Below, piece after piece: positions 1 through 64,000 of a stretch of DNA of 64,000 nt (position 1 is the stretch's first letter; every line of letters begins with the position of its first letter). The stretch comes from Paramacrobiotus metropolitanus. Lineage: Eukaryota > Tardigrada > Eutardigrada > Parachela > Macrobiotidae. The notes beneath the pieces were generated by a model. The model worked only from the letters and a program-made list of their open reading frames with translations. It did no database searches and was not told where the DNA came from. The position numbers were made by a program, and so were the translations under genes. The stretch spans positions 558,001 through 622,000 of the forward strand of contig NW_026570271.1 of the NCBI RefSeq assembly GCF_019649055.1, in the 5' to 3' direction.

Positions 1-321
1 TTGTTTCAGAACGGTATAGATAATTTTTTTGTCCACCTGCGCTTTCTTCATTATGTCGCTTAGCGTGCAGTCCTGCTCGAACAAGTCGACAATCAGTTGC
101 CGCCGCTCGTCACGGGAACCGCTCGGTTTTTGATCGAGTTTCTGCTGGCCTGAATGGGAAGGGGCGGCTTTCAGAATTTTGTATACGGTATGACATCCTA
201 CATCGCACTTCTGCGCAATCTGCTTATTAGTGTACGTGGTTTGGCTCGACAAGGTGAGGATTTAATGTTTTTGCGCTGCAGTTGTACGTCGTCGCTGTTT
301 TTCCCTCTCCATCACTTCCAT
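1..321 (-). pseudogene. Transposase N-terminus fragment (double helix-turn-helix), runs off the left edge
   Basis: On the minus strand a frame opens with ATG at 319-321 and reads a basic start (MEREKQRRR). It meets a TAA at 262-264 and then continues in the same frame to the window edge. After the stop come two helix-turn-helix-like stretches, one around YTNKQIAQKCDVGCHTVYKI and one around RDERRQLIVDLFEQDCTLSD. Paired HTH domains at the N-terminus are typical of Tc1/mariner-type transposases. The catalytic domain would lie left of the window and cannot be judged. The in-frame stop suggests a dead copy. The family call rests on HTH resemblance only. Confidence 0.5.
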
Positions 322-339
322 GGCCTACGAAATTAGCAC

Positions 340-1393
340 CAATTAATATTAAATATTTTTATGAGACAGTTATAATAATTATGACGTTTTATGACAGCAA
401 CACCACCTATATACATGTAATATGAATTAAACACATACAAAATATTAAAATCTCTGGAGTTAACAATTACTGAATATTTACTGCGGATTGTCACTCACAA
501 TATTGATGCTGTATGGAAACTATTAAAGCCAAATCCAGAAAAATATTGTATGGTCAGTAACACGCTCCGGAAAAAAATCGAATTTGTAATACACGGTGCC
601 ACAAGGCTGCAACAGGATCTCCACAAGGAAACAAAAACAAAAAACTACTCGTATTAATCGTCGACATGCACCAGGACCCTTCTATCCGCACAAAACATTT
701 GCGTAATAAGTGATGTGAAGCAGCTAATAGTCATTCTTAAGCGACCAATAACATCATAATTCGGAATCGTTGAAGTAGCCTGTGTGGTAACAGAGAACTG
801 ACAGAAATAACGATGTTTTCTTCCCTCAGAAAGACAGCTGACAGACACGAACAATTTTATCCTGCAGTACCTGTCCATATGAGAGGCACACAAAGAAAAG
901 CATGTGTGCCTGTTTAGTCTTGATATCTGCCCTTTGACCAATGCAGGGTAGGGACCACCAAGACCAAGATCTTCTCTGCTCTTGTTCGGTTCCATCAAGA
1001 CCATGCGTGCTTCGCGCTGTGACAGACTGAAGTGAGACCACAGGCAGAAATCAGCGGGCCTTTATCAGATTACGTATATTAACAATTTTCAGAGTGCATT
1101 ATGTTATTTCCTGTACTATTGTAAATCGATCTTCTTGAGATTTGTGTTCTTATCAGTAGTTACATGGCACGAACTGTTGACCGATCATAACATTCTGATA
1201 CTGCTTGTTGCTGTACTACTAATAACGAAAACCAATAAACTGAATATTTGACTTTTCATTTAGGCTTCCTAGTAATAATTTCAGAGCGAACACCAAAAAT
1301 ACACGATTACTGCTGGCAATTAAAAACTTTCAATCCGGTTAACAAACAGAAACACGCAAAACACGTATAAAAAGTGACCTTTCAACGAAAACA
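340..1393. other. Intergenic, no supported gene
   Basis: AT-rich sequence. Minus-strand open frames at 654-1041 have no domain, signal peptide or splice support and I treat them as chance. Confidence 0.5.
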
Positions 1394-2275
1394 TCAGTTA
1401 TAAGCAACGTTAGGTACCCCAGCCGCATTAGCAAATGTCTGTGTGTTAGGAATATTCACAGTGTGAGCGTTAACATTGGGAACAGAAAGGTCAGGCGTGG
1501 TGTGCACCACCGGCACCGCGGCGTGCGGAACGGACAGGTCCGCCGTTTGGGCGGCGGTGTGGGCTACCGGCACGTGGATGGCGGCCTGCGTCTGGGTGAT
1601 GGGCGTCTGGCTACCGCCCCAGCCGCTGTACTGCGCCTGGTACGGGGTGTACATCTGGACGGGTTTGTAGCGGACGTTGTACTCCGGCTGGTACATGGTG
1701 ACGGGATGGAGGTTGTACTGGATCTTGGGAGTGTACAGCTGGACGGGTTGTAGCTGCACTTGCGGCTGGCTCCAACCGGAGTTCTGCTGGTAGCTGGTCA
1801 GCGGGGACGCGGCGCCCCAACCGGCACCGGTGTTACCGTAGCCGGTAGCGGTATTTCCGTAACCACCGAAGGCCAAACCGCTCAAGTCCGTCAGGGCGTA
1901 GGCGAGGGAGGCGGCCACAACAGAAAGGAGAAGTGTTCTCTGTCAAGACAAAATTAATAAATAAATGTGGATGCACGCGGCAGACCATTAATTCACTGGA
2001 TGCAAAAGGATTTCGTAACAGAAGACATAAAATTTGTCGGTTTTCATGCTAGTATTGCAGTATTGTAACGGCACTATAAGGTATAAACCATAGTTTCTTA
2101 TTTAATAATGGTGCGATCTATACCTGAAAGGTTATTCATTGTTACAGCATTATTTCATTCGTTGTTATATGTACCACGCAACAGGCTGTATTTTATCAAA
2201 GAAAATTAAACGCAATTTTTTTAATTTCACCGAAAGGTTATGAATTACTATTTCTCTTACCAGTATGCAGTGCAT
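1394..2275 (-). CDS. Secreted low-complexity protein rich in Pro, Val, Tyr and Gln (cuticle or matrix-like)
   Basis: Two exons. Exon 1 (2261-2275) encodes MHCIL and ends at a GTAAGA donor. Exon 2 (1394-1939) follows a TTGACAG acceptor in phase 0. The joined 186-residue product starts with a signal peptide (MHCILRTLLLSVVAASLAYA). Next come a Gly-rich stretch with two GYGNT units, then repeats of the type P-V-x-x-Y (LQPVQLYTP, LHPVTMYQP, YKPVQMYTP), and a Thr/Val/Ala-rich tail with two DLSVP units. It has no cysteine after the signal and no enzyme domain. This composition is common in extracellular matrix and cuticle proteins, so a structural role is inferred. The tiny signal-peptide exon mirrors the divergent neighbour at 3144. 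A TATA-like TATATAAAT lies upstream on the minus strand at 2431-2439. Confidence 0.75.
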
Positions 2276-2979
2276 GACGGAGAAAATGTTGACGTATTAA
2301 CCACTGTAAAATGTGTTATGCCAATCTAATACTAAATGGGACAACTAATCTACTCCGGCGACAAACAAAATCAACGTCGCTGCTGTTTTAAACTGACCGC
2401 TAATAAAACCAGTAATTTCCCAATCCATTGATTTATATAACAAAATGCGCTTCTCGATACGGCTGGATTAGACCAGACAATCAACAGAATCCACGACGAA
2501 CGAAGAAGCGAGCGCCAGCGGACCAGACAATACATTCCTACGGGATACTAACGCGATGTATTATAAAGCCCAAAACTCAATGATAATTCTGCAGTTTCTC
2601 CTTGGACCGGTCGTGGTCATCGTCGCCTCTGACTTTCACTTTCTCTCTAAAAGTTGCCTTTCATCAGACGACTGTTTCTAGGTCAGCTTATTACGCGAGC
2701 GCCATGCAGAAATAAAATATTTAATTAATTTCAGTCTAATGAGCATCATCGGCAGTGAGAAGCAGCGTCGCTTCTACACGGCGCAAAAGTGGCGGCGCCG
2801 GTATTCATCGGTCTGGACGCAGCGCAAGCACAGCCCTTGAGCTGTCGTCGACGCAGTCCAGACGCAATCGCGCTTGAGACCCGAATGGGGAGAATGGAAT
2901 GATGGAAATGCCCTATTTACCTAGTTCTGTGGCATTGTCGGGGTTTTGCACAACTTCTCCCTGGCGATCCATTGAAGCC
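2276..2979. other. Shared upstream region of two divergent secreted-protein genes
   Basis: Non-coding. It holds the minus-strand TATA-like site at 2431-2439, a possible minus-strand initiator TCAGT near 2392-2396 (about 45 bases downstream, further than usual), and an inverted repeat GTCTGGAC / GTCCAGAC near 2812-2865. Confidence 0.4.
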
Positions 2980-3016
2980 TATAAAAATCTCCGGACAGTG
3001 ACACACAACGATCAGT
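2980..3016 (+). promoter_or_regulatory. TATA box plus TCAGT initiator of the Gly/Met-rich gene
   Basis: TATAAAAA at 2980-2987 is followed by TCAGT at 3012-3016, with its A 34 bases from the first T of the TATA box. This is the usual spacing for a focused RNA polymerase II promoter. The predicted 5' UTR runs from about 3014 to the ATG at 3144. Confidence 0.65.
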
Positions 3017-3143
3017 CTTGCAACTTTCGCTTTCGACGTTGCATACAGCCCGTGCCAAATAGTTGTCGTTTTACCGCGTGATTTTGCATAGTTTTTGCTA
3101 AATTTTGTATTATAGTGTTTTAGTATTTTTGTCGTATTCCACA

Positions 3144-4132
3144 ATGCAGAAATCGGTAAGTTGCAATGTTTTTCTATATAATAATTATTATTAACCGGAT
3201 AATTTATTAATAATAATCGTCTTTCGCTTCGTAAACTTTATTCGACCATTAATATCCGAAACACGAATACATTCTTTCACAAATCCGAGCTACTCCACTC
3301 ATAAATTTTAAAATACTTCGGTATTATTTACGAGTGCTTACAATTTCCAGTGATAAATTTTTTTAAGAATGATATAAAAACGAATAATTAGAGTTAATTT
3401 TTTGTGACCTTTATTTAGCCAGCAGCGCTGTATGAATGCGTTGGCATTTGCTAATATCCTAGATTGACTCATATAATGGATTCAAAATCTATTCGTGCGA
3501 CATAAAGACATAATGGAAATGATGTATCGTGCATCACCTTCTGAATTTCTCATTTAATTTTTTAAACGGTCTTATGTCATATTTCCAGTGTTTTATCAAA
3601 GTATTTCGGTAGTAATGTGTTACCTGTATGAAGACAGCCGATTTGCTAGTCCACACTTCGAGGAAAATATTTTTAAATTTAGATATTAATCCTCCTCGTC
3701 GCGGTGACCTTTGTCAGCGTCGTCAACGCCCAGTTCGGTTTCGGTTTAGGCGGCATGGGCCTCGGCGGACTGGGAATGGGCGGACTGTGGGGCGGCCTGG
3801 GTGGATTCGGCGGCATGGGCTTGGGCGGTATGGGCCTCGGCGGTATGGGCTTCCCGTTTGGCGGTATGGGCATGGGCGGCCTGGGTTATGGCGGAATGGG
3901 TATGGGTGGACTGGGCGGTATGGGAATGGGCGGCATGGGAATGGGCGGCATGGGCTTCCCGTTCGGCGGCATGGGATACGGCGGTATGGGCGCGGGATTA
4001 GCCGGAGGAATGGGCGGTGGTTGGGGCGGCGCCGGCGGTTACTCCACTCCCATGATCCCCGTGGTGGCTGCACAGCCCACCGCGGCTATCGCTCCTATGG
4101 CTGCCACCGGATCAGGTTGGGGTAGGAAGTGA
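3144..4132 (+). CDS. Secreted Gly/Met-rich repeat protein
   Basis: Exon 1 (3144-3155) encodes MQKS and ends at GTAAG. Exon 2 (3683-4132) follows an AAATTTAG acceptor in phase 0, giving 153 residues. The first 20 residues form a clear signal peptide (MQKSILILLVAVTFVSVVNA), with cleavage before QFGFGL. The mature protein is almost entirely tandem GGMG, GMGLGG and GMGMGG units with spaced aromatic breaks (GFPFGG twice, GYGG). It ends in a short Ala/Pro/Thr tail and GSGWGRK. Gly-rich repeats of this kind occur in cuticle, silk and adhesive proteins. The regular methionine at about every third to sixth position is less common. No catalytic domain is present. It is divergent from the other matrix-like gene at 1394. 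Confidence 0.85.
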
Positions 4133-5308
4133 ACTTTTACCACGCCTTTTGTAATTTGAATGTTGCTAAATTGGCGAATTTTGTTGCTAACGACTGTTTA
4201 GTGTTTTGAATGTTGCGGAGTTGTGTGTTGGCTCAGTTTTGTTGCGAGTTTGTTGTCCTGTTGACGTTTGTTCCACTGACCAAAGAAAAAATAATGAAAT
4301 GTAAAATCCAAAATAGCGCTGTCGTTCAGTTCGTCAGTAGATACTGCAATAATTAAGCGATCATACTGCTCCATGCACTAAATATGCAGATATGCTGCGA
4401 ATATTTTCATACAGTATATGCACAGAGACAACAGAGTACGATATTAATTAAATTAACATGACAATCCCGGTAATGTTTTGAAAGTTATTGATTTATTTAT
4501 GAAAAACGTAGGCGAGATGCAACCTTTATTAATAACTGTTGCGCATTCATTGAACCCAGAACCTGCATCACACGAGTACCATGCAGAGTGTACAGAAAAC
4601 ATGTAACAGAGCACTACCCTGTAGACCACGGAGCTTTTTTTATTAATTAACGCACAATGCTGCCGTATCACAAAATAATGAACGCTCGTCGGTTTTGGCA
4701 CATGTTTGGTTTGGCTGAATTAATATCCTGTGCTTTGGTGTGATCAAAAGACTCTTGAAATCCAACATCCCATGTATTACTTTTTCTAATCCTGAGCGCT
4801 GTGATGCTGCCAGTTCTTGTCGACGTAATTCGGCTGGTTTATTGATTCGACATATGCAGACTGTAATAATATATTAATCGGCTTATTAATACTAGCAACC
4901 AGTGCCTTCTGCGCATCACGTTCCATGTGGCTTTCGCCTAAACATTAACGGTGTTTTAACCGTATGACGTGATGTAAATCAACCCTGAAATCAAGCCTGT
5001 AATCAAGTTATGACCGATTCATGCTAATAATCGTGAAACCACAATAAGGAGAGCCCATCCGCCGGCACCGGTTTCATTTAATTAGACGGAACAACGTCCC
5101 GGCAGGAGGGCAGCGTGCCATTCGGAACCAGCGCCATGATTATTAATTAAATAATAAATACCCCTCCTATACCGGCGAACTGGGCGGAAAGAATTTTCAA
5201 CAGCCGATGATTGTAATATCTTTATAAGAAAAATTAAGGCTGTAATCGCATCTTTTTAAAACAGTCAGGCAGTTACTTGCAAGATGTCAGTATCATACGC
5301 CAGAAAAA
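4133..5308. other. Intergenic, no supported gene
   Basis: 3' region of the Gly/Met-rich gene and upstream region of the GPCR gene. The minus-strand open frame at 4453-4701 has no recognisable features. A TCAGT at 5287-5291 just before the GPCR start could be an initiator; the nearest TATA-like sequence is weak (TTTTTAAAA near 5252). Confidence 0.4.
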
Positions 5309-6331
5309 ATGCTGAATAATTCCACTTTCCCTATCCACGTCAGCGCTGTCCCCTGGGGCGACAGCGATCTGTCCAAGATGATTTGGAACTGGTCGACCAT
5401 CGTCAAACTCTGCATCTTTATGCTTACCATTCTTCTCAACGGAATCGTACTTTTCGCCTACGTGGTCAACCGCGAACTGCGCACCCCGTTCACCGTCTAC
5501 GTGATGAACTTGTTGACCATCAACATCCTCTTCGCCGGCCTGGACATGCCCTTCGCCACCATTTTCACCGCCCTGCCCAGCTGGTTCCCCGGATGGCGGG
5601 TATGTGCGGTGTACCAGTACATGCTGTATCCGTTAGCGGCTTGTCAATTATGGTCGCAAACCTTAGTGACCATTAACCGCATCTGGGCGGCGTTCCACCC
5701 CTTCTCCTACCGTTCCGTCCACAGTTTCCGTATCGCTCTGACGACGTGCGCGACAGTGTGGCTGATTACCCATATAGTTGGTCTCCCGTATGTTGTTCTG
5801 GATGTCGTCTGGCATCGCACACCGGCGCCGTATCACTGCGCGCTGAACGAGGCCGCCCAGCCGGTGACCGCTCGGGCGTTCGAGCTGGTCATGATCGATT
5901 TAACCGTGGTGATCATTTGGGCAGCGTATCCGCTGCTGTTTTGGAAGCTGTGGCAGCGATTGCGGAAGAAAGCTAAGATCGCCATACCCAGTACGCGGAT
6001 GGTCAATGTCACCGTGCGGACGGACGGGAGTGACCCGAATAATTTTGGTGATGGCGTGTACGCGCAGCGCCGCATGAGTCGGCGGAAAGAGACATCCAAA
6101 TCCATCTCCATGTTGTCCATGTTGACCGTCAGTACGTCGGTGTGTTACACACCGTTTCATGCGTTTTTCTTTGCACTGGCATGGACAGCTATCCAGCCGT
6201 CGTTTCTATGGTTTAATGTGGCTTCCATGCTTTACATAATTCAGCCGCTGCTCGATCCGGTATTTTTCATCATTGGATTGGATAATTTGCGGGTTAGTCT
6301 GACCCAGATGTTTGTACGACGACGAAAGTGA
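5309..6331 (+). CDS. Class A (rhodopsin-like) G protein-coupled receptor, single exon
   Basis: A 340-residue uninterrupted frame with seven hydrophobic segments and no signal peptide. The N-terminus carries N-glycosylation sites (NNST, NWS). TM1 has an Asn (LLNG, 43-44). TM2 contains MNLLTINIL. Cys99 at the top of TM3 can pair with Cys177 in extracellular loop 2. The DRY motif is replaced by NRI (123-125), TM6 has CYTP (279-282) in place of CWxP, and TM7 has DPVFF (316-320) in place of NPxxY. The third intracellular loop is about 45 residues and basic, and the tail is very short (FVRRRK). The plasma-membrane receptor role is by family; ligand and G protein are not predictable. Loss of the Asp/Glu of DRY is known from lineage-specific orphan receptors. 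Intronless structure is common in expanded GPCR families. Confidence 0.88.
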   Translation: MLNNSTFPIHVSAVPWGDSDLSKMIWNWSTIVKLCIFMLTILLNGIVLFAYVVNRELRTPFTVYVMNLLTINILFAGLDMPFATIFTALPSWFPGWRVCAVYQYMLYPLAACQLWSQTLVTINRIWAAFHPFSYRSVHSFRIALTTCATVWLITHIVGLPYVVLDVVWHRTPAPYHCALNEAAQPVTARAFELVMIDLTVVIIWAAYPLLFWKLWQRLRKKAKIAIPSTRMVNVTVRTDGSDPNNFGDGVYAQRRMSRRKETSKSISMLSMLTVSTSVCYTPFHAFFFALAWTAIQPSFLWFNVASMLYIIQPLLDPVFFIIGLDNLRVSLTQMFVRRRK

Positions 6332-6792
6332 AAGAAACAATATTACTGGACGTATAGTGGATACTATACGTAATTCTATGGATACGGCTTCTGAACTCGA
6401 ATCTCTCATTCACCACGCTACGACGGAGAAATATATGATGGCCGGAAGATCACCAGTGCACCTAGGATTTACAGTCAACTAACTAATCAAGGATTCTTCG
6501 GGTTGAAAGCAGAATTTCTGAGACGAATAAATTGTCCCGTATCGGATGTTATGTCCTTGCGAAATTAATACGAGCGAGCGGCAGACTGAAGGCAGATGGC
6601 CCAGCTCTCCGTATAAGCTGCGCGCTCATGCAAATAGCTTAGTGAACAGTATACAGCTTAATCTAGCACTATCGGACAACATTATGTCCGCTTCATACTT
6701 TTTGCCGGCTCTCATTTGTGTTCTGTAACTTGTTGTTCTTCATCTGCATTGAACGGAGGTATGGCATGCGTTCCTGAGTGTTTCTTGTGTTA
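6332..6792. other. Intergenic, no supported gene
   Basis: 3' flank of the GPCR gene up to the terminal repeat of the adjacent mobile element. Nothing coding seen. Confidence 0.4.
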
Positions 6793-8375
6793 AGGCCGCC
6801 TCATAGTTCACCGAAAACGGCAGTTTCGACTAAAAGGTGTCCGAACTTCGAATAACTATGAGGACACCATTCCCCGACTCTCCGTCCCATTTTTACGGAT
6901 GACTATGAGGGAACATGATCGTGTTGAAACCGAGTCGTCGAAATTCGTGGTTTCGACGACTTCGGTGTAGGAGAGGATGGCTCCTCCCTAATACAGTCTC
7001 CGTTTTTTTTCGCCCAATCATACATACGTTTGCCCCAAGCGGCCACTGCCCACCTGGACGCCCAGATTATTAATACACTTATATCCTGTATTGTACCTAT
7101 ACATATGTACTAATTGTTACATGAATCCACATCTAACACAGGCCCTTTTTGTTAAACAGACATTTTAATTACTTAAATAGTTACATCTGTACGTACATTT
7201 TTCCATATCTGAAAGTTAGTACATATTATACATGTTTTCCATCTGTAAGCCGTTTGGAAAGTTTACATAAGTTTTACATCTGCTTATTAAATTGTAGCAA
7301 AATGCCTCGTAAAACATTAGCAGCATAAAAAAATTAATACCGAATAACTCGGAATTTAGAGCAGCTGTGTGAAGCATTGCAAGGCATTTGGAGATAACAG
7401 TAAATATAGAAAGCTACTAATGAGGTATTTTGTGTCAAAAAGTACCGTGACTGGGTAGATTGCCAAATTGAAAGTTTATGAAAATTTTAGTTTCTCAGAT
7501 TTGGCAAATTATGCAGTATAAAGTGCATAGTTACTTACTTGTTGAAATGTTGTTTGACCTATTGCAAAGCCTTTACTCACTCATCCTACTCGTAATCGAC
7601 ATGTACTGTAGTGTACAGTACTTATTACCAAACCATACTATAATACTCGGCTTTCCATAAGCCTAATGCCGGCTTGCCATAATGCAGCCTTCAACCGCCC
7701 TGGGCGGTGACTTCCAACCGTTGCAACGGGCGGTTGCCTACTTCCTGTCAAAATTTTTGTTTACTGGACCTTTAATAAGTATCACGTGAAAGTACGAACT
7801 AAGTACTAGAAAAGAGAAGTTTGATTAAGTATGCAAACGAGACAGCGGCAACTACTGCTCCTTAGGGGTGAACTGCCATTCACGCACCCCGATGTTAGGG
7901 GGCCAGTTGTCTGCCGTGAACATTTTTTCAGACTCACTGGCGTAAGAACCAACACGTGCGAACAAACTATTCTTACGACCCTTTTTAGCAGAATAAATTG
8001 AGACAAATCTGACAGAGATCCCGATGGATTCGATGGTTGCCTTCAAATCCCTACTGTAGTCGTCAGGGGTCTGGTGCTCAGTCTGCTCCAGCGGGGGGAT
8101 GCCGTGTAGACAGAAATCCTTTTTCTCTCTTTCCTTGTCGGTTTTAGAGACACGCTTAAGCTGTAGGGTCGACATGAAGAATAAGGTCGACCTGTCAAAA
8201 GAATATAGCCGAAGCACCGACAACTATGAGGAACACAACTTTCGGACACAACGACGGGACGGTAAGTCGGAGTGACCGTGTCGTGGGAAATCCGTGACCA
8301 CGGAAACTCCGTCAGTGCCGTCCCGTCGAGAAACTTTTTCTCCGTCTCAGAAAACGGTTGACTATGGGGCCGCCT
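6793..8375. mobile_element. Non-autonomous DNA transposon, PIF/Harbinger-like ends
   Basis: The left end begins AGGCCGCCTCATAGTTCACC. The right end, reverse-complemented, begins AGGCGGCCCCATAGTCAACC. They match at 17 of the first 21 positions. Both ends are flanked by TTA (6790-6792 and 8376-8378), a 3-base target duplication of the TWA type used by PIF/Harbinger elements. The motif ACTATGAGG from the terminal repeat recurs inside near 6854, 6902 and 8223, as subterminal repeats. No transposase is encoded, so it would depend on an enzyme supplied elsewhere. The interior is AT-rich and holds a LINE ORF1-like remnant on the minus strand. The call rests on the ends and the duplication alone. Confidence 0.55.
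7852..8223 (-). pseudogene. LINE ORF1-like remnant (jockey/CR1-type RNA-binding region)
   Basis: A 123-codon frame reads a basic region followed by FCLHGIPP, DDYSRDLKATIESIGI, VSIYSAKKGRK and SLFARVGSYASESEKMF, ending REWQFTPKEQ. This order (I-x-GIP, D-x-x-DL-x-x-I-x-x-IGI, a short basic strand, then a strand and helix, then an aspartate/lysine-rich end with TP-x-Q) is that of the RNA-binding region in ORF1 of many non-LTR retrotransposons. No reverse transcriptase follows. It sits inside the Harbinger-like element, so it was either captured or inserted. The family call is by pattern only. Confidence 0.4.
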
Positions 8376-8827
8376 TTAGCAGCGCTTCTGCTGCGTACGT
8401 GTATATTATTATACTGATCTAACGAAACAACACTTCTCAAAAGGTCCGCAAGGGCTTACACGGCATCATCGCAAAACATTCCACGACTGCCTAGATAAGT
8501 ACTAAAATTATTAGTAGAACTTCTGAGAATTTTTATTCGAAACATTTGTTTTATTTATTCACACACCAGAAGAGCTGGTAATGTATACTGCTGAAGGGTT
8601 TTATGGAAAATCGAGATGTGACTCTTACCAAAAACAATTTTAATGCAAAAATTCCAAAAGTGTTCGGTTCGCCAGACAACGAAAACAGTTTACCCGATCA
8701 CTGCCACAAGTTAATATGAATTAATAAAAGTGCACATCAGTTCTGAGATGGACCAAAGTATACTTTGTTGCAAAGTTCAATTGGCGCACCGTTTCGATAA
8801 TAGCACCGGAAGACGGCTTTATGTTCA
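8376..8827. other. 3' flank of the first guanylate cyclase gene
   Basis: Non-coding, AT-rich. Nothing supported between the mobile element and the stop codon of the cyclase gene. Confidence 0.4.
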
Positions 8828-11800
8828 TTATATTACGCTGTTGGGCCGTGGGACCGTATCCAACCAGTACGTGTTGATGGAGCCTTTGCCCTGAAAAACC
8901 GAAAAAAGAAATACCGCAAGCACAACAGAAGAAATGCCGGTGGCGTCAAATATCAAAGGCAGCTTTTACAGTACGGTACGTAGTTTGTTTGCGGAATGAT
9001 GCCGACTTTGCCGAGTAATCACTATACGTTGTCCTCGTAATAATAGCAATATTTGTAAGCATTAAAATAATTCAGATTCTTACTTTTACGCTTATTTCCC
9101 CACGACTGACAAATTTCAGCGCGGAATTCTGGACAGCCAAGCCGTACGTTGTCGGACTCAGATGGACCTTTCCAGCTATAAAAGTGGACGAGAAAGAACA
9201 TTTTCATCCTTCTTAAAACTGCATATCTACATCAAGCCTACTGTACCGCTTCCGGTTGATTCCATCCGACTGGCCGTGTTAACGGTGTCTCCAAACCTGG
9301 TAGAAGTACAAAATCGGAAAAATGGGAGTACGATTTATGGAAAATCCTTACTGCGCCGCTTACAGGCAATAGCGAGGAGACTTTGTTCCGATAACCCCGG
9401 CAACCACCGGACCTGGCAATTCCAAAAAAATGTAAGAAAACTGTAATTATTAGTTAATGCTTTTACTATAATGATCGTGTAGGGCTTCGCAGGCGTTAAA
9501 GTAAACCGAAGTAGCTGTCGGTTAAACTTCAGTTTTTGGCAAGAGGAGAGCACCTGAATTGATCCCGATCCGCGCAGTTAAAACAACATCATGAGCTGAC
9601 CGGAAAGTGAGCGGGACTGCCAGCAGCGCTGAACCCAGTCTGCAAAGCTCGACAGCGTGGTCTACGTTCGGCAAGGGTACACCACTGGAGATCTATATAA
9701 GGGAAATAAAACACCAACTGAAGAATTTTACAGTACGCCGAGAATATGGTTAAGAAGCAACATCGCACCATATAACAATCGCCAATCGTTTCCACTTTAT
9801 ATGCATTAAAATCGTGGACGATGCCGTCGAAATTTGAATGAGTGTCGTTCAGGATGCTGATCAACTCAATGGGAGTGCAACACCGTAGAAGGACGGCAAA
9901 AGCTGGAATATCGCTAAACAGAATGGAAACGCTGCTGAAGGACTCCGCGGTTATGGGTTCTTTATTTCGCAGACGCTGAATAATCGATCTGCAAAAATCC
10001 CGAATTTGTCTACAAGTTCATGGTACATTTTATACAAACGTAATACTTACCGTGGAAGTATCTCGGCAAGGAGCGAATCGGATTTGCGCATCTCGTCCAC
10101 CAAATCAGCTGTCTTGATCTTGACCTTTTCCTCCAGATCGTGCGCCTGTCGGTCCAGCTGCGATAGCATGTGTGCGACGACGTTTTTCGGCAATTTCGGC
10201 AGTTTCCGAAAGACTTGTAGGATATTATGGCATGTGGGACGCAACGAGGGATCGGTGGATAAGCAGCTTTCGATGATCGTATTCAGTTGAATTAAATTGT
10301 CCTTGGTTCTGGTATCTGCTGTGGCTAAACAAAATTAATAAATATTTATCGACATTTATGTGTTCGTAAATCTCGTATGATGCGACGACTGCGGAAAGTC
10401 GGACGCTACCTTGTGAAGTAATAACATCGCTGCATATTTTCCCAAACTGAAAAACATCATCGCTTCGAGATCCGCTTGTTGTTTTGGTATCACTCGACAA
10501 CAGATTAAAGAGTCGCTGATAACCAGCTTGGCCAACTTTTAGCGTAAAGCGACTGTTGATAAAACAGGCACGCATGGACAGATGGCCGTGATAATGGAGC
10601 GGCGACGTATGTATATAACAGATGCCCTACAAAGGTCAATGCATTGCAGTATTTATTATTTCATTTATTCATTATTTTGTTATCCTTTATATGGCGGAAA
10701 ATTTTAAGTTTTACGGACCTTTAAAAAATCGTACACAAATGATAGCCGGATGGACATATCATTCAAAATGTTCTTCTGCGTCATTATCTCCCATAAACTT
10801 CCTCGATATGAATATTCGCCCATTAGGTAATCCGGAATTCCGCTTGCATTCACAAGCGCTCCATAGAAAATACCGACGTTTTCATTGGTTAATCGGTGCA
10901 TCTATCAGCAGGATGATCAACTTAATAGCAGCTCACATTTACAAGTTCAACGTTCTGTTGTACTCGATTACAGAAATCTGCTGACTCAAAAATACAAACG
11001 CGAACTAACAATCAGCAGGTGACTGGTAAGTGAATTGTTCCGAAACCAGGTTTTCAGGGAGGTGTTGCTGGAAATACGGAGAAAATGAACAGGCTGGTGC
11101 TCCATCTGAAGACTATTATCGCTGTATGACACTATCTGCTTTCCGTCGAAGGATTCGTTTGTCGATTCGAACGTCAACAGAGACTCTTTCAGGAACATAT
11201 GCGATATAATTAGGCGGTTCGCTTTACGCCTGCAGCAGAGTTCCAGATTTAGTTTATTCGTCCACAGTTTATGATATATCAATAAAACAGTTCCTTGAAA
11301 AATGCGCAACATAAATTTCTGCAGAACGCCGGAATGGTTATTTTCATACTAATTAACTCGTCTACTAAATAGCACAATTCGGAACGGAAACACGTACCGA
11401 TACAGCCATCCTGCGAACAGTGATATTGCAATAATAATCAGCAGTGCTACGCCGGCAAATATTGGTCCCAAATTTACTGCAATATAGATATTTCAGAAAC
11501 GCTATAACCACGATGCGATATCAACATGCCCCAGTAATTTAAGCACTTGAATGATCCGGGCAGTGTTGACCGTCAAAGCCGCACACTGGATAGTTGGACG
11601 GAAACTGGGTTTGGTTGTGCCATGTCCAAAGGTCACGCTGGACAACGTCGATGGTTCGGTTTTCGGCATCAAACACCGCAGCCGTCTGCATGAAAGCCAG
11701 GAAGTTTTTCTGTTATATTATGCAAGCGTGAAGCGACGAATCAGTATGATATTCATTGTATGTATGTACATACCTCCATCTGCCCATTCGCTGTATTGAG

Positions 11801-14007
11801 CCGCAGGATGGGTACCCGGAAGGCGGCACTACCGTCCCGTGCTAATTTGGTCACACTCGAGGGGCGATTGTACATTTGGTCTTTGAGGCGCTGAGCAAAC
11901 GTTCGAGGCCGGAAGTACTCCGCATTGTCCCAAGATCGATTCACTGCCTAATTCACAGTTCATTACGCATCATGTGAATGTATTAACAAAGTGTGGTATC
12001 TGTTTACTCTGATATCTCACCTCAGCGAAATTCATCAACAGGTCGTACATGATAGCCGGTGCTTCGTTTCGCTACAACCGATCAGCAAACAAGCAATATA
12101 ACGATTACGTCCGATAGTACTTTAGAGCACAATGCTGTCAACGTTTATAAGCGCTTACGATCTTTTCTGAAGGCAGAGTTACGTTGTACACATCCACAGA
12201 TATGCGGGCAATGTCGTCAAATAAATCATCACCTAAATCATCCCACTGTACTCCAAATGATGCGACAGCGATAAGCGACCGAAAAGCTTGAAATGCCAGC
12301 TGCAATAAATTTTATTGAATTAATAAACTAAATAATTCGTTCGTTGACAAAATATATTCCGTTACCCCGTCGTCTTCCTCATTTTCTCTCCATGTAATTC
12401 GATAGGGGACGCCGGGTTCGAGATCAAATGCCAGTGTTAAGAACACCTGCGACGTACAAATGTGTTATGCATTAATTGAAATTCTGATACCAACACTTGT
12501 TACACAACGGAATAAAAGCCCTTAATTACTTACGTATTCTCCGTTTGTCATATTCATTTCGTGGGCGACAATCTGCAAATATACCAATTTAGTCTACAAA
12601 CAGAAGGACTGATGACAACTCCTTCGAGTTATACCATGAACTGGCGAACAAGCTGCGGGTACATGAAAACAATTATCACTGCAATCAAACAAATATTAAT
12701 GATCATAGCTAACGGCACCGATGAGGCTTTGGTCTGGGCATATTTACCACGCGTCCGAGTGCGCATAAAGGTCAGGACCTGGCGATATTGTACCGGGGAA
12801 AATTCTGTTACTTCCGGGTCAAACACATGGAACTGATTGGCACCGACTTTGCTGTACAGTTCACTTTGGACGAAAGCATCACAAAAAATAGCCGGTACAA
12901 AAATACCATGCGTCGGACACCATAAACCAATATTCCTGGTCCATCCGAAATGCAGCAAAAGAGCGGCTACACCGGCTTCCAGGGTCGCCGCGGGCATTGT
13001 TCCTAATTCTGCCATGGTAGGGAAATTCTGAAACTGATCCAAGTCTCCATTCGCGGGACTTAAGCTCAAAAACAGCAAATCAGCCGCTGCAATAATATAG
13101 TGATTAGATTAAGGTTAGATGTCACTAGTCGGAGATCAACGCTACAAAAACAGTAAGAGCATATTACGTAAATCGTCAACAACAAACAAACGTGGCTGAA
13201 TGACTTTGGTGGACTTAGTAAAATTGCGCGCCTGATTGGCGCTCGTGTTAACTTTTAGATATGTCTTTTCCTATTAAAGAGCGCAAGTCTACTAAGTATC
13301 ACATCGACGTTTGTTTAATTTAAATTGTAGGTCGCTGTAAACGATGCTAAGCTTGAGCTACATTTTAAAGTATTTTATTATGAGCATTTATACTTATAAA
13401 GAGCATGCATAACCTACCGGTAGTGAATTTGGCTAGCTCCAACTGCGCGCTATCACACCAGTCTGCAACAACGAGTTTTCACTATTTATTTTGTTAACAT
13501 GGACAAACAATAAAGGACTTGCCAAAATTGCAAATGCCAAAGGGTTCTGGCTGTCTAAGTTGGTGACTAGTATAAAGTTTAAATTAGGATCTATTGTTTC
13601 TGTTTACCAACAGCAAGGATCAGCAGGAGACTTTCGTTCAAATCCCTTTGTAGCGCTCTCAGATGCTGGTAATAGTATGCTGAGACAAAGGGCATAATAG
13701 CCTCGTACGCATAATCACAAGGATATGAGTATCCTTGTTTCGGCATGTACTGTGCCAGGTTCAAAATCGGAAGGACTGTCAAATGATTCGAAACCAGCGG
13801 ATATTTTTTCCGTATTGCAGATAATGTGGCATCGTACGCGGGCATCATAACCTCGTACCCATAGACATCGCTGTTGGACATCATCACAGTTGCAATGGTA
13901 ATATTTAAGCATCGCACATAGTGTAAGGAAAACAATATAAAAAAACCAAATCGCAGATAGCTGCGATGCTGGGCGCATAATAACAGACGATAAACTTTAA
14001 TGCACAA
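8828..14007 (-). CDS. Receptor-type guanylate cyclase, copy A
   Basis: About 21 exons, near 1,020 residues. Exons read include 13608-14007 (signal segment and start of the ligand-binding fold), 13418-13462, 12748-13086, 12635-12678, 12534-12572 (IVAHEMNMTNGEY, a natriuretic-receptor signature), 12366-12446 and 12159-12299, then juxtamembrane exons with CGFDGQHC. One TM helix (NLGPIFAGVALLIIIAISLF) is followed by a kinase homology domain (GICYIHTSPLHYHG) near 10.2-10.9 kb, a coiled-coil linker (HDLEEKVKIKTADL) and the cyclase domain. Catalytic features are present: metal Asp in FSDI and in IGD, guanine-selecting Glu in KVETIGD and Cys in RYCLFGD, then NTASRMES. The last exon (8828-8890) encodes GKGSINTYWL, the usual cyclase end. 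It should make cGMP at the plasma membrane on ligand binding. The usual VGF after FSDI is PAF. No frame break seen. Confidence 0.9.
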
Positions 14008-15094
14008 ACTGGTGGACGAATTTGTTCAGCTAGGCCGCCCAGTAATAAGACTTGAATTGCTACTGTAAAGGCTCAACTAGTAAAAATACTGTACCTCTGT
14101 AACAGCAATGTAGCTCATGGAAATCAGCTCTAACGCAGAGCAGATACGGTTATAAGAAATATCCGAAGCAGGTGGAAACACACGATCAGCGTAATATTGT
14201 TTGTACATCGCCTTTTGCAATGGGATATCAATAAGCATGGTGTACATATGTGTGTAACGGGTATCAAAAATGAACCGGATGCCATTTCCGTATGCGTGGG
14301 AGATGAAACCTCCGATCACCGATTAGATTTTAATACATAAATCGGCTGTTCCCATTTATCCCGTACAACTACCCACCAAGCAGAAACCGACCTGCTCCAG
14401 CCAACAGTAAGATCAATGACACTCAAACAGTGAAATTCAGTGGCGTTTCCAGTCACAAACCATAAAATTTCTAAAATACGACACTTAAAAAGACCGCCTT
14501 TTTCAAAATCTGCAGTACAAGAGTCAATATTTTGTTTCATGAACGACGACGATCAAATGAAATAACACTTAACCACAAATTTCACTGCCTGTGAGCGCGT
14601 ACAGTCGGGTAAACATTCGCACCTCCGCATGCATATAAGCGATCCCGGCTGGAAACATTGAAAAAACTAGTGTCGTCAACGCCGGGATAGCTGCAGGCTG
14701 ATTTTGGAAGCGTTTGTTTCTCAGTGGCACTATCAATGGTAGCATCAACTTCCCAACTTATTTCCTGCATCGCTTGGTCATAGGATACGGTATGTTCGAC
14801 TGCTTCGGAAAATAATCATCCGTGCTGTCTGGTGCGCCCAATTATATCATTCCAGTCGAAATTCCTTCGGGGTTATAGGCATTATACGAAATGTAAGGTG
14901 TCTCAAACTTCCGCTTAGCCCATGTTTCCAATGGTCCCGTACCGGCCGTATGTTCCATTATCACTACAGCAAGGAGGTTACAGGCATCATGTTTCCAAAC
15001 GTTCGCCCGTTCTTCCCGGGGAAGTTTGCGTTACATGTACTGTACAGCGAAGATGTAACTGCTTTTCGCTCCATTTAATAAACGCACTAGCCGC
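14008..15094 (-). other. Exon-like fragments of an unrecognised minus-strand gene
   Basis: Several protein-like stretches lie between cyclase A and the kinase-kelch gene. They are a frame near 14835-14945 with GPLETWAKRKFETPYISYNA, one near 14700-14815 with YDQAMQEISWEVDATIDSA, one near 14582-14650 with YMHAEVRMFTRLYAL, one at 14316-14540 with CLSVIDLTVGWSRSVSAWW, and one at 14077-14319 with RFIFDTRYTHMYTMLIDI. The last two abut in different frames at about 14316, which looks like a 1-base frameshift because no intron fits there. I do not recognise the family. This is either a decayed gene or exons I could not join. The fragment ending at 14091 has a plausible donor (GAG|GTACAG). Confidence 0.3.
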
Positions 15095-17558
15095 TTATTC
15101 AAATGGGCCGCAAGCAAAGAACGGTCGTCGCTCAATAGCCATATCGGAAGGTGAGTTGGACATGTTGACGTACGACCAGACATCGGTAACGGCATCGTAG
15201 ATCTCCATTGTATGCGAGCGGCAGTGCTTCTTGTCGTCCCACGACCAACCACCATACGCGTAGATTCGGTTGTTCGAAAAAAATGCGCATAAATGCGATC
15301 GAGGCTCTAACAGCGAACCGATGACCTGCCAGCTTCGCGTATCCATGTCCAGACGAAGACATGACTGCAGTGGTATGTCGTCCGTGTCTTTATTTATTCC
15401 ACCCAGGACGTAAATGCTACTGTCCAGGGCAACAAGAGCAAAGCGCGCTCGGGTTTCGGGAAAGTCAGGCAAAGAACACCACGTGCTGGTTGCTGTGTCG
15501 TAACATCCGACCGTCATTTCTTCAGCGTTCTTAACGAACCCAAGAAAAATAATTGCATCTCCAGCATACACTGCGTTTTCTATATGTGCAACAGCCTACA
15601 AAACAGCTGGTAATATCAAGCGAACTGAGCATGAGTTACATATCTATTTATACCTTTTGGGTTCTGATATTGGAGGTTGCGGCAAACATACATTCGTGCC
15701 GCCCACCAAGTCCGCGACCTTAAATACCGGTCCCGTTGATTTGCCCCCAATGTCCCAGTAAAATATTTTCTGGTGCACGGCTATTGGGCAAGTCATAGTT
15801 GCATATGCAAAGCGTAGCTCAACGTGACGATCGGTGTTGGTTTCCAGATTCCACATGATTGGATAAAACGGGCTGTAATCATCATCTCTAATTTGGCACA
15901 GTATTTCTTTGTCCACAATTATGAACTGAAGATCGAAGCTTTTGCGCTGTAAGGAAGTAGGCAGATCTATTCGTTCCATATGATTCGTATGCCAATCAAA
16001 TATCTGAACAGATATTGTCGATATTGTCGAATGCTCCGTGGTAAAAGATTTCGCAAAAAATATTATCACATTAGCACTGGAGTCTGTTGAGGCTCTCGCA
16101 GATATTTGCGGCGAAGTCGAGACCTTCACTTCGGCTCCATTTTCTGGCGCAGTCGGTGAGTGTCGATAATACACCAGTGTATTGTTATTTTTCGCTGGGT
16201 TTTCTAAACCGATTTCTTGCAGTAAACTAAGCAACAGAGAATGCACTTCGCCAGCTGGTTGGCGATGTCGCGGCGTAGTACATAAACAACACTGAATACA
16301 TGATGCAAATTCGGCGCATGCGCCGTCCGGAAGGCACGGGACACAGCCGTCAATTAGCAACGTCATAAATCGGCAGTCGGGAATCTGGTTTCCTGCAGCT
16401 ACGTAAATGCCGTTGTGAAGCAGCCGTTTCTCTTAATTCCCTGTAACCACTTCCACCAGATCTAGCAGAATGCAACCTAAGCTCCATATGTCGGTCTTGC
16501 GTCCAGGAATTTCTGCTGGCAGTCCTGCAAACTTTCTTAACATTTCTGGCGACATGTAACGGGGCGTACCCCGCAGGCGCTGAATGTCGGCTGACCATGT
16601 GGATGTGCGCTGAATTTGCACAAGATCATCGAGGTCGCCAATAAGGACTCTGTGTACGCTGTTCGGCAGTGACATTAACAAGATGTTTTCCGGTTTAAGA
16701 TCTCCATGAATTATCCTGCGGTCGTGGAGAAATGCGAGTCCGTCCGCCATCTCCAGCCCGTACTGAATGGTGTTGGCTTTGCCAAGTAGAATTTTGCTCT
16801 GCCTCATTTTGTTCAGGAAAGTTGCCAAGTCACCCCCTAAAATGAACAAATTAAATAAGCGTCAGTCAGTGGTTGGCGAGCGCGTTTAATGGCTGAATTT
16901 AATGGACCCGTCTAAGCAATCGAATGCTTTATTTTGTTGCAAGCGGCTTTCCAGCCAATGTACCTATATAAATCATTTGGCTATGGAAAACAAAATCAAG
17001 CAAACAAATAGTGTTTCGGGATGCGCGAAAGCGAAAGGTGCGAAGAATGTGTGGAGAATAAAACGTTGGCGCTGTGTGCTGTGTATCGTACCATTTCGTT
17101 TATCAGTGTGCCGGGCGAAAGTATCGAGGATAAACCATGAAATTCCTCCTACTGCAGTTACCGTTGTGCATGGCACAGATAGGACTTTTACCTGTGCAGT
17201 AATCCATCATTAGCTCTATGCATGCTCCTCCAGGCGCTCGCGTTAGAGTAACTTTGTGGTACAGCACGATATTGCTGTGATTAAGCGCAACCAGTGTATC
17301 AAATCGCCTGTGCATTTTCACCAGATAATCCTCGCTATCCACGGTGTCTTTATCCAAATGCACCACTTTAATGGCCACAATTTCCGGTCCAGCAAAATCC
17401 CCGCGGTAAATAATGCTGGCTTGATAGACAATCCCAAAGGTTCCTCGACCAATAAAGTCTGAGTTGCCGTAGTTGTACTTGCAGCTGCTACCAAATATCG
17501 TTATTTCAGGTTGGTTCCCGGTTGATTCAGTTTCGCTACTGTGCGGACCCCGGTCCAT
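15095..17558 (-). CDS. Protein kinase fused to kelch repeats, interrupted by one in-frame stop
   Basis: Three exons: 17192-17558, 15692-16836 and 15095-15595. The kinase N-lobe has a Gly loop (GRGTFG) and VAIK. Exon 2 gives IIHGDLKPENILL (HRD changed to HGD), GDLDD in place of DFG, GTPRYMSPEML and DIWSLGCILLDLVEV. Codon 257 is TAA (16433-16435). The same frame then resumes with EKRLLHNGIYVAAGNQIPD, through the end of the C-lobe and into a beta-propeller-like region with kelch signatures (IYVLGGINKD, IYAYGGWSWDDK). A kinase regulating or docking through a kelch propeller would be the inferred role, with the catalytic Asp of HGD and the first Asp of DLD kept. No GT-AG intron of workable size removes the stop. 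It may be a recent pseudogene, a sequencing error, or use readthrough. Expect a truncated kinase if translated normally. Confidence 0.65.
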
Positions 17559-18872
17559 AACTATACTGCATGATCACGAGCGATAGCGCATACCCATTAT
17601 CAGTGCATAATGGATTACTGTATTTCTTTATCCCATTTCAGTGCAAAGTTAAAAGAAGCTTTAAAACTGTTACTGGTCTATACGGCTGTTTTGCGCTTCA
17701 GTGTGGTTAACACACACAGAAATCCAGCACAGTTATCCTTATCAAGATATTTTAATAATGCGGCGAATAACGAGTTCTTTTTTACAAACTTATAGCATCA
17801 GTATGCTATGAATGAATTAATTGAAACGCATTATCACCGGCAGCGTACCGTCCGGCTTGAGACTGCTATCAGACAGATTTGCTGTGTTTATTCTGATCAA
17901 ACTTATGATTGCCTCGGGGTTTGACGGTTTGGTAAATAAACTAATAAACTGCATAGTACGACTGCAGATATCCTGCAATGATAACACTGCACTTCCATGG
18001 CCATTATGATTTATCTGAACGGAAGTGAAGTCAATGCTGTCTAAAACTGCGGTAACGTACCTTCTGCGGTAACGGCAACGAACAGTGCCGTATGCTGATA
18101 AACATTTCCCAGCGATGAATGCACACTCTAATTGTACATTGTATATATTGTAGGTTAGTGTACCTATTGAATCATCATTTCGGGGATATTTAACCAGACG
18201 ATGCACATATTTTCATAATAGTGTGGCAATGTTTGCATATATACTGGCCACTGAAGCAACTCAAGTTTTTGCTCAGGTATATAAATTTAGATAACCGGAA
18301 AGTGCAAGCGGTAAGGTCTTATCCTGTTATCATATGTAGATTATGAACCCTTTGTATGAACCATGAAGTTTTCTCCGTTGGCTGACGAATTCTTTTTAAT
18401 AAAATCTTTTTCCAGTTTGACGAACAAATTGTAATTTTGCCCAGTGATACAAAAATTTTATGATCATACTGTACATTCAACGTCGAAATTTTGTTTAGCA
18501 GTATGTACATATAGCACAATTAAAATAACAAGGAAAAGTATACTCGTATTTTGTAAAAATTTGGCATGGAGTATTTGGCTTATGATTTGCCATGGCATAG
18601 TATTTTTGCAAAAATTGACTATACAAACAGTCAGTTCCCATGCGAAATCCAGTAAAAGAACGACGGAGAACCACATTTCCCACCATATGAAAATTCGCGT
18701 AGACAACCCGGACCCACGAGCTGTGTAAAGTGATGAAATCAAAATCCCAAAAAACGCTTAAAAATGCTAGTATCTGTGCTTAGATGATAAAAACTTACAA
18801 GCGGTTACGTTGTTTACCTGCCGGAAAGTGCATTTCTGCATTCGGATACGATGCAAGTTCATGATAAACCAT
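17559..18872. other. Intergenic, no supported gene
   Basis: A 129-codon minus-strand frame (17817-18206) is open but has no domain or signal peptide. A strong donor-like AAG|GTACGT inside it argues against a single-exon gene. The rest is AT-rich. Confidence 0.35.
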
Positions 18873-21800
18873 TTAATTTGGCCGTACGCTGTCGCGCTTT
18901 CCGACGACTGTTTCCAACCAGTATGTATTAATGGTTCCCTTTCCCTATGAATGAATGCACGGACATGTAAAAAAATACACGAAACAATACTATATTAACG
19001 GTGCAATTTCGACACGCAACTAAACGCCCTCGCCAAAACCTACGGAGTACGATTTAGTCACTTACCTTAACAGCGATTTCCCCACGGTCCTCAAATTTCA
19101 GTGCAGGGTTTTTTAACGCATCGGCATACGTAGTCGCACTCACGTGAATTTTGCCAGCTGAAACGGTCATTCGAATTATGCTACCAATCTTTTAACCTTG
19201 GCGAAATATGATGAAAGTTTTCGTAATGAAAATACCGGTATTTCAATACTCTAGACCGCGCCCTGTTACAAAGTGCTGTGATACAGCACTTTTTGAGTGG
19301 TCAAGTCTTCCTACCGGTTCCGGTGGATTCCATTCTACTGGCAGTATTCACAGTGTCTCCAAATCTAATAAAACGCACCAGGAAACTGGAACTTGTACCA
19401 TGAATCTACTTGTACATGTCAAGAAGATCAGGAAATTCTAAGCAGTACTTAACACTTCGAGTAACCGAGCACAGATTGTTCTCGACTTACAGACAGTATC
19501 TCGGAGATTTCGTTCCGATCACCCCAGCTACTAGCGGACCTGACGAATATATGGAAAAAGTTTTAGCCTGATAAGAGCGAGCAAATATTGGCTTTGTAAG
19601 GGTACAGCTTCAATACATGAACGATAGCAAAGACGAAGCGATGCTAGTTTAAGCAAAAACATACCCGTGTTGATCCCAATCCGAGCAGTTAAGGCAATGT
19701 TCGGTACGGATGCGGCATGAAAAGAACGCGATACACCAATCAGAGTATGAGCTAACATGCACAATTCCACGGCGTGGTCAACATTTGGTTGCGGAACGCC
19801 GCTGGAAATCTGTCAAGAGTGTAGGATAAAAGTTTCGGTCAAAGTTATTTTCGGAGTTTCAGCTGAGCTATTGGTAAAGTCGTAAAGAATAAATGGCTTA
19901 ACCAAATACGATATCAAAATTTTCAGTTTTAAATGCGGAAATTAGTGGCAACCGTGATCTATGGTAAATAAATTCGAGTATCACATTTACGTTGAACCAT
20001 AGTAACATTTGTATCATGCTGTAATACATATTGTGATGACCACTTACCAAATAAGAATCGCTAATGGTTTCCACTTTATAAGCGTCGAACTCATGAACCA
20101 CACCATCGAACTTTGAATGGGTGTTGTTCAGAATAGTTATCAGCTCTATAGGTGTGCATAACTGCAGCAATATGGCAAAAGCCGGGATATCACTGAATAG
20201 GACCGAAACACTGCTAAAAGACTCCGCGGTGATTGACTCTTTATTTTGAAGTCGCTGAATTATCGATCTGCAACCGAAAAACCTTTGCAGCAAGTTTACG
20301 TGAAATACATAGCGTTCCGAAAAAGTACCGCGGAAGTATTTCAGCAAGCAGTTGATCTGATTTGCGTTTTTCATCAATCAAATCGGCCGTCTTGAGTCTA
20401 ACTTTCTCCTCTAAATCGTGAGAATGCCGACTCAGAAGTAAGAGCATGTGAGATACGACGTTTTTTGGGAGTTTTGGCAGTGTACGAAAGACTTTCATGA
20501 TATCTTGGCAAGTTGGGCGGTGAGATAACTCCAAAGAAGAGCACCTGGCGATAACTTCATTCAAGGGAGTCGTGTTTATCGTAGTCTTCTCTCCTGTGAC
20601 AATATTCGTATAATCGGATTAGTGCTATCAATTTAGCATAAAATGTACGTGATACTGATACAAACAGGAACGCAATTTGCCGAGGCAGTGTGCAAACACT
20701 ACTCGTAGTAAAGTGCACTGCAGTTCGCATTACCTGTTTGATGTAAAACATCACTACATATCTTCCCGTAGCTAAGTATATCGGCATTTCGCGTTCCGGC
20801 ATCTGTTGCCTTGTTTGTTGATAATATACGGAATATCTCGTGATACCCGGTTTGGGAAATTTTCAAGGTGAAACGACTGTTGATGAAACAAGCGTTCATG
20901 GAGAGACTGCCGTGATAATGCAGCGGCGATGTGTGAATGTAACATAAGCCCTGGAAAGCTCAATTCGTTCACACTCAAGAACCGCGATTACAGATCACAA
21001 TGTATACAGTTTATTACGAACTACACTGGTAAGCGATACATACCTTTATTACGTCATACAAAAAGGAAAGCCTAATTAATAAATCATTTATAATGTCCTT
21101 CTGCATGATGATATCCCATAAACTGCCACGTTGTGAATATTCACACAGTAAATATGCAGGGAGATTTGCATTATTTGCAACCACTCCATAGAAATCGCCG
21201 ACATTTTCATGCGATAATCGATGCATCTGTAAGACAGCATGCCATATTATGTGTGACGAAACAGTGGATTAGGAAGCAAGTGGATAAGTTCCGGAAAGAC
21301 TAACCTTGAGCAAGTGATTTGTAAGAGAGCGATTGTGAAGCCACGCTTCAGTTGGACTGTCGTCGGACAAACGGATAAAATACGCCGATTGCTCTTCTAA
21401 CCTCGGTGTTGCTTCCGCATACGATATCATCTGCCTGCCATCGAGTTTTTCGCTTGATGTTTCGAAAGTTAGCGATGAAAAATGTAGGAACATATGGGAC
21501 ACAATCGAACGATTGGCTCTTCTCCTACAAGAAAATATAATTACGATGAAGTATCAAAATACCGATTCGTTGAATTAAAACTGTATGATTCCACCAGTTA
21601 CGATCAGAACGAAACACTACTTCTGCTTTGGGTAGGGCTTGATATAACTCCGTATACCGGGATGTACGTACATACGAATATATCTGTACGATCCTCCTGA
21701 GTCAGTAAAACTAAACAAGGAATTCACCACACTAAAATGAATGAAATTTACATACTCGTACCGATAGAGCCATCCTACGCTGAGAGCTATCACAACGATG

Positions 21801-24206
21801 GTCACCAGTGCGGCACTTGCTAGGATAGGTCCCAGATTTACTAAAAGGATGTAACCATTATAACCACGCTGGTGGAGCCTACCAACCAGCAACCTTAAAA
21901 CATAAATAAATAATTTATATAAACCTAGATCAATCGGACAGCTGTATCCATCAAATCCACAAGTTGGATGATTCGATGGAAAGCTGGTCCGGTTGTGCCA
22001 TATCCACAATGCCGTGTTGACAGTAATTACGGCATTCTTTTCCGTATCGAAAACCGCGGCTGCCTATGCACAATTTAGTCCATTGTTGTAATGTGCTGGA
22101 TGTTGGCAGTTTCCATAGTTTCGTAAGCTCGTTGCTGATTGTAACTTGTACATTACGCTTACTTCCATTTGCCCATTGGCTGGATTTAATCGCAGAATCT
22201 GGACGCGGAACGCTGCACTACCGTCCAGTGCAACCTTGGTCACACTGGACGGCCGGCTGTACAAGTACATTTTCAGGCGTTGAGCGAACGCTTCCGGGTT
22301 GAAGTACGCCACATTGTCCAGTGAAGTGTTGACAACCTGTTGGAAATCGTGTCATTATCCTCAACTGAAGAGCAGTTCGTTACACAAGCCTACCTCAGCA
22401 AAATTCATGAGGAGTGTGTACATTATTCCTGTTGCGGCATTGCGCTGAAACATTCGGATAAAATTGTGTCAATGTGACAACTTCAAACCATATTTCTAAG
22501 GGTTTCATAGCAAAATGGCGTGTCATAGCGTGGGTGTTACACAATGCTTACGATGCGTTCGTAGGGCAACGTTCGATTGTAGACATCCCTTGAAATTCGG
22601 TCAGTATCGACGAGGAGTTCGGTTAAATTATCCCATTTCACACGGAATCCGGTTACGACGATGAGCGAACGAAATGCTTGGTAAGCTACCTGAAATTTCC
22701 CGACAAAAAAAATCTTTTTTGAAACTAACTGCACTTCGCATTCGGGCCTTGTTTACCTCGTCATCCGTATTGTCCGCCCGCCAAGTAACTGGAGAGGGAA
22801 TGCCCGGTTGGAGGTCTAACGCAATTGCTATAAACACCTGCTAAGGGTAAATTTCTTCAGCTGCAACATTTGTAAATGGCAGAAAAATTCTGTTAATCAT
22901 TTACGTAATCTCCATTCGTCATGTTCATTTTGTTGGCAGTGATCTAAAATAGTATTATGTATGAATTTGAGTATTATTTGTACAATTGTAGTGAATTTTA
23001 AAATAATATTACCATAAACTGACGTAACAGTTGCGGGAACAGGAAGACCAGAATCACTAGAAAAGAGTATAAGTCTTAAGCTAACAAAAAAAGCGTAGCT
23101 GTCGGTTCAAAATTACCGCGAGTTCGGGTACGCATAAAGGTTAGCGCTTCCCGGTACTGTGTATCCGAAAAACCTGTCGTCTCCGGATCATAAACATGGA
23201 ATTGGTTGGCGCCGATTTTACTGTACAGCTCACTTTTGACGTAAGTTTCACAAAAGACAGCCGGTAAGAGAATTCCATGCTTTGGACACCAGAACCCAAT
23301 ATCTTTCGTCCACCGAAAATGCAGCAATATAGCTGCCACACCGGCAATTAACTTTGCAGCGGGCATCGGTCCAAACTCCACCATTGTCGGATAACGTTGA
23401 AACTGTGCTAATCCGCCATTGGCTGGGGTGGAAGCCAGAAAAAACACATTGGCTGCTGTAATACAAAACATGCCCATGCTTGCACCAAGAGTGATAATCC
23501 TCGGTGTACGGAAAAAGCAAACAATATTCTATTTATTTATTCTGCCACTATTGTATTTTAAACTGCTTTAGCACTTTATCCGTGATCTTTTTTAAGAAAC
23601 TTTGAGAAATTAGTAATTTATATAAGTATTTTGTGCCGTTCTTTCGTTTATAATCGCAAGTCGAATTTGAGATTCACCGGTAGCAAACTTTGCTAACTCC
23701 AGTTGGGCATCGTCGCACCAGTCTGCAAAAAGTCAGTACTTATAACGATCGGCACAATTATCAGACCTATCCGTAGAGTATGAATTTATTTTGAACTGAT
23801 TCCACTTACCCATAGTCAAAATTACCGGGAAATTTTCGCTGGAATTCTGTTTGAAGAGAGACAAATGCTGGTAATAGTGTGCTCCAAAATATTGTATAAT
23901 AACCTCGTACGCATAATCGCACGGATACGAGTAACCTTTAATGGGCATGTACTGTGCAAAGTTCAAGATTGGCAAATCGTTCAGATGCACAGAAACGTCG
24001 GGGTAGTTGTTCCTTAATAAAGATAACGTAGCGTCGTACGCTGGCATCAGCGTCTCATAACCAAAACCCTCGTTGTTTGTCATCATTACGGGCACAAGCG
24101 TAATATTTATACAACACGTACATCCCGTGTAGTGGACCAAGAAGAACGCAATGATGGTTAGACGACGTTGCAGACGCATCGCAGACAGTGTTAAGATTCC
24201 CGGCAA
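18873..24206 (-). CDS. Receptor-type guanylate cyclase, copy B
   Basis: It follows the same exon order as copy A. The start is at 24206 or at the internal Met at 24179, which gives the cleaner signal peptide. N-terminal exons match copy A closely (GYETLMPAYDATLS, DWCDDAQLELAKFAT, MRTRTRG, MNMTNGDYVFIAIALDL). The juxtamembrane module is WIWHNRTSFPSNHPTCGFDG, and TM is near 21780-21840 (LASAALVTIVVIALSVGWLY). The kinase homology domain has LCYIHTSPLHYHGSLS. Cyclase exons carry FSDIPAF, KVETISDSYL, GVIGTKSPRYC and FGDTVNTASRMES. The second metal-binding position reads ISD rather than IGD, so the Asp is kept and the Gly lost. The last exon (18873-18944) encodes GKGTINTYWLETV. The extracellular ligand is unknown. 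It lies between the kinase-kelch gene and a GNAT gene on the same strand. Confidence 0.88.
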
Positions 24207-25612
24207 CCAGTAACGATTGAAAACATAAACCGGACGAAAATTATCTTTTGACGACGTAGTAGTCCATCGTTCTGAAAGACGTAGCAGACTGGGGAAATAC
24301 TGAGCAAAATGGCTACTGGAATGACTCGTAATACGATACCATGTTTGTTAGCAAATCTGTTTGTTCAGGAAAATAGACAGAGTTCTAGTTTGATCGACGC
24401 ATGGTTAAATGTTAATAAATGGCTACCGGTTCCACAATATCAAGCGTTCTACGAGCAAATGTTTTCTTTCCACCTACGCGACCACACCTATGGTTTTACC
24501 TGATGTTTGTTGTGGCAGCTAAAAGGCCAAATCAAGTGGAATTTGCTCAGAAAATTCCAGCATTACAGCAATTTTGCTGTAATGGCTTGTCAGCGTTTGC
24601 GGGACCGAGATACGTCGAATGCTCTGTGCGGATTGTGCTCACTGTCAATTTCCTTACAATGTACACTGCGCAAGTGCCCGTGCTGCGAACAGTGAAGTGC
24701 TCTAATTTGCTTACGCCATGGAAGTACGTCATTATTGTAATTTCAGTTTTGCAGCTACTTCACTGTCTTTACAACAGTAAAGTACGTACGGTAGTTTGTC
24801 AATATTTGTGAGCTACAGCGTAAAACAAAATTTTAAATAAAGATTGATTTAGGATCAATTTGGCGGCAGATTTGCCTGCCACATCTAACGCAGTACACCG
24901 CACAACAAACGCAAAGAGTTGGAAAAAAATCGTTTTTCAGCTGGTCTTACAAGTTTTCCAGAATACGGCGTTCATCATGCCGTATGTATGTAGTTGTCAT
25001 GCGCACAATAATGCAAAGTAGTACTAACGAAAGCGGTAATGCGTTAATGCTCCGTACAGCCAACAAATATTAATTCACAATCAAAATTACGAATTCTTAT
25101 TCGGCCTTTGCAACTTTAACTGCACGGCAATAAAACGCTTTTGCAATTCAAACACATGTTTATTTCATCAAAGTTATTTCATAATGTTACGATAGTGATG
25201 ATGTTAACACCCTAATAAGTTCTGAATTTCGAATCGGAAGGAAAAATTTAGTAGTAGAAAACCATCTGGCCATATCTTAAATAAGGCTGTTTAGATTGCG
25301 TATTGTTGTTGTACAGAGGGCTGTTGCCGCTAAATCTGCAAGTGTTATTTTGTTGCAGTTACGAAGTAAAGTGACAAAGTTAGACGGTGTCGTTCGGTAG
25401 ATGGACACTACTGAAATAACTGCTCACAATTTCAACTCACAACTTGACCAAGCAAGTCTATGCCCAGAATCTTTTTTCTGGAGAAGACTGTTAACACGTC
25501 TTTGTACGACAGTTTATTTACGACGCGAAGACTCGTAGTGAAACGAATGGAGGCGTTTGAACAGTTAACATAAAACCGATTTAAATTCATATTGTCTGTG
25601 GAATTAAGCTAT
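24207..25612. other. Intergenic, no supported gene
   Basis: Upstream region of cyclase B and 3' region of the GNAT gene. The plus-strand 130-codon frame at 24419-24811 has no domain, signal or splice pattern and I treat it as chance. Confidence 0.4.
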
Positions 25613-26545
25613 TTAGCCAAAGGCGCCGGAAGTATATGCGTAGACACCGCTAACATCAAATTCCGGAACGCCGTTCTTATACAGAACCGCTCCGCCGTAC
25701 GGTGTCACCGGGAAGTTTAGTTTCTCAGCCAAAGCCTTAACGGACGGATTATCATCCAAGCAGTCGAACTGCACGTACTCAATCCCTTCCGGTAATGCAT
25801 TGATCATAGCCACCGCCAATTGTTCGGCCACATTCAGGCTATCGGCAAACAGCGGTCCAAACTTACACCATTTATCCCCGATGCATTTGCGCAGCGCTCC
25901 ATACCCGTGAATCACCCCATCCTTCACGTACACCAACGCGGACGTAACCTTTGGATGTGTCAACCAAGCGTGGAGGAATTTCTCGCGGTCTGCCGGGAAA
26001 TATCGCCGATCAAAATTCAATACCTCCTTGAAATCCACATCTTTCAGCGGAATAATGTACGCCGGATTGTAACCTTCGGGCAGCGGCAGTTTTTCGGGAT
26101 TTTGCTTCCGGTAGATGGATGCCGTCCCGGTTTGCGCGAAACCTTGTCGTTTGTACCATTCCGTCATATGCGGGGCGGCGTATAGACCGATGACCCGATC
26201 TCCGCAGTGCGCGATGCTGGCGTTGAAGACTTTGGTGCCGAAGCCCTTGCCCTGATGTTCATCAAAGGTCATGAAAGTCCCAATGAACGCGAATTTGTCG
26301 TTGTGGTTGACGGCAGAAATCATGCTGACGATTTCGCCGTTCAGGAGACCGACGTAATTTCCTTCTGGATCAATCAAGGAAGAAAACGTGACGTGCCCAT
26401 AACCGGCTGGCCAACCGTTCTTGGCCGCCATGTCGTACAGCGTGGTCTCCAGCTTGTTACGGAGTTCATTGGTATCGCAGCAGCGTACCTCAAAGTCGGT
26501 ACCTGTGTACTCTTGTTTGATCGGTTTTTCTGTTGACTGAGCCAT
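25613..26545 (-). CDS. Tandem-GNAT N-acetyltransferase, copy 1
   Basis: Single-exon, 310 residues. The N-terminal half is a GNAT domain (about 20-150) with the acetyl-CoA loop HQGKGFGTKVF at about 115-125 and the following helix plus WYKRQGF. The C-terminal half (about 160-300) is a second GNAT-like domain of the type often annotated as Acetyltransf_18/DUF1248 (FDRRYFPADREKF, KDGVIHGYGALR, FDCLDDNP). It ends FDVSGVYAYTSGAFG, identical in the copy at 38032. It is expected to be a soluble acetyl-CoA-dependent acetyltransferase; substrate unknown. It has no signal peptide. The single-exon structure contrasts with the intron-rich neighbours, but codon use and GC look like the surrounding genes. 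Confidence 0.9.
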   Translation of the reverse strand: MAQSTEKPIKQEYTGTDFEVRCCDTNELRNKLETTLYDMAAKNGWPAGYGHVTFSSLIDPEGNYVGLLNGEIVSMISAVNHNDKFAFIGTFMTFDEHQGKGFGTKVFNASIAHCGDRVIGLYAAPHMTEWYKRQGFAQTGTASIYRKQNPEKLPLPEGYNPAYIIPLKDVDFKEVLNFDRRYFPADREKFLHAWLTHPKVTSALVYVKDGVIHGYGALRKCIGDKWCKFGPLFADSLNVAEQLAVAMINALPEGIEYVQFDCLDDNPSVKALAEKLNFPVTPYGGAVLYKNGVPEFDVSGVYAYTSGAFG

Positions 26546-27090
26546 TTCGAAATGTTAGAAAAACCAAATAAATGGGGAGCTAGCAATGATTACAGCCACT
26601 CAGTAAAGTTATGGATCGTCAGCGTATGTGTGCGCTTGTAGACCTAGCAAAAGTTTTCAGCTTGGCAATGGGCGTACATACGCGCTCCGTGCACGAGCAG
26701 TATATTGTCTATGCGAGATGAAAATGCTGCTACAGCAGTTAAGAAGATTATTTTGTATGCCTTATCAGCATTTTGCCGATTGTACACGTTATCTGATACA
26801 ACCTAACAATAGTTACTTATGAATCGCACTGATAGATTCGTTCTGCATGAACCGTAATTAATTTACTGATAGGGAATCGCGGAAACGAAAAGTTGCGTAA
26901 TTTGCCATGCATTAAAAATGATCCCGAAAAGCTTATACTGTAGAGATAAAGCTAATGTTTATTGACTTTTTATTTGGCTTTGGCTGTCAAAGATTACAGA
27001 TAGACTGAGATAGCTCATAGAAGTATCGCTTTTTAAACAGCAGCGAAATAATATGTACAAAACACGTTGGCATCGCGCTGGTCGACATAT
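26546..27090. other. Intergenic, no supported gene
   Basis: Upstream of GNAT copy 1 and 3' flank of cyclase C. Nothing supported. Confidence 0.4.
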
Positions 27091-30000
27091 TTATTGGTGC
27101 TTCTTCTCATTGATACTGTCCATCCAGTAAGTGTGCACTAATCCTTTTCCCTGTTAACGAAAATCGCATTTATTCAGATTCGGGTACGTACTTTCACTAA
27201 ACAACTTTAAATGACTGAGTCTGACCTTTACGGTGATTTCGCCGCGTGAGACAAAATTCAACATCGAGCTTTTCACGGCAGCTTCGTACGTTGTCGGGCT
27301 AACATGAATTTTTCCCACTGCAAAATCACATAATTGAAATACAAACCTGGGTGTATCGCTGTTAACCCGCTCGACGTGAATTTTAAGGCTCACCGGATCC
27401 AGTAGATTCCATTCGACTGGCCGTGTTAACAGTATCACCAAATCTGTCAGACAATAACATATTTATGAAATCTTCCCTTCTCGTATGTAGTTCACAACTC
27501 GACTGTTCAATGATTACTCACAAACAGTATCGAGGAGATTTGGTTCCAATAACACAGGCCACTACCTGTCCTGCAATGATCCACAAGTTTGCGATTATTC
27601 AGCAATGATACATATATCTTTATATTCATACAAGCTTACCGACCAAAGCGTATTTATGCGCCGTTTTTAACTCCTCGATAACTCGTGGTCAGTTTAAGCC
27701 TAGCTTGGTCTTAAAAAATTCCATATTTTCCATAGGTGTGCCAATGGATTTTGTTTTGTTTTAATTACCAGTGGTCAGAAGATGGTTTCTGGGTCTTAAG
27801 TATAGGAAACGTGAACAGCACTCGAAGAAGTATTCACTGCACAGCAACAAAAAAGTGCTTTACAAAATAATAACTGTAACCACGGAGACTACAGAGTCTG
27901 TATAGCGGATGCATAAATAAATACTTGCTCTTTAGGTAAAATTTGTATATTATTACGTCATGCAAAAGTCCATACGTATTTCAGAGCGTCAAAACGTCAG
28001 AAATTCAAAACGTAAGAACGTCAGAGCGTCATAAAGTGAGAACACGCCTACCAACGCAACGAGCGCTACAATGCCGCAAAATAAATTTGTGGGCAGCACA
28101 CACATGTCTTAAAATTTTTGAATTTCTTACATTTTCTATGCTGTCTTAGGTTTTGTTAGGAGTTTTTTTTATGTTTTATTAGGTTTTATGTTTTGTCGTG
28201 TTTTTGATTTTCCGTACTCGGTAACATGGTCGGTCGGTTTTCTGTACTTTTTAACTTTAAACGGTCTGCTTCTTGGTTTCTTAGTTTTTATTTGGTTTTC
28301 TCAGACGGAAAAGCAAACTGTGGCGACAAAACAATTTTTCGAAGACATCGGGCAACAAAACTGTGGAAACGCGAATTGCCGGTCTGCGGGTTTGGTTATT
28401 CATTGATATCTCGTCATACGAAAAGTCGGGAGGCGAAACAGAAACAAACGGCCCGCGCTCAAGCTCTTACTCTGACCACTCAAAGTCTGATTCTAACTCT
28501 GACTTTCCAAAGTCTGATTCTGACAACTCAAACTCTGGCCCTCGAAGTCTGGCTCTGACCGCAACACTCTAACCACTAAACTGACCACCAATACAATATG
28601 TTTTCAGGTTTCTTCATTTTACATTGTGTTTCTTATGTTCTCAAGTTTCTTAAGTTGTTAGGTTATCCTCATTCTTAGGTTTACAGTAAATTTCTTGGGT
28701 TCTTCGGTTGTAATGTAATTCTTAGGTTATACTACCGTGACTAAGGACCCTTACGCTATTTAAGTTTCTTTAGTATTTCAAAAAACATCCTGACAATCAG
28801 AAAAATAACCCACGAATGCCGCAAGTAACCTAAGAGACCTAAAACCCGAAGAAACCTAAGAATAGCTTAGGAAACTTAAGAATAACCTAAGAAGCCTAAG
28901 AAGCCTAAGAAAACTAAGAAACTTAAGACTAACCTAAGAAACTTAAGGATAACCAAAAAACCTAAGAAGCCTAAGAATAACCTAAGAAAACTAAATAACC
29001 TAAGAATAACCTAAGAAACCTAAGAATAACCTAAAAATCCTGAGAACCTAAGAATAACGTAAGAAACCTAAGAAATTTTAAAATTTTAAGAAACTTTTGT
29101 GCTACATAAAATATTTAGAGTTCACTGCATTGGTAGGCGGGTACAGAGCGTTGGCTGGCCGCAGAGTAGAAAAAAGAAAACTGTATTTACTAGAAATAGA
29201 TAAACTGTTTCTTTCACATATATCTTTGGTGTAATGGTGTTTTATGAAATAAAAAAACTACGCATAGAAATCGATTCCGTTTTATCTTTCACTTTTCTTG
29301 GTGGCAGGCCAATTTTTAGTTATTTTTGCACTTTGAAAAATTGCCATATTTTACCGCTTGCCACTCGCGAAATGCCACATGCCACTGCCGGTGGCAACTG
29401 CCAGTGGCAGGTGCCACTGCCACCTTTTACACCCTGCCGAAGTACGAACATCAGAACGTTAGAACGTCAGAACGCCAGAACGTCATAACGTTAGAACGTC
29501 ACAACATCAGAACTTCAGAACGCGAAAAATTAAAATTGTCAGAACGTCAGAAATTCCGAACGTCAGCCTTTATATATTTACAATGACCTTTCCAAAGCAA
29601 AGCCAATACTATCCAGTACTTAAGTGCCGAGCGCGGATGCGCGAGGCTACCTTGTAGGTAAATGATGTTAACTGACATCAACGAATAACGTAATATCTAT
29701 ATACATGCTTCGTTTCGGCTTTGGTTATTTCTAACATTCGTGATCACCTAAAACACTAGCGAGAATTCGGGATCAACTTGGCCGGCTCGTACAAAACGGG
29801 CAATCACCATGTTCGCAATTATTTTGTAAACTAACTAAGAATTAGTTACAGACTGTACGCGTATAACGTTATGGCGAAATTACTCGTACATTATTCGTAT
29901 AAAGTTATGGAGAGATACCGGTCATTTTCAGTAGCAATATGCAGTAAATATAGGAATACCTCTTTTCTGGACAACTACTACTCCTTTCTGCCTCACTGCT

Positions 30001-33000
30001 CCTACTCCTACAGGTAGGTGAACAAGTGAAAGTAAAAGAAATCGGTTCGGAAAAAAAATAATTTCGCTTTCGTATTGTAACATAGTGTCGCGCATTTCGA
30101 TATCGCCTCACTATTCTCTCATTGCAAGCACTACACTACGATGCCACGCTCCTTCCATTGTATAATCTCGGTAAAATTATTATCACTGTCGGCTTAGTCT
30201 CAGACACTGTCTGTCATTATTTATTCTATTTTGGAACGGGCTTGTATGCAAGAGTACACGAAACGGGCCCAGCGGTACTATGAATGCCTATTACATAGTC
30301 CAAGGTTTTACCTGTATGAATACCAATCCTCACGGTTAGCAGAATATCTTGAGCCGCACCGGCACGGAAAGAATGCGAGGTTTTGAGCAAGGCATGAGCA
30401 AGAACGCACAGTTCCACGGCATGTTTGTCATTCCGCAACGGGACACCACTGGAAATCTATATTACCGGTACAAAAGTCATAACAATGATGACACGACGAA
30501 AACCTTATTGAACCTTTCTTCGTAACGATCTTACCATATAACAATCCCCAATCGTTTCCACTTTGTACGCATCGAACCTGTGCATCACATCATCGAACGC
30601 CGAGTGTGTATTATTCAAAATATTGATAATCTCGATGGGCGGGCAGGATTTCAGCACCTCGGCAAACGCCGGAATATCACTGAACAATATCGATACACTA
30701 TCGAAGGATTCCGCCGGGATCTGCTCCTTATTACGCAGCCGTTGTATTATTGATCTGCAATGATGCCGCATTAATGTATGTTATACTTGATCGAAAGGTC
30801 AAGGTAACCGGCTACTTGGGCAGCATCTCCGCCAGAAGTAGATCGGACTTGTGCATCTCATCAATTAAATCGGCTGTTTTGACGCGAACGATTTCCTCAA
30901 GCTCGTGCGTCTGTCGATCCAGTAGCGACAGCATATGTGATACGACATTGCGCGGCACATGCGACAGTGTTTGGAAGATCTTGAGAAGCTGCTGGCTGGT
31001 GGGACGCTGCGCCGGCTGTTGGTTGACACAGTCCGCCATTGTTGTCGTCAGCTTTGTTTGATTCTGCATTATTTTGGCATCTGTTCAAACAAACATAATT
31101 TCTCCATCAAGAATTTACAAAACAGTGAGCCTTTCCATCACCTGCATCCGCCAAAACCTCGTTACACATTTTACCAAATTGGTAAATATCTTCAGTACGA
31201 GAGCCGGTGCTGAGCTTCGTCTCCGTGGAAGTGAGACTGAAAATTTTTTGGTACCCAGCTTGAGAAATTTTCAACGTAAACCGGCTGTTAATAAAACAGA
31301 CGTGTGCCGAAAGGTTTCCGTGATATTGCAAGTGCGATGTGTGGATGTAATTTAACCCCTGATTAAACAAATTATAAAACGAGAAATCAGTCAATCGATA
31401 TACTGAGCATAATTCTATAATTTCTGCTATTAACAGCCTACTTTGATCGCGTCGTGTAGAAACGACAGACGAATCGGTGTATCGCTTAAAATGTTTTTCT
31501 GCTGCACCACATCCCATAAACTTCCACGCTGGGCAAACTCGCACATCAAGTACGACAGGACACCGCTGTCGTTGGCAATCATCCCATAAAAGCGGCCAAC
31601 ATTTTCGTTCGTTAATCGATACATCTGAAAAATTGGATTTTGTAATCTTCGCACATGTAACGCAGAAGTTTACATACCGCTAAAAGTTGACTAGTCACAG
31701 CTGCGTTCTGAAACCACGCTTTCGCGGAAGTGTTGCCCACAAGGAGCTCGAGAAACACCGGCTGATTCTCCAGTTGGAGGGTTCCCTGCTGGCACGAGAC
31801 AAACTGCCGTCCACTGTTCGGGCTTTTATTAGGAACATTGTCGACTGTCTCGAAAGTCAGTACGGATGCGTTAATGAACATGTGCGCAATGGCGAGCTGA
31901 TTGGCTTTCCGTCTGAAATAAGTACTACGTCATGGCAAATTTGGAAGCGGTTTTTTAAAACGCCATTGAGACGTACCGGTAAAACCAGACAACTCCCAAT
32001 ACAATGATAATAATCAGAAATAACGCGACGATTGCGAATATCAGTCCCCAATTTGCTGTAACAATCACAATACATACTCATCTTTGAAATTGCCTTCTTC
32101 CTGATAAACCTTTTTGTGTGCAAAGATAAGGTGACCAACCGGACTCGTCTGGACAGTGCAGTCCATCAAATCCACACAACGGATCATTGGACGGAAATGT
32201 CGTTTGGTTATGCCACAGCCACATTCTCGGATTCTGCATGATGATGATCTGGTGCTCGTTATCGAACGCTCCCACTTGCTGTTGTATATAAACATCCCGG
32301 AAAATAAAGTGTTTGCGCTAACATTCGGTTGTAAGTCGCGACACGGTACCTCAATTTCCCGGCTTTCGGTATTCAGCCGCAGAATCGGTATGCGCAACGA
32401 CGCGCTTCCGGTCTCGGAGCTCATTTTAATTGGACTGTCGGGCGGATCGTACATCTGGTGCTTTAGGTGATCTGCTAGAACACGTGGACGGAAATTCTCC
32501 GCGTCGCCCCAAGATTTATTCACCACCTTAAGAGTAAAAACGAAAAATGTCAAAATTTATTGTAGCGACGTGGTAAAATGCGTATTTGTTATTTCATTGC
32601 GTCATGGGTACGGTCTCGGTTCAGGAAAAAAACTTTTACACCAATTTATGCAGGATTAACTATCGAATTCTAAATAATAAGCGCACGTCAAATAAAATAT
32701 TAAATCTAGTATATGCAATTTATTCTATAAGATAAATGCACGGTAAGTCCCGTAACGCGCTTTGTAGGAGGGGCAGTACTTTCAATGACTTTAATTATTG
32801 CGATCATTATAAAAATGCAATAAACGTGCGAGTGTACTGCGTATACTCACATCGGCGAAATTCATTAGGAGATGGTACATCAGCGCCAACGCTTGAGTGC
32901 GCTACAGCAGTCAATGATCAATGGTTGTAATACAACTTCCGGTACTTAAGCCAGAGCGAAATGACGTTAAAATTATTTTTTCAAGTAGTTTGTTACCTTT

Positions 33001-35083
33001 GTTCCCGGGGAAATGGGAAAATTGTACACCGTATTGGAAATCCGGGCAAAGTCGTCAACGAGGTTGGACAGGGCGTTCCAATCGATTTGCGCTTCGGATA
33101 CCGCGATGACCGACTGATAGGCTTGGAAAGCTTTCTGTAATTATCGACGCCGCTATTTTTTATTTGCACTTTATTTGTTATTTAGAACAGTATAATGCTG
33201 CCGCAGTAACATGGTTATCAGGTTGTAGCTGATTGGAGTACTGCACTGACCGGATCGTCTTGATCATTGCCACGCCATGTAAACGGATCAGGCAGAACCG
33301 CGCCATATAACTCGAAAGCCAAGGTTAAAAACACCTAAACAAACAGCTCCCATTAGTACAAAAATTATAAAAGTTTTACATGGATTGTATTGAAGTACTG
33401 TAGTGGCACATAAAAAGCTTGCTTACGTAATCTCCATTAGTCATATTCATCTCATTCGCCACAACCTGGAACATAAAGCAAACAACTCAACACCTTTAAA
33501 CGAGCCAATCTATAAACAAAGAACTTTCGGTGTTAACGTACCATAAATTCGCGTAGTAACTTTGGGAAAAGGAAAACCAAAATCACTAAAATAATTCAGA
33601 ATTATCATAATATTGCCAGCAGATTTTTGAAATATTTATCAGTCAACTATTTGATTACCGCGCGTCCGGTATCGCATCTCACTCAGTACTTTCTTATAAT
33701 TCGCCCGTGAAAAATCTTTAATTTCTCCGTCAGCCACATAGAACTGCTCGGCGCCAACTTTGTTATAGAGTTTCGTTTGCAGGAAGATATCACAGAAGAT
33801 CGGTGGAACCAGCATGCCGGCGGTGGGACACCACATGCCGAGGCTTTTGGTCCAACCAAATTTCAGTAGCAACGCTGCCACGCCGGCTACCAATTCCGCG
33901 CCGGGCAGCACACCCCATTCCGCGGTGGTGGGATACAGCTGGAACTGGTCGAGCAGCCCGTTGGCCGGAGTTAGATCCAGGTAAAATACATTGGCCGCTA
34001 TGGTTATGTTAGAATAAAAAAAGCATCATGCAATGTATTTAAGTATTTGTTTAAAAATAACAGGTTAATAATAGTTTAAAGTTGCGAGAGAGCATCGATC
34101 GTACGGTAATAGGCAGCCGTTATACAGTAGGTAACTAGCTGAGACGTCAATACTTTGTTAAAGCCCTTATTCTACGAAATTGCTTTACAACTGTTTACTT
34201 ACCGGTAACAAACCGCGCCAGTTCAATCTGGGCAGCATCGCACCAATCTAATGACAAAAAACGGCATAGGTATGTATTACGAACAAAACCTGAGTTAACG
34301 CTACCAGTTTTCTTTCTATTATTTTAGCAGCTAAAGTGCTAGTTTAATTTTTTAAGCTCTTCGAGGGAATATTCCGGTCTACAACTGCAACAATCACAAT
34401 AATCTTTTTTATGCTGTAATTTATACAAACCAATATTAAATGAAATTTTCTTGTTGTAGTTTTCCTGCTTCTTCCCTTATTTTGCCTTACGTACGATTTG
34501 ACCAATAAAGATCGGAAATATTAAATTAACTTTTTTGCAAACATATTTAAAGCCACGAAACTATTCTGTTGCATTTTAGAAACTAATCTCTGCATCAAAG
34601 TACATAGTTACTTACATATCTTCAACGCTTTGCAATTAAAAATTACCGAACAATAAAAATTTGTTGTTAAGTAGCCAGCGCCATTAATCATTGATAATAC
34701 GCGGCTAGCAGATATTTACCGGCAGCTAGGATAACTGGGAAATTTTCCCGCGGATCGGCTTCAAATATTTCCGGATGCTGTTGATAATACGCTCCAACAT
34801 ACTGGATAATATACTCATAAGCAAAATCACATTCATACGAGTATCCCGGCGGTACATCCTTGGCCATATTTATCACCGGCAGGCGTTTAATATGTGAATA
34901 CACCGTTGGATATTTTTTCTGGATAATGGGAAAGATGGCATCATATGTCGGCATCAGGCACTGATAACCATATAGGGCAATATTCGTCATGGCCACCGTA
35001 ACGATCGTGATATTCATACCCGCCACGCACGGTAAAGTGAACAGGGTCAGCAGCGCCGGAAAAGTGCGCGGAAGTGTCTCCAT
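27091..35083 (-). CDS. Receptor-type guanylate cyclase, copy C
   Basis: Exons run from 34720-35083 (signal METLPRTFPALLTLFTLPCVAG) through 34206-34247 (WCDAAQIELARFVT), about 33655-34000 (YRTRG end), VVANEMNMTNGDY near 33.4 kb, and VVNKSWGDAENF at 32.3-32.5 kb. The juxtamembrane exon has MWLWHNQTTFPSNDPLCGFD, and TM is near 31990-32060. The kinase homology domain, coiled-coil linker (LLDRQTHELEEIVRVKTADL) and cyclase exons follow: FSDIPAF, KVETIGDCYM, RIGIHTG, then TGQVVACVIG, SPRYC and FGDTVNTASRMES. The last exon is 27091-27150 (GKGLVHTYWMDS). The conserved Pro and Gly of HTGPVVAGVIG are Gln and Cys here. One intron (27571-30311, 2.7 kb) is far longer than the rest and is full of repeats. 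The others are short. Function is cGMP synthesis by family. No stop or frameshift seen. Confidence 0.9.
27962..28050 (+). repeat. Degenerate AACGTCAGA minisatellite, first block
   Basis: Imperfect 9-10 base units (AGAGCGTCA, AAACGTCAGA, AGAACGTCAGA) within the long intron of cyclase C. The same unit recurs at 29440-29570. Confidence 0.6.
28110..28770. repeat. T/G-rich degenerate repeat (TTCTTAGGTT type)
   Basis: The plus strand is rich in TTAGG, TTTCTTAGGTT and TTTTGTT units, interrupted at 28460-28570 by CTCTGA/AAGTCTGATTCTG units. It lies in the long cyclase C intron and is the reverse complement in character of the block that follows. Confidence 0.55.
28795..29095. repeat. A/C-rich degenerate repeat (AACCTAAGAA type)
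   Basis: About 300 bases of AACCTAAGAA, CCTAAGAATAA and GAAACCTAAG units, more than twenty in all. Strand composition switches near 28780 from TTCTTAGGTT to AACCTAAGAA, so the two blocks could pair with each other. Confidence 0.7.
29366..29570. repeat. CCACTG/CAGTGG cluster and second AACGTCAGA minisatellite block
   Basis: Positions 29366-29425 pack alternating GCCACTG and CAGTGGC units that can fold on themselves. Positions 29440-29570 hold a dozen imperfect AGAACGTC units like those at 27962-28050. Confidence 0.6.
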
Positions 35084-38031
35084 CGAATACCGGATGAATT
35101 AAAAGGAAAACACTTTATCGCCGGTATATTTGTCGGATGATTGTGTGGTGGTGCGCCGTTATTGTGGATCACTGCTCCGGCACGAGAGCGCATCCTGGCT
35201 GAGCAACCAAAAAAGAAAGCGTCAATTTATTGATAATCAACGGAAATAATTCCGCGGGATCAACACTGAGAGTCCGCCATTCTTGATACACCCGATCCAG
35301 TGATATTCAAACGGTGAAACACCGGAAAGCGTTATAACATCTGGATAAGCGTACATACAGTAATTATCTATGAATCCGAAGGCATGTCAATATTACGTGC
35401 GGTATAACACAACATGAGTCAATAAAATTATTATTGACTTTTAAGCATCATAATACACGATTTTTATCAACCGTTTGAATGAACACATGCATGCGTTCCT
35501 TTGCAGTCTAGTACACTGTGTTCGATAGATAGTTTATTAACCGTTGATATTTGATCCGGCATAATTACCGTCATTTGCCGCTGATGTGTAACTTCCTTTT
35601 TATGCTAAGTAAATAGGACTGCTGTGCTGCAACTCTGCGGAAAAAAACGTGGCCATTTGCAATTTCTAAACATATTATCCAACGTTTTACGAGAAAAAAT
35701 TTTCTGGTTTTCTTTTGCTGCCACTATGATAAGAATTTATGATTATGGAAACTCGCACAGCTAACTCGCCATGAGCTGGCTTAGCTGGCTGCTGTTCTAT
35801 AAGTTATCGAAATTACCAAAGCATGATGGCACTGCTCGTAATAAACTGGAAGGCGACGCGCACCGCTTTCATGAATAATAACTTCGACCCCTCCCATGCA
35901 CTGTAAAACAAAAGGAAGGAACCGGAAATGTTCTCGGATACTTCAAGCAGGAGTACCACGCCTACGCCTCTTAATATTAGCGGAATGCCGGCCCCAGGCA
36001 CTGACGGCATCTATCGGCTACACCGCCTACACACAAAATATACCTATCTGCCGTATACCGGAAATTATCTTCTGTCGGTTATATTGCAATGTTCCTGAAA
36101 CTTCCGATTGTAATTCGATCGGTATCTCTGACGGTCGTCATTACCTTTCTAATTCTTTCGACTAGTACAGTGACGACCAAGCTAAAAAATGCCAGCATAA
36201 TCTAAGACTACAAATATTTATGAGTATTTGATTTCCAATATTTCTGTCGACTGAATTCAAGAAACGGTTACCTTTCATATGAAGTGTATCATAATCACTA
36301 CGTCAGTAAGCAGTGTCGACGTCATAAGTTAAAAGTGCGTTTACGTTCGCACCGGAAACGCTCGGCCACGCAAATTTTGTTTGTATTGGTCCACTCAAAT
36401 AAAAGTGTCCCAGAAATGCAAACTGTTTTAGGAGATTGAGAAAGTTTTAAAACAAAGAACAGCCAAATCGTAGGTTGCACACCGCCGCGTTTAACTGCAA
36501 TCTAATTTACATGTTGAACGTCACTGCTCGATGATCGTTTGTACGGCAAGGGATACTATTTTTATTATCATCAGCACGCGGTGGATAATAAAAGCGGCAT
36601 TGCAACGTCTTGTACGATCATATTACAACAAAAGCGGTCTTAATATTAATGCAAACAATACGAGTATCGGATTTCTTGAAGCGATTGCTGCAAGCATAAA
36701 CGGTTAGGGGTAAAAATTCTTGCACGTCCAGTAAAAGTAACTTCCTTTAGTGTAGGCAATGCGTTACCTGGATGGTGAGGTATGAGACCTCACGAGACCG
36801 TGAAGCCACTTGATATGGACAGCAAAGGGTACATTGTTTACTGGTCCCATGGAAGGCTGCCTTTAACTTCCGCACGCGTGCAGACGACCTGAAAAAGTCA
36901 TGCCCAAGAAAATCATCGCTTCTGGGCGCCTTCTGCACATGACAGACACTGTCTGACACCGAAATCGTCTCTGATTGGCCTCATTTTTTCCGAACACAAA
37001 CTGCCATTAAACAAAAGCGAACCCGGCGCATAAAACGTAGGTTCAGGATAACCGAAACATATTGGATTACTCTACACGAATAATACGAGTATGCAGTAAA
37101 TAACCAGTGTATTGTGATAAGCGCTGCTGCAGTGCAGTGGAATTACTCCACAGAAAATAGCGTCCATGATTTGTGGGTTGCAATAGCAATGTATTCTTCA
37201 TCTCTTACCAATGCAAGCCACACCAAAGTTCATCCAATGGAAATGTGCATACATAATGTCTTCGCAATATGGACACTTGTGGCAGTAAACTGTTCGAAAT
37301 TCCACATGCACATATAAATCCAATAAATTTACAAGCAACCTGCAACGTGCTGTTTTAATAAACCAAAGGTTAGGATCGACCTCATCTTCATCTAATTTAA
37401 CTAATTCGCCTGCCCAGCCTGCACTAACCAAACCAAGCACTGCATTAGCACAACAGCAGAACTATCCCAATACAAATCATACTTCCGCTTGCCGGTCGTA
37501 ACGACACATCCGCTGACGACGCATGCGCCGGCCTGAATAACAAATAATACTGCTGTACTGCTGCACTTATTGAAAAATAATGACCGAATTCGGGCTATAA
37601 CACTAAGCCAGTTGTCGGCATAATCGCATAATAGTTACTATTGTTGCGGCGCGCACGGAATAATGCTTCAAGAAAAAAGTGAGCCATTTGTTTTATTAGT
37701 AAATATCACTCGTATAAGTATTTGTCAGACCACGCATGGCGCAGACAGTAGGTAACCAGGCAGACTCTTGTGGATGAATACATTACGACAGTCAGTTCAC
37801 CAAAATGCTGAGTAAGCCTTTTTTGGTTATGGTAATGCGCGGTAACTATCGTAGCTTGCAATGTGAGCCGCTTTACGCAGTTTAATAAATAACGGTATAA
37901 AATGCAAATACAAAGAAAAAATGGTTGAAGCAACGGTCTCCTTTGGAATCTGAACAATTCTGCACGCATAAGCAAAAAGAGAGTGCGCCCGTAAACAATT
38001 ATGAAACGCCGCAAGTACCTATGCAGATAAA
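35084..38031. other. Intergenic, no supported gene
   Basis: About 2.9 kb between cyclase C and GNAT copy 2. A 70-codon minus-strand frame at 36747-36959 is Cys-containing but lacks a signal peptide, splice sites or a recognised motif. A small palindrome GTGAGGT/ACCTCAC lies near 36776-36790. Nothing else supported. Confidence 0.4.
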
Positions 38032-38973
38032 TTATCCAAACGCTCCGGACGTGTAGGCGTACACTCCGCTCACGTCAAACTCCGGACGACCGTTCTTCCA
38101 CAACACCCTTCCCCCGTGCAACTCTCCTGTGGGCGAGAAGCCCACTTTCTCCGCCAACCTGTCCGTCTGGGGATTGTCATCGAGGCAGTCAAACTGTACA
38201 ATCTCGGTGCCTTCCGGAACCGCATTCAACATCGCTAACGCCAGCTGTTCAGCCACGACGAAGCTATCGGCGAACAACGGTCCGAATTTACAGATTGTAT
38301 CCCCAATGCACTGCCGAAGCACTCCATAACCGTGAATCACTCCGTCCTTAACAAACGCCGGTGCCAGTATAACCTTAGGGTGAGATAACCAGGCGCGGAG
38401 AAACTCCGGTCGGTCCGCTGGAAAGTACGACCGGTCGAAACGACAAAGATCAGCGAAATCCAGATCTTTCGCGGGAATGATGCAGGCCACCGGGAAATCT
38501 GCAGGAAGATCCACTTTTCCGGTGTATGGCTTCCGAAAGATGGAGCATGTCCCGGTCTGAACAAATCCGTGGCGTTTGTACCATTCGGTCATGCGCTGGT
38601 TAGAGTATAAACCAGTCACTCGATCGCCGGCATGCTGGAGGCATTCCCGGAAGAGTTGGGTCCCGTAGCCTTTGCCTTTGTGTCCGTCGGCCGTTAGGAA
38701 CGTCCCGATGAAGGATAACTGGTCGCCGTAATTCACGGCGGACACCATGCTGACGATTTCTTTGTTTAGTAGGCCGACGAAATTGGCTTCCGGATCGATC
38801 AAGGTAGAGAATTTGATCGAGTCGTATCCGGCGGGCCAGTTGTCCCTGATAGCCCATTCTTTTATGGTTGATTCGAGTTGGTCACGCAGAGCATCTGTAT
38901 TACAGCAGCGTACCTCGATGTCGGTAGTGACAACACTGCCGTTGTTGTTTCGTATTTCCTCGGACTCAGTCAT
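38032..38973 (-). CDS. Tandem-GNAT N-acetyltransferase, copy 2
   Basis: Single-exon, 313 residues, colinear with the copy at 25613 over its whole length. The first GNAT domain has the acetyl-CoA loop HKGKGYGTQLF and WYKRHGF. The second half has FDRSYFPADRPEF, KDGVIHGYGVLR, CKFGPLFADS and FDCLDDNPQ. Both paralogs end FDVSGVYAYTSGAFG. The N-terminal 20 residues differ. It should be a soluble acetyl-CoA-dependent acetyltransferase of unknown substrate. It lies upstream of cyclase C on the same strand, as copy 1 lies upstream of cyclase B, which suggests that a cyclase-GNAT unit was duplicated together. Confidence 0.9.
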   Translation of the reverse strand: MTESEEIRNNNGSVVTTDIEVRCCNTDALRDQLESTIKEWAIRDNWPAGYDSIKFSTLIDPEANFVGLLNKEIVSMVSAVNYGDQLSFIGTFLTADGHKGKGYGTQLFRECLQHAGDRVTGLYSNQRMTEWYKRHGFVQTGTCSIFRKPYTGKVDLPADFPVACIIPAKDLDFADLCRFDRSYFPADRPEFLRAWLSHPKVILAPAFVKDGVIHGYGVLRQCIGDTICKFGPLFADSFVVAEQLALAMLNAVPEGTEIVQFDCLDDNPQTDRLAEKVGFSPTGELHGGRVLWKNGRPEFDVSGVYAYTSGAFG

Positions 38974-40108
38974 CGTGGAATAAAAATAATTCAGTTGGTC
39001 GCTTTCGGTTTCACCGTGAAGCGAACGTAGATTTAGCTACGGATGTTCCAAATTAAAAGCTTCTTCATGTGTCAGTATTATGTTAAACAGCAAGCATCCT
39101 ATCCGCATTCCATCCCAGCTGCTGCGCAAATTCACTTTCAAGAAAATTACTTTGTTGGACCAACAAACTGAGAAGGCAGATCGCTGACTGGCCGACGAAG
39201 CAATTCTATCGCTTGATCAAATCAAGGAGCGCAGACTGAATTCGAGACATTTAAGATTTTGAATACGGAACTGGATACGAAACGGTTATGGTGCAGTTGA
39301 GCTGTTGTTATCAACGTAGCTAGGGCGCTGCGCTGTAATAAACAGCTGATTGGGTATCGTTTGCGAGTGTAGGACGACTTCAAGTTCAAGCACATAGCAG
39401 TGACAGCACGATAAAATATTCTACAAGTATCAATGGCACAACGTGTTGCAATTAATTACTGGGACTCGTGTGTGGCACTATGTAATTTGTGATATCAGAA
39501 CCGGTTTGCAGGCACTCGATAATACGACGGAAGCTTATGCCATGTGGGCTGTGTAATACTCTTTCATCAAGATGTTTATCGCCGCTTTATCTGTACAATT
39601 ATTATTGTCGTTATAGTTTAATTCCACTGCCGTTTTCATTTTCAACTGACGAAGATCATTTAAAATGAATGAATGGAAAATAACAATAATAAAAAAGGGT
39701 GCCTCTGTCTTTTATTACAACGTTTTTAGTTGCAGTTCCTTATAATTAAAATCTCAGAGATTATTTCTATTAATATTTATTTTTTTAGAACGTTTTACCT
39801 ACTTTTAATTAATCCTACTTTAATTAACAGCTGCTGAAGTGTTAAATAATAATTTATTTTAATTTCCCCAGTGATCATGACATTTCTTTTCTCGGTTAGG
39901 CACAATTTGTTTATTTGAGTCCAGTATTATATTAATTTTATGACGACTGTACAGATACCACCATAAATATCGCATATAGCGTATACGTGTATACCGCACC
40001 GTATTGTGCCCGGTACTAATATTATAAGTCCGTGCCGGCAACATTATTGTGAATCACAATCGGACTTGAATCGGTTAAGCGCATTTCATAAATCTTTAGC
40101 ATCTATCG
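38974..40108. other. Intergenic, no supported gene
   Basis: AT-rich. Nothing coding or structured seen. Confidence 0.4.
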
Positions 40109-40501
40109 CTACAGAGCACCGTGAAAGTCACTGACGGTACAATAAGGTTTTACAGCGAAATGTGCCTCCCGAGCGCTGCATCTGCAATAAAGATCGTTAA
40201 TTTTCGTGTGCAATGTAAAAAATTTTTGCTATGCTTTTAGAGTTCACAAGAAAATCTGGAACGGTTCCATATATCACGGTGGCAGGAAGAATTTGATCAC
40301 TGGAATCGTATTTTCATACCTGGGAAGGGGGATCTCACGCTCAGCAGTAGCGTTTGCAGACCCGTGTGTGGCATTGATGGTTGTCAGGTGCGCAACGGAG
40401 TTTCCTGGAGGACGACCGATCTCCAGTCCCGTATCCCCAGTCGGTTGCAAAAGAATCAGGAAGAAGACGATCCCGAACACTAGCTCCTGATGATGCAGCA
40501 T
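40109..40501 (-). CDS. Small secreted peptide, family copy 1
   Basis: Coding exons 40320-40501 and 40109-40181 (phase 2) give 84 residues. An untranslated first exon appears to run from about 40857 to 40730, joined by a 212-base intron (GTGAGC donor, TTTCAG acceptor at 40518-40520). The N-terminus MLHHQELVFGIVFFLILL is a signal peptide. The mature part has an N-glycosylation site (NAT) and ends VSDFHGAL. Copy 2 has the same layout. Two compensating 1-base indels in the last exon restore the frame (shared FAVK, then DF-x-G-x-L and stop), which supports real coding. No known family recognised. A second open frame overlaps exon 2 (see findings). Function unknown; a secreted signal or effector is conceivable. 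Confidence 0.6.
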
Positions 40502-40570
40502 GGCTGCAGTTGTTAACCTGAAACATCATAACACGATGATGCTCCCGCCATGCTGCATCATCAGGAGCTA
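40481..40570. repeat. Perfect 23-bp inverted repeat around the 3' splice site and start codon, copy 1
   Basis: Arms 40481-40503 and 40548-40570 are exact reverse complements, separated by 44 bases. In the minus-strand transcript the first arm lies in the intron, the loop holds the TTTCAG acceptor (40518-40520), and the second arm covers the ATG and the next six codons. Confidence 0.9.
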
Positions 40571-40856
40571 ATTTTCCTGGAGCGCTTAATTCGTATCAAC
40601 ATAATAAACGTCGAGGAGTCAAGGAGGAGGAGAATTAAACACAATTCAAAAGCTTTGCATGAAAATAAATGATCCCAAAGATATAATATTATAAGATTCG
40701 GTTTTAATTCTAGGGCAATGCTAGCTCACCTTTAAACGGGTATACGACCAGTATACCTGGTAGAAAGTTACCCAAATAATGCTGTTTTCAAGGAAAACCG
40801 GAAACTCAATAAGAATGCAAAATATTGCCACGAAAAACAGGTAACAGTTGACGTGT

Positions 40857-40967
40857 CGAATGAAACTGAGATCTTCCCTTTATATAGCTACGTCGCGACT
40901 GTAGTCGTTTAAAACGCACCATTAACAGATGTGTGTACCGTCTGTCCAACGTGGCTCTGCCACGCCT
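40857..40967 (-). promoter_or_regulatory. Predicted promoter of peptide copy 1
   Basis: Minus-strand TATATAAAG at 40878-40886 is followed about 30 bases downstream by TTCGACAC, which recurs as TTTGACAC at the same place in copy 2. A 26-base block at 40942-40967, containing CGTGG-ctctg-CCACG, recurs exactly at 43508-43533 upstream of copy 2. Confidence 0.55.
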
Positions 40968-42615
40968 GTTATAGGTCCTCCAATCGCGAAACCTACACAT
41001 TACATTTTGCAACCTTACTCGGCTGTCTTACAAATAATCGAATCTCCCTCGCTCTGAATCATGGTATCTGAATAAGAAAATTAATTAGGAACTGGTTAAT
41101 GTTGCACTAGACCGTTATGACGTGAATTGTCACACGCGTGGGTCAAAATGGTGTTGTGCTGTGCCCATGATGAGTCACATCGCCATGTGGAGCACAATAC
41201 GCTATCAACACAACCTGTTGTTCACGAGATATCAAACTAGGTTGTTTACGAGATGCAACCCGTAGAAATCGCTTTCGGGGCTGATGCAATTTAGGTGTTA
41301 TTTTGCGATTGATTCTGCTGCTCATTCTGCAGCATGTACCTCTTAGCAATTAGAACCGTATACGTATGTATTCTTTCGGCTGTGCAGGTGTTAAACCGTA
41401 TCAAGGTAGTGAAAAATAAAACAGTGAACGATAAATAAAGAACCGAATGCGACGTGCAGCATGATATCGGCTAGTCAGTGGTCACTAGTCACTAACCGAC
41501 TACTTCAGTGACTCTGTGCCGTATAATATTTTGGCGCGGCATTTTAACACAAATTGCAATCCCTTTTGCCGTAGCTGTTTGAGTACTCGACGTCGTAGGG
41601 CTGCATTACCTTTTTTATATGATAAAATCATAAAAATTTTAGAATTGTTGCTGCCAGCACAAGCGGCCATCTTGCGATAAGTACGATTTACGAACATGAG
41701 TACAGGGTTCACATGTTGTAGTTCGTGCATATGACAAAGTGCTAAGGCTTCAACGTGTACAACACGTGCTTATCTATGTGGAGTAGGTCGTTGGATTTTG
41801 AGGACGAACCGGTTTTCTAATCCGCTGTTTCAGCAGAATGATATCAGAATTGAATGATATCATGTCATAATTATGTAGCATTGCGTGTTCAATTTTTTCT
41901 AAAGCATGTTGTACTAATTGCTGGGATCAGCAGAATGGCAGCAGCTTACTGAGTGCCGCATTCTCATTTTTCCTTACTTATTTAAAACGCTGTGGTATTT
42001 GCGTCTGGTTGGTGTATGCTTGCTGCTACAACCTCACGCTGCTTCTCTGTTAGATTCAATATTTACTGGAACTTTTTATTAACAACTGGACTTTATTTCG
42101 TTTCGTATAAACCTGGCATAAACTGCAGATATACTGTTACCGTTGTAACTTGTAATCATAACGCTATAACGAAGTTTGTTGTGCATTAATCGCACTTCTC
42201 AAAAAACAAAACCTCGAAGAATCTTTTTGTTCCTTTAATCATTTTACGCAGTTTGTATGACGAATGACGAGTACATGGTAAAATCTGCTAGTTTTTTGTT
42301 TTTTTTTACTCAAGTGACTTATCGTTAGAATCATATTTTTTTATTGAGGATGTTTTTATTGAAGGTGAGGTTTCTTATTGAGGATCAACGACTGTCAAAA
42401 CATAGAATGGGCAAAAAAGCTGCATTTCTCAGTGACCACGACACTTTCTATTGGTTAGAAATAGACTCTAATCACGTCTTAGCATTTCTGAAATTCTGGT
42501 TGCAATACTACCCTAGTAGTAATTAGCGCACTTTAATATAAGTCCGATCTGGCAATTTATTGTGGTTCACACACAGTCACATAAGCGCATTGACATAAAA
42601 ATTTAGTAGCTAACA
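40968..42615. other. Spacer between peptide copies 1 and 2
   Basis: No supported gene. It resembles the spacer after copy 2 in places, consistent with duplication of a unit of about 2.6 kb. Confidence 0.4.
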
Positions 42616-43103
42616 CTACAAGATGCCACAAAAATCAGCTGACGGTACAATAAGCTTTACAGCAAACGCGGTGGCTCCCGAGCGGTACTTAAAATATATA
42701 TAACAAAGATCGTTATGATTAATATTATTATTTTCTTTCTAACATGAAAAGCTTAAATGTTGCGTTTTGATTAAGCGCTAAGCCTAAATGTTGCGTTTTG
42801 CTTAAGTTTTGCGTTTTGATTTCACACAAAATCCAGAGTGTTTTCATAAATCTTGGTGGTGGTGGTAACAATTTAACAATAACTGGAATCGCAGTTCCAT
42901 ACCTGGTCGAACGGAACGGGACGATTGCGCGGCTGTGCTGTAGCGTATACAGTATCTGTACCTTGCGTGGCATTGACGGCTAACAAAAGCGCACCGGAAA
43001 TAGCTGAAGGACGGTTGCCGCATGCCAGAGCCGTACTCCCAACCGGTTGCGGGAGGGTCAGAATAACGGCGGTCCAGAACATCAGCTCCTGATGATGCAG
43101 CAT
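42616..43103 (-). CDS. Small secreted peptide, family copy 2
   Basis: Coding exons 42903-43103 and 42616-42687 (phase 0) give 90 residues. An untranslated first exon ends at 43320 (GTGAGC donor) with a 200-base intron to the TTTCAG acceptor at 43120-43122. The N-terminus MLHHQELMFWTAVILTLPQP is a signal peptide. The mature part shares NAT-x-G with copy 1 and ends AFAVKLIVPSADFCGIL. The upstream exon also contains a short hydrophobic frame (MQFLFILLLNNILLF) that stops before the donor. The exon layout, donor and acceptor match copy 1. Confidence 0.6.
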
Positions 43104-43171
43104 GGCTGCAGTTGGTAACCTGAAACATCATAACACGATGATGCTTCCGCCATGCTGCATCATCAGGAGCT
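43084..43171. repeat. Perfect 22-bp inverted repeat around the 3' splice site and start codon, copy 2
   Basis: Arms 43084-43105 and 43150-43171 are exact reverse complements with a 44-base loop holding the acceptor (43120-43122). The geometry is the same as in copy 1. Confidence 0.9.
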
Positions 43172-43449
43172 AATTTTCTTGGAGCATTTAATCGGTACCT
43201 TTGTTATTACCATGGACGAGCCTGAATTACAGATGATTCAAGAGCTTCTTATCAAAATAATTGATATCCGACGAGAAGAGTAAATAGTAAATTTTAATTC
43301 TACAGCAGCACAAGCTCACCTCTTGAAGGGTGTACTAATACGCCGAGATTACTTGGTAGCGTCGGAACAAAAGAATGTTGTTCAGCAGCAAAATAAAAAG
43401 GAACTGCATATAAATTCACTGTGTGGCTCCAGATAGGTAACACTATAAG

Positions 43450-43533
43450 TGTCAAACGAGCCCGAAGGTCTCTTTATATACAGCATTGCCATGTTACGCA
43501 TGATTATCTGTCCAACGTGGCTCTGCCACGCCT
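43450..43533 (-). promoter_or_regulatory. Predicted promoter of peptide copy 2
   Basis: Minus-strand TATATAAAG at 43472-43480, a TTTGACAC near 43445-43452, and the shared 26-base block at 43508-43533. The block lies 28 bases from the TATA box here and about 56 bases from it in copy 1. Confidence 0.55.
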
Positions 43534-44854
43534 CACCGGCAATCCCACTGCAATAAAAAACGTTGAATTTTCAGTTTGTTCGGTTGCTTTGCAAGCATAA
43601 GGAATCTACCCCGCTCTGAATCACGCTCTCAGGACAAAAACATGAATCAGGAACTGGTTAATGGCGCACTGCGGCGTGGTGAGGGAGAGGATCGCACGCT
43701 GGGGCCACCTGAACGGTGGCACATTTATTTTGCATTGTACCAGTAATGGGGCTTATCGCCCCGCAGAACAAGACATTCCAGCAACCCAACGTGTTGATAT
43801 TATGCAGAATTCGTTTTTGGAGTGATGCAATAACGCATTATTTTTGCGCTCGATTCTGCTCTACATTATACGTAGAGCTTCCACTTTCCAGTTTCAGACA
43901 GGCACATATAGTGTAACTGAGTGTGTGCTGCTGCACATCACGTGATCCATTTGCCGTTCCCGTTCTTGTATGCAACGCAGTAGATCACATAAATTTTCGT
44001 ATCAATAAAATACTTTAAATTAAAAATGCCGGTTTACAGGTTGCAAGTACAAAATTATAATTGTACGGTACCGTTGCCGTTCGTATCGTTTAATAGTGAC
44101 TTACACATGCTTCACAATTCAGTTTGTAGTGTTGCAGAGTGGCAATGACCGTACGTATACACGTGGGTCCTGCTTAAGGTCAAGTGCAGCAGTGCTTAAC
44201 TGCGTGTGTACCAAGCATTCTTGTGTACATAGGTTGATTTTGGAAATTAAACCGGTTTTCTATCCTGTTTTACAGTAGTACTCCATGTATTCGATCAGAT
44301 GTCATAATTATGTAGTTCGATGTCATAATCATGCCGTAATATGTCTGCACTTTTTGTAAAACATGCTGTATTAACTGATGTGATCAGCAAAACGCCACCA
44401 GGTTATTGAGAAGTGAGACCCACGAAATCATTTTTTAAAGCGTTGCTGTTTCTGTGTTTTATTGCTGTACGTATGCTATGCATCAGCTGTCAGCTACTTA
44501 TCCGTGACATTATTTGAAAATATTTTTACAGACTGGGCTGTGTAGGCTGTATTTTATTTCAGACTTAATACGACCTGTATCTTATTAATTTTATCGTTAA
44601 AATTGTTATCATAACTGTTTAGCATGGTCGCTCTCGCAGCCAATAGCGAATAATTAATCTGAAAAGTCTAGAAACTGAGTGCCGTTTGCACAATTATGTA
44701 CGTATACAGTAAGAAAATTAACATGAACGCTTTTTGTTCCATGCAGAACTGAAGATTCTCACCGTCGGAAACACTATAAAACAAAATAACCGGTAAACCA
44801 CATCATATTTTACTGCACAAGATCATCCGTCCAAGACAATTAATATATTTTTAC
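43534..44854. other. Spacer between peptide copies 2 and 3
   Basis: No supported gene. A possible final exon of copy 3 follows a TTTTATAG acceptor near 44785 and would add only CFRR before a stop. Confidence 0.35.
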
Positions 44855-45100
44855 CTTTTCCGATGAACGGCCTTGTAAGCCTTGTTCCTTTGCCTGCCAT
44901 GTGTGGGAGACAAGATGGTGCACGATAATTCCTGATCGCTCTTCCATAACCGCAGCAGCGCTTGCCACATACATGCCAGCATCACATCTGGGATGGAATG
45001 CCCCTTTAGCACCGCTGAAGGTTTGCAGCTCCGTATCCACCGGTCGTGGGAAATTCCCCAGCAGTAATGCACTCCAAAACACGAGATTTTGATACTGCAT
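44855..45100 (-). CDS. Small secreted peptide, family copy 3 (3' end uncertain)
   Basis: Exon 44855-45100 starts ATG at 45098-45100, just downstream of a TTTTAG acceptor (45113-45115 region), and ends at an AAG|GTAAAA donor. It gives 82 residues starting MQYQNLVFWSALLLGNFPRP, a signal peptide aligned with copy 2 (FW-S/T-A, then P-R/Q-PV). The rest is diverged: RCDAGMYVASAAAV, then an Arg/Gln/Lys-rich end. The next exon is not certain. The short acceptor-to-ATG distance and the hairpin match copies 1 and 2, and are the best evidence for family membership. Confidence 0.45.
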
Positions 45101-45171
45101 GGTGGTAACAACCTAAAACAACACAAGCAAAATGATGCTTCAGGTACTGCAGTATCAAAATCTCGTGTTTT
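45076..45171. repeat. Perfect 24-bp inverted repeat around the 3' splice site and start codon, copy 3
   Basis: Arms 45076-45099 and 45148-45171 are exact reverse complements with a 48-base loop. The arm sequence (AAAACACGAGATTTTGATAC onward) differs from copies 1 and 2, but pairing is perfect and the placement relative to acceptor and start is unchanged. Confidence 0.9.
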
Positions 45172-48100
45172 TGGAAAGTTATATATATATCATGCTAGCA
45201 CGGAAGTAAAAAATTATCCATGATGCAAGAACTCCATAAACGGCACGCAAAGTCTGTATAACTAAAGAGAGGCTTTAAAATTTTCGATAATTCAACCGCA
45301 AAAAATTGAAAAAGGAAAATTATGTAATTATTTCAGTAAAGCAGCAAAATACGTAACGAAATTCTCCATGCAAAACAACTAAAGCGTTTCATTTTTACCG
45401 CTATTACCGTGTGCGCACCTCCACAAATGCAGACGTATACGAAAAGTGATGCACCAATATAAATACTGTATGCTACGATAATAATATAGGCCACCATCTA
45501 CGAAAGACGAAAATAAAAATGTTATGACAGCCATCATTTGTGCTGAAAACTTCCGGTTATATACCACGGGAATATTATCCCACCATGCTTACTCAAGTAA
45601 TTATTTACCAATATGGGTTCCGCCACATATTTTTGCCGATTCATTTCGGCAATGAGAATAGCAATTTTGTTTTAATTTTGGTGAACACTGAACTGATAAA
45701 GTGATTCACCTAACTTTTGAATTACACCCTCTTGAACAGTACCGTGAAAGCGCGTTTAATATGCTGCTCTGCAGAGTGCTAAATCTACAAGCCAAAGCTA
45801 AGACAAACGAAACACCCATTAAAATAACTTTGTACAATATAATGTCGCAGCGGTGTATCTCCTAGCACTTTTGCCTATATTGAAAAACAATTCGAAAAGC
45901 TAATTGGCTATAATCTTGCCAAAAGCAAACGCAGTGCAAAACAAAACGATATCCTAACCAATAAAACACATATAAAAGTTGAGTAGTTATTTAAACCATG
46001 ATAGGAATATTCTTGTTGAGCTATATTTTATTCATCGAAGCAGCAAATACCGGAAAGAAGATAAACTGTACGTATGATCGTATGTTTCATATAGCGTGTT
46101 TGTCGGAACTTTTTGCACAGATATGCTTTCGGATGCATAGTGAATCTTCCTTTGGACAAGAAAATACGTATGTATAGTCTGCCGGCATTCATTATGATCG
46201 TGACATGTATATTGAAAAATACGTTTTATGCGAAACGTAGGAGCGCACGTTGCATGGTTGCAAAGATGGCAACAAATCAGCCATCGTGGCCTAATTTTTC
46301 TCCCAGGTTAACAGTACGTACGTCACAAACAAGCCAATCATCTGAAATGCAATACGTGCCAATCAAGGGAGCATTTCCAGGCTTTAGGTTCACAGGGACC
46401 TCTGACTTACCGATGCCATAAACTGGCGATTAATTATACAAACTCCGACAAAATTAACCCGGTCGACACCATGCATGCCAATTGGCACAGTGAAGGACCG
46501 AATTTTTGCAGCTAGTTCTAACGCTCCTACAGTGTGTTTGTTGGTTTTATTTCAAACGAGAAGAGTGAAATTATAGTTAAAAACGGGAAATTCCACAGTC
46601 CAGCGTTACCACAGAGCTCTGGGAATGACCAAAGGTGGACAAAAATGACCAGACTAAGTTCGCGAAGGTCTCGGCCACCTGCCCAAAACCTCCCGCATCC
46701 GATAATTACCCAAAAATCACACTTCTAGTATCCATAGGACTTCATGTGAAAATGATCAGGTTGTACATGCACAGGTGGACACCGTCCGCCCACGGCCATT
46801 CTAAAAATCTGTGCCAGTTTTGGCACGCATGGGTTTGGTGCCATTCTATGTCAGAAGTTAAAAATTCTATATAAAAATATTGAATCAAGATAAAAAATTG
46901 CACTTACAATAAAAAAATCCCAATAAATTATCCCTTATCACTGATCGTGGTTCAGTGGTCATCGAACTGACCAGTGGCCACTTAAGGTCAAAAAATCACA
47001 AAAAATCACTTATTGGCCGATAGCGCGAAAATTAAAGATACTAGGCACAGACATTTCGTACTAAACTTTGTTTCGGCATTCCCCAAACACTACTTGTACT
47101 TTGTTGTGTACCTAGTCTTAAGGAGAAATGTGCAACAAGAAAAAATAAAAAAGGCCTGCAGATTGAGTGACGTTGTCGATGTCGTTCGGTGCATGGCCGG
47201 AGTGCAACAATTAGGCTTACAACCGCCTGCGCCTTATAGCCCCGAGCCCCCGGTGTTTCTACACTTCTGTAATGTTTTGAATATTGCAGTGTCACCTCAG
47301 TACTTTGAGTATACATGCACTTCACGAGTATACACTTTAAAATTTAAATAATGTACTATCTCTTTATTAATCCATTAGCATTTATTACTGCATATGCTTA
47401 AACTTCCGGTCAGTAACACTTCCGGTTGGACTAATCTGCCCTCTAGGTTAGGGTAGACAGGTCTGCCGATTGAGGTTGCGTCTTAGTAATGACAAAAGCT
47501 GCAATCATAACGATAGGTTAACATTATCGTCATAATAAAACCATTTGTATATTATCGTAAATCCAGTCTCCAAGTTGTATAAGGAAAGGTACAGTACTGC
47601 CTTTACACTAGTGCCCAGCGTCTAGTGTCGTCTCTGGACTGGACACCCGTGCTGTTACTGCAAGTGACAAAATGACTGCTGAGTCCATGCCCGTCACAAT
47701 CCAACACAGCACACTGAGACTTGTACTCATTTCCGTATCAATCAAGCTGGTCAACGCAGGATGCTGTTTCTTACTTCGCTTGTTTCCTCAGGAACAAAAT
47801 TTTTTGGCTTGCACAGCGCTAAGCGATTTGTCGTTGATTGACTTCTCTCAGTTTTTCTGCAATATACTAAGCACATTATATCATGTTTGCGCCGTGTCAG
47901 CTCTGATAGGTGGCTCTACGCATTTTTCTTTTTTTGCTGACCGCTGGTCATCTTGCTGACCATTTGAATTGTTGAACTAAATAGCGCTCGTCAAGACCTT
48001 CTGCTTAAACTAATCTAAGTTCTTGTACGATTTTTTTATGAATTGTTATTTGAGTAAAAATGTACGATGCCAATTGGCTCAGTTCCCATGCGTGCCATTT

Positions 48101-48194
48101 TGGCATCGTGACGTCCGGCTTGACCTATGGTCAGGAAAATTTCACAAAAAATAATTTTTCTTAATTGAATTTTTTCGTCGAGGAATACCAATTT
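45172..48194. other. Mostly non-coding; one possible signal-peptide exon
   Basis: A plus-strand ATG at 45998-46000 begins MIGIFLLSYILFIEAANTG and reaches a GTACGT donor; I could not find a convincing continuation. Related inverted segments with TGGCACGCATGGG lie near 46825 (plus) and 48095 (minus), with short palindromes such as TGCCAATTGGCA near 46477. They may be ends of an old fold-back element. A plus-strand 95-codon frame at 47672-47959 is hydrophobic but unsupported. Confidence 0.3.
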
Positions 48195-49586
48195 TCAGTC
48201 GGTATTCCTATCCCTTCTAGTACCCGGCGTTGGTAGGTTAAATCCCGCTGGTCGAGTGTCCAACTCGTAGACCGTAGCGCGTAGCAGTTTGCCCATGTCT
48301 TCTGGCTGCTGCAAAATTACGTCGGGCTGCAGTGCAGCACGATAATCTTGCACCTGTACGAAAACAGTCAAGGTAACCGATTTATATCAAAACCGATTTA
48401 TATCAAAATCTTTGACATCATGCGGAGAATTGCTTTTCCTGACCTTATCATATGTGAAGACCATCGACGTTATCATAATACACGTCATCGAAATGAACAC
48501 CATGGAATCTAACAGCTCACGCAGCAATGTTCGACCTTCATGGAACACCGTAAAGGACCGGGCGGTGCTCACTAAAGTCAATGTTGTCAAGAAGGATAGC
48601 GTTACATGACATAGAGTGCTTAGTTGCGTTTCATTGGCTGTAGTTATCAGCAAGGTTCTCATTTGCGTGGGATCCATAACAAGTTCTTTGGTCAGATGAG
48701 TATTTGCCAATCTACCCAACCGGTGGAAAAGCACTCCCATAGAAAACGACCAGGCCGCAAAATACAGTTCCATGATTCTAGCGTTCAAGACTGGTATTAG
48801 ACCAATTGCCGGCATCACTCCCGCCGCTGCATCCCAAAAAGAGAGTGTGGCGTTGTTATGAGAAAGCTGAGAGCTGGTAGACTGGACCAATAACCGGTAA
48901 GTGACCGTGACACATTTCTCGACCGGACTTATCGACGAAAGCCCAAAGAAAACAGCAATTGCGCTCGCTCCAGTGGTGATTGCCACTTTATCTCGGGTCT
49001 GTAAATATTTTATGTGCAGGCCGCGGGAATCTTTCAAATGTTGGCGCAGATTGCGGAATCCCCACACGGCAAACAAATACTGTGTTGGTAGGATCGGACA
49101 TAACGTTAATTGTGTGGCAGCATCGACGACTTCGCCAGGTGACGCAGTCAAAGTAGGTATTTTGACGAATATTTTATAAGACACTCCCGACATTAGGCAT
49201 AATGCAGTGAAAATTGTGCAGCACCAGACACCGCTAATCAAGTTCTTCAAGATGTGGTGCGGTTGTGATGGGTGGCGATCCCACCACCCTTATAACTGCA
49301 AGATCGGCAGCACTGTTGTGAACAAATCGGGAACAGCTAAGGCGGCTAAATAGGGCATCATGAACAGTGTAGACTGTAGTTCGAAATGATGGAGCGCAAG
49401 TAAATGACAAAACGTATTTCCATAACTTAGATTCCAGACAGTCAATGGGAGATCTAAAACCCCGTTCTTTTCGCTGAAATTTAGTACAAGCGCTAGCGTG
49501 CTTAAGCAACAGTATACGGTGCGTACATACATGTATGATGCTTTGTGTTGTTTAATCTTATACAGCTTAGGACAAAATGGTCGCAT
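48195..49586 (-). CDS. Multi-pass chemoreceptor-like membrane protein with one in-frame stop
   Basis: The frame starts at the ATG at 49584-49586 (MRPFCPKLYKI) and runs to a TAA at 49290-49292. The same frame continues with GWWDRHPSQPHHILKNLISG to a GATAAG|GTCAGG donor at 48444. A last exon at 48195-48353 follows a TTCGTACAG acceptor in phase 0 (VQDYRAALQPDVI, then RATVYELDTRPAGFNLP). The segments before and after the TAA together give about seven hydrophobic helices, and the C-terminal exon has the small-residue pattern seen near the end of gustatory-receptor-type proteins. No TYhhhhhQF motif is present, so the family call is weak. The stop cannot be removed by an intron of workable size, so the gene is likely inactivated or uses another start. 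An inverted repeat overlaps the start codon. Confidence 0.5.
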
Positions 49587-49736
49587 ACCCAATACCTCCA
49601 CATTCAGTACGAATGCAGCGCAGTGCACTGTACGACTGAGTTCAAAATATCCGTTTCATACAAGTGCACTGCACCGCTTGCGTACAGAATGCTGGGTATG
49701 GGGCTATGCGACCATTTAGTCCTACATTGTATAGTA
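49556..49736. repeat. Imperfect inverted repeat duplicating the start of the chemoreceptor-like gene head to head
   Basis: The core arms 49568-49587 and 49705-49724 match at 19 of 20 positions, and weaker similarity extends about 60 bases inward. The left arm contains the minus-strand start (MRPFCPKLY). The right arm carries a plus-strand ATG at 49706 reading MRPFSPTLYSKC before stopping. Confidence 0.75.
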
Positions 49737-49740
49737 AATG

Positions 49741-50504
49741 CAGAGCAGCAACTCTGCTTGGATCAGAAAAGAGTCTATTGGGATGCTGTTAACCATCTCT
49801 TTGTCATCCCTTGCGAGTTGAAAGCAACGTTTGTTTTTGAACACTGCATTAGCACACGTTTTGACAACGTCACAGGTCAGGTGAGCTATGATACATAGAT
49901 ATTACTAACCTGACTCAATGTCAAAAATTACTAAAAAGTAGAAACGGTCACCAATCCTGATTTAGGTGCTTTCAACGAGATTGACGAGTTTCCATTAAAC
50001 GTTCTCGACTGGAGACGATCAAATGCATCTTGATCATCTGCAGCTGAATTCTAATGAGAGAACTGCATAAGGGTTTCTTAAAATTCTTTCGATGATATTA
50101 ATTTTTTGAGCGCTGTAATGCCATCAGGATTACAGAAAAGAAAAGCCGCAGCCGCCCACAGGCATCACCGCAAAATCATGGAAATACTGATCGTGAAGAT
50201 ATCTTTTACATATCGTGCACATACCCCCGACTCACCATCAGTTTGCATGTACCTAAGCTAAACACACAAATAAATACTGTACCTATATCATAGCGGAAAT
50301 TGCTGACTGTGGGAGTTACTGAAGGAAAAACACTTATCTGTATAGTAGCCTCATCGATAAAACGTGACTTTTTGAGCAATTATTGTTGGCGTTTACATAA
50401 ACCTGGCGCCAAGTATTTGTCAAAACTCTCACTCGTAAACCATTCGACCACTGACACCGTTATTTCATAACTGTACGGCATCAAGGCCTGCACGGAAGAC
50501 GACC
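49741..50504. other. Intergenic, upstream of protease copy 1
   Basis: No supported gene or clear promoter motif. Confidence 0.4.
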
Positions 50505-53140
50505 ATGGGCAGATTCCTTGTTTTACTTTTTGGCCTTATCGCTTTTACGTAAGAAACCTCCGTGATAGTGTTATGTAACTCCATGCATTATAATAATTAT
50601 ATAATGATTGCTGTTGTCATTATCAATATGGACTGGTAAATCACTTTTTAGCGCGGCAGTGGATGTGAGGAAAGATGCCGGTAATATACCGCCACCGGGT
50701 GTAAAGCGGATAACCGGAGCAGCCGCCAAAAAGCTACCACGTTTTGATGACACCAGTGTGCGACGCGCTGCTATCCCGGAGTGCTTTGATGCGAGGCAAA
50801 AATGGCCTAACTGCAAGAGTATCTCGGAAATTCGCGATCAAGGTGGATGTGGCACGTGCTGGGTAAGCTAGACCATTAAAGCCGCTATTGTAGCAAAAAA
50901 TAATAACTAGTATTAACTACTCTAGTTTGAGAAGTTAATTAGGTATTAACGATGTTTGATAAAACTGGTTGTGCAGAAAGGAATTAAGCCGAGACCGCCA
51001 AATAATATAATAAAATTAATGTGTACATATGGCCAGTAATTTACAGTCTTTGTAGCCGTAGTTATGGTTAATCGTGATAAGAATATTTTCTTTTTGAAGG
51101 CCGTTTCAAGCAGCAGCGTCATGTCTGACCGGCTTTGCATCGCTTCCGGTCAGAAGAACAACACTTTCGTGTCAGCCATGAACGTAGCAGCATGCAGTGT
51201 CCCCGGCCGTTCACCGCAGTCCAAGTGAGCAACGCTCCGAGCACTGTTGACACACAGAAGCATATTTGTTAGAAATATAGAAGAAATCAGTCATTATCAG
51301 GAAAAAAATATTGTTGGGCAGTTACGGTATTCAGATAATTGATTTTGGTCTGTGTTTGAAACGAAGCTGCAAGGAAGGCAGTGAACCGACGAACGCCTAC
51401 AAATTAGCCATCACACAGGGTGTACTGAGCGGCGGCAGTCTAGAAAGCAATGCCGGCTGCCAACCCTATCCCGTCAAGCCCAATGAAGAAAAACCGCTGA
51501 CCTGTTCGAAAACATGCACGAATACCGGTGCCAGACCAGACAAGTACACTAGTACGTGCGGCAACGTCCCTCAGTTTAGCAGCAACCAATTCTTGATTAA
51601 ATTTTGATAGTCGAAGGATTTTGGACCATGTACGATGAGAAACCGAGTCCGGAGCAGATCAAGAAAAACGTTGCAAACATACAACGGGATATTTTTGCCA
51701 ATGGACCGGTTGTGGCTGTTATCACGGTCTATGGGGACTTTTCTTACTGGAGAAATTACTCAGGCACGTTAAATGCCTATTACATAACGTTTTTAAAGTC
51801 TTGCAGGACGACACCATATTACTAACATCGCTTCGTTGAGCTTTAGTCAAAGACAACTTTCCTTATTAGGTGCCTATCGCGGCCCCACTGACGCGCAGGA
51901 CACCCCTCTGCCCATGGGCCACGCTGTGCGTCTGATTGGCTGGTGTAAAGACCAGAAAGGGGTTCCCTATTGGTTGATGGCAAATTCCTGGGGAACCGCG
52001 CGTGCCGATGGAGGTGTGTGGTGGATTGAGATGGGCAAGAATGTCATCGGCATCGAAGACCACGTTTCCGCTCCCATCGTCAAGCTGCCCAACACGTGTG
52101 GCTCCCTGTGCGACACGGCATTCGATCAGATTGTGCGCTTCAAACCCGGCGACAACAAATCCAAGGTGTACGTCTTTCAAGGCGGCTGCACTACGGAGGT
52201 CACTGTGGCAGCGGATGGGAAGATCACACCGGTCGGCAAACCGGGTCCCATTGCCAAGACCTTCATGGGGCTGCCGGCACCGCCCATTCGGCACTGGAAG
52301 TATTATCCACAGATCCCCAATGCTTTGTCGTTAGGCAATGTAAGCTTTGTTGAGCACTATGCTAAAAAACTGTGACGGAAACATCTTCGCAATGGCTTGT
52401 GTGATCTATGCTTTCTTTAATAATCATTTAATGGACTTCGTGTTGCAGCCCAACGGCGCCGGTGGATTGTGCGAACTGGTTGCTGGAACGAAGAAATACA
52501 GCTGTCCATTCGGACAGGATACCCCACCGGATGCATCATCGGCCGCAAAAACACAGCTAGCCAACGGCGACAAATACATTTACTGTAACGTGATTCATTT
52601 AAAATACGTTAATTACACTTGCATGACAGTGCGTATGTTAGTGTATCATTGAGCAAATCCCGTTCTTCGCAGATACGGATGTTGCTCGCAGTCAGCAGAT
52701 CTATAAATTCCCCGCCAATGATCCCGATCGTGGTTATCCAGTTAGCATTGGGACGACCCTCAGCAGCAAATTTAAGCAGGTTACTTCGCTGTTGGATATT
52801 GATGGAACAAAGATGTTAGTCTGTGGGAAAGATAGTGCTGACAAACCGGCATGTGGAACACTGGCGATCGACAGTTGGCAGGTATCGGCAAACTTATTTC
52901 TTTTTATATTCTTATTCTTTATTTCTTATCGCTTATTTCTTGTTTCTTATTTCTTACTTCCTGTTTCCTATTTCTTATTCCTTTTTCTTACTCCTTACTC
53001 CTTATATTTCCTATTTCTTATTCCTTTTTCTTACTCCTTACTCCTTATATTTCCTATTTCTTAAGTTTTCTTGGTTCTTATTTGTATTTGTACAGCTCAC
53101 GGGACCAACGCCACTAAAGAAAAGTGTGACGAAATGCTGA
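50505..53140 (+). CDS. Secreted cathepsin B-like cysteine protease with C-terminal extension, copy 1
   Basis: Nine exons: 50505-50548, 50652-50862, 51100-51224, 51367-51551, 51611-51763, 51870-52339, 52449-52584, 52673-52881 and 53096-53140. All phases close, giving 525 residues. A signal peptide ([14 protein letters not shown]) and short pro-region lead to [14 protein letters not shown] and the catalytic QGGCGTCW (Cys84). Then come [27 protein letters not shown] (His257) and LMANSWG (Asn278), so the C1 triad is intact. The occluding loop is short: [19 protein letters not shown] lacks the two His that give cathepsin B its dipeptidase activity, so endopeptidase action is inferred. About 200 residues follow the protease domain, with hemopexin-like strings ([41 protein letters not shown]). 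The intron after 51763 starts with GC. Confidence 0.9.
52890..53075 (+). repeat. Polypyrimidine tandem repeat in the last intron of protease copy 1
   Basis: TTCTTATTCC-type units. A block of about 43 bases (TTCCTATTTCTTATTCCTTT onward, ending CTCCTTATA) is repeated twice in a row at about 52968-53060. The plus strand is nearly purine-free. Confidence 0.75.
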
Positions 53141-53733
53141 GAACTGTTTCCCGGAGCAGAAAATAACCGCGCTACGTCAAACCAAACGTTGATGATACGA
53201 CTCGCCCGACAAACTCCTCAAGCCACCAAAAATAATACTTTTATTTACATTTCACTATCTTCCTGAGCGTTATTTGTGCCTAATCTATGAGTGTCAATCA
53301 TAATTTTTTGGTGCGAAACGCTTTATTTGCTTGTCACGTTCTCCGTGGCTTTCACTCATGAGAAGCATAACCTTAAACGTTCAAGGAAAACAGCTACTAA
53401 GAGTACTGCATATTAAAGAACATCGTGTGCACATTATATCCATATACACCCAAATGTATGAGTAGTACAGCCAAATGCGAGATGACAAGAAAATCTTATG
53501 GCAGGACAAAGTACGGTGCAAGCCGCTTGTTCCATAGCATATAGTGGAGCACCTGCTTTCGAAGGCTGCGCATGCTGTATCAATTACTATCTTGTTTTTT
53601 GCATCTAGACGATACCTTCCAAAATGTTTGCCCAAGGCAGGTTATTAAGTGCCTAAAATTTTAGCTTCATGTTGGCTGGTAGTTTAGGAGATAAGACGCG
53701 CGGTGCCCTACATCTGTACAATCACCTGCCAAT
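53141..53733. other. Intergenic, no supported gene
   Basis: A minus-strand frame at 53381-53635 is unsupported. Confidence 0.4.
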
Positions 53734-54860
53734 GTGAACGCCAAAATACTCGTAATTACATTATTGTCGGTATTAGCAATCGCATCTGGTGAGTTATCGC
53801 AAATTTTTTCAACTAAGCGTTTTAAAAAATTATTATTTCAAGAAAATATTTTGATAACGTGGATGTAAAACAGGTTCCGGCACCGGTCTTGAACAGGACT
53901 GCAATAATCCAACGCACGATTATGGAAATATTACCAGATTACCAAGCACCACCAGCTCATTTTCTTTCCGAACCGATTTGATGACAAAGGAAGAATGCAC
54001 TGCTTTCGCCGCCATCGGGGAAGATTACTGCACAGGTGTTCTAAGCATGATTAACTGCGGCAAACGTTACACCTTGCCTAAAACCTATGTGCAACTCGAA
54101 TGCCACCGGGCAAACCGTTCAGACATGATGAGATTTACGCGAAGCATCAGTCGAATCAGCCCGAACCGGGCTATGACTATTGTATTGGCAGAGAAAAGCG
54201 ACCCCAGCGACCCGGTACATCCTGACGTTATTGAACCAGTGCGACTACACATCGTCGAGCTAACCATTAGCTCGAACACATCCGCCACAACATCCAAGGT
54301 CTACGAAGCCGGAATCTTCCCCGCGTTACTGCGTTTTCAAGTGCAGTATGGTTCCGGTATAGTTGTTAAAAGGGGGGATTTTTCCCGCATGCCGGAAGTA
54401 CGGATGATCCGCTTTATTAAGTCTTTCATTGACACGATAGAGCGGTACACGTTTATGGATTTACCGCATTTGGAGACCCTGATGCTGGAGGTGAGAATGA
54501 ATATAGAGTTGTATCGAAGAAGCACGTGAGAGGCATCTAATCCTGGTCTCATCGACGAATCGAGACACATTAGCAGCGGTGATGTTCAGAAACTACGACG
54601 TCTGCACTCTGCACTGTGACTGTTCGTATGCCTGGTTCCGAAATTTCCTGAAGCGGACGCCACGCCTCACTGCAATGAGATCTGAGGGTGAAGTGTTCGT
54701 CGTAGGCAACTATGTGTCGCCGGTTGCGCCCTCCTGGAAAAAGAACCTTGACGCCGAGATGCTCAGTGTGGATTGTGCGCAGGAGTTAACGTACAACAGC
54801 GCTCGCGTTGGCATGCATTTCGCGTACAATACATCTTGCTACAACTTAAATTGTCGATAG
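53734..54860 (+). pseudogene. Secreted LRR-type protein, probably damaged
   Basis: Exon 1 (53734-53788) reads a signal-like VNAKILVITLLSVLAIASG but starts with GTG where an ATG is expected. The nearby ATG at 53732 is followed by TGA. Exon 2 (53874-54490) begins in phase (GSGTGLEQDCNN) and contains a cysteine-rich N-terminal part (CTAFAAIGEDYCTGVL) and leucine-rich segments ending LPHLETLMLE. A further exon (about 54577-54860) reads LHCDCSYAWFRNFLKRTP and ends in Cys-containing sequence, like an LRR C-terminal cap. The phase after the strong GAG|GTGAGA donor does not match this last exon. The missing start and phase break suggest a recent pseudogene. It lies between the two protease copies on the same strand and resembles the LRR gene at 58953 in general layout. 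Confidence 0.5.
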
Positions 54861-55443
54861 CTGCTTTTTTTGTCCATAGTGTCCCGGTAAATGCATTTGA
54901 AATGAGATTTAAGCATTTGAAATGAGAGATGAGCATTTAACTTGACAATGGTTCGGCGTAATAAACATTTTTTGCGCCCGTTTTAAATTACACAATTTGG
55001 GACGAAGCTGTCAGCGGTCGTCATATTGTCGTAAATTTATCAGAATTTGTTTTGTTTTTGTTCTGATAAGCTGCAACAGCTGCAGCATGAATACTGCTGT
55101 TTCAGATTAAACTGATAAAAAACCGTAAGCATCAGTGATTTATGTGTACTTCTATATTTCCCATGATGCACTGCAATGGACAAGCTTTAACTCTGCACTG
55201 AGCCCATGTTGTTGTGCTATGAAAACAGCTGATCACTGACTTTTCTCCACTAATACACCGAGGGTAACGTGCCGGTCTGGATTTCCTGTCAAGTGGCTGC
55301 GCACAGGAAACGTGACTTAACATCAATGATAATTAATGAACTGCAGGGGTTGGGCGGTATATTTCTGAAACCACATAATTGTGGCCACAAAATTATTAAT
55401 TTAGGGCAGATACATTCAGTGTACGTTACCACCGGAAGACACC
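54861..55443. other. Intergenic, upstream of protease copy 2
   Basis: Contains a short direct repeat AGCATTTGAAATGAGA / GAGCATTTAACTTGA near 54890-54945. No supported gene. Confidence 0.4.
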
Positions 55444-58400
55444 ATGGCAAAGTTTTTTCTTCTGCTTCTGGGCATTGTTGGCGTATCGATAACGTGAGAA
55501 AACCTTATATATAATTATATGGTGCCAAATTCGTATGGTGATCCATGTGACGGTAATGCTTTTTTTGATTATGCAGTTCGGCATTCGATTTGCGAAAAGA
55601 CGGAATAAGAGTGCCGCCGCCTGGAGTGAAACCCATATCCGCAGCAGCCGCCAAAAAGTTGCCTCGCTTCGACGACACCAGTGTGCGACGCGCCGCCATT
55701 CCGGAATGCTTTGATGCGAGACTGAAATGGCCCAACTGCAAGAGTATCTCCGAGATACGCGATCAAGGCGGATGCGGCACGTGCTGGGTTAGTTTCATAA
55801 AAGCTCACATTTGCCAGTTACAAATTTAATGCAAACCCCCGTTTCCGCTACATAAAATTGCTTCGGTTTATAAAAGCGCACGCGTGTCAAAGGCTGCATT
55901 TACTTTGTATGGCACCGTAAATTGTAGCCTAAAATCTCATACTAAGAAATCGGGTTTTGGCAAGAGACAGAAATAGTCGTCGACGTTCCCTTTAAAATTC
56001 CCTGCCAGCCGGAGTGTTAGACAGCATTCTAATGAAATTTCGTATAATTAATTATTTTACTTCAGGAATAGCTTCTAAAGTGTTAAGCGTAGAAGGTAGT
56101 TTTAAGTTGATTTTGCATCATAAATTATTTAAATTTCCTAGGCTGTGTCGACTAGCAGTGTCATGTCCGATCGACTGTGCATCGCTTCCGGTCAAAAGAA
56201 TAACACCTTTCTCTCGGCGGTAAACGTAGCAGCGTGTTCCGTTCCCGGTCGATCGCCGCAGTCCAAGTAGGCCATATTCAGCTCGATCAGTGCATTAACG
56301 AACATAAATATCACGGTTGATCAAACGATATTTATATTGTTGCCTTATTGACAATACTGTGCAGAATTATCAACGTGAAACATCGTTTCTTTCTAACCCG
56401 GTGTACGGGTCACTATAATATATTACATACATCTGTAGTTGCAAAGAAGGCAGCGAACCGACCAACGCCTACAAACTGGCCATCACGCAAGGGGTACTGG
56501 GCGGTGGCAGTCTGGAGAGCAATCCAGGCTGCCAACCGTATCCGGTGAAAGGCTATGACGAACAGCCGTTGACCTGCTCTAAAACCTGCATGAACCCCAG
56601 CGCCAAGCCGGATAAATACACCAGTAAACACGATTATACCAACAACTACATATTGGTAGATTGGGCAGACAGCGGATGTATGAATATTCAAAATCCTGGT
56701 TGATTGTAGTTGAAGGGTTCTGGACCATGTATGACGAAAAACCTAGTCCCGAGCAGATCAAGAAAAATGTGGCCAACATTCAGCGAGATATCATAGCTAA
56801 CGGACCAGTGGTGGCCGTTATTAAAATGTACGGGGATTTCGCTTTCTGGCATAACTTTTCCGGTAAGGATGAGCGCCTCGCGTGTCTTTGTTCAGAATTG
56901 GTTAAACGCACTAGCGGATAATACTCAAACTTAATTTTAAATTGTTAACTTTTCGATTATGTTCCATATTGCTTTTTAATTTTAATTTTTCAAAGTGATC
57001 TTTCTCACTATCCTACAAATATTTTAAAATATTAATTTTCAAATTTTTTTTAAAAATTAAAACGCTAAATTATTACGAGAAAAGAAATAATATATATAAA
57101 ATAATATATAAATATATAAAAATACTATAAATAAATAAAATAATATAAAATAACAATATCAATTTAAAATAATAAAATAAAATGTTAGGAGCGTATCGCG
57201 GCCCGCGCGCCGACGCACTGGACACATTACTGCCCATGGGTCACGCGGTGCGTTTGATTGGTTGGTGCAAAGACCAGAACAACGTACCTCACTGGTTAAT
57301 GGCCAACTCCTGGGGAACGAAAGGCGCCGTGGATGGCGTATGGTGGGTGGAGATGGGCAAGAATGTCATTGGCATTGAGGAACGAGTTTCTGCTCCCATC
57401 GTCAAGCTGCCCAACACGTGCGGCTCCCTGTGCGACACTGCGTTTGATCAGATCGTGCGCTTCAAGCCCGACGACAGCAAATCAAAGGTGTACGTCTTCC
57501 AAGGCGGTTGCACTACGGAAGTCACCGTGGCAGCGGACGGGAAGATCACACCTGTCGGCAAACCCGGTCCCATTGCCAAGACCTTCATGGGAATGGTGCC
57601 ACCGCCTATCCGTCACTGGATTTACTATCCCCAAGTTCCAGATGCGTTGTCGCTGGGCAATGTAAGAAACTTTATGATTATTGAAATCTGGAGAAACTTA
57701 AGACCCTTTCGAACTATAATTAACATCACAGTTTTGTTTTCCTTTTCTGTATTTGAGTGGTGTGGTATAGTTTGTACAGAGAATGTTTTTGTACTTTTTA
57801 ACACTACAGTACAGATAAGCTTATTACGATTCAGTTTTTATGATACCCATTCCAAAATTTGCTGTGTTCTGCTAAAGCCGAATATTACGTATGGTAAAAT
57901 TAAAAAGTTTAAATCAAAAAATAATTATTTTATCAAGAACACTCTTTTCAGCCAAGTGGAGCCGGGGGACTATGCAAGCTGGTTGCCGGGTCAAAGAAGT
58001 ACGACTGCCAATTCGGACAAGATACTCCACCGGATGCTGCTTCTGCAGCAAAGACTCAGGTGGCCAATGGCGACAAATATATTTACTGTAATAAAAAACT
58101 ACAAATTTCTCTTATCGAGCTGTTGTAAAGTGATTGAATGATTTTGGTTTTTGAACAGATACGGATGCCGCTCGGAACCAGCAGATCTACAAATTCCCAG
58201 CCAGTGACCGTGATCGTGGCTATCCCATTAACATTGGGCCGACACTGAGTAGTAAATTCAAACTGGTCACTTCTCTACTAGACATTGATGGGACAAAGAT
58301 TTTAGTATGCGGGAAAGACAATGCCGATAAACCGGCTTGTGGGACTTTAACGGTGGATAGCTGGCAGGTAGCTGATTACATTGACTTTTGTCTATCTGTG

Positions 58401-58565
58401 TCTCTTCTCCAAAAAATGTCATTTAATTTTGCCGGAGTCGTACCTGGGATGGCGGTATTGATGCAATCAACAACAGCGCTGAATTTAAGTTGACAATTAT
58501 ATTGTTCATTTGTTTTGTAGCTCACTGGACCAACACCACTGAAGAAATCGATCGCCAAATGCTGA
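55444..58565 (+). CDS. Secreted cathepsin B-like cysteine protease with C-terminal extension, copy 2
   Basis: Nine exons: 55444-55493, 55577-55787, 56142-56266, 56439-56623, 56710-56862, 57189-57661, 57952-58087, 58159-58367 and 58521-58565, giving 528 residues. Exons 2-5 and 7-9 have exactly the same lengths as in copy 1; only exon 1 (+6) and exon 6 (+3) differ. The triad is intact: [25 protein letters not shown]. The short occluding loop ([19 protein letters not shown]) again lacks the paired His. The C-terminal extension is conserved ([31 protein letters not shown]) and ends [14 protein letters not shown]. It is a secreted or lysosomal protease by family. Here the intron after exon 5 has a normal GTAAGG donor, unlike copy 1. 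That intron is very AT-rich. Confidence 0.9.
56935..57185. repeat. AT-only low-complexity stretch in an intron of protease copy 2
   Basis: Almost pure A/T (ATAATATATAAAT, AATAAAATAATAT units) from about 56935 to the acceptor TGTTAG at 57183-57188. Confidence 0.75.
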
Positions 58566-58952
58566 TCGAGCACCGTCAATGCACTCCGATTATCCTTACT
58601 GAATATAGTAAAAATCGATTATTTCTGTTAATAAATGAATTGTTGTCCTTCCGTGAAATACGTAAATATTAAAGGATACTGTTATAAAGCGTATAATTAA
58701 AATACTAAGTGCGTTAGCTGTGTGAGTGTTTTCAAATTTGCTGTGTAAGGTTATGATATACTGTCACCGTGGGCAATTTTTATCACTATTTGTCCGCGTT
58801 GTACTAAATTTTGCCCACGGCTGTTGAGCACACACCCGCATTGCTCGCAATAATGAAAATTAACGACATCGTCGCTCGTTTCTGCATTCAAGAAAACAAG
58901 TTACCAGAAAACGGTTTACTGTCTTTCACAATTATAACAAGATGTCGTCTAT
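58566..58952. other. Intergenic between protease copy 2 and the LRR gene
   Basis: No supported gene. A short inverted pair GTGGGCAATTTTTA / TTTTGCCCAC lies near 58769-58820. Confidence 0.4.
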
Positions 58953-61900
58953 ATGATCGGCATGCTGCGAATTTTCATCGTTTTTTCTCTCATACCCTTC
59001 CCTTTCATCGATGCAGCTTGTACGCATCTGCCGTCTGGATCATGTTTCGTCGACTGTACGCAGAACATCTATGCGGTGGTGTGCGAAGACGTTAGCGATA
59101 ATCAGCTGCAAGCCGATCTCCAGGCTTTTGCCGGTCTGAACACTTCCTTCGCGCTGCATATATGGAACTCGCCGGCCATCCAACGCCTGGGTGGGGCCAG
59201 TTTCTCGGATGTACAGAGCCTCGTCACAGAGATCGAACTGCAGAACCTTAGGAATTTAAGCATGTTCCCAGAAATCACCGCGTTATCGGTGCTGAAGAGC
59301 CTGATTATCAGCAACGCGCCCAAAATGGATTACTTCCCTGTGGAACTGGTCTCGCCATCTGGTAACTAATTTTTCGAATTTTTTGAATAACTCCCGAACC
59401 GGATGTTGCGCGCACAAACGGTTCTCACGCCAGCGTATACAAATCTTCTGGCTACAGAATATTATAAACCGAAACAAAAATGTGTTTGGGAGTGCGCGAA
59501 AGAGTAAATTTTCGTGCATGTACACGAATTTTGTACCATGTAGTGATGGGCATGTACCGGCCCACTTCCTAAGTGTTCACAATGCAGTAGCCGTCTCAGC
59601 GACCGAACACCGATGAATCTCAATCTCATGGTAAGGTGTGCGGCCCGCACGGGCCGCACCACTGCTGACGAATTGCAAATTTCAAAAATTTTTTTTTGGA
59701 AAAAAGTTGTGAGCATATTCGTTCATAAAAAATTAAAGAATTTGCTTTCGTAAAAAAAACGTTGAAATCACCCAATTTCAGGTAAAATAGATGAACGGTT
59801 TTACTGTTTAAATTCTGTAGGCGATCTAAATTGTCCTGGTCCGCCTTAGCATTCTGATTGGCCAAAATTTCGATTAAATATTTGTAGTTTAACGCACGCA
59901 TTTTTAACTTCGGTTAAAAAACTGGCCGGAAGTACGCTTTCGGTCGATTTGGCGTAAAGTAGCGCACACTAGTCCCAGTCCCAAATGGTCACAGTCCCAA
60001 TCGCTCCCAGGCCCAGTCCGGCACAGCCACAGACGGTCACAGTCACAGAAGGTCCCAGTCGCATAAACTCCCACTCCCACCCAGTCACAGTCACAGACTT
60101 TAGCAATACCCTAAATGCAGCGGTGTTGTAGCTATTTTTCGGATACTTTTAAGTACAAGAATTTAGTGAAAAAATTCTGCTTTCTTTGTAGTTGAGAAAA
60201 TCCTTTTTCGTGCCACGGGAATAGCGGAATTCTACACCACCGACTCCGGGACGGGCAGCATCCTTCCAAACCTGCAAGAATTCCGTGTTCGCGAGCAGAA
60301 CGTGTCCTTCCTCAACCAGTACTTCACGGCCTTCCCCAATGTAACCATCATCGAAATGTCCAACTGCCACGTGAAGCTAGGGGAAATGGACAGCACGGAT
60401 TTGCCATTTGTCACCATTAAACCGCTGAAGGAGTTCGTGATATTTAATAACACCTTCGAATCGACCAACTTAAACTTTTACTCCATCATCTTCCTGCATA
60501 TCGTCAACAGTCTGACGGTGGACGAGAGCAGTAGTGTGGAGATCTCCCAGAATGCATTTCCCATAGGCAAAAAGACCCTGGAGAACTTTGGGCGTCTTTC
60601 GCCCATCCGGAGATTATCGTTGCGCGGCAGTTACTTTGAGAATTTTAACACCCTGGAGAATCTGTTTCTCAAGTTCAACAATCTGGTATATCTTGATTTA
60701 GGACACACGAATCTTCCCATCTACAAACTGGGAACGTTTCGCGGGCTGCCCAGCGTGGAAGTGCTGCTTTTAGACGGGAACGGTCTGCATGATATTGAAT
60801 CGCGGGATTTCTTTAACGGCTTTATACCGCGAAATCTCTCCGTGCTGGATGTATCTGACAACGGTCTGATCGGACATATTTGGGGATTTGAGCAGTGGGC
60901 GGCCAACCTTGAGTGGTATAATCTCGCTGGGAATACCATCACACAATCCTTGTTCACCAATCGTTCGCAATATTTTCCGAAATTGCGCTTTATGAGTCAG
61001 GCTCGCAATCGACGAACCTATACGAAGTCAGCCAATTATAAGAGCATGACACAGCTGAACACGATTGATTTCGGGTGTAATGATTTTCGCAATATTACAA
61101 AGGAGTACTTTAACGATCTGCCGGCCTCGCTGAAGGTGTATAATTTGTCGTTCTGCGAACGAAAGCAGAGTGACCGGGTCATGGTGGCGAAAGATGCTTT
61201 TACGGGATTTCCAGCCATCAGTGAACTATACCTGGACAGGGCTTTTTTGAAGCCCAATTTTTTCGCGAAACTGCAGGTATGCGGCCTGTGATCATATCAA
61301 ATTTCAGAGAAATGCCGAGCTAGATCTATTAGAGCTATTGCTTTTGCGCATCCTCAAATTTTATTCATAAAACGAATTTTTTCAGTTCTTATATTTTATT
61401 TCCCATTATTTTAAAATGTCATAAACTGGTTTGTGCTTCGACTCGTCTTCATAATTTTAGTTTGCTATAGAAAACTTTTAAGAAGATCAGATGCGTAATT
61501 GCCTGACTTTTAAAATGCTGGGCATGCATTTAAAATTTTTTTAATTTTGCCTAATTCGTCGTTCCTAATTATGTAACAAATATTGGGAGCGCAAAGTCAA
61601 ACGGTTCTCAGTACCGGTACCAGTGTGTGTTACATCTATAAATAATTTGGATGGAGACTGGTGAGTGGCATAAAAAGGTGTAAAAAATGGTTCAAAAATT
61701 AGCGCATGGTAAATGTATAGCAGACGCAAGCGAAACTGGTACCACGTACCGAGACATTTTCCATCACCGCACATTTCAAAACAACCCAGTTTTTTCTTTT
61801 CAGAGAATGCCGAAAACCAGTGCGCAAGCACTCCGAGTTCTACATTTAGCGTATAATCGAATAGCCTTTCTCCACGGAGAGGGCTCCCATTTCATCCCGT

Positions 61901-62568
61901 TCACTGGACTGGAATATCTAGACCTCGAAGGCAACCTAATGCAGTCAACGGGAGCCGCAGCATTCTCCCCTCTCAAACGCCTTCGTCGGTTGAATTTATC
62001 TAAGAACGGTTTATTTTCCATTGGTCAGGAAGATTTTAAAGGATTAGACAGTTTAGAAGATCTTGACCTATCCGGTAACAGCCTCACCCTGATCGCGCCC
62101 AAATCCTTCGACATGTTGGGAAACCTACGCGGGCTCTTTTTACACGACAACGCCCTGACAAAAAGCTCCGGCCCGGTAGCCGTCATTACACCCGGTGAAT
62201 GTCGTAAACTGACGCATTTCAGCATGGCCAACATCCCCTATGATTGCCTGGACACGGAGGTGTTTGTCCGCTTCCCCGGGCTAAAGTGGGTGTACTTAAA
62301 TAATTCGGTTCCGCTGTTTGCCGATATGGATCCGCGGCTGAGTATGCTGCAGCAGATGCAGCGGACACCGTTACATCCCTGGGCAAGACTGCGAATGTGC
62401 GACAGCGGCACATTCAATCCACGTTGGAATATGGAGACGGCCTTTGTGAAAGTGGTGGTCAATGATGTCAGGCATTCGGTGTATCAAGATTTGTATTTGC
62501 TATTTAATACGTGCTTTCAACGACACAGTCGGCAAATACGGAATATCGTGGAAAAGTTGTTGTGTTAA
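58953..62568 (+). CDS. Secreted leucine-rich repeat protein
   Basis: Three exons. Exon 1 (58953 to about 59361) begins MIGMLRIFIVFSLIPFPFID, a signal peptide (the Met at 58962 is also possible), followed by a Cys-rich cap (CTHLPSGSCFVDC). Exon 2 (about 60191-61276) starts VEKILFRATGIAEF and ends AKLQ|GTATGC. Exon 3 (61804-62568) starts RMPKTSAQALRVLHLAYNRI. Clear LRRs include LVYLDLGHTNL, VEVLLLDGNGLHDI, LSVLDVSDNGL, LEYLDLEGNLM, LRRLNLSKNGLF and LEDLDLSGNSLT. Several are irregular. The C-terminal part (MCDSGTFNPRWN to VEKLLC) is not a standard LRR cap and has no TM helix, so a soluble extracellular protein is expected. Partners unknown; LRR ectodomains usually bind proteins. Confidence 0.85.
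59638..59659. repeat. GC-rich perfect hairpin in the first LRR intron
   Basis: GTGCGGCCCG (59638-59647), a 2-base loop, then CGGGCCGCAC (59650-59659). It is a G/C island in an AT-rich intron. Confidence 0.85.
59968..60105 (+). repeat. CAGTCCCA/CACAGTCA degenerate minisatellite in the first LRR intron
   Basis: Imperfect 6-12 base units (CCCAGTCC, CACAGTCACAGA, GGTCCCAGTC) over about 140 bases. Confidence 0.65.
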
Positions 62569-63459
62569 TGTGGTAAGAATATAATAAAATTTAATTGTCC
62601 CCCACAGTTAATCAACGTTAATTCACCGCGTTGCAATAGTCTTTTTAAAGTGCTGAAAATATGTGCATTAACTGTGTACAATACAGTAAGTAAGCCTTTA
62701 TATGCATGGATAATAAGGCAGACCATCCATTAGCTAGCAAATCTTGGAGAAGAAGTTTGGAGAAGATTAAACTACTAGTAAGAACGTAAGCTCTTTTCTG
62801 TGGAAAAAGCAGAGGTATCCGTTTTCACTTTCCTTGATTACAGAACATTATAAGTCGCATTGTGCGCAATAGCTTTCAGTATAACTAATCCTGCTCCATA
62901 CTACAATAATTATGGAAAAATTCCTTTTTATGACCCTCCATGCTCCTTCCGTGACTCCGTCACGTACTTCATTATAATTATTATCATTATTTGGGCAATT
63001 TCAAAACCCTTACTCAATAATTTAACAAGGATCATGTCAGGGGTAGAAGTACGGAAAATGCCGATATGCGCATTATGTAAACTGGTCAAAGTCGTTATGT
63101 TACGCGTAGGATTTCCTACCGTTTCATAACTTTCGCGGTCAATAGCACTGTACAGAGTCTGTACGTTCCGAAATTTTCCCGCAGTATCTCTGTGGCTGAG
63201 AACTTGAAACTCGTTATACAATCACTGTAAAAAACGGCGCCAATGCGTTTCACCGTGTTTATCTGCTTACTTATCGTACTTTAATTTTTTCTTAAGTGCT
63301 GCGGCAAACGTATCTGTACGTAGTTTGCCTTTTATGCTCAACAGGAAAGTGCTTTATTTGACATACGCAGTTCGTGATTCTCCATAATTTGATTCATCAC
63401 GTAACTATATTATTGTATTTATATATTATTTCATCACAGTATTATTACGATACTGCCCG
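62569..63459. other. Intergenic, no supported gene
   Basis: Frames at 62860-63221 on both strands have no support. An ATTATTATCATTATT run lies near 62973-62990. Confidence 0.4.
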
Positions 63460-63846
63460 ATGATCGCTATGATGGTGGATCGCGTCTATACACGTGCACA
63501 AGTAGCAATATTCGCAATATCGATCTTCCGTAAGTGGACAAAGTTTTAGTTTTGTTTTTATCAATTTTTATTTAGTTTTTTTACAACTCTTTATTTTTAT
63601 CACAATATCGTAAACGAAAGTTGCCTTATGCTGCGTAATCTGCCTATTTCACATAATTATCTATTTCTTGTTTCCGATTTCCTGACATTCTGAATTTTCG
63701 TTGCAGTTCCGTACGGCAGCTTCGCTCCGTACAACCATTCATATTCTCAGCAGGTTAACTACCACAAAACTCCCCACCGGAAGTGTGGCTTTCCCAATTC
63801 GATTCCCCCCTTGGAAGAACATAAACCAGAAGAAGTGAATAACTGA
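63460..63846 (+). CDS. Small secreted peptide precursor (69 residues)
   Basis: Exon 1 (63460-63529) and exon 2 (63707-63846) join in phase 1 across GTAAGT and TTGCAG. The N-terminus MIAMMVDRVYTRAQVAIFAISIF is hydrophobic and may be a signal peptide or anchor, with possible cleavage near YGSFA. The remainder is Tyr/His/Pro-rich (YNHSYSQQVNYHKTPHRKC) and ends in an acidic Glu/Pro/Lys-rich tail (EEHKPEEVNN). One Cys in the mature part. No family recognised. A different frame in exon 1 is also open but hits a stop in exon 2. Possibly a peptide hormone or structural peptide; unproven. Confidence 0.5.
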
Positions 63847-64000
63847 TCCTTTGTATTCTAATATAACTCCACAAATTTACGATAAGATATCGTCAGATAT
63901 AAGTATATACATCCATACCATTTGCAAATTGGATACGTACAAACTGGATACGTATACTTAATTTACTGGAATAATTACAAATCCAATCTGGTAGTATAAA

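What the first reader, a model, noticed from the sequence alone, without database searches (positions are those of the whole stretch)
40481..45171. Hairpins bracketing 3' splice site and start codon, kept by co-varying arms in three paralogs
Each of the three small secreted peptide genes carries a perfect inverted repeat (23, 22 and 24 bp) with a 44, 44 or 48 base loop. In each, the intronic arm, the acceptor in the loop, and the arm covering the ATG and the first six to seven codons lie in the same order. Copy 3 has a different arm sequence, yet both its arms match each other perfectly. Either RNA pairing is under selection (it would hide or expose the acceptor and start codon), or the arms are homogenised by local gene conversion. 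I know of no described element with this layout.
Basis: partly seen in the sequence, partly recalled or inferred. Interest (0 to 1): 0.85.

Follow-up and report, generated by a model that had tools for sequence, protein, structure and literature searches.

The report
Hairpin locking splice site and start
In a genome that looks like a water bear's, three neighbouring genes for small secreted peptides each carry a near-perfect RNA hairpin over the splice site and start of the message, and its two sides have changed together in evolution, which suggests a built-in switch that makes splicing decide whether the peptide can be made.

Summary
Three perfect inverted repeats (arms 24, 23, 24; loops 42, 42, 48) are the only ones with arms of 14 or more and loops up to 300 in the window. 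All sit at the first coding exon of a minus-strand secreted-type peptide gene; by assembly size the host is probably the tardigrade Paramacrobiotus sp. TYO. The 5' arm is intronic (inferred for copy 3), the acceptor lies in the loop, the 3' arm covers the start of the coding sequence.

Copies 1 and 2 match at 94 of 99 sites there, against 64% around it, with dS 1.2 after the arm. A fourth, hairpin-only relic lies on another contig. From copy 1 to copy 3, 17 changes hit paired sites, yet 28 of 29 pairs remain.

Best reading: a selected pre-mRNA hairpin hides acceptor and early coding sequence until splicing destroys it; template switching may have kept the arms perfect. DNA-level homogenisation alone, or a small-RNA precursor, remain open. 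No transcript data were available.

The parts
40547..40570 (-). copy 1, 5' arm of hairpin (end of predicted 5'-UTR intron)
   Evidence: perfect inverted repeat; 24 of 24 identical to copy 2
40505..40546 (-). copy 1 loop: branch-site-like AGCATCAT 40543-40536, inner stem 40545-40536/40529-40520, acceptor AG 40519-40518, exon 2 begins 40517
   Evidence: 40 of 42 identical to copy 2
40481..40504 (-). copy 1, 3' arm: start codon 40501-40499 and codons 2-7
40109..40855 (-). copy 1 gene: TATA box at 40886, exon 1 ~40855-40730 (start assumed 31 bases after the TATA box), intron 1 40729-40518, exon 2 40517-40320, exon 3 40181-40109 (stop); 84-aa secreted-type peptide
   Evidence: gene model, not confirmed by transcripts
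43149..43171 (-). copy 2, 5' arm of hairpin
43107..43148 (-). copy 2 loop with AGCATCAT 43145-43138, inner stem 43147-43138/43131-43122 and acceptor; exon 2 begins 43119
43084..43106 (-). copy 2, 3' arm: start codon 43103-43101 into codon 7
42616..43449 (-). copy 2 gene: TATA box at 43480, exon 1 ~43449-43320 (start assumed), intron 1 43319-43120, exon 2 43119-42903, exon 3 42687-42616; 90-aa secreted-type peptide
   Evidence: not confirmed by transcripts
45148..45171 (-). copy 3, 5' arm of hairpin
   Evidence: 21 of 24 identical to the relic on contig C52
45100..45147 (-). copy 3 loop with AGCATCAT 45139-45132, inner stem 45141-45132/45124-45115 and acceptor; exon 2 begins 45112
45076..45099 (-). 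copy 3, 3' arm: TG of the start codon (ATG 45100-45098) to codon 8
44759..45112 (-). copy 3 gene: exon 2 45112-44855, exon 3 44773-44759; 86-aa secreted-type peptide; upstream exon not identified

Best explanation
The hairpin is a functional element of the pre-mRNA of a small family of secreted-peptide genes. As the end of intron 1 is transcribed, the 5' arm pairs with the first codons and encloses the whole acceptor: branch-site-like motif, pyrimidine tract and AG, which themselves form an inner stem in the loop. While folded, it masks the acceptor and the early coding sequence, so an unspliced transcript neither splices readily nor starts translation well. Once the spliceosome or a helicase opens it and the intron is removed, the 5' arm is gone and the early coding sequence is free. 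Splicing would thus be the on/off switch of the peptide. Shown: the hairpin, its position in the gene models, conservation of the whole unit, co-varying arms, predicted masking and unmasking. Inferred: that pairing occurs in cells, that it slows splicing or translation, and that selection rather than mutation bias maintains it. Template switching may supply the paired changes on which selection acts.
For: Hairpin-specific conservation between copies 1 and 2: 94 of 99 sites in the hairpin (5' arm 24/24, loop 40/42, 3' arm 23/24) against 88 of 139 in the rest of intron 1 and 104 of 160 in exon 2 after the arm, gap columns left out (Fisher P 1.6e-10), with dS 1.21 and dN 0.50 in the 77 coding codons after the arm. 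The first seven codons, usually the least constrained part of a signal peptide (recalled), are the best conserved, so the constraint looks nucleotide-level. Copies 1/2 against copy 3: outer stem 19 of 19 pairs kept with 13 changes in the paired sites and 6 double changes; random placement keeps 11.4 on average, none of 20,000 trials reached it. The pairs are in one register in an alignment made without structure. The two outer-stem changes between copies 1 and 2 exchange U-A and U-G, which pairs as RNA; two changes are too few to be significant (P 0.29). Predicted unpaired probability: pyrimidine tract and AG 0.09, 0.10, 0.09 and the branch-site-like AGCATCAT 0.02, 0.02, 0.14 in the three precursors, whose means are 0.36-0.39; first 21 coding nt 0.00, 0.00 and 0.05 in the precursor and 0.49, 0.36 and 0.33 after splicing (copy 3: exon 2 alone). 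Coding is supported by matching ends of copies 1 and 2 (FAVK...DF.G.L, same stop) although exon 2 ends in different phases.
Against: No RNA data. The perfect arms have no internal wobble, and some double changes between copies 1 and 3 (C-G/A-T, T-A/G-C, A-T/C-G) have no wobble intermediate, which template switching explains more easily than stepwise selection. The inner stem alone is weakly supported: copy 1 to 3 keeps 9 of 10 pairs, P 0.27 (0.03 in the other direction). In the C52 relic pairing is kept no better than at random: 21 of 28 pairs against 20.1 expected, P 0.40. The gain within 6 bases of the start codon is small by prediction, 0.16 to 0.28 in copies 1 and 2, and goes the wrong way in copy 3, 0.43 to 0.22. 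A first window meant for the branch region read 0.58-0.59 unpaired; it lay over the inner loop and was replaced by the motif itself. Copies 1 and 2 could have been homogenised by interlocus conversion. Only four copies were found, in one genome.
Confidence: 0.45

Rival explanations
1. DNA-level homogenisation without RNA function: replication template switching (quasi-palindrome correction) rewrites one arm from the other, and conversion of the hairpin unit between copies 1 and 2, plus copying of the unit to contig C52, explain the rest.
For: Arms are perfect beyond need; the changed pairs between copies 1 and 3 lie in columns 11-24 of alignment A2. Published precedent: template switching creates and maintains hairpins (PMC8794818, passages) and homogenises inverted-repeat arms in coding genes (PMC8604942, listing and start of abstract only). 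The relic on C52 shares only the hairpin with copy 3, no flanks, so the unit may have been copied alone.
Against: Arm-to-arm copying does not conserve the loop (40 of 42). Conversion of a tract of about 95 bases between genes with dS 1.2 whose borders fall near the stem ends would need a hairpin-specific mechanism. U-G exchanges at the stem edge are not made by DNA copying, though there are only two.
Confidence: 0.32
2. The hairpin is a small-RNA precursor overlapping an acceptor: Drosha/Dicer cutting and splicing compete. The 5'-arm RNA is perfectly antisense to the start of its own mRNA (copies 1 and 2 to each other too), giving self-silencing; the C52 relic may be a stand-alone derivative against copy 3.
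For: Size and perfect stem suit Dicer (recalled). Seven RNase III domain matches over the cut-off at four places, and 57 Piwi-domain matches at E<=0.001 (exons counted apart), show the machinery in this genome. In the C52 copy the outer 21-23 bases of the 5' side are identical to copy 3. Splice-site-overlapping miRNAs are known (PMC8465124, passages).
Against: No match to a miRNA family at its gathering score: best mir-580, 35.8 bits against 83. The loop is as conserved as the arms, unusual for a miRNA (recalled). Over the whole 24-base arms the C52 copy differs from copy 3 at 3 of 24 (5') and 6 of 24 (3'), no significant asymmetry (P 0.46); the P of 0.05 came from a hand-chosen stretch. The copy 1/2 arm sequence occurs nowhere else at up to 3 mismatches. 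No small-RNA reads available. (Odds lowered from 0.20 after this recount.)
Confidence: 0.18
3. Chance or recent inverted duplication kept passively in young tandem genes.
For: Copies 1 to 3 are tandem within 5 kb.
Against: Copies 1 and 2 are old (dS 1.2), the hairpins of copies 1/2 and 3 are homologous in register but differ at 13 paired outer sites, and no such repeat appears in the Markov controls.
Confidence: 0.05

Closest known systems
[quoted passage not shown] miR-34b on the acceptor of its host, miR-412)
   Same: A hairpin straddles an intron-exon junction, so cutting competes with splicing (PMC8465124, passages read).
   Different: Here the stem also holds the start of the coding sequence, the stem is perfect, the loop is long, conserved and contains the acceptor, and no small RNA or Rfam miRNA match at the gathering score is known.
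Drosophila hairpin RNA (hpRNA) loci and their target genes
   Same: Hairpin arms homologous and complementary to coding sequence of genes that they silence (PMC10317233, passages read).
   Different: Here the hairpin lies in cis inside the gene itself, with a single 23-24 bp duplex; hpRNA arms are usually much longer (recalled).
Template-switch-made RNA hairpins
   Same: Perfect stems and several paired changes close together (PMC8794818, passages read).
   Different: Loop and whole unit are conserved between old paralogues, which template switching alone does not give.
Coding palindromes in nematomorph mitochondrial genes
   Same: Perfect inverted repeats overlapping coding sequence, kept despite protein constraint (PMC6649704, abstract read).
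   Different: There both arms are coding and the repeats are mitochondrial and up to 284 bp; here one arm is intronic.

Membership tests
RNA structure masking an acceptor and a start codon | acceptor and early coding sequence lie inside a stable structure of the precursor | tested here: met
   by prediction only:
RNA structure masking an acceptor and a start codon | start codon itself becomes more accessible after splicing | tested here: inconclusive
   0.16 to 0.28 in copies 1 and 2; 0.43 to 0.22 in copy 3
RNA structure masking an acceptor and a start codon | pairing maintained by compensating changes across homologues | tested here: met
   outer stem of copies 1-3; few copies, and DNA-level copying gives the same pattern
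RNA structure masking an acceptor and a start codon | inner stem over branch site and pyrimidine tract maintained | tested here: inconclusive
   one compensated pair, P 0.27/0.03 by direction
RNA structure masking an acceptor and a start codon | structure lowers splicing or translation in cells | not testable with these tools
   no transcript or reporter data
SO-miRNA | hairpin spans an exon-intron junction | tested here: met
   (gene models, not transcripts)
SO-miRNA | belongs to a described miRNA family | tested here: not met
   the four miRNA matches at E<=1 in 38000-48000 are far below their gathering scores
SO-miRNA | mature small RNA from an arm, Drosha/Dicer dependent | not testable with these tools
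   machinery present, no reads
hpRNA locus | long inverted repeat complementary to a separate target gene | tested here: not met
   the copy 1/2 arm matches only the two genes themselves; for copy 3 the C52 relic is the only other exact match of the 21-base pattern
Template-switch hairpin | several paired changes arising in one event on a tree, or loop inversion | tested here: inconclusive
   changes lie close together, but no outgroup; loop not inverted in the four copies

The most novel reading that the evidence does not exclude
A 'splice or dice' self-silencing gene: one hairpin in each transcript is either spliced, giving a translatable mRNA, or cut, giving a small RNA perfectly antisense to the start of that same mRNA (and, for copies 1 and 2, of its sister), so each gene carries its own co-evolving silencer; the hairpin-only copy on contig C52 would be an escaped trans-acting silencer of copy 3.
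Probability: 0.11. Interest if true: 0.88.

Novelty: new variant of a known kind. Interest (0 to 1): 0.6.

Why it matters
If the pairing is selected, this is an animal gene family in which removal of an intron and exposure of the early coding sequence are the same physical event, a simple logic gate that would hold back translation of unspliced RNA. It also gives a natural case for separating stepwise compensatory evolution from template switching, an open question in RNA evolution, because one arm is constrained as protein and the other is not. If the host is the TYO tardigrade, published RNA-seq exists and the splicing question can be tested from existing reads.

Tried and rejected
More family members: whole-genome protein searches at E<=1 with copy 3 found only copy 3 itself, and with copy 2 found copies 1 and 2, so the peptide relation of copy 3 to copies 1/2 is not detectable that way. 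DNA searches with copies 1 and 3 found the three copies and C52. Arm patterns up to 3 mismatches gave only the four known sites for copies 1/2 and, for copy 3, 14 sites against 1 for the reversed-pattern control; 3 of the 14 are copy 3's two arms and the C52 copy, the other 11 have 2-3 mismatches and were not followed except one. That one, C66:65416, scores 12.5 bits, E 2.5, with the covariance model: treated as chance. A loop-motif pattern found only copy 3 and C52 at 0 mismatches; at up to 2 mismatches it had 10 sites against 8 in the control. Whole-genome search tools score only their best candidates, so further decayed copies may be missed.

C52 as a coding locus: the relic lies inside an opposite-strand 158-aa ORF, which at first looked like a source gene. 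Rejected: no Pfam match, no genomic relative (best other E 1.18), codon score no better than random open frames (P 0.86; a weak test, since copies 2 and 3 are not separated by it either, P 0.21 and 0.42, and copy 1's frame was off by one in that script), and differences from copy 3 not concentrated at third positions (9, 4, 7 at positions 1, 2, 3).

Arm asymmetry of the C52 copy: first read as 0 of 23 against 5 of 25 columns, one a gap (P 0.05); with the whole 24-base arms it is 3 against 6 (P 0.46). Dropped as evidence.

Mobile element: the arms are not repeated in the genome. Trans-splicing: one literature search on tardigrades and spliced leaders listed 5 papers, none on tardigrade trans-splicing by title or abstract start; not tested further. 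Rfam: sub-threshold look-alikes only.

Literature: four searches for a described element with this layout showed none in the titles and abstract starts listed: 15 of 38 papers, 12 of 73, 8 of 281, 4 of 4. A search on tardigrade small RNAs (15 of 25 listed) showed no small-RNA data set for this animal by title. This does not show absence from print; most subscription papers are not held.
Full report
What was checked. The window is C51:558001-622000 of a 169.8-Mb genome in 533 contigs. Contig lengths C1 4,484,719 and C51 1,033,953 lie close to the longest scaffold (4,484,941) and N50 (1,033,707) of the 170.5-Mb, 684-scaffold assembly of the tardigrade Paramacrobiotus sp. TYO (PMC8277472, passages read). 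That this strain is P. metropolitanus, whose reported genome is 170 Mb (PMC11191345, passages read), is recalled. The identification rests on sizes, not on sequence.

The hairpins. A search for perfect inverted repeats with arms of at least 14 and loops up to 300 returned exactly three in 64 kb, those of the finding: arms 24, 23, 24; loops 42, 42, 48. None occurred in 20 Markov sequences, and none with arms of at least 20 and a loop of 20-100 in 14 arbitrary 10-kb stretches of the genome. As RNA of the minus strand they fold at -64.6, -67.5 and -53.8 kcal/mol, better than all 200 shuffles each; the C52 relic folds at -25.7, z -3.3, one of 200 shuffles as good. The fold has two tiers: the outer stem, and in the loop an inner stem pairing a conserved AGCATCAT (branch-site-like, by inspection) with the pyrimidine tract.

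The genes. On the minus strand, acceptors are followed by start codons at 40501, 43103 and 45100 and open frames with hydrophobic N-termini (signal peptides by inspection, not predicted by a tool), a donor and a short last exon: 84, 90 and 86 aa. Copies 1 and 2 share a TATA box, a GTGAGC donor and a palindromic upstream element. Their last exons agree in the C-terminus and stop although exon 2 ends in different phases, and after the arm dN 0.50 is below dS 1.21 (77 codons), so they look like real coding genes, although a codon-usage score does not separate copies 2 and 3 from random open frames (P 0.21 and 0.42). No Pfam family matches at E up to 10 (copy 1 was given as a 75-aa read-through past its donor). 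Copy 3 shares with copies 1 and 2 the hairpin and a short stretch of signal peptide after it (anchored global alignment of about 60 bases, P 0.004 and 0.013); over 250 bases downstream the likeness is not significant (P 0.12 and 0.10) and upstream there is none to copy 1 (P 0.90). No GTAAG, GTGAG or GTATG donor lies nearer than 420 bases upstream of copy 3's arm.

The hairpin is the conserved unit. Between copies 1 and 2 identity is 94 of 99 in the hairpin (5' arm 24/24, loop 40/42, 3' arm 23/24), and 88 of 139 in the rest of intron 1, 77 of 123 in exon 1 and 104 of 160 in exon 2 after the arm, gap columns left out. In 50-column windows the hairpin stands at 96%; other windows range from 12 to 82%, gaps counted as differences; those at 78 and 82% overlap the hairpin's edges, and the last exon reaches 80%. 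A genome search with copy 3 found one more place, C52:675583-675679, 75% identical over 100 query bases (seen again from the other side). This likeness covers the hairpin and nothing else: the 250-base flanks are not similar (P 0.37 and 0.40). In the C52 copy the start codon is followed by a stop at codon 4 (ATG CAG CAT TAA, read), so it is no working peptide gene in that frame. Its arms differ from copy 3's at 3 of 24 (5') and 6 of 24 (3') sites, P 0.46.

Co-variation. In a MAFFT alignment of the four copies made without structure all outer pairs fall in one register. Of 29 pairs tested, 8 have a both-sided change; 93% of 115 cells pair, against 24.6-59.3% when the partner is slid by 1-3 columns. 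In the tool's own shuffles the number of pairs with a both-sided change was reached in 13 of 500, the percentage paired and the covariation score in 0 of 500, and the number of pair types in 208 of 500. From copy 1 to copy 3, 28 of 29 pairs survive 17 changes in the paired sites, 6 of the pairs doubly changed; random placement keeps 19.3, and 0 of 20,000 trials reach 28. From copy 3 to the C52 copy, 21 of 28 pairs survive 12 changes, about what chance keeps (20.1, P 0.40). So pairing is kept where the gene is intact and drifts where it is not: one case, suggestive only. The structure came from these sequences, which favours it over slid controls. The inner stem by itself is not significant in one direction (P 0.27) and weakly so in the other (0.03).

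How it probably works. Predicted unpaired probability in the three precursors is 0.09-0.10 for the pyrimidine tract and AG, 0.02, 0.02 and 0.14 for AGCATCAT, and 0.00, 0.00 and 0.05 for the first 21 coding nucleotides; after removal of the intron the last rises to 0.49, 0.36 and 0.33 (copy 3 as exon 2 alone because its upstream exon is unknown; start sites of copies 1 and 2 assumed 31 bases after the TATA box). Within about 6 bases of the ATG the change is smaller (0.16 to 0.28 in copies 1 and 2) and in copy 3 goes the other way (0.43 to 0.22). I therefore propose a lock on acceptor and early coding sequence that splicing destroys. That it acts in cells is inference.

Rivals. Template switching during replication can create perfect stems and several paired changes at once (PMC8794818, passages); it fits the arms without wobble and the clustered changes but not the conserved loop, unless the unit is also converted between copies. 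The hairpin-only copy on C52 would fit copying of the unit. A small-RNA precursor fits the stem and the machinery found in the genome (seven RNase III domain matches over the cut-off at four places, 57 Piwi matches at E<=0.001), and splice-site-overlapping miRNAs set a precedent (PMC8465124, passages); no Rfam miRNA reaches its cut-off and no reads were available. On checking, the odds of the small-RNA rival went from 0.20 to 0.18 and of the novel case from 0.13 to 0.11, because the arm asymmetry of the C52 copy did not hold; the DNA-level rival went from 0.30 to 0.32.

Verdict. Observation confirmed and strengthened; interpretation partly supported. New variant of a known kind: hairpins over splice sites are known, but one that joins the acceptor and the start of the coding sequence of a gene family with co-varying arms was not seen in the listings (titles and abstract starts of the papers listed).

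Noticed in passing
40941-40966 and 43507-43532 (minus strand): A 26-base element with an internal palindrome (CGTGGCagaGCCACG), identical upstream of the TATA boxes of copies 1 and 2, was found at only these two places in the genome at up to 3 mismatches; perhaps a shared promoter element.
   Followed up: partly
G000:C52:675583-675679 (L006:1501-1597): Hairpin-only relative of copy 3 with no similarity in its flanks. How a hairpin alone was copied or kept is unexplained.
   Followed up: yes
L023:4542-5018 (minus strand): 158-aa orphan open frame with a signal-like N-terminus (by inspection) overlapping the C52 relic; probably not coding.
   Followed up: yes
G000, 11 further sites listed: The copy 3 5'-side sequence has 14 near matches (up to 3 mismatches) against 1 for the reversed pattern; two of the 11 unexplained ones are the same variant on contigs C1 and C60. 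Only C66:65416 was looked at.
   Followed up: partly
window 25613-26545 and 38032-38973 (minus strand): Two open frames of 310 and 313 aa, similar to each other and acetyltransferase-like by inspection; other frames nearby look receptor-, kinase- and kelch-like by inspection.
   Followed up: no
L031:1202-1544: 28-bp inverted repeat with further nested repeats, 343 bases long: perhaps a small transposable element.
   Followed up: no
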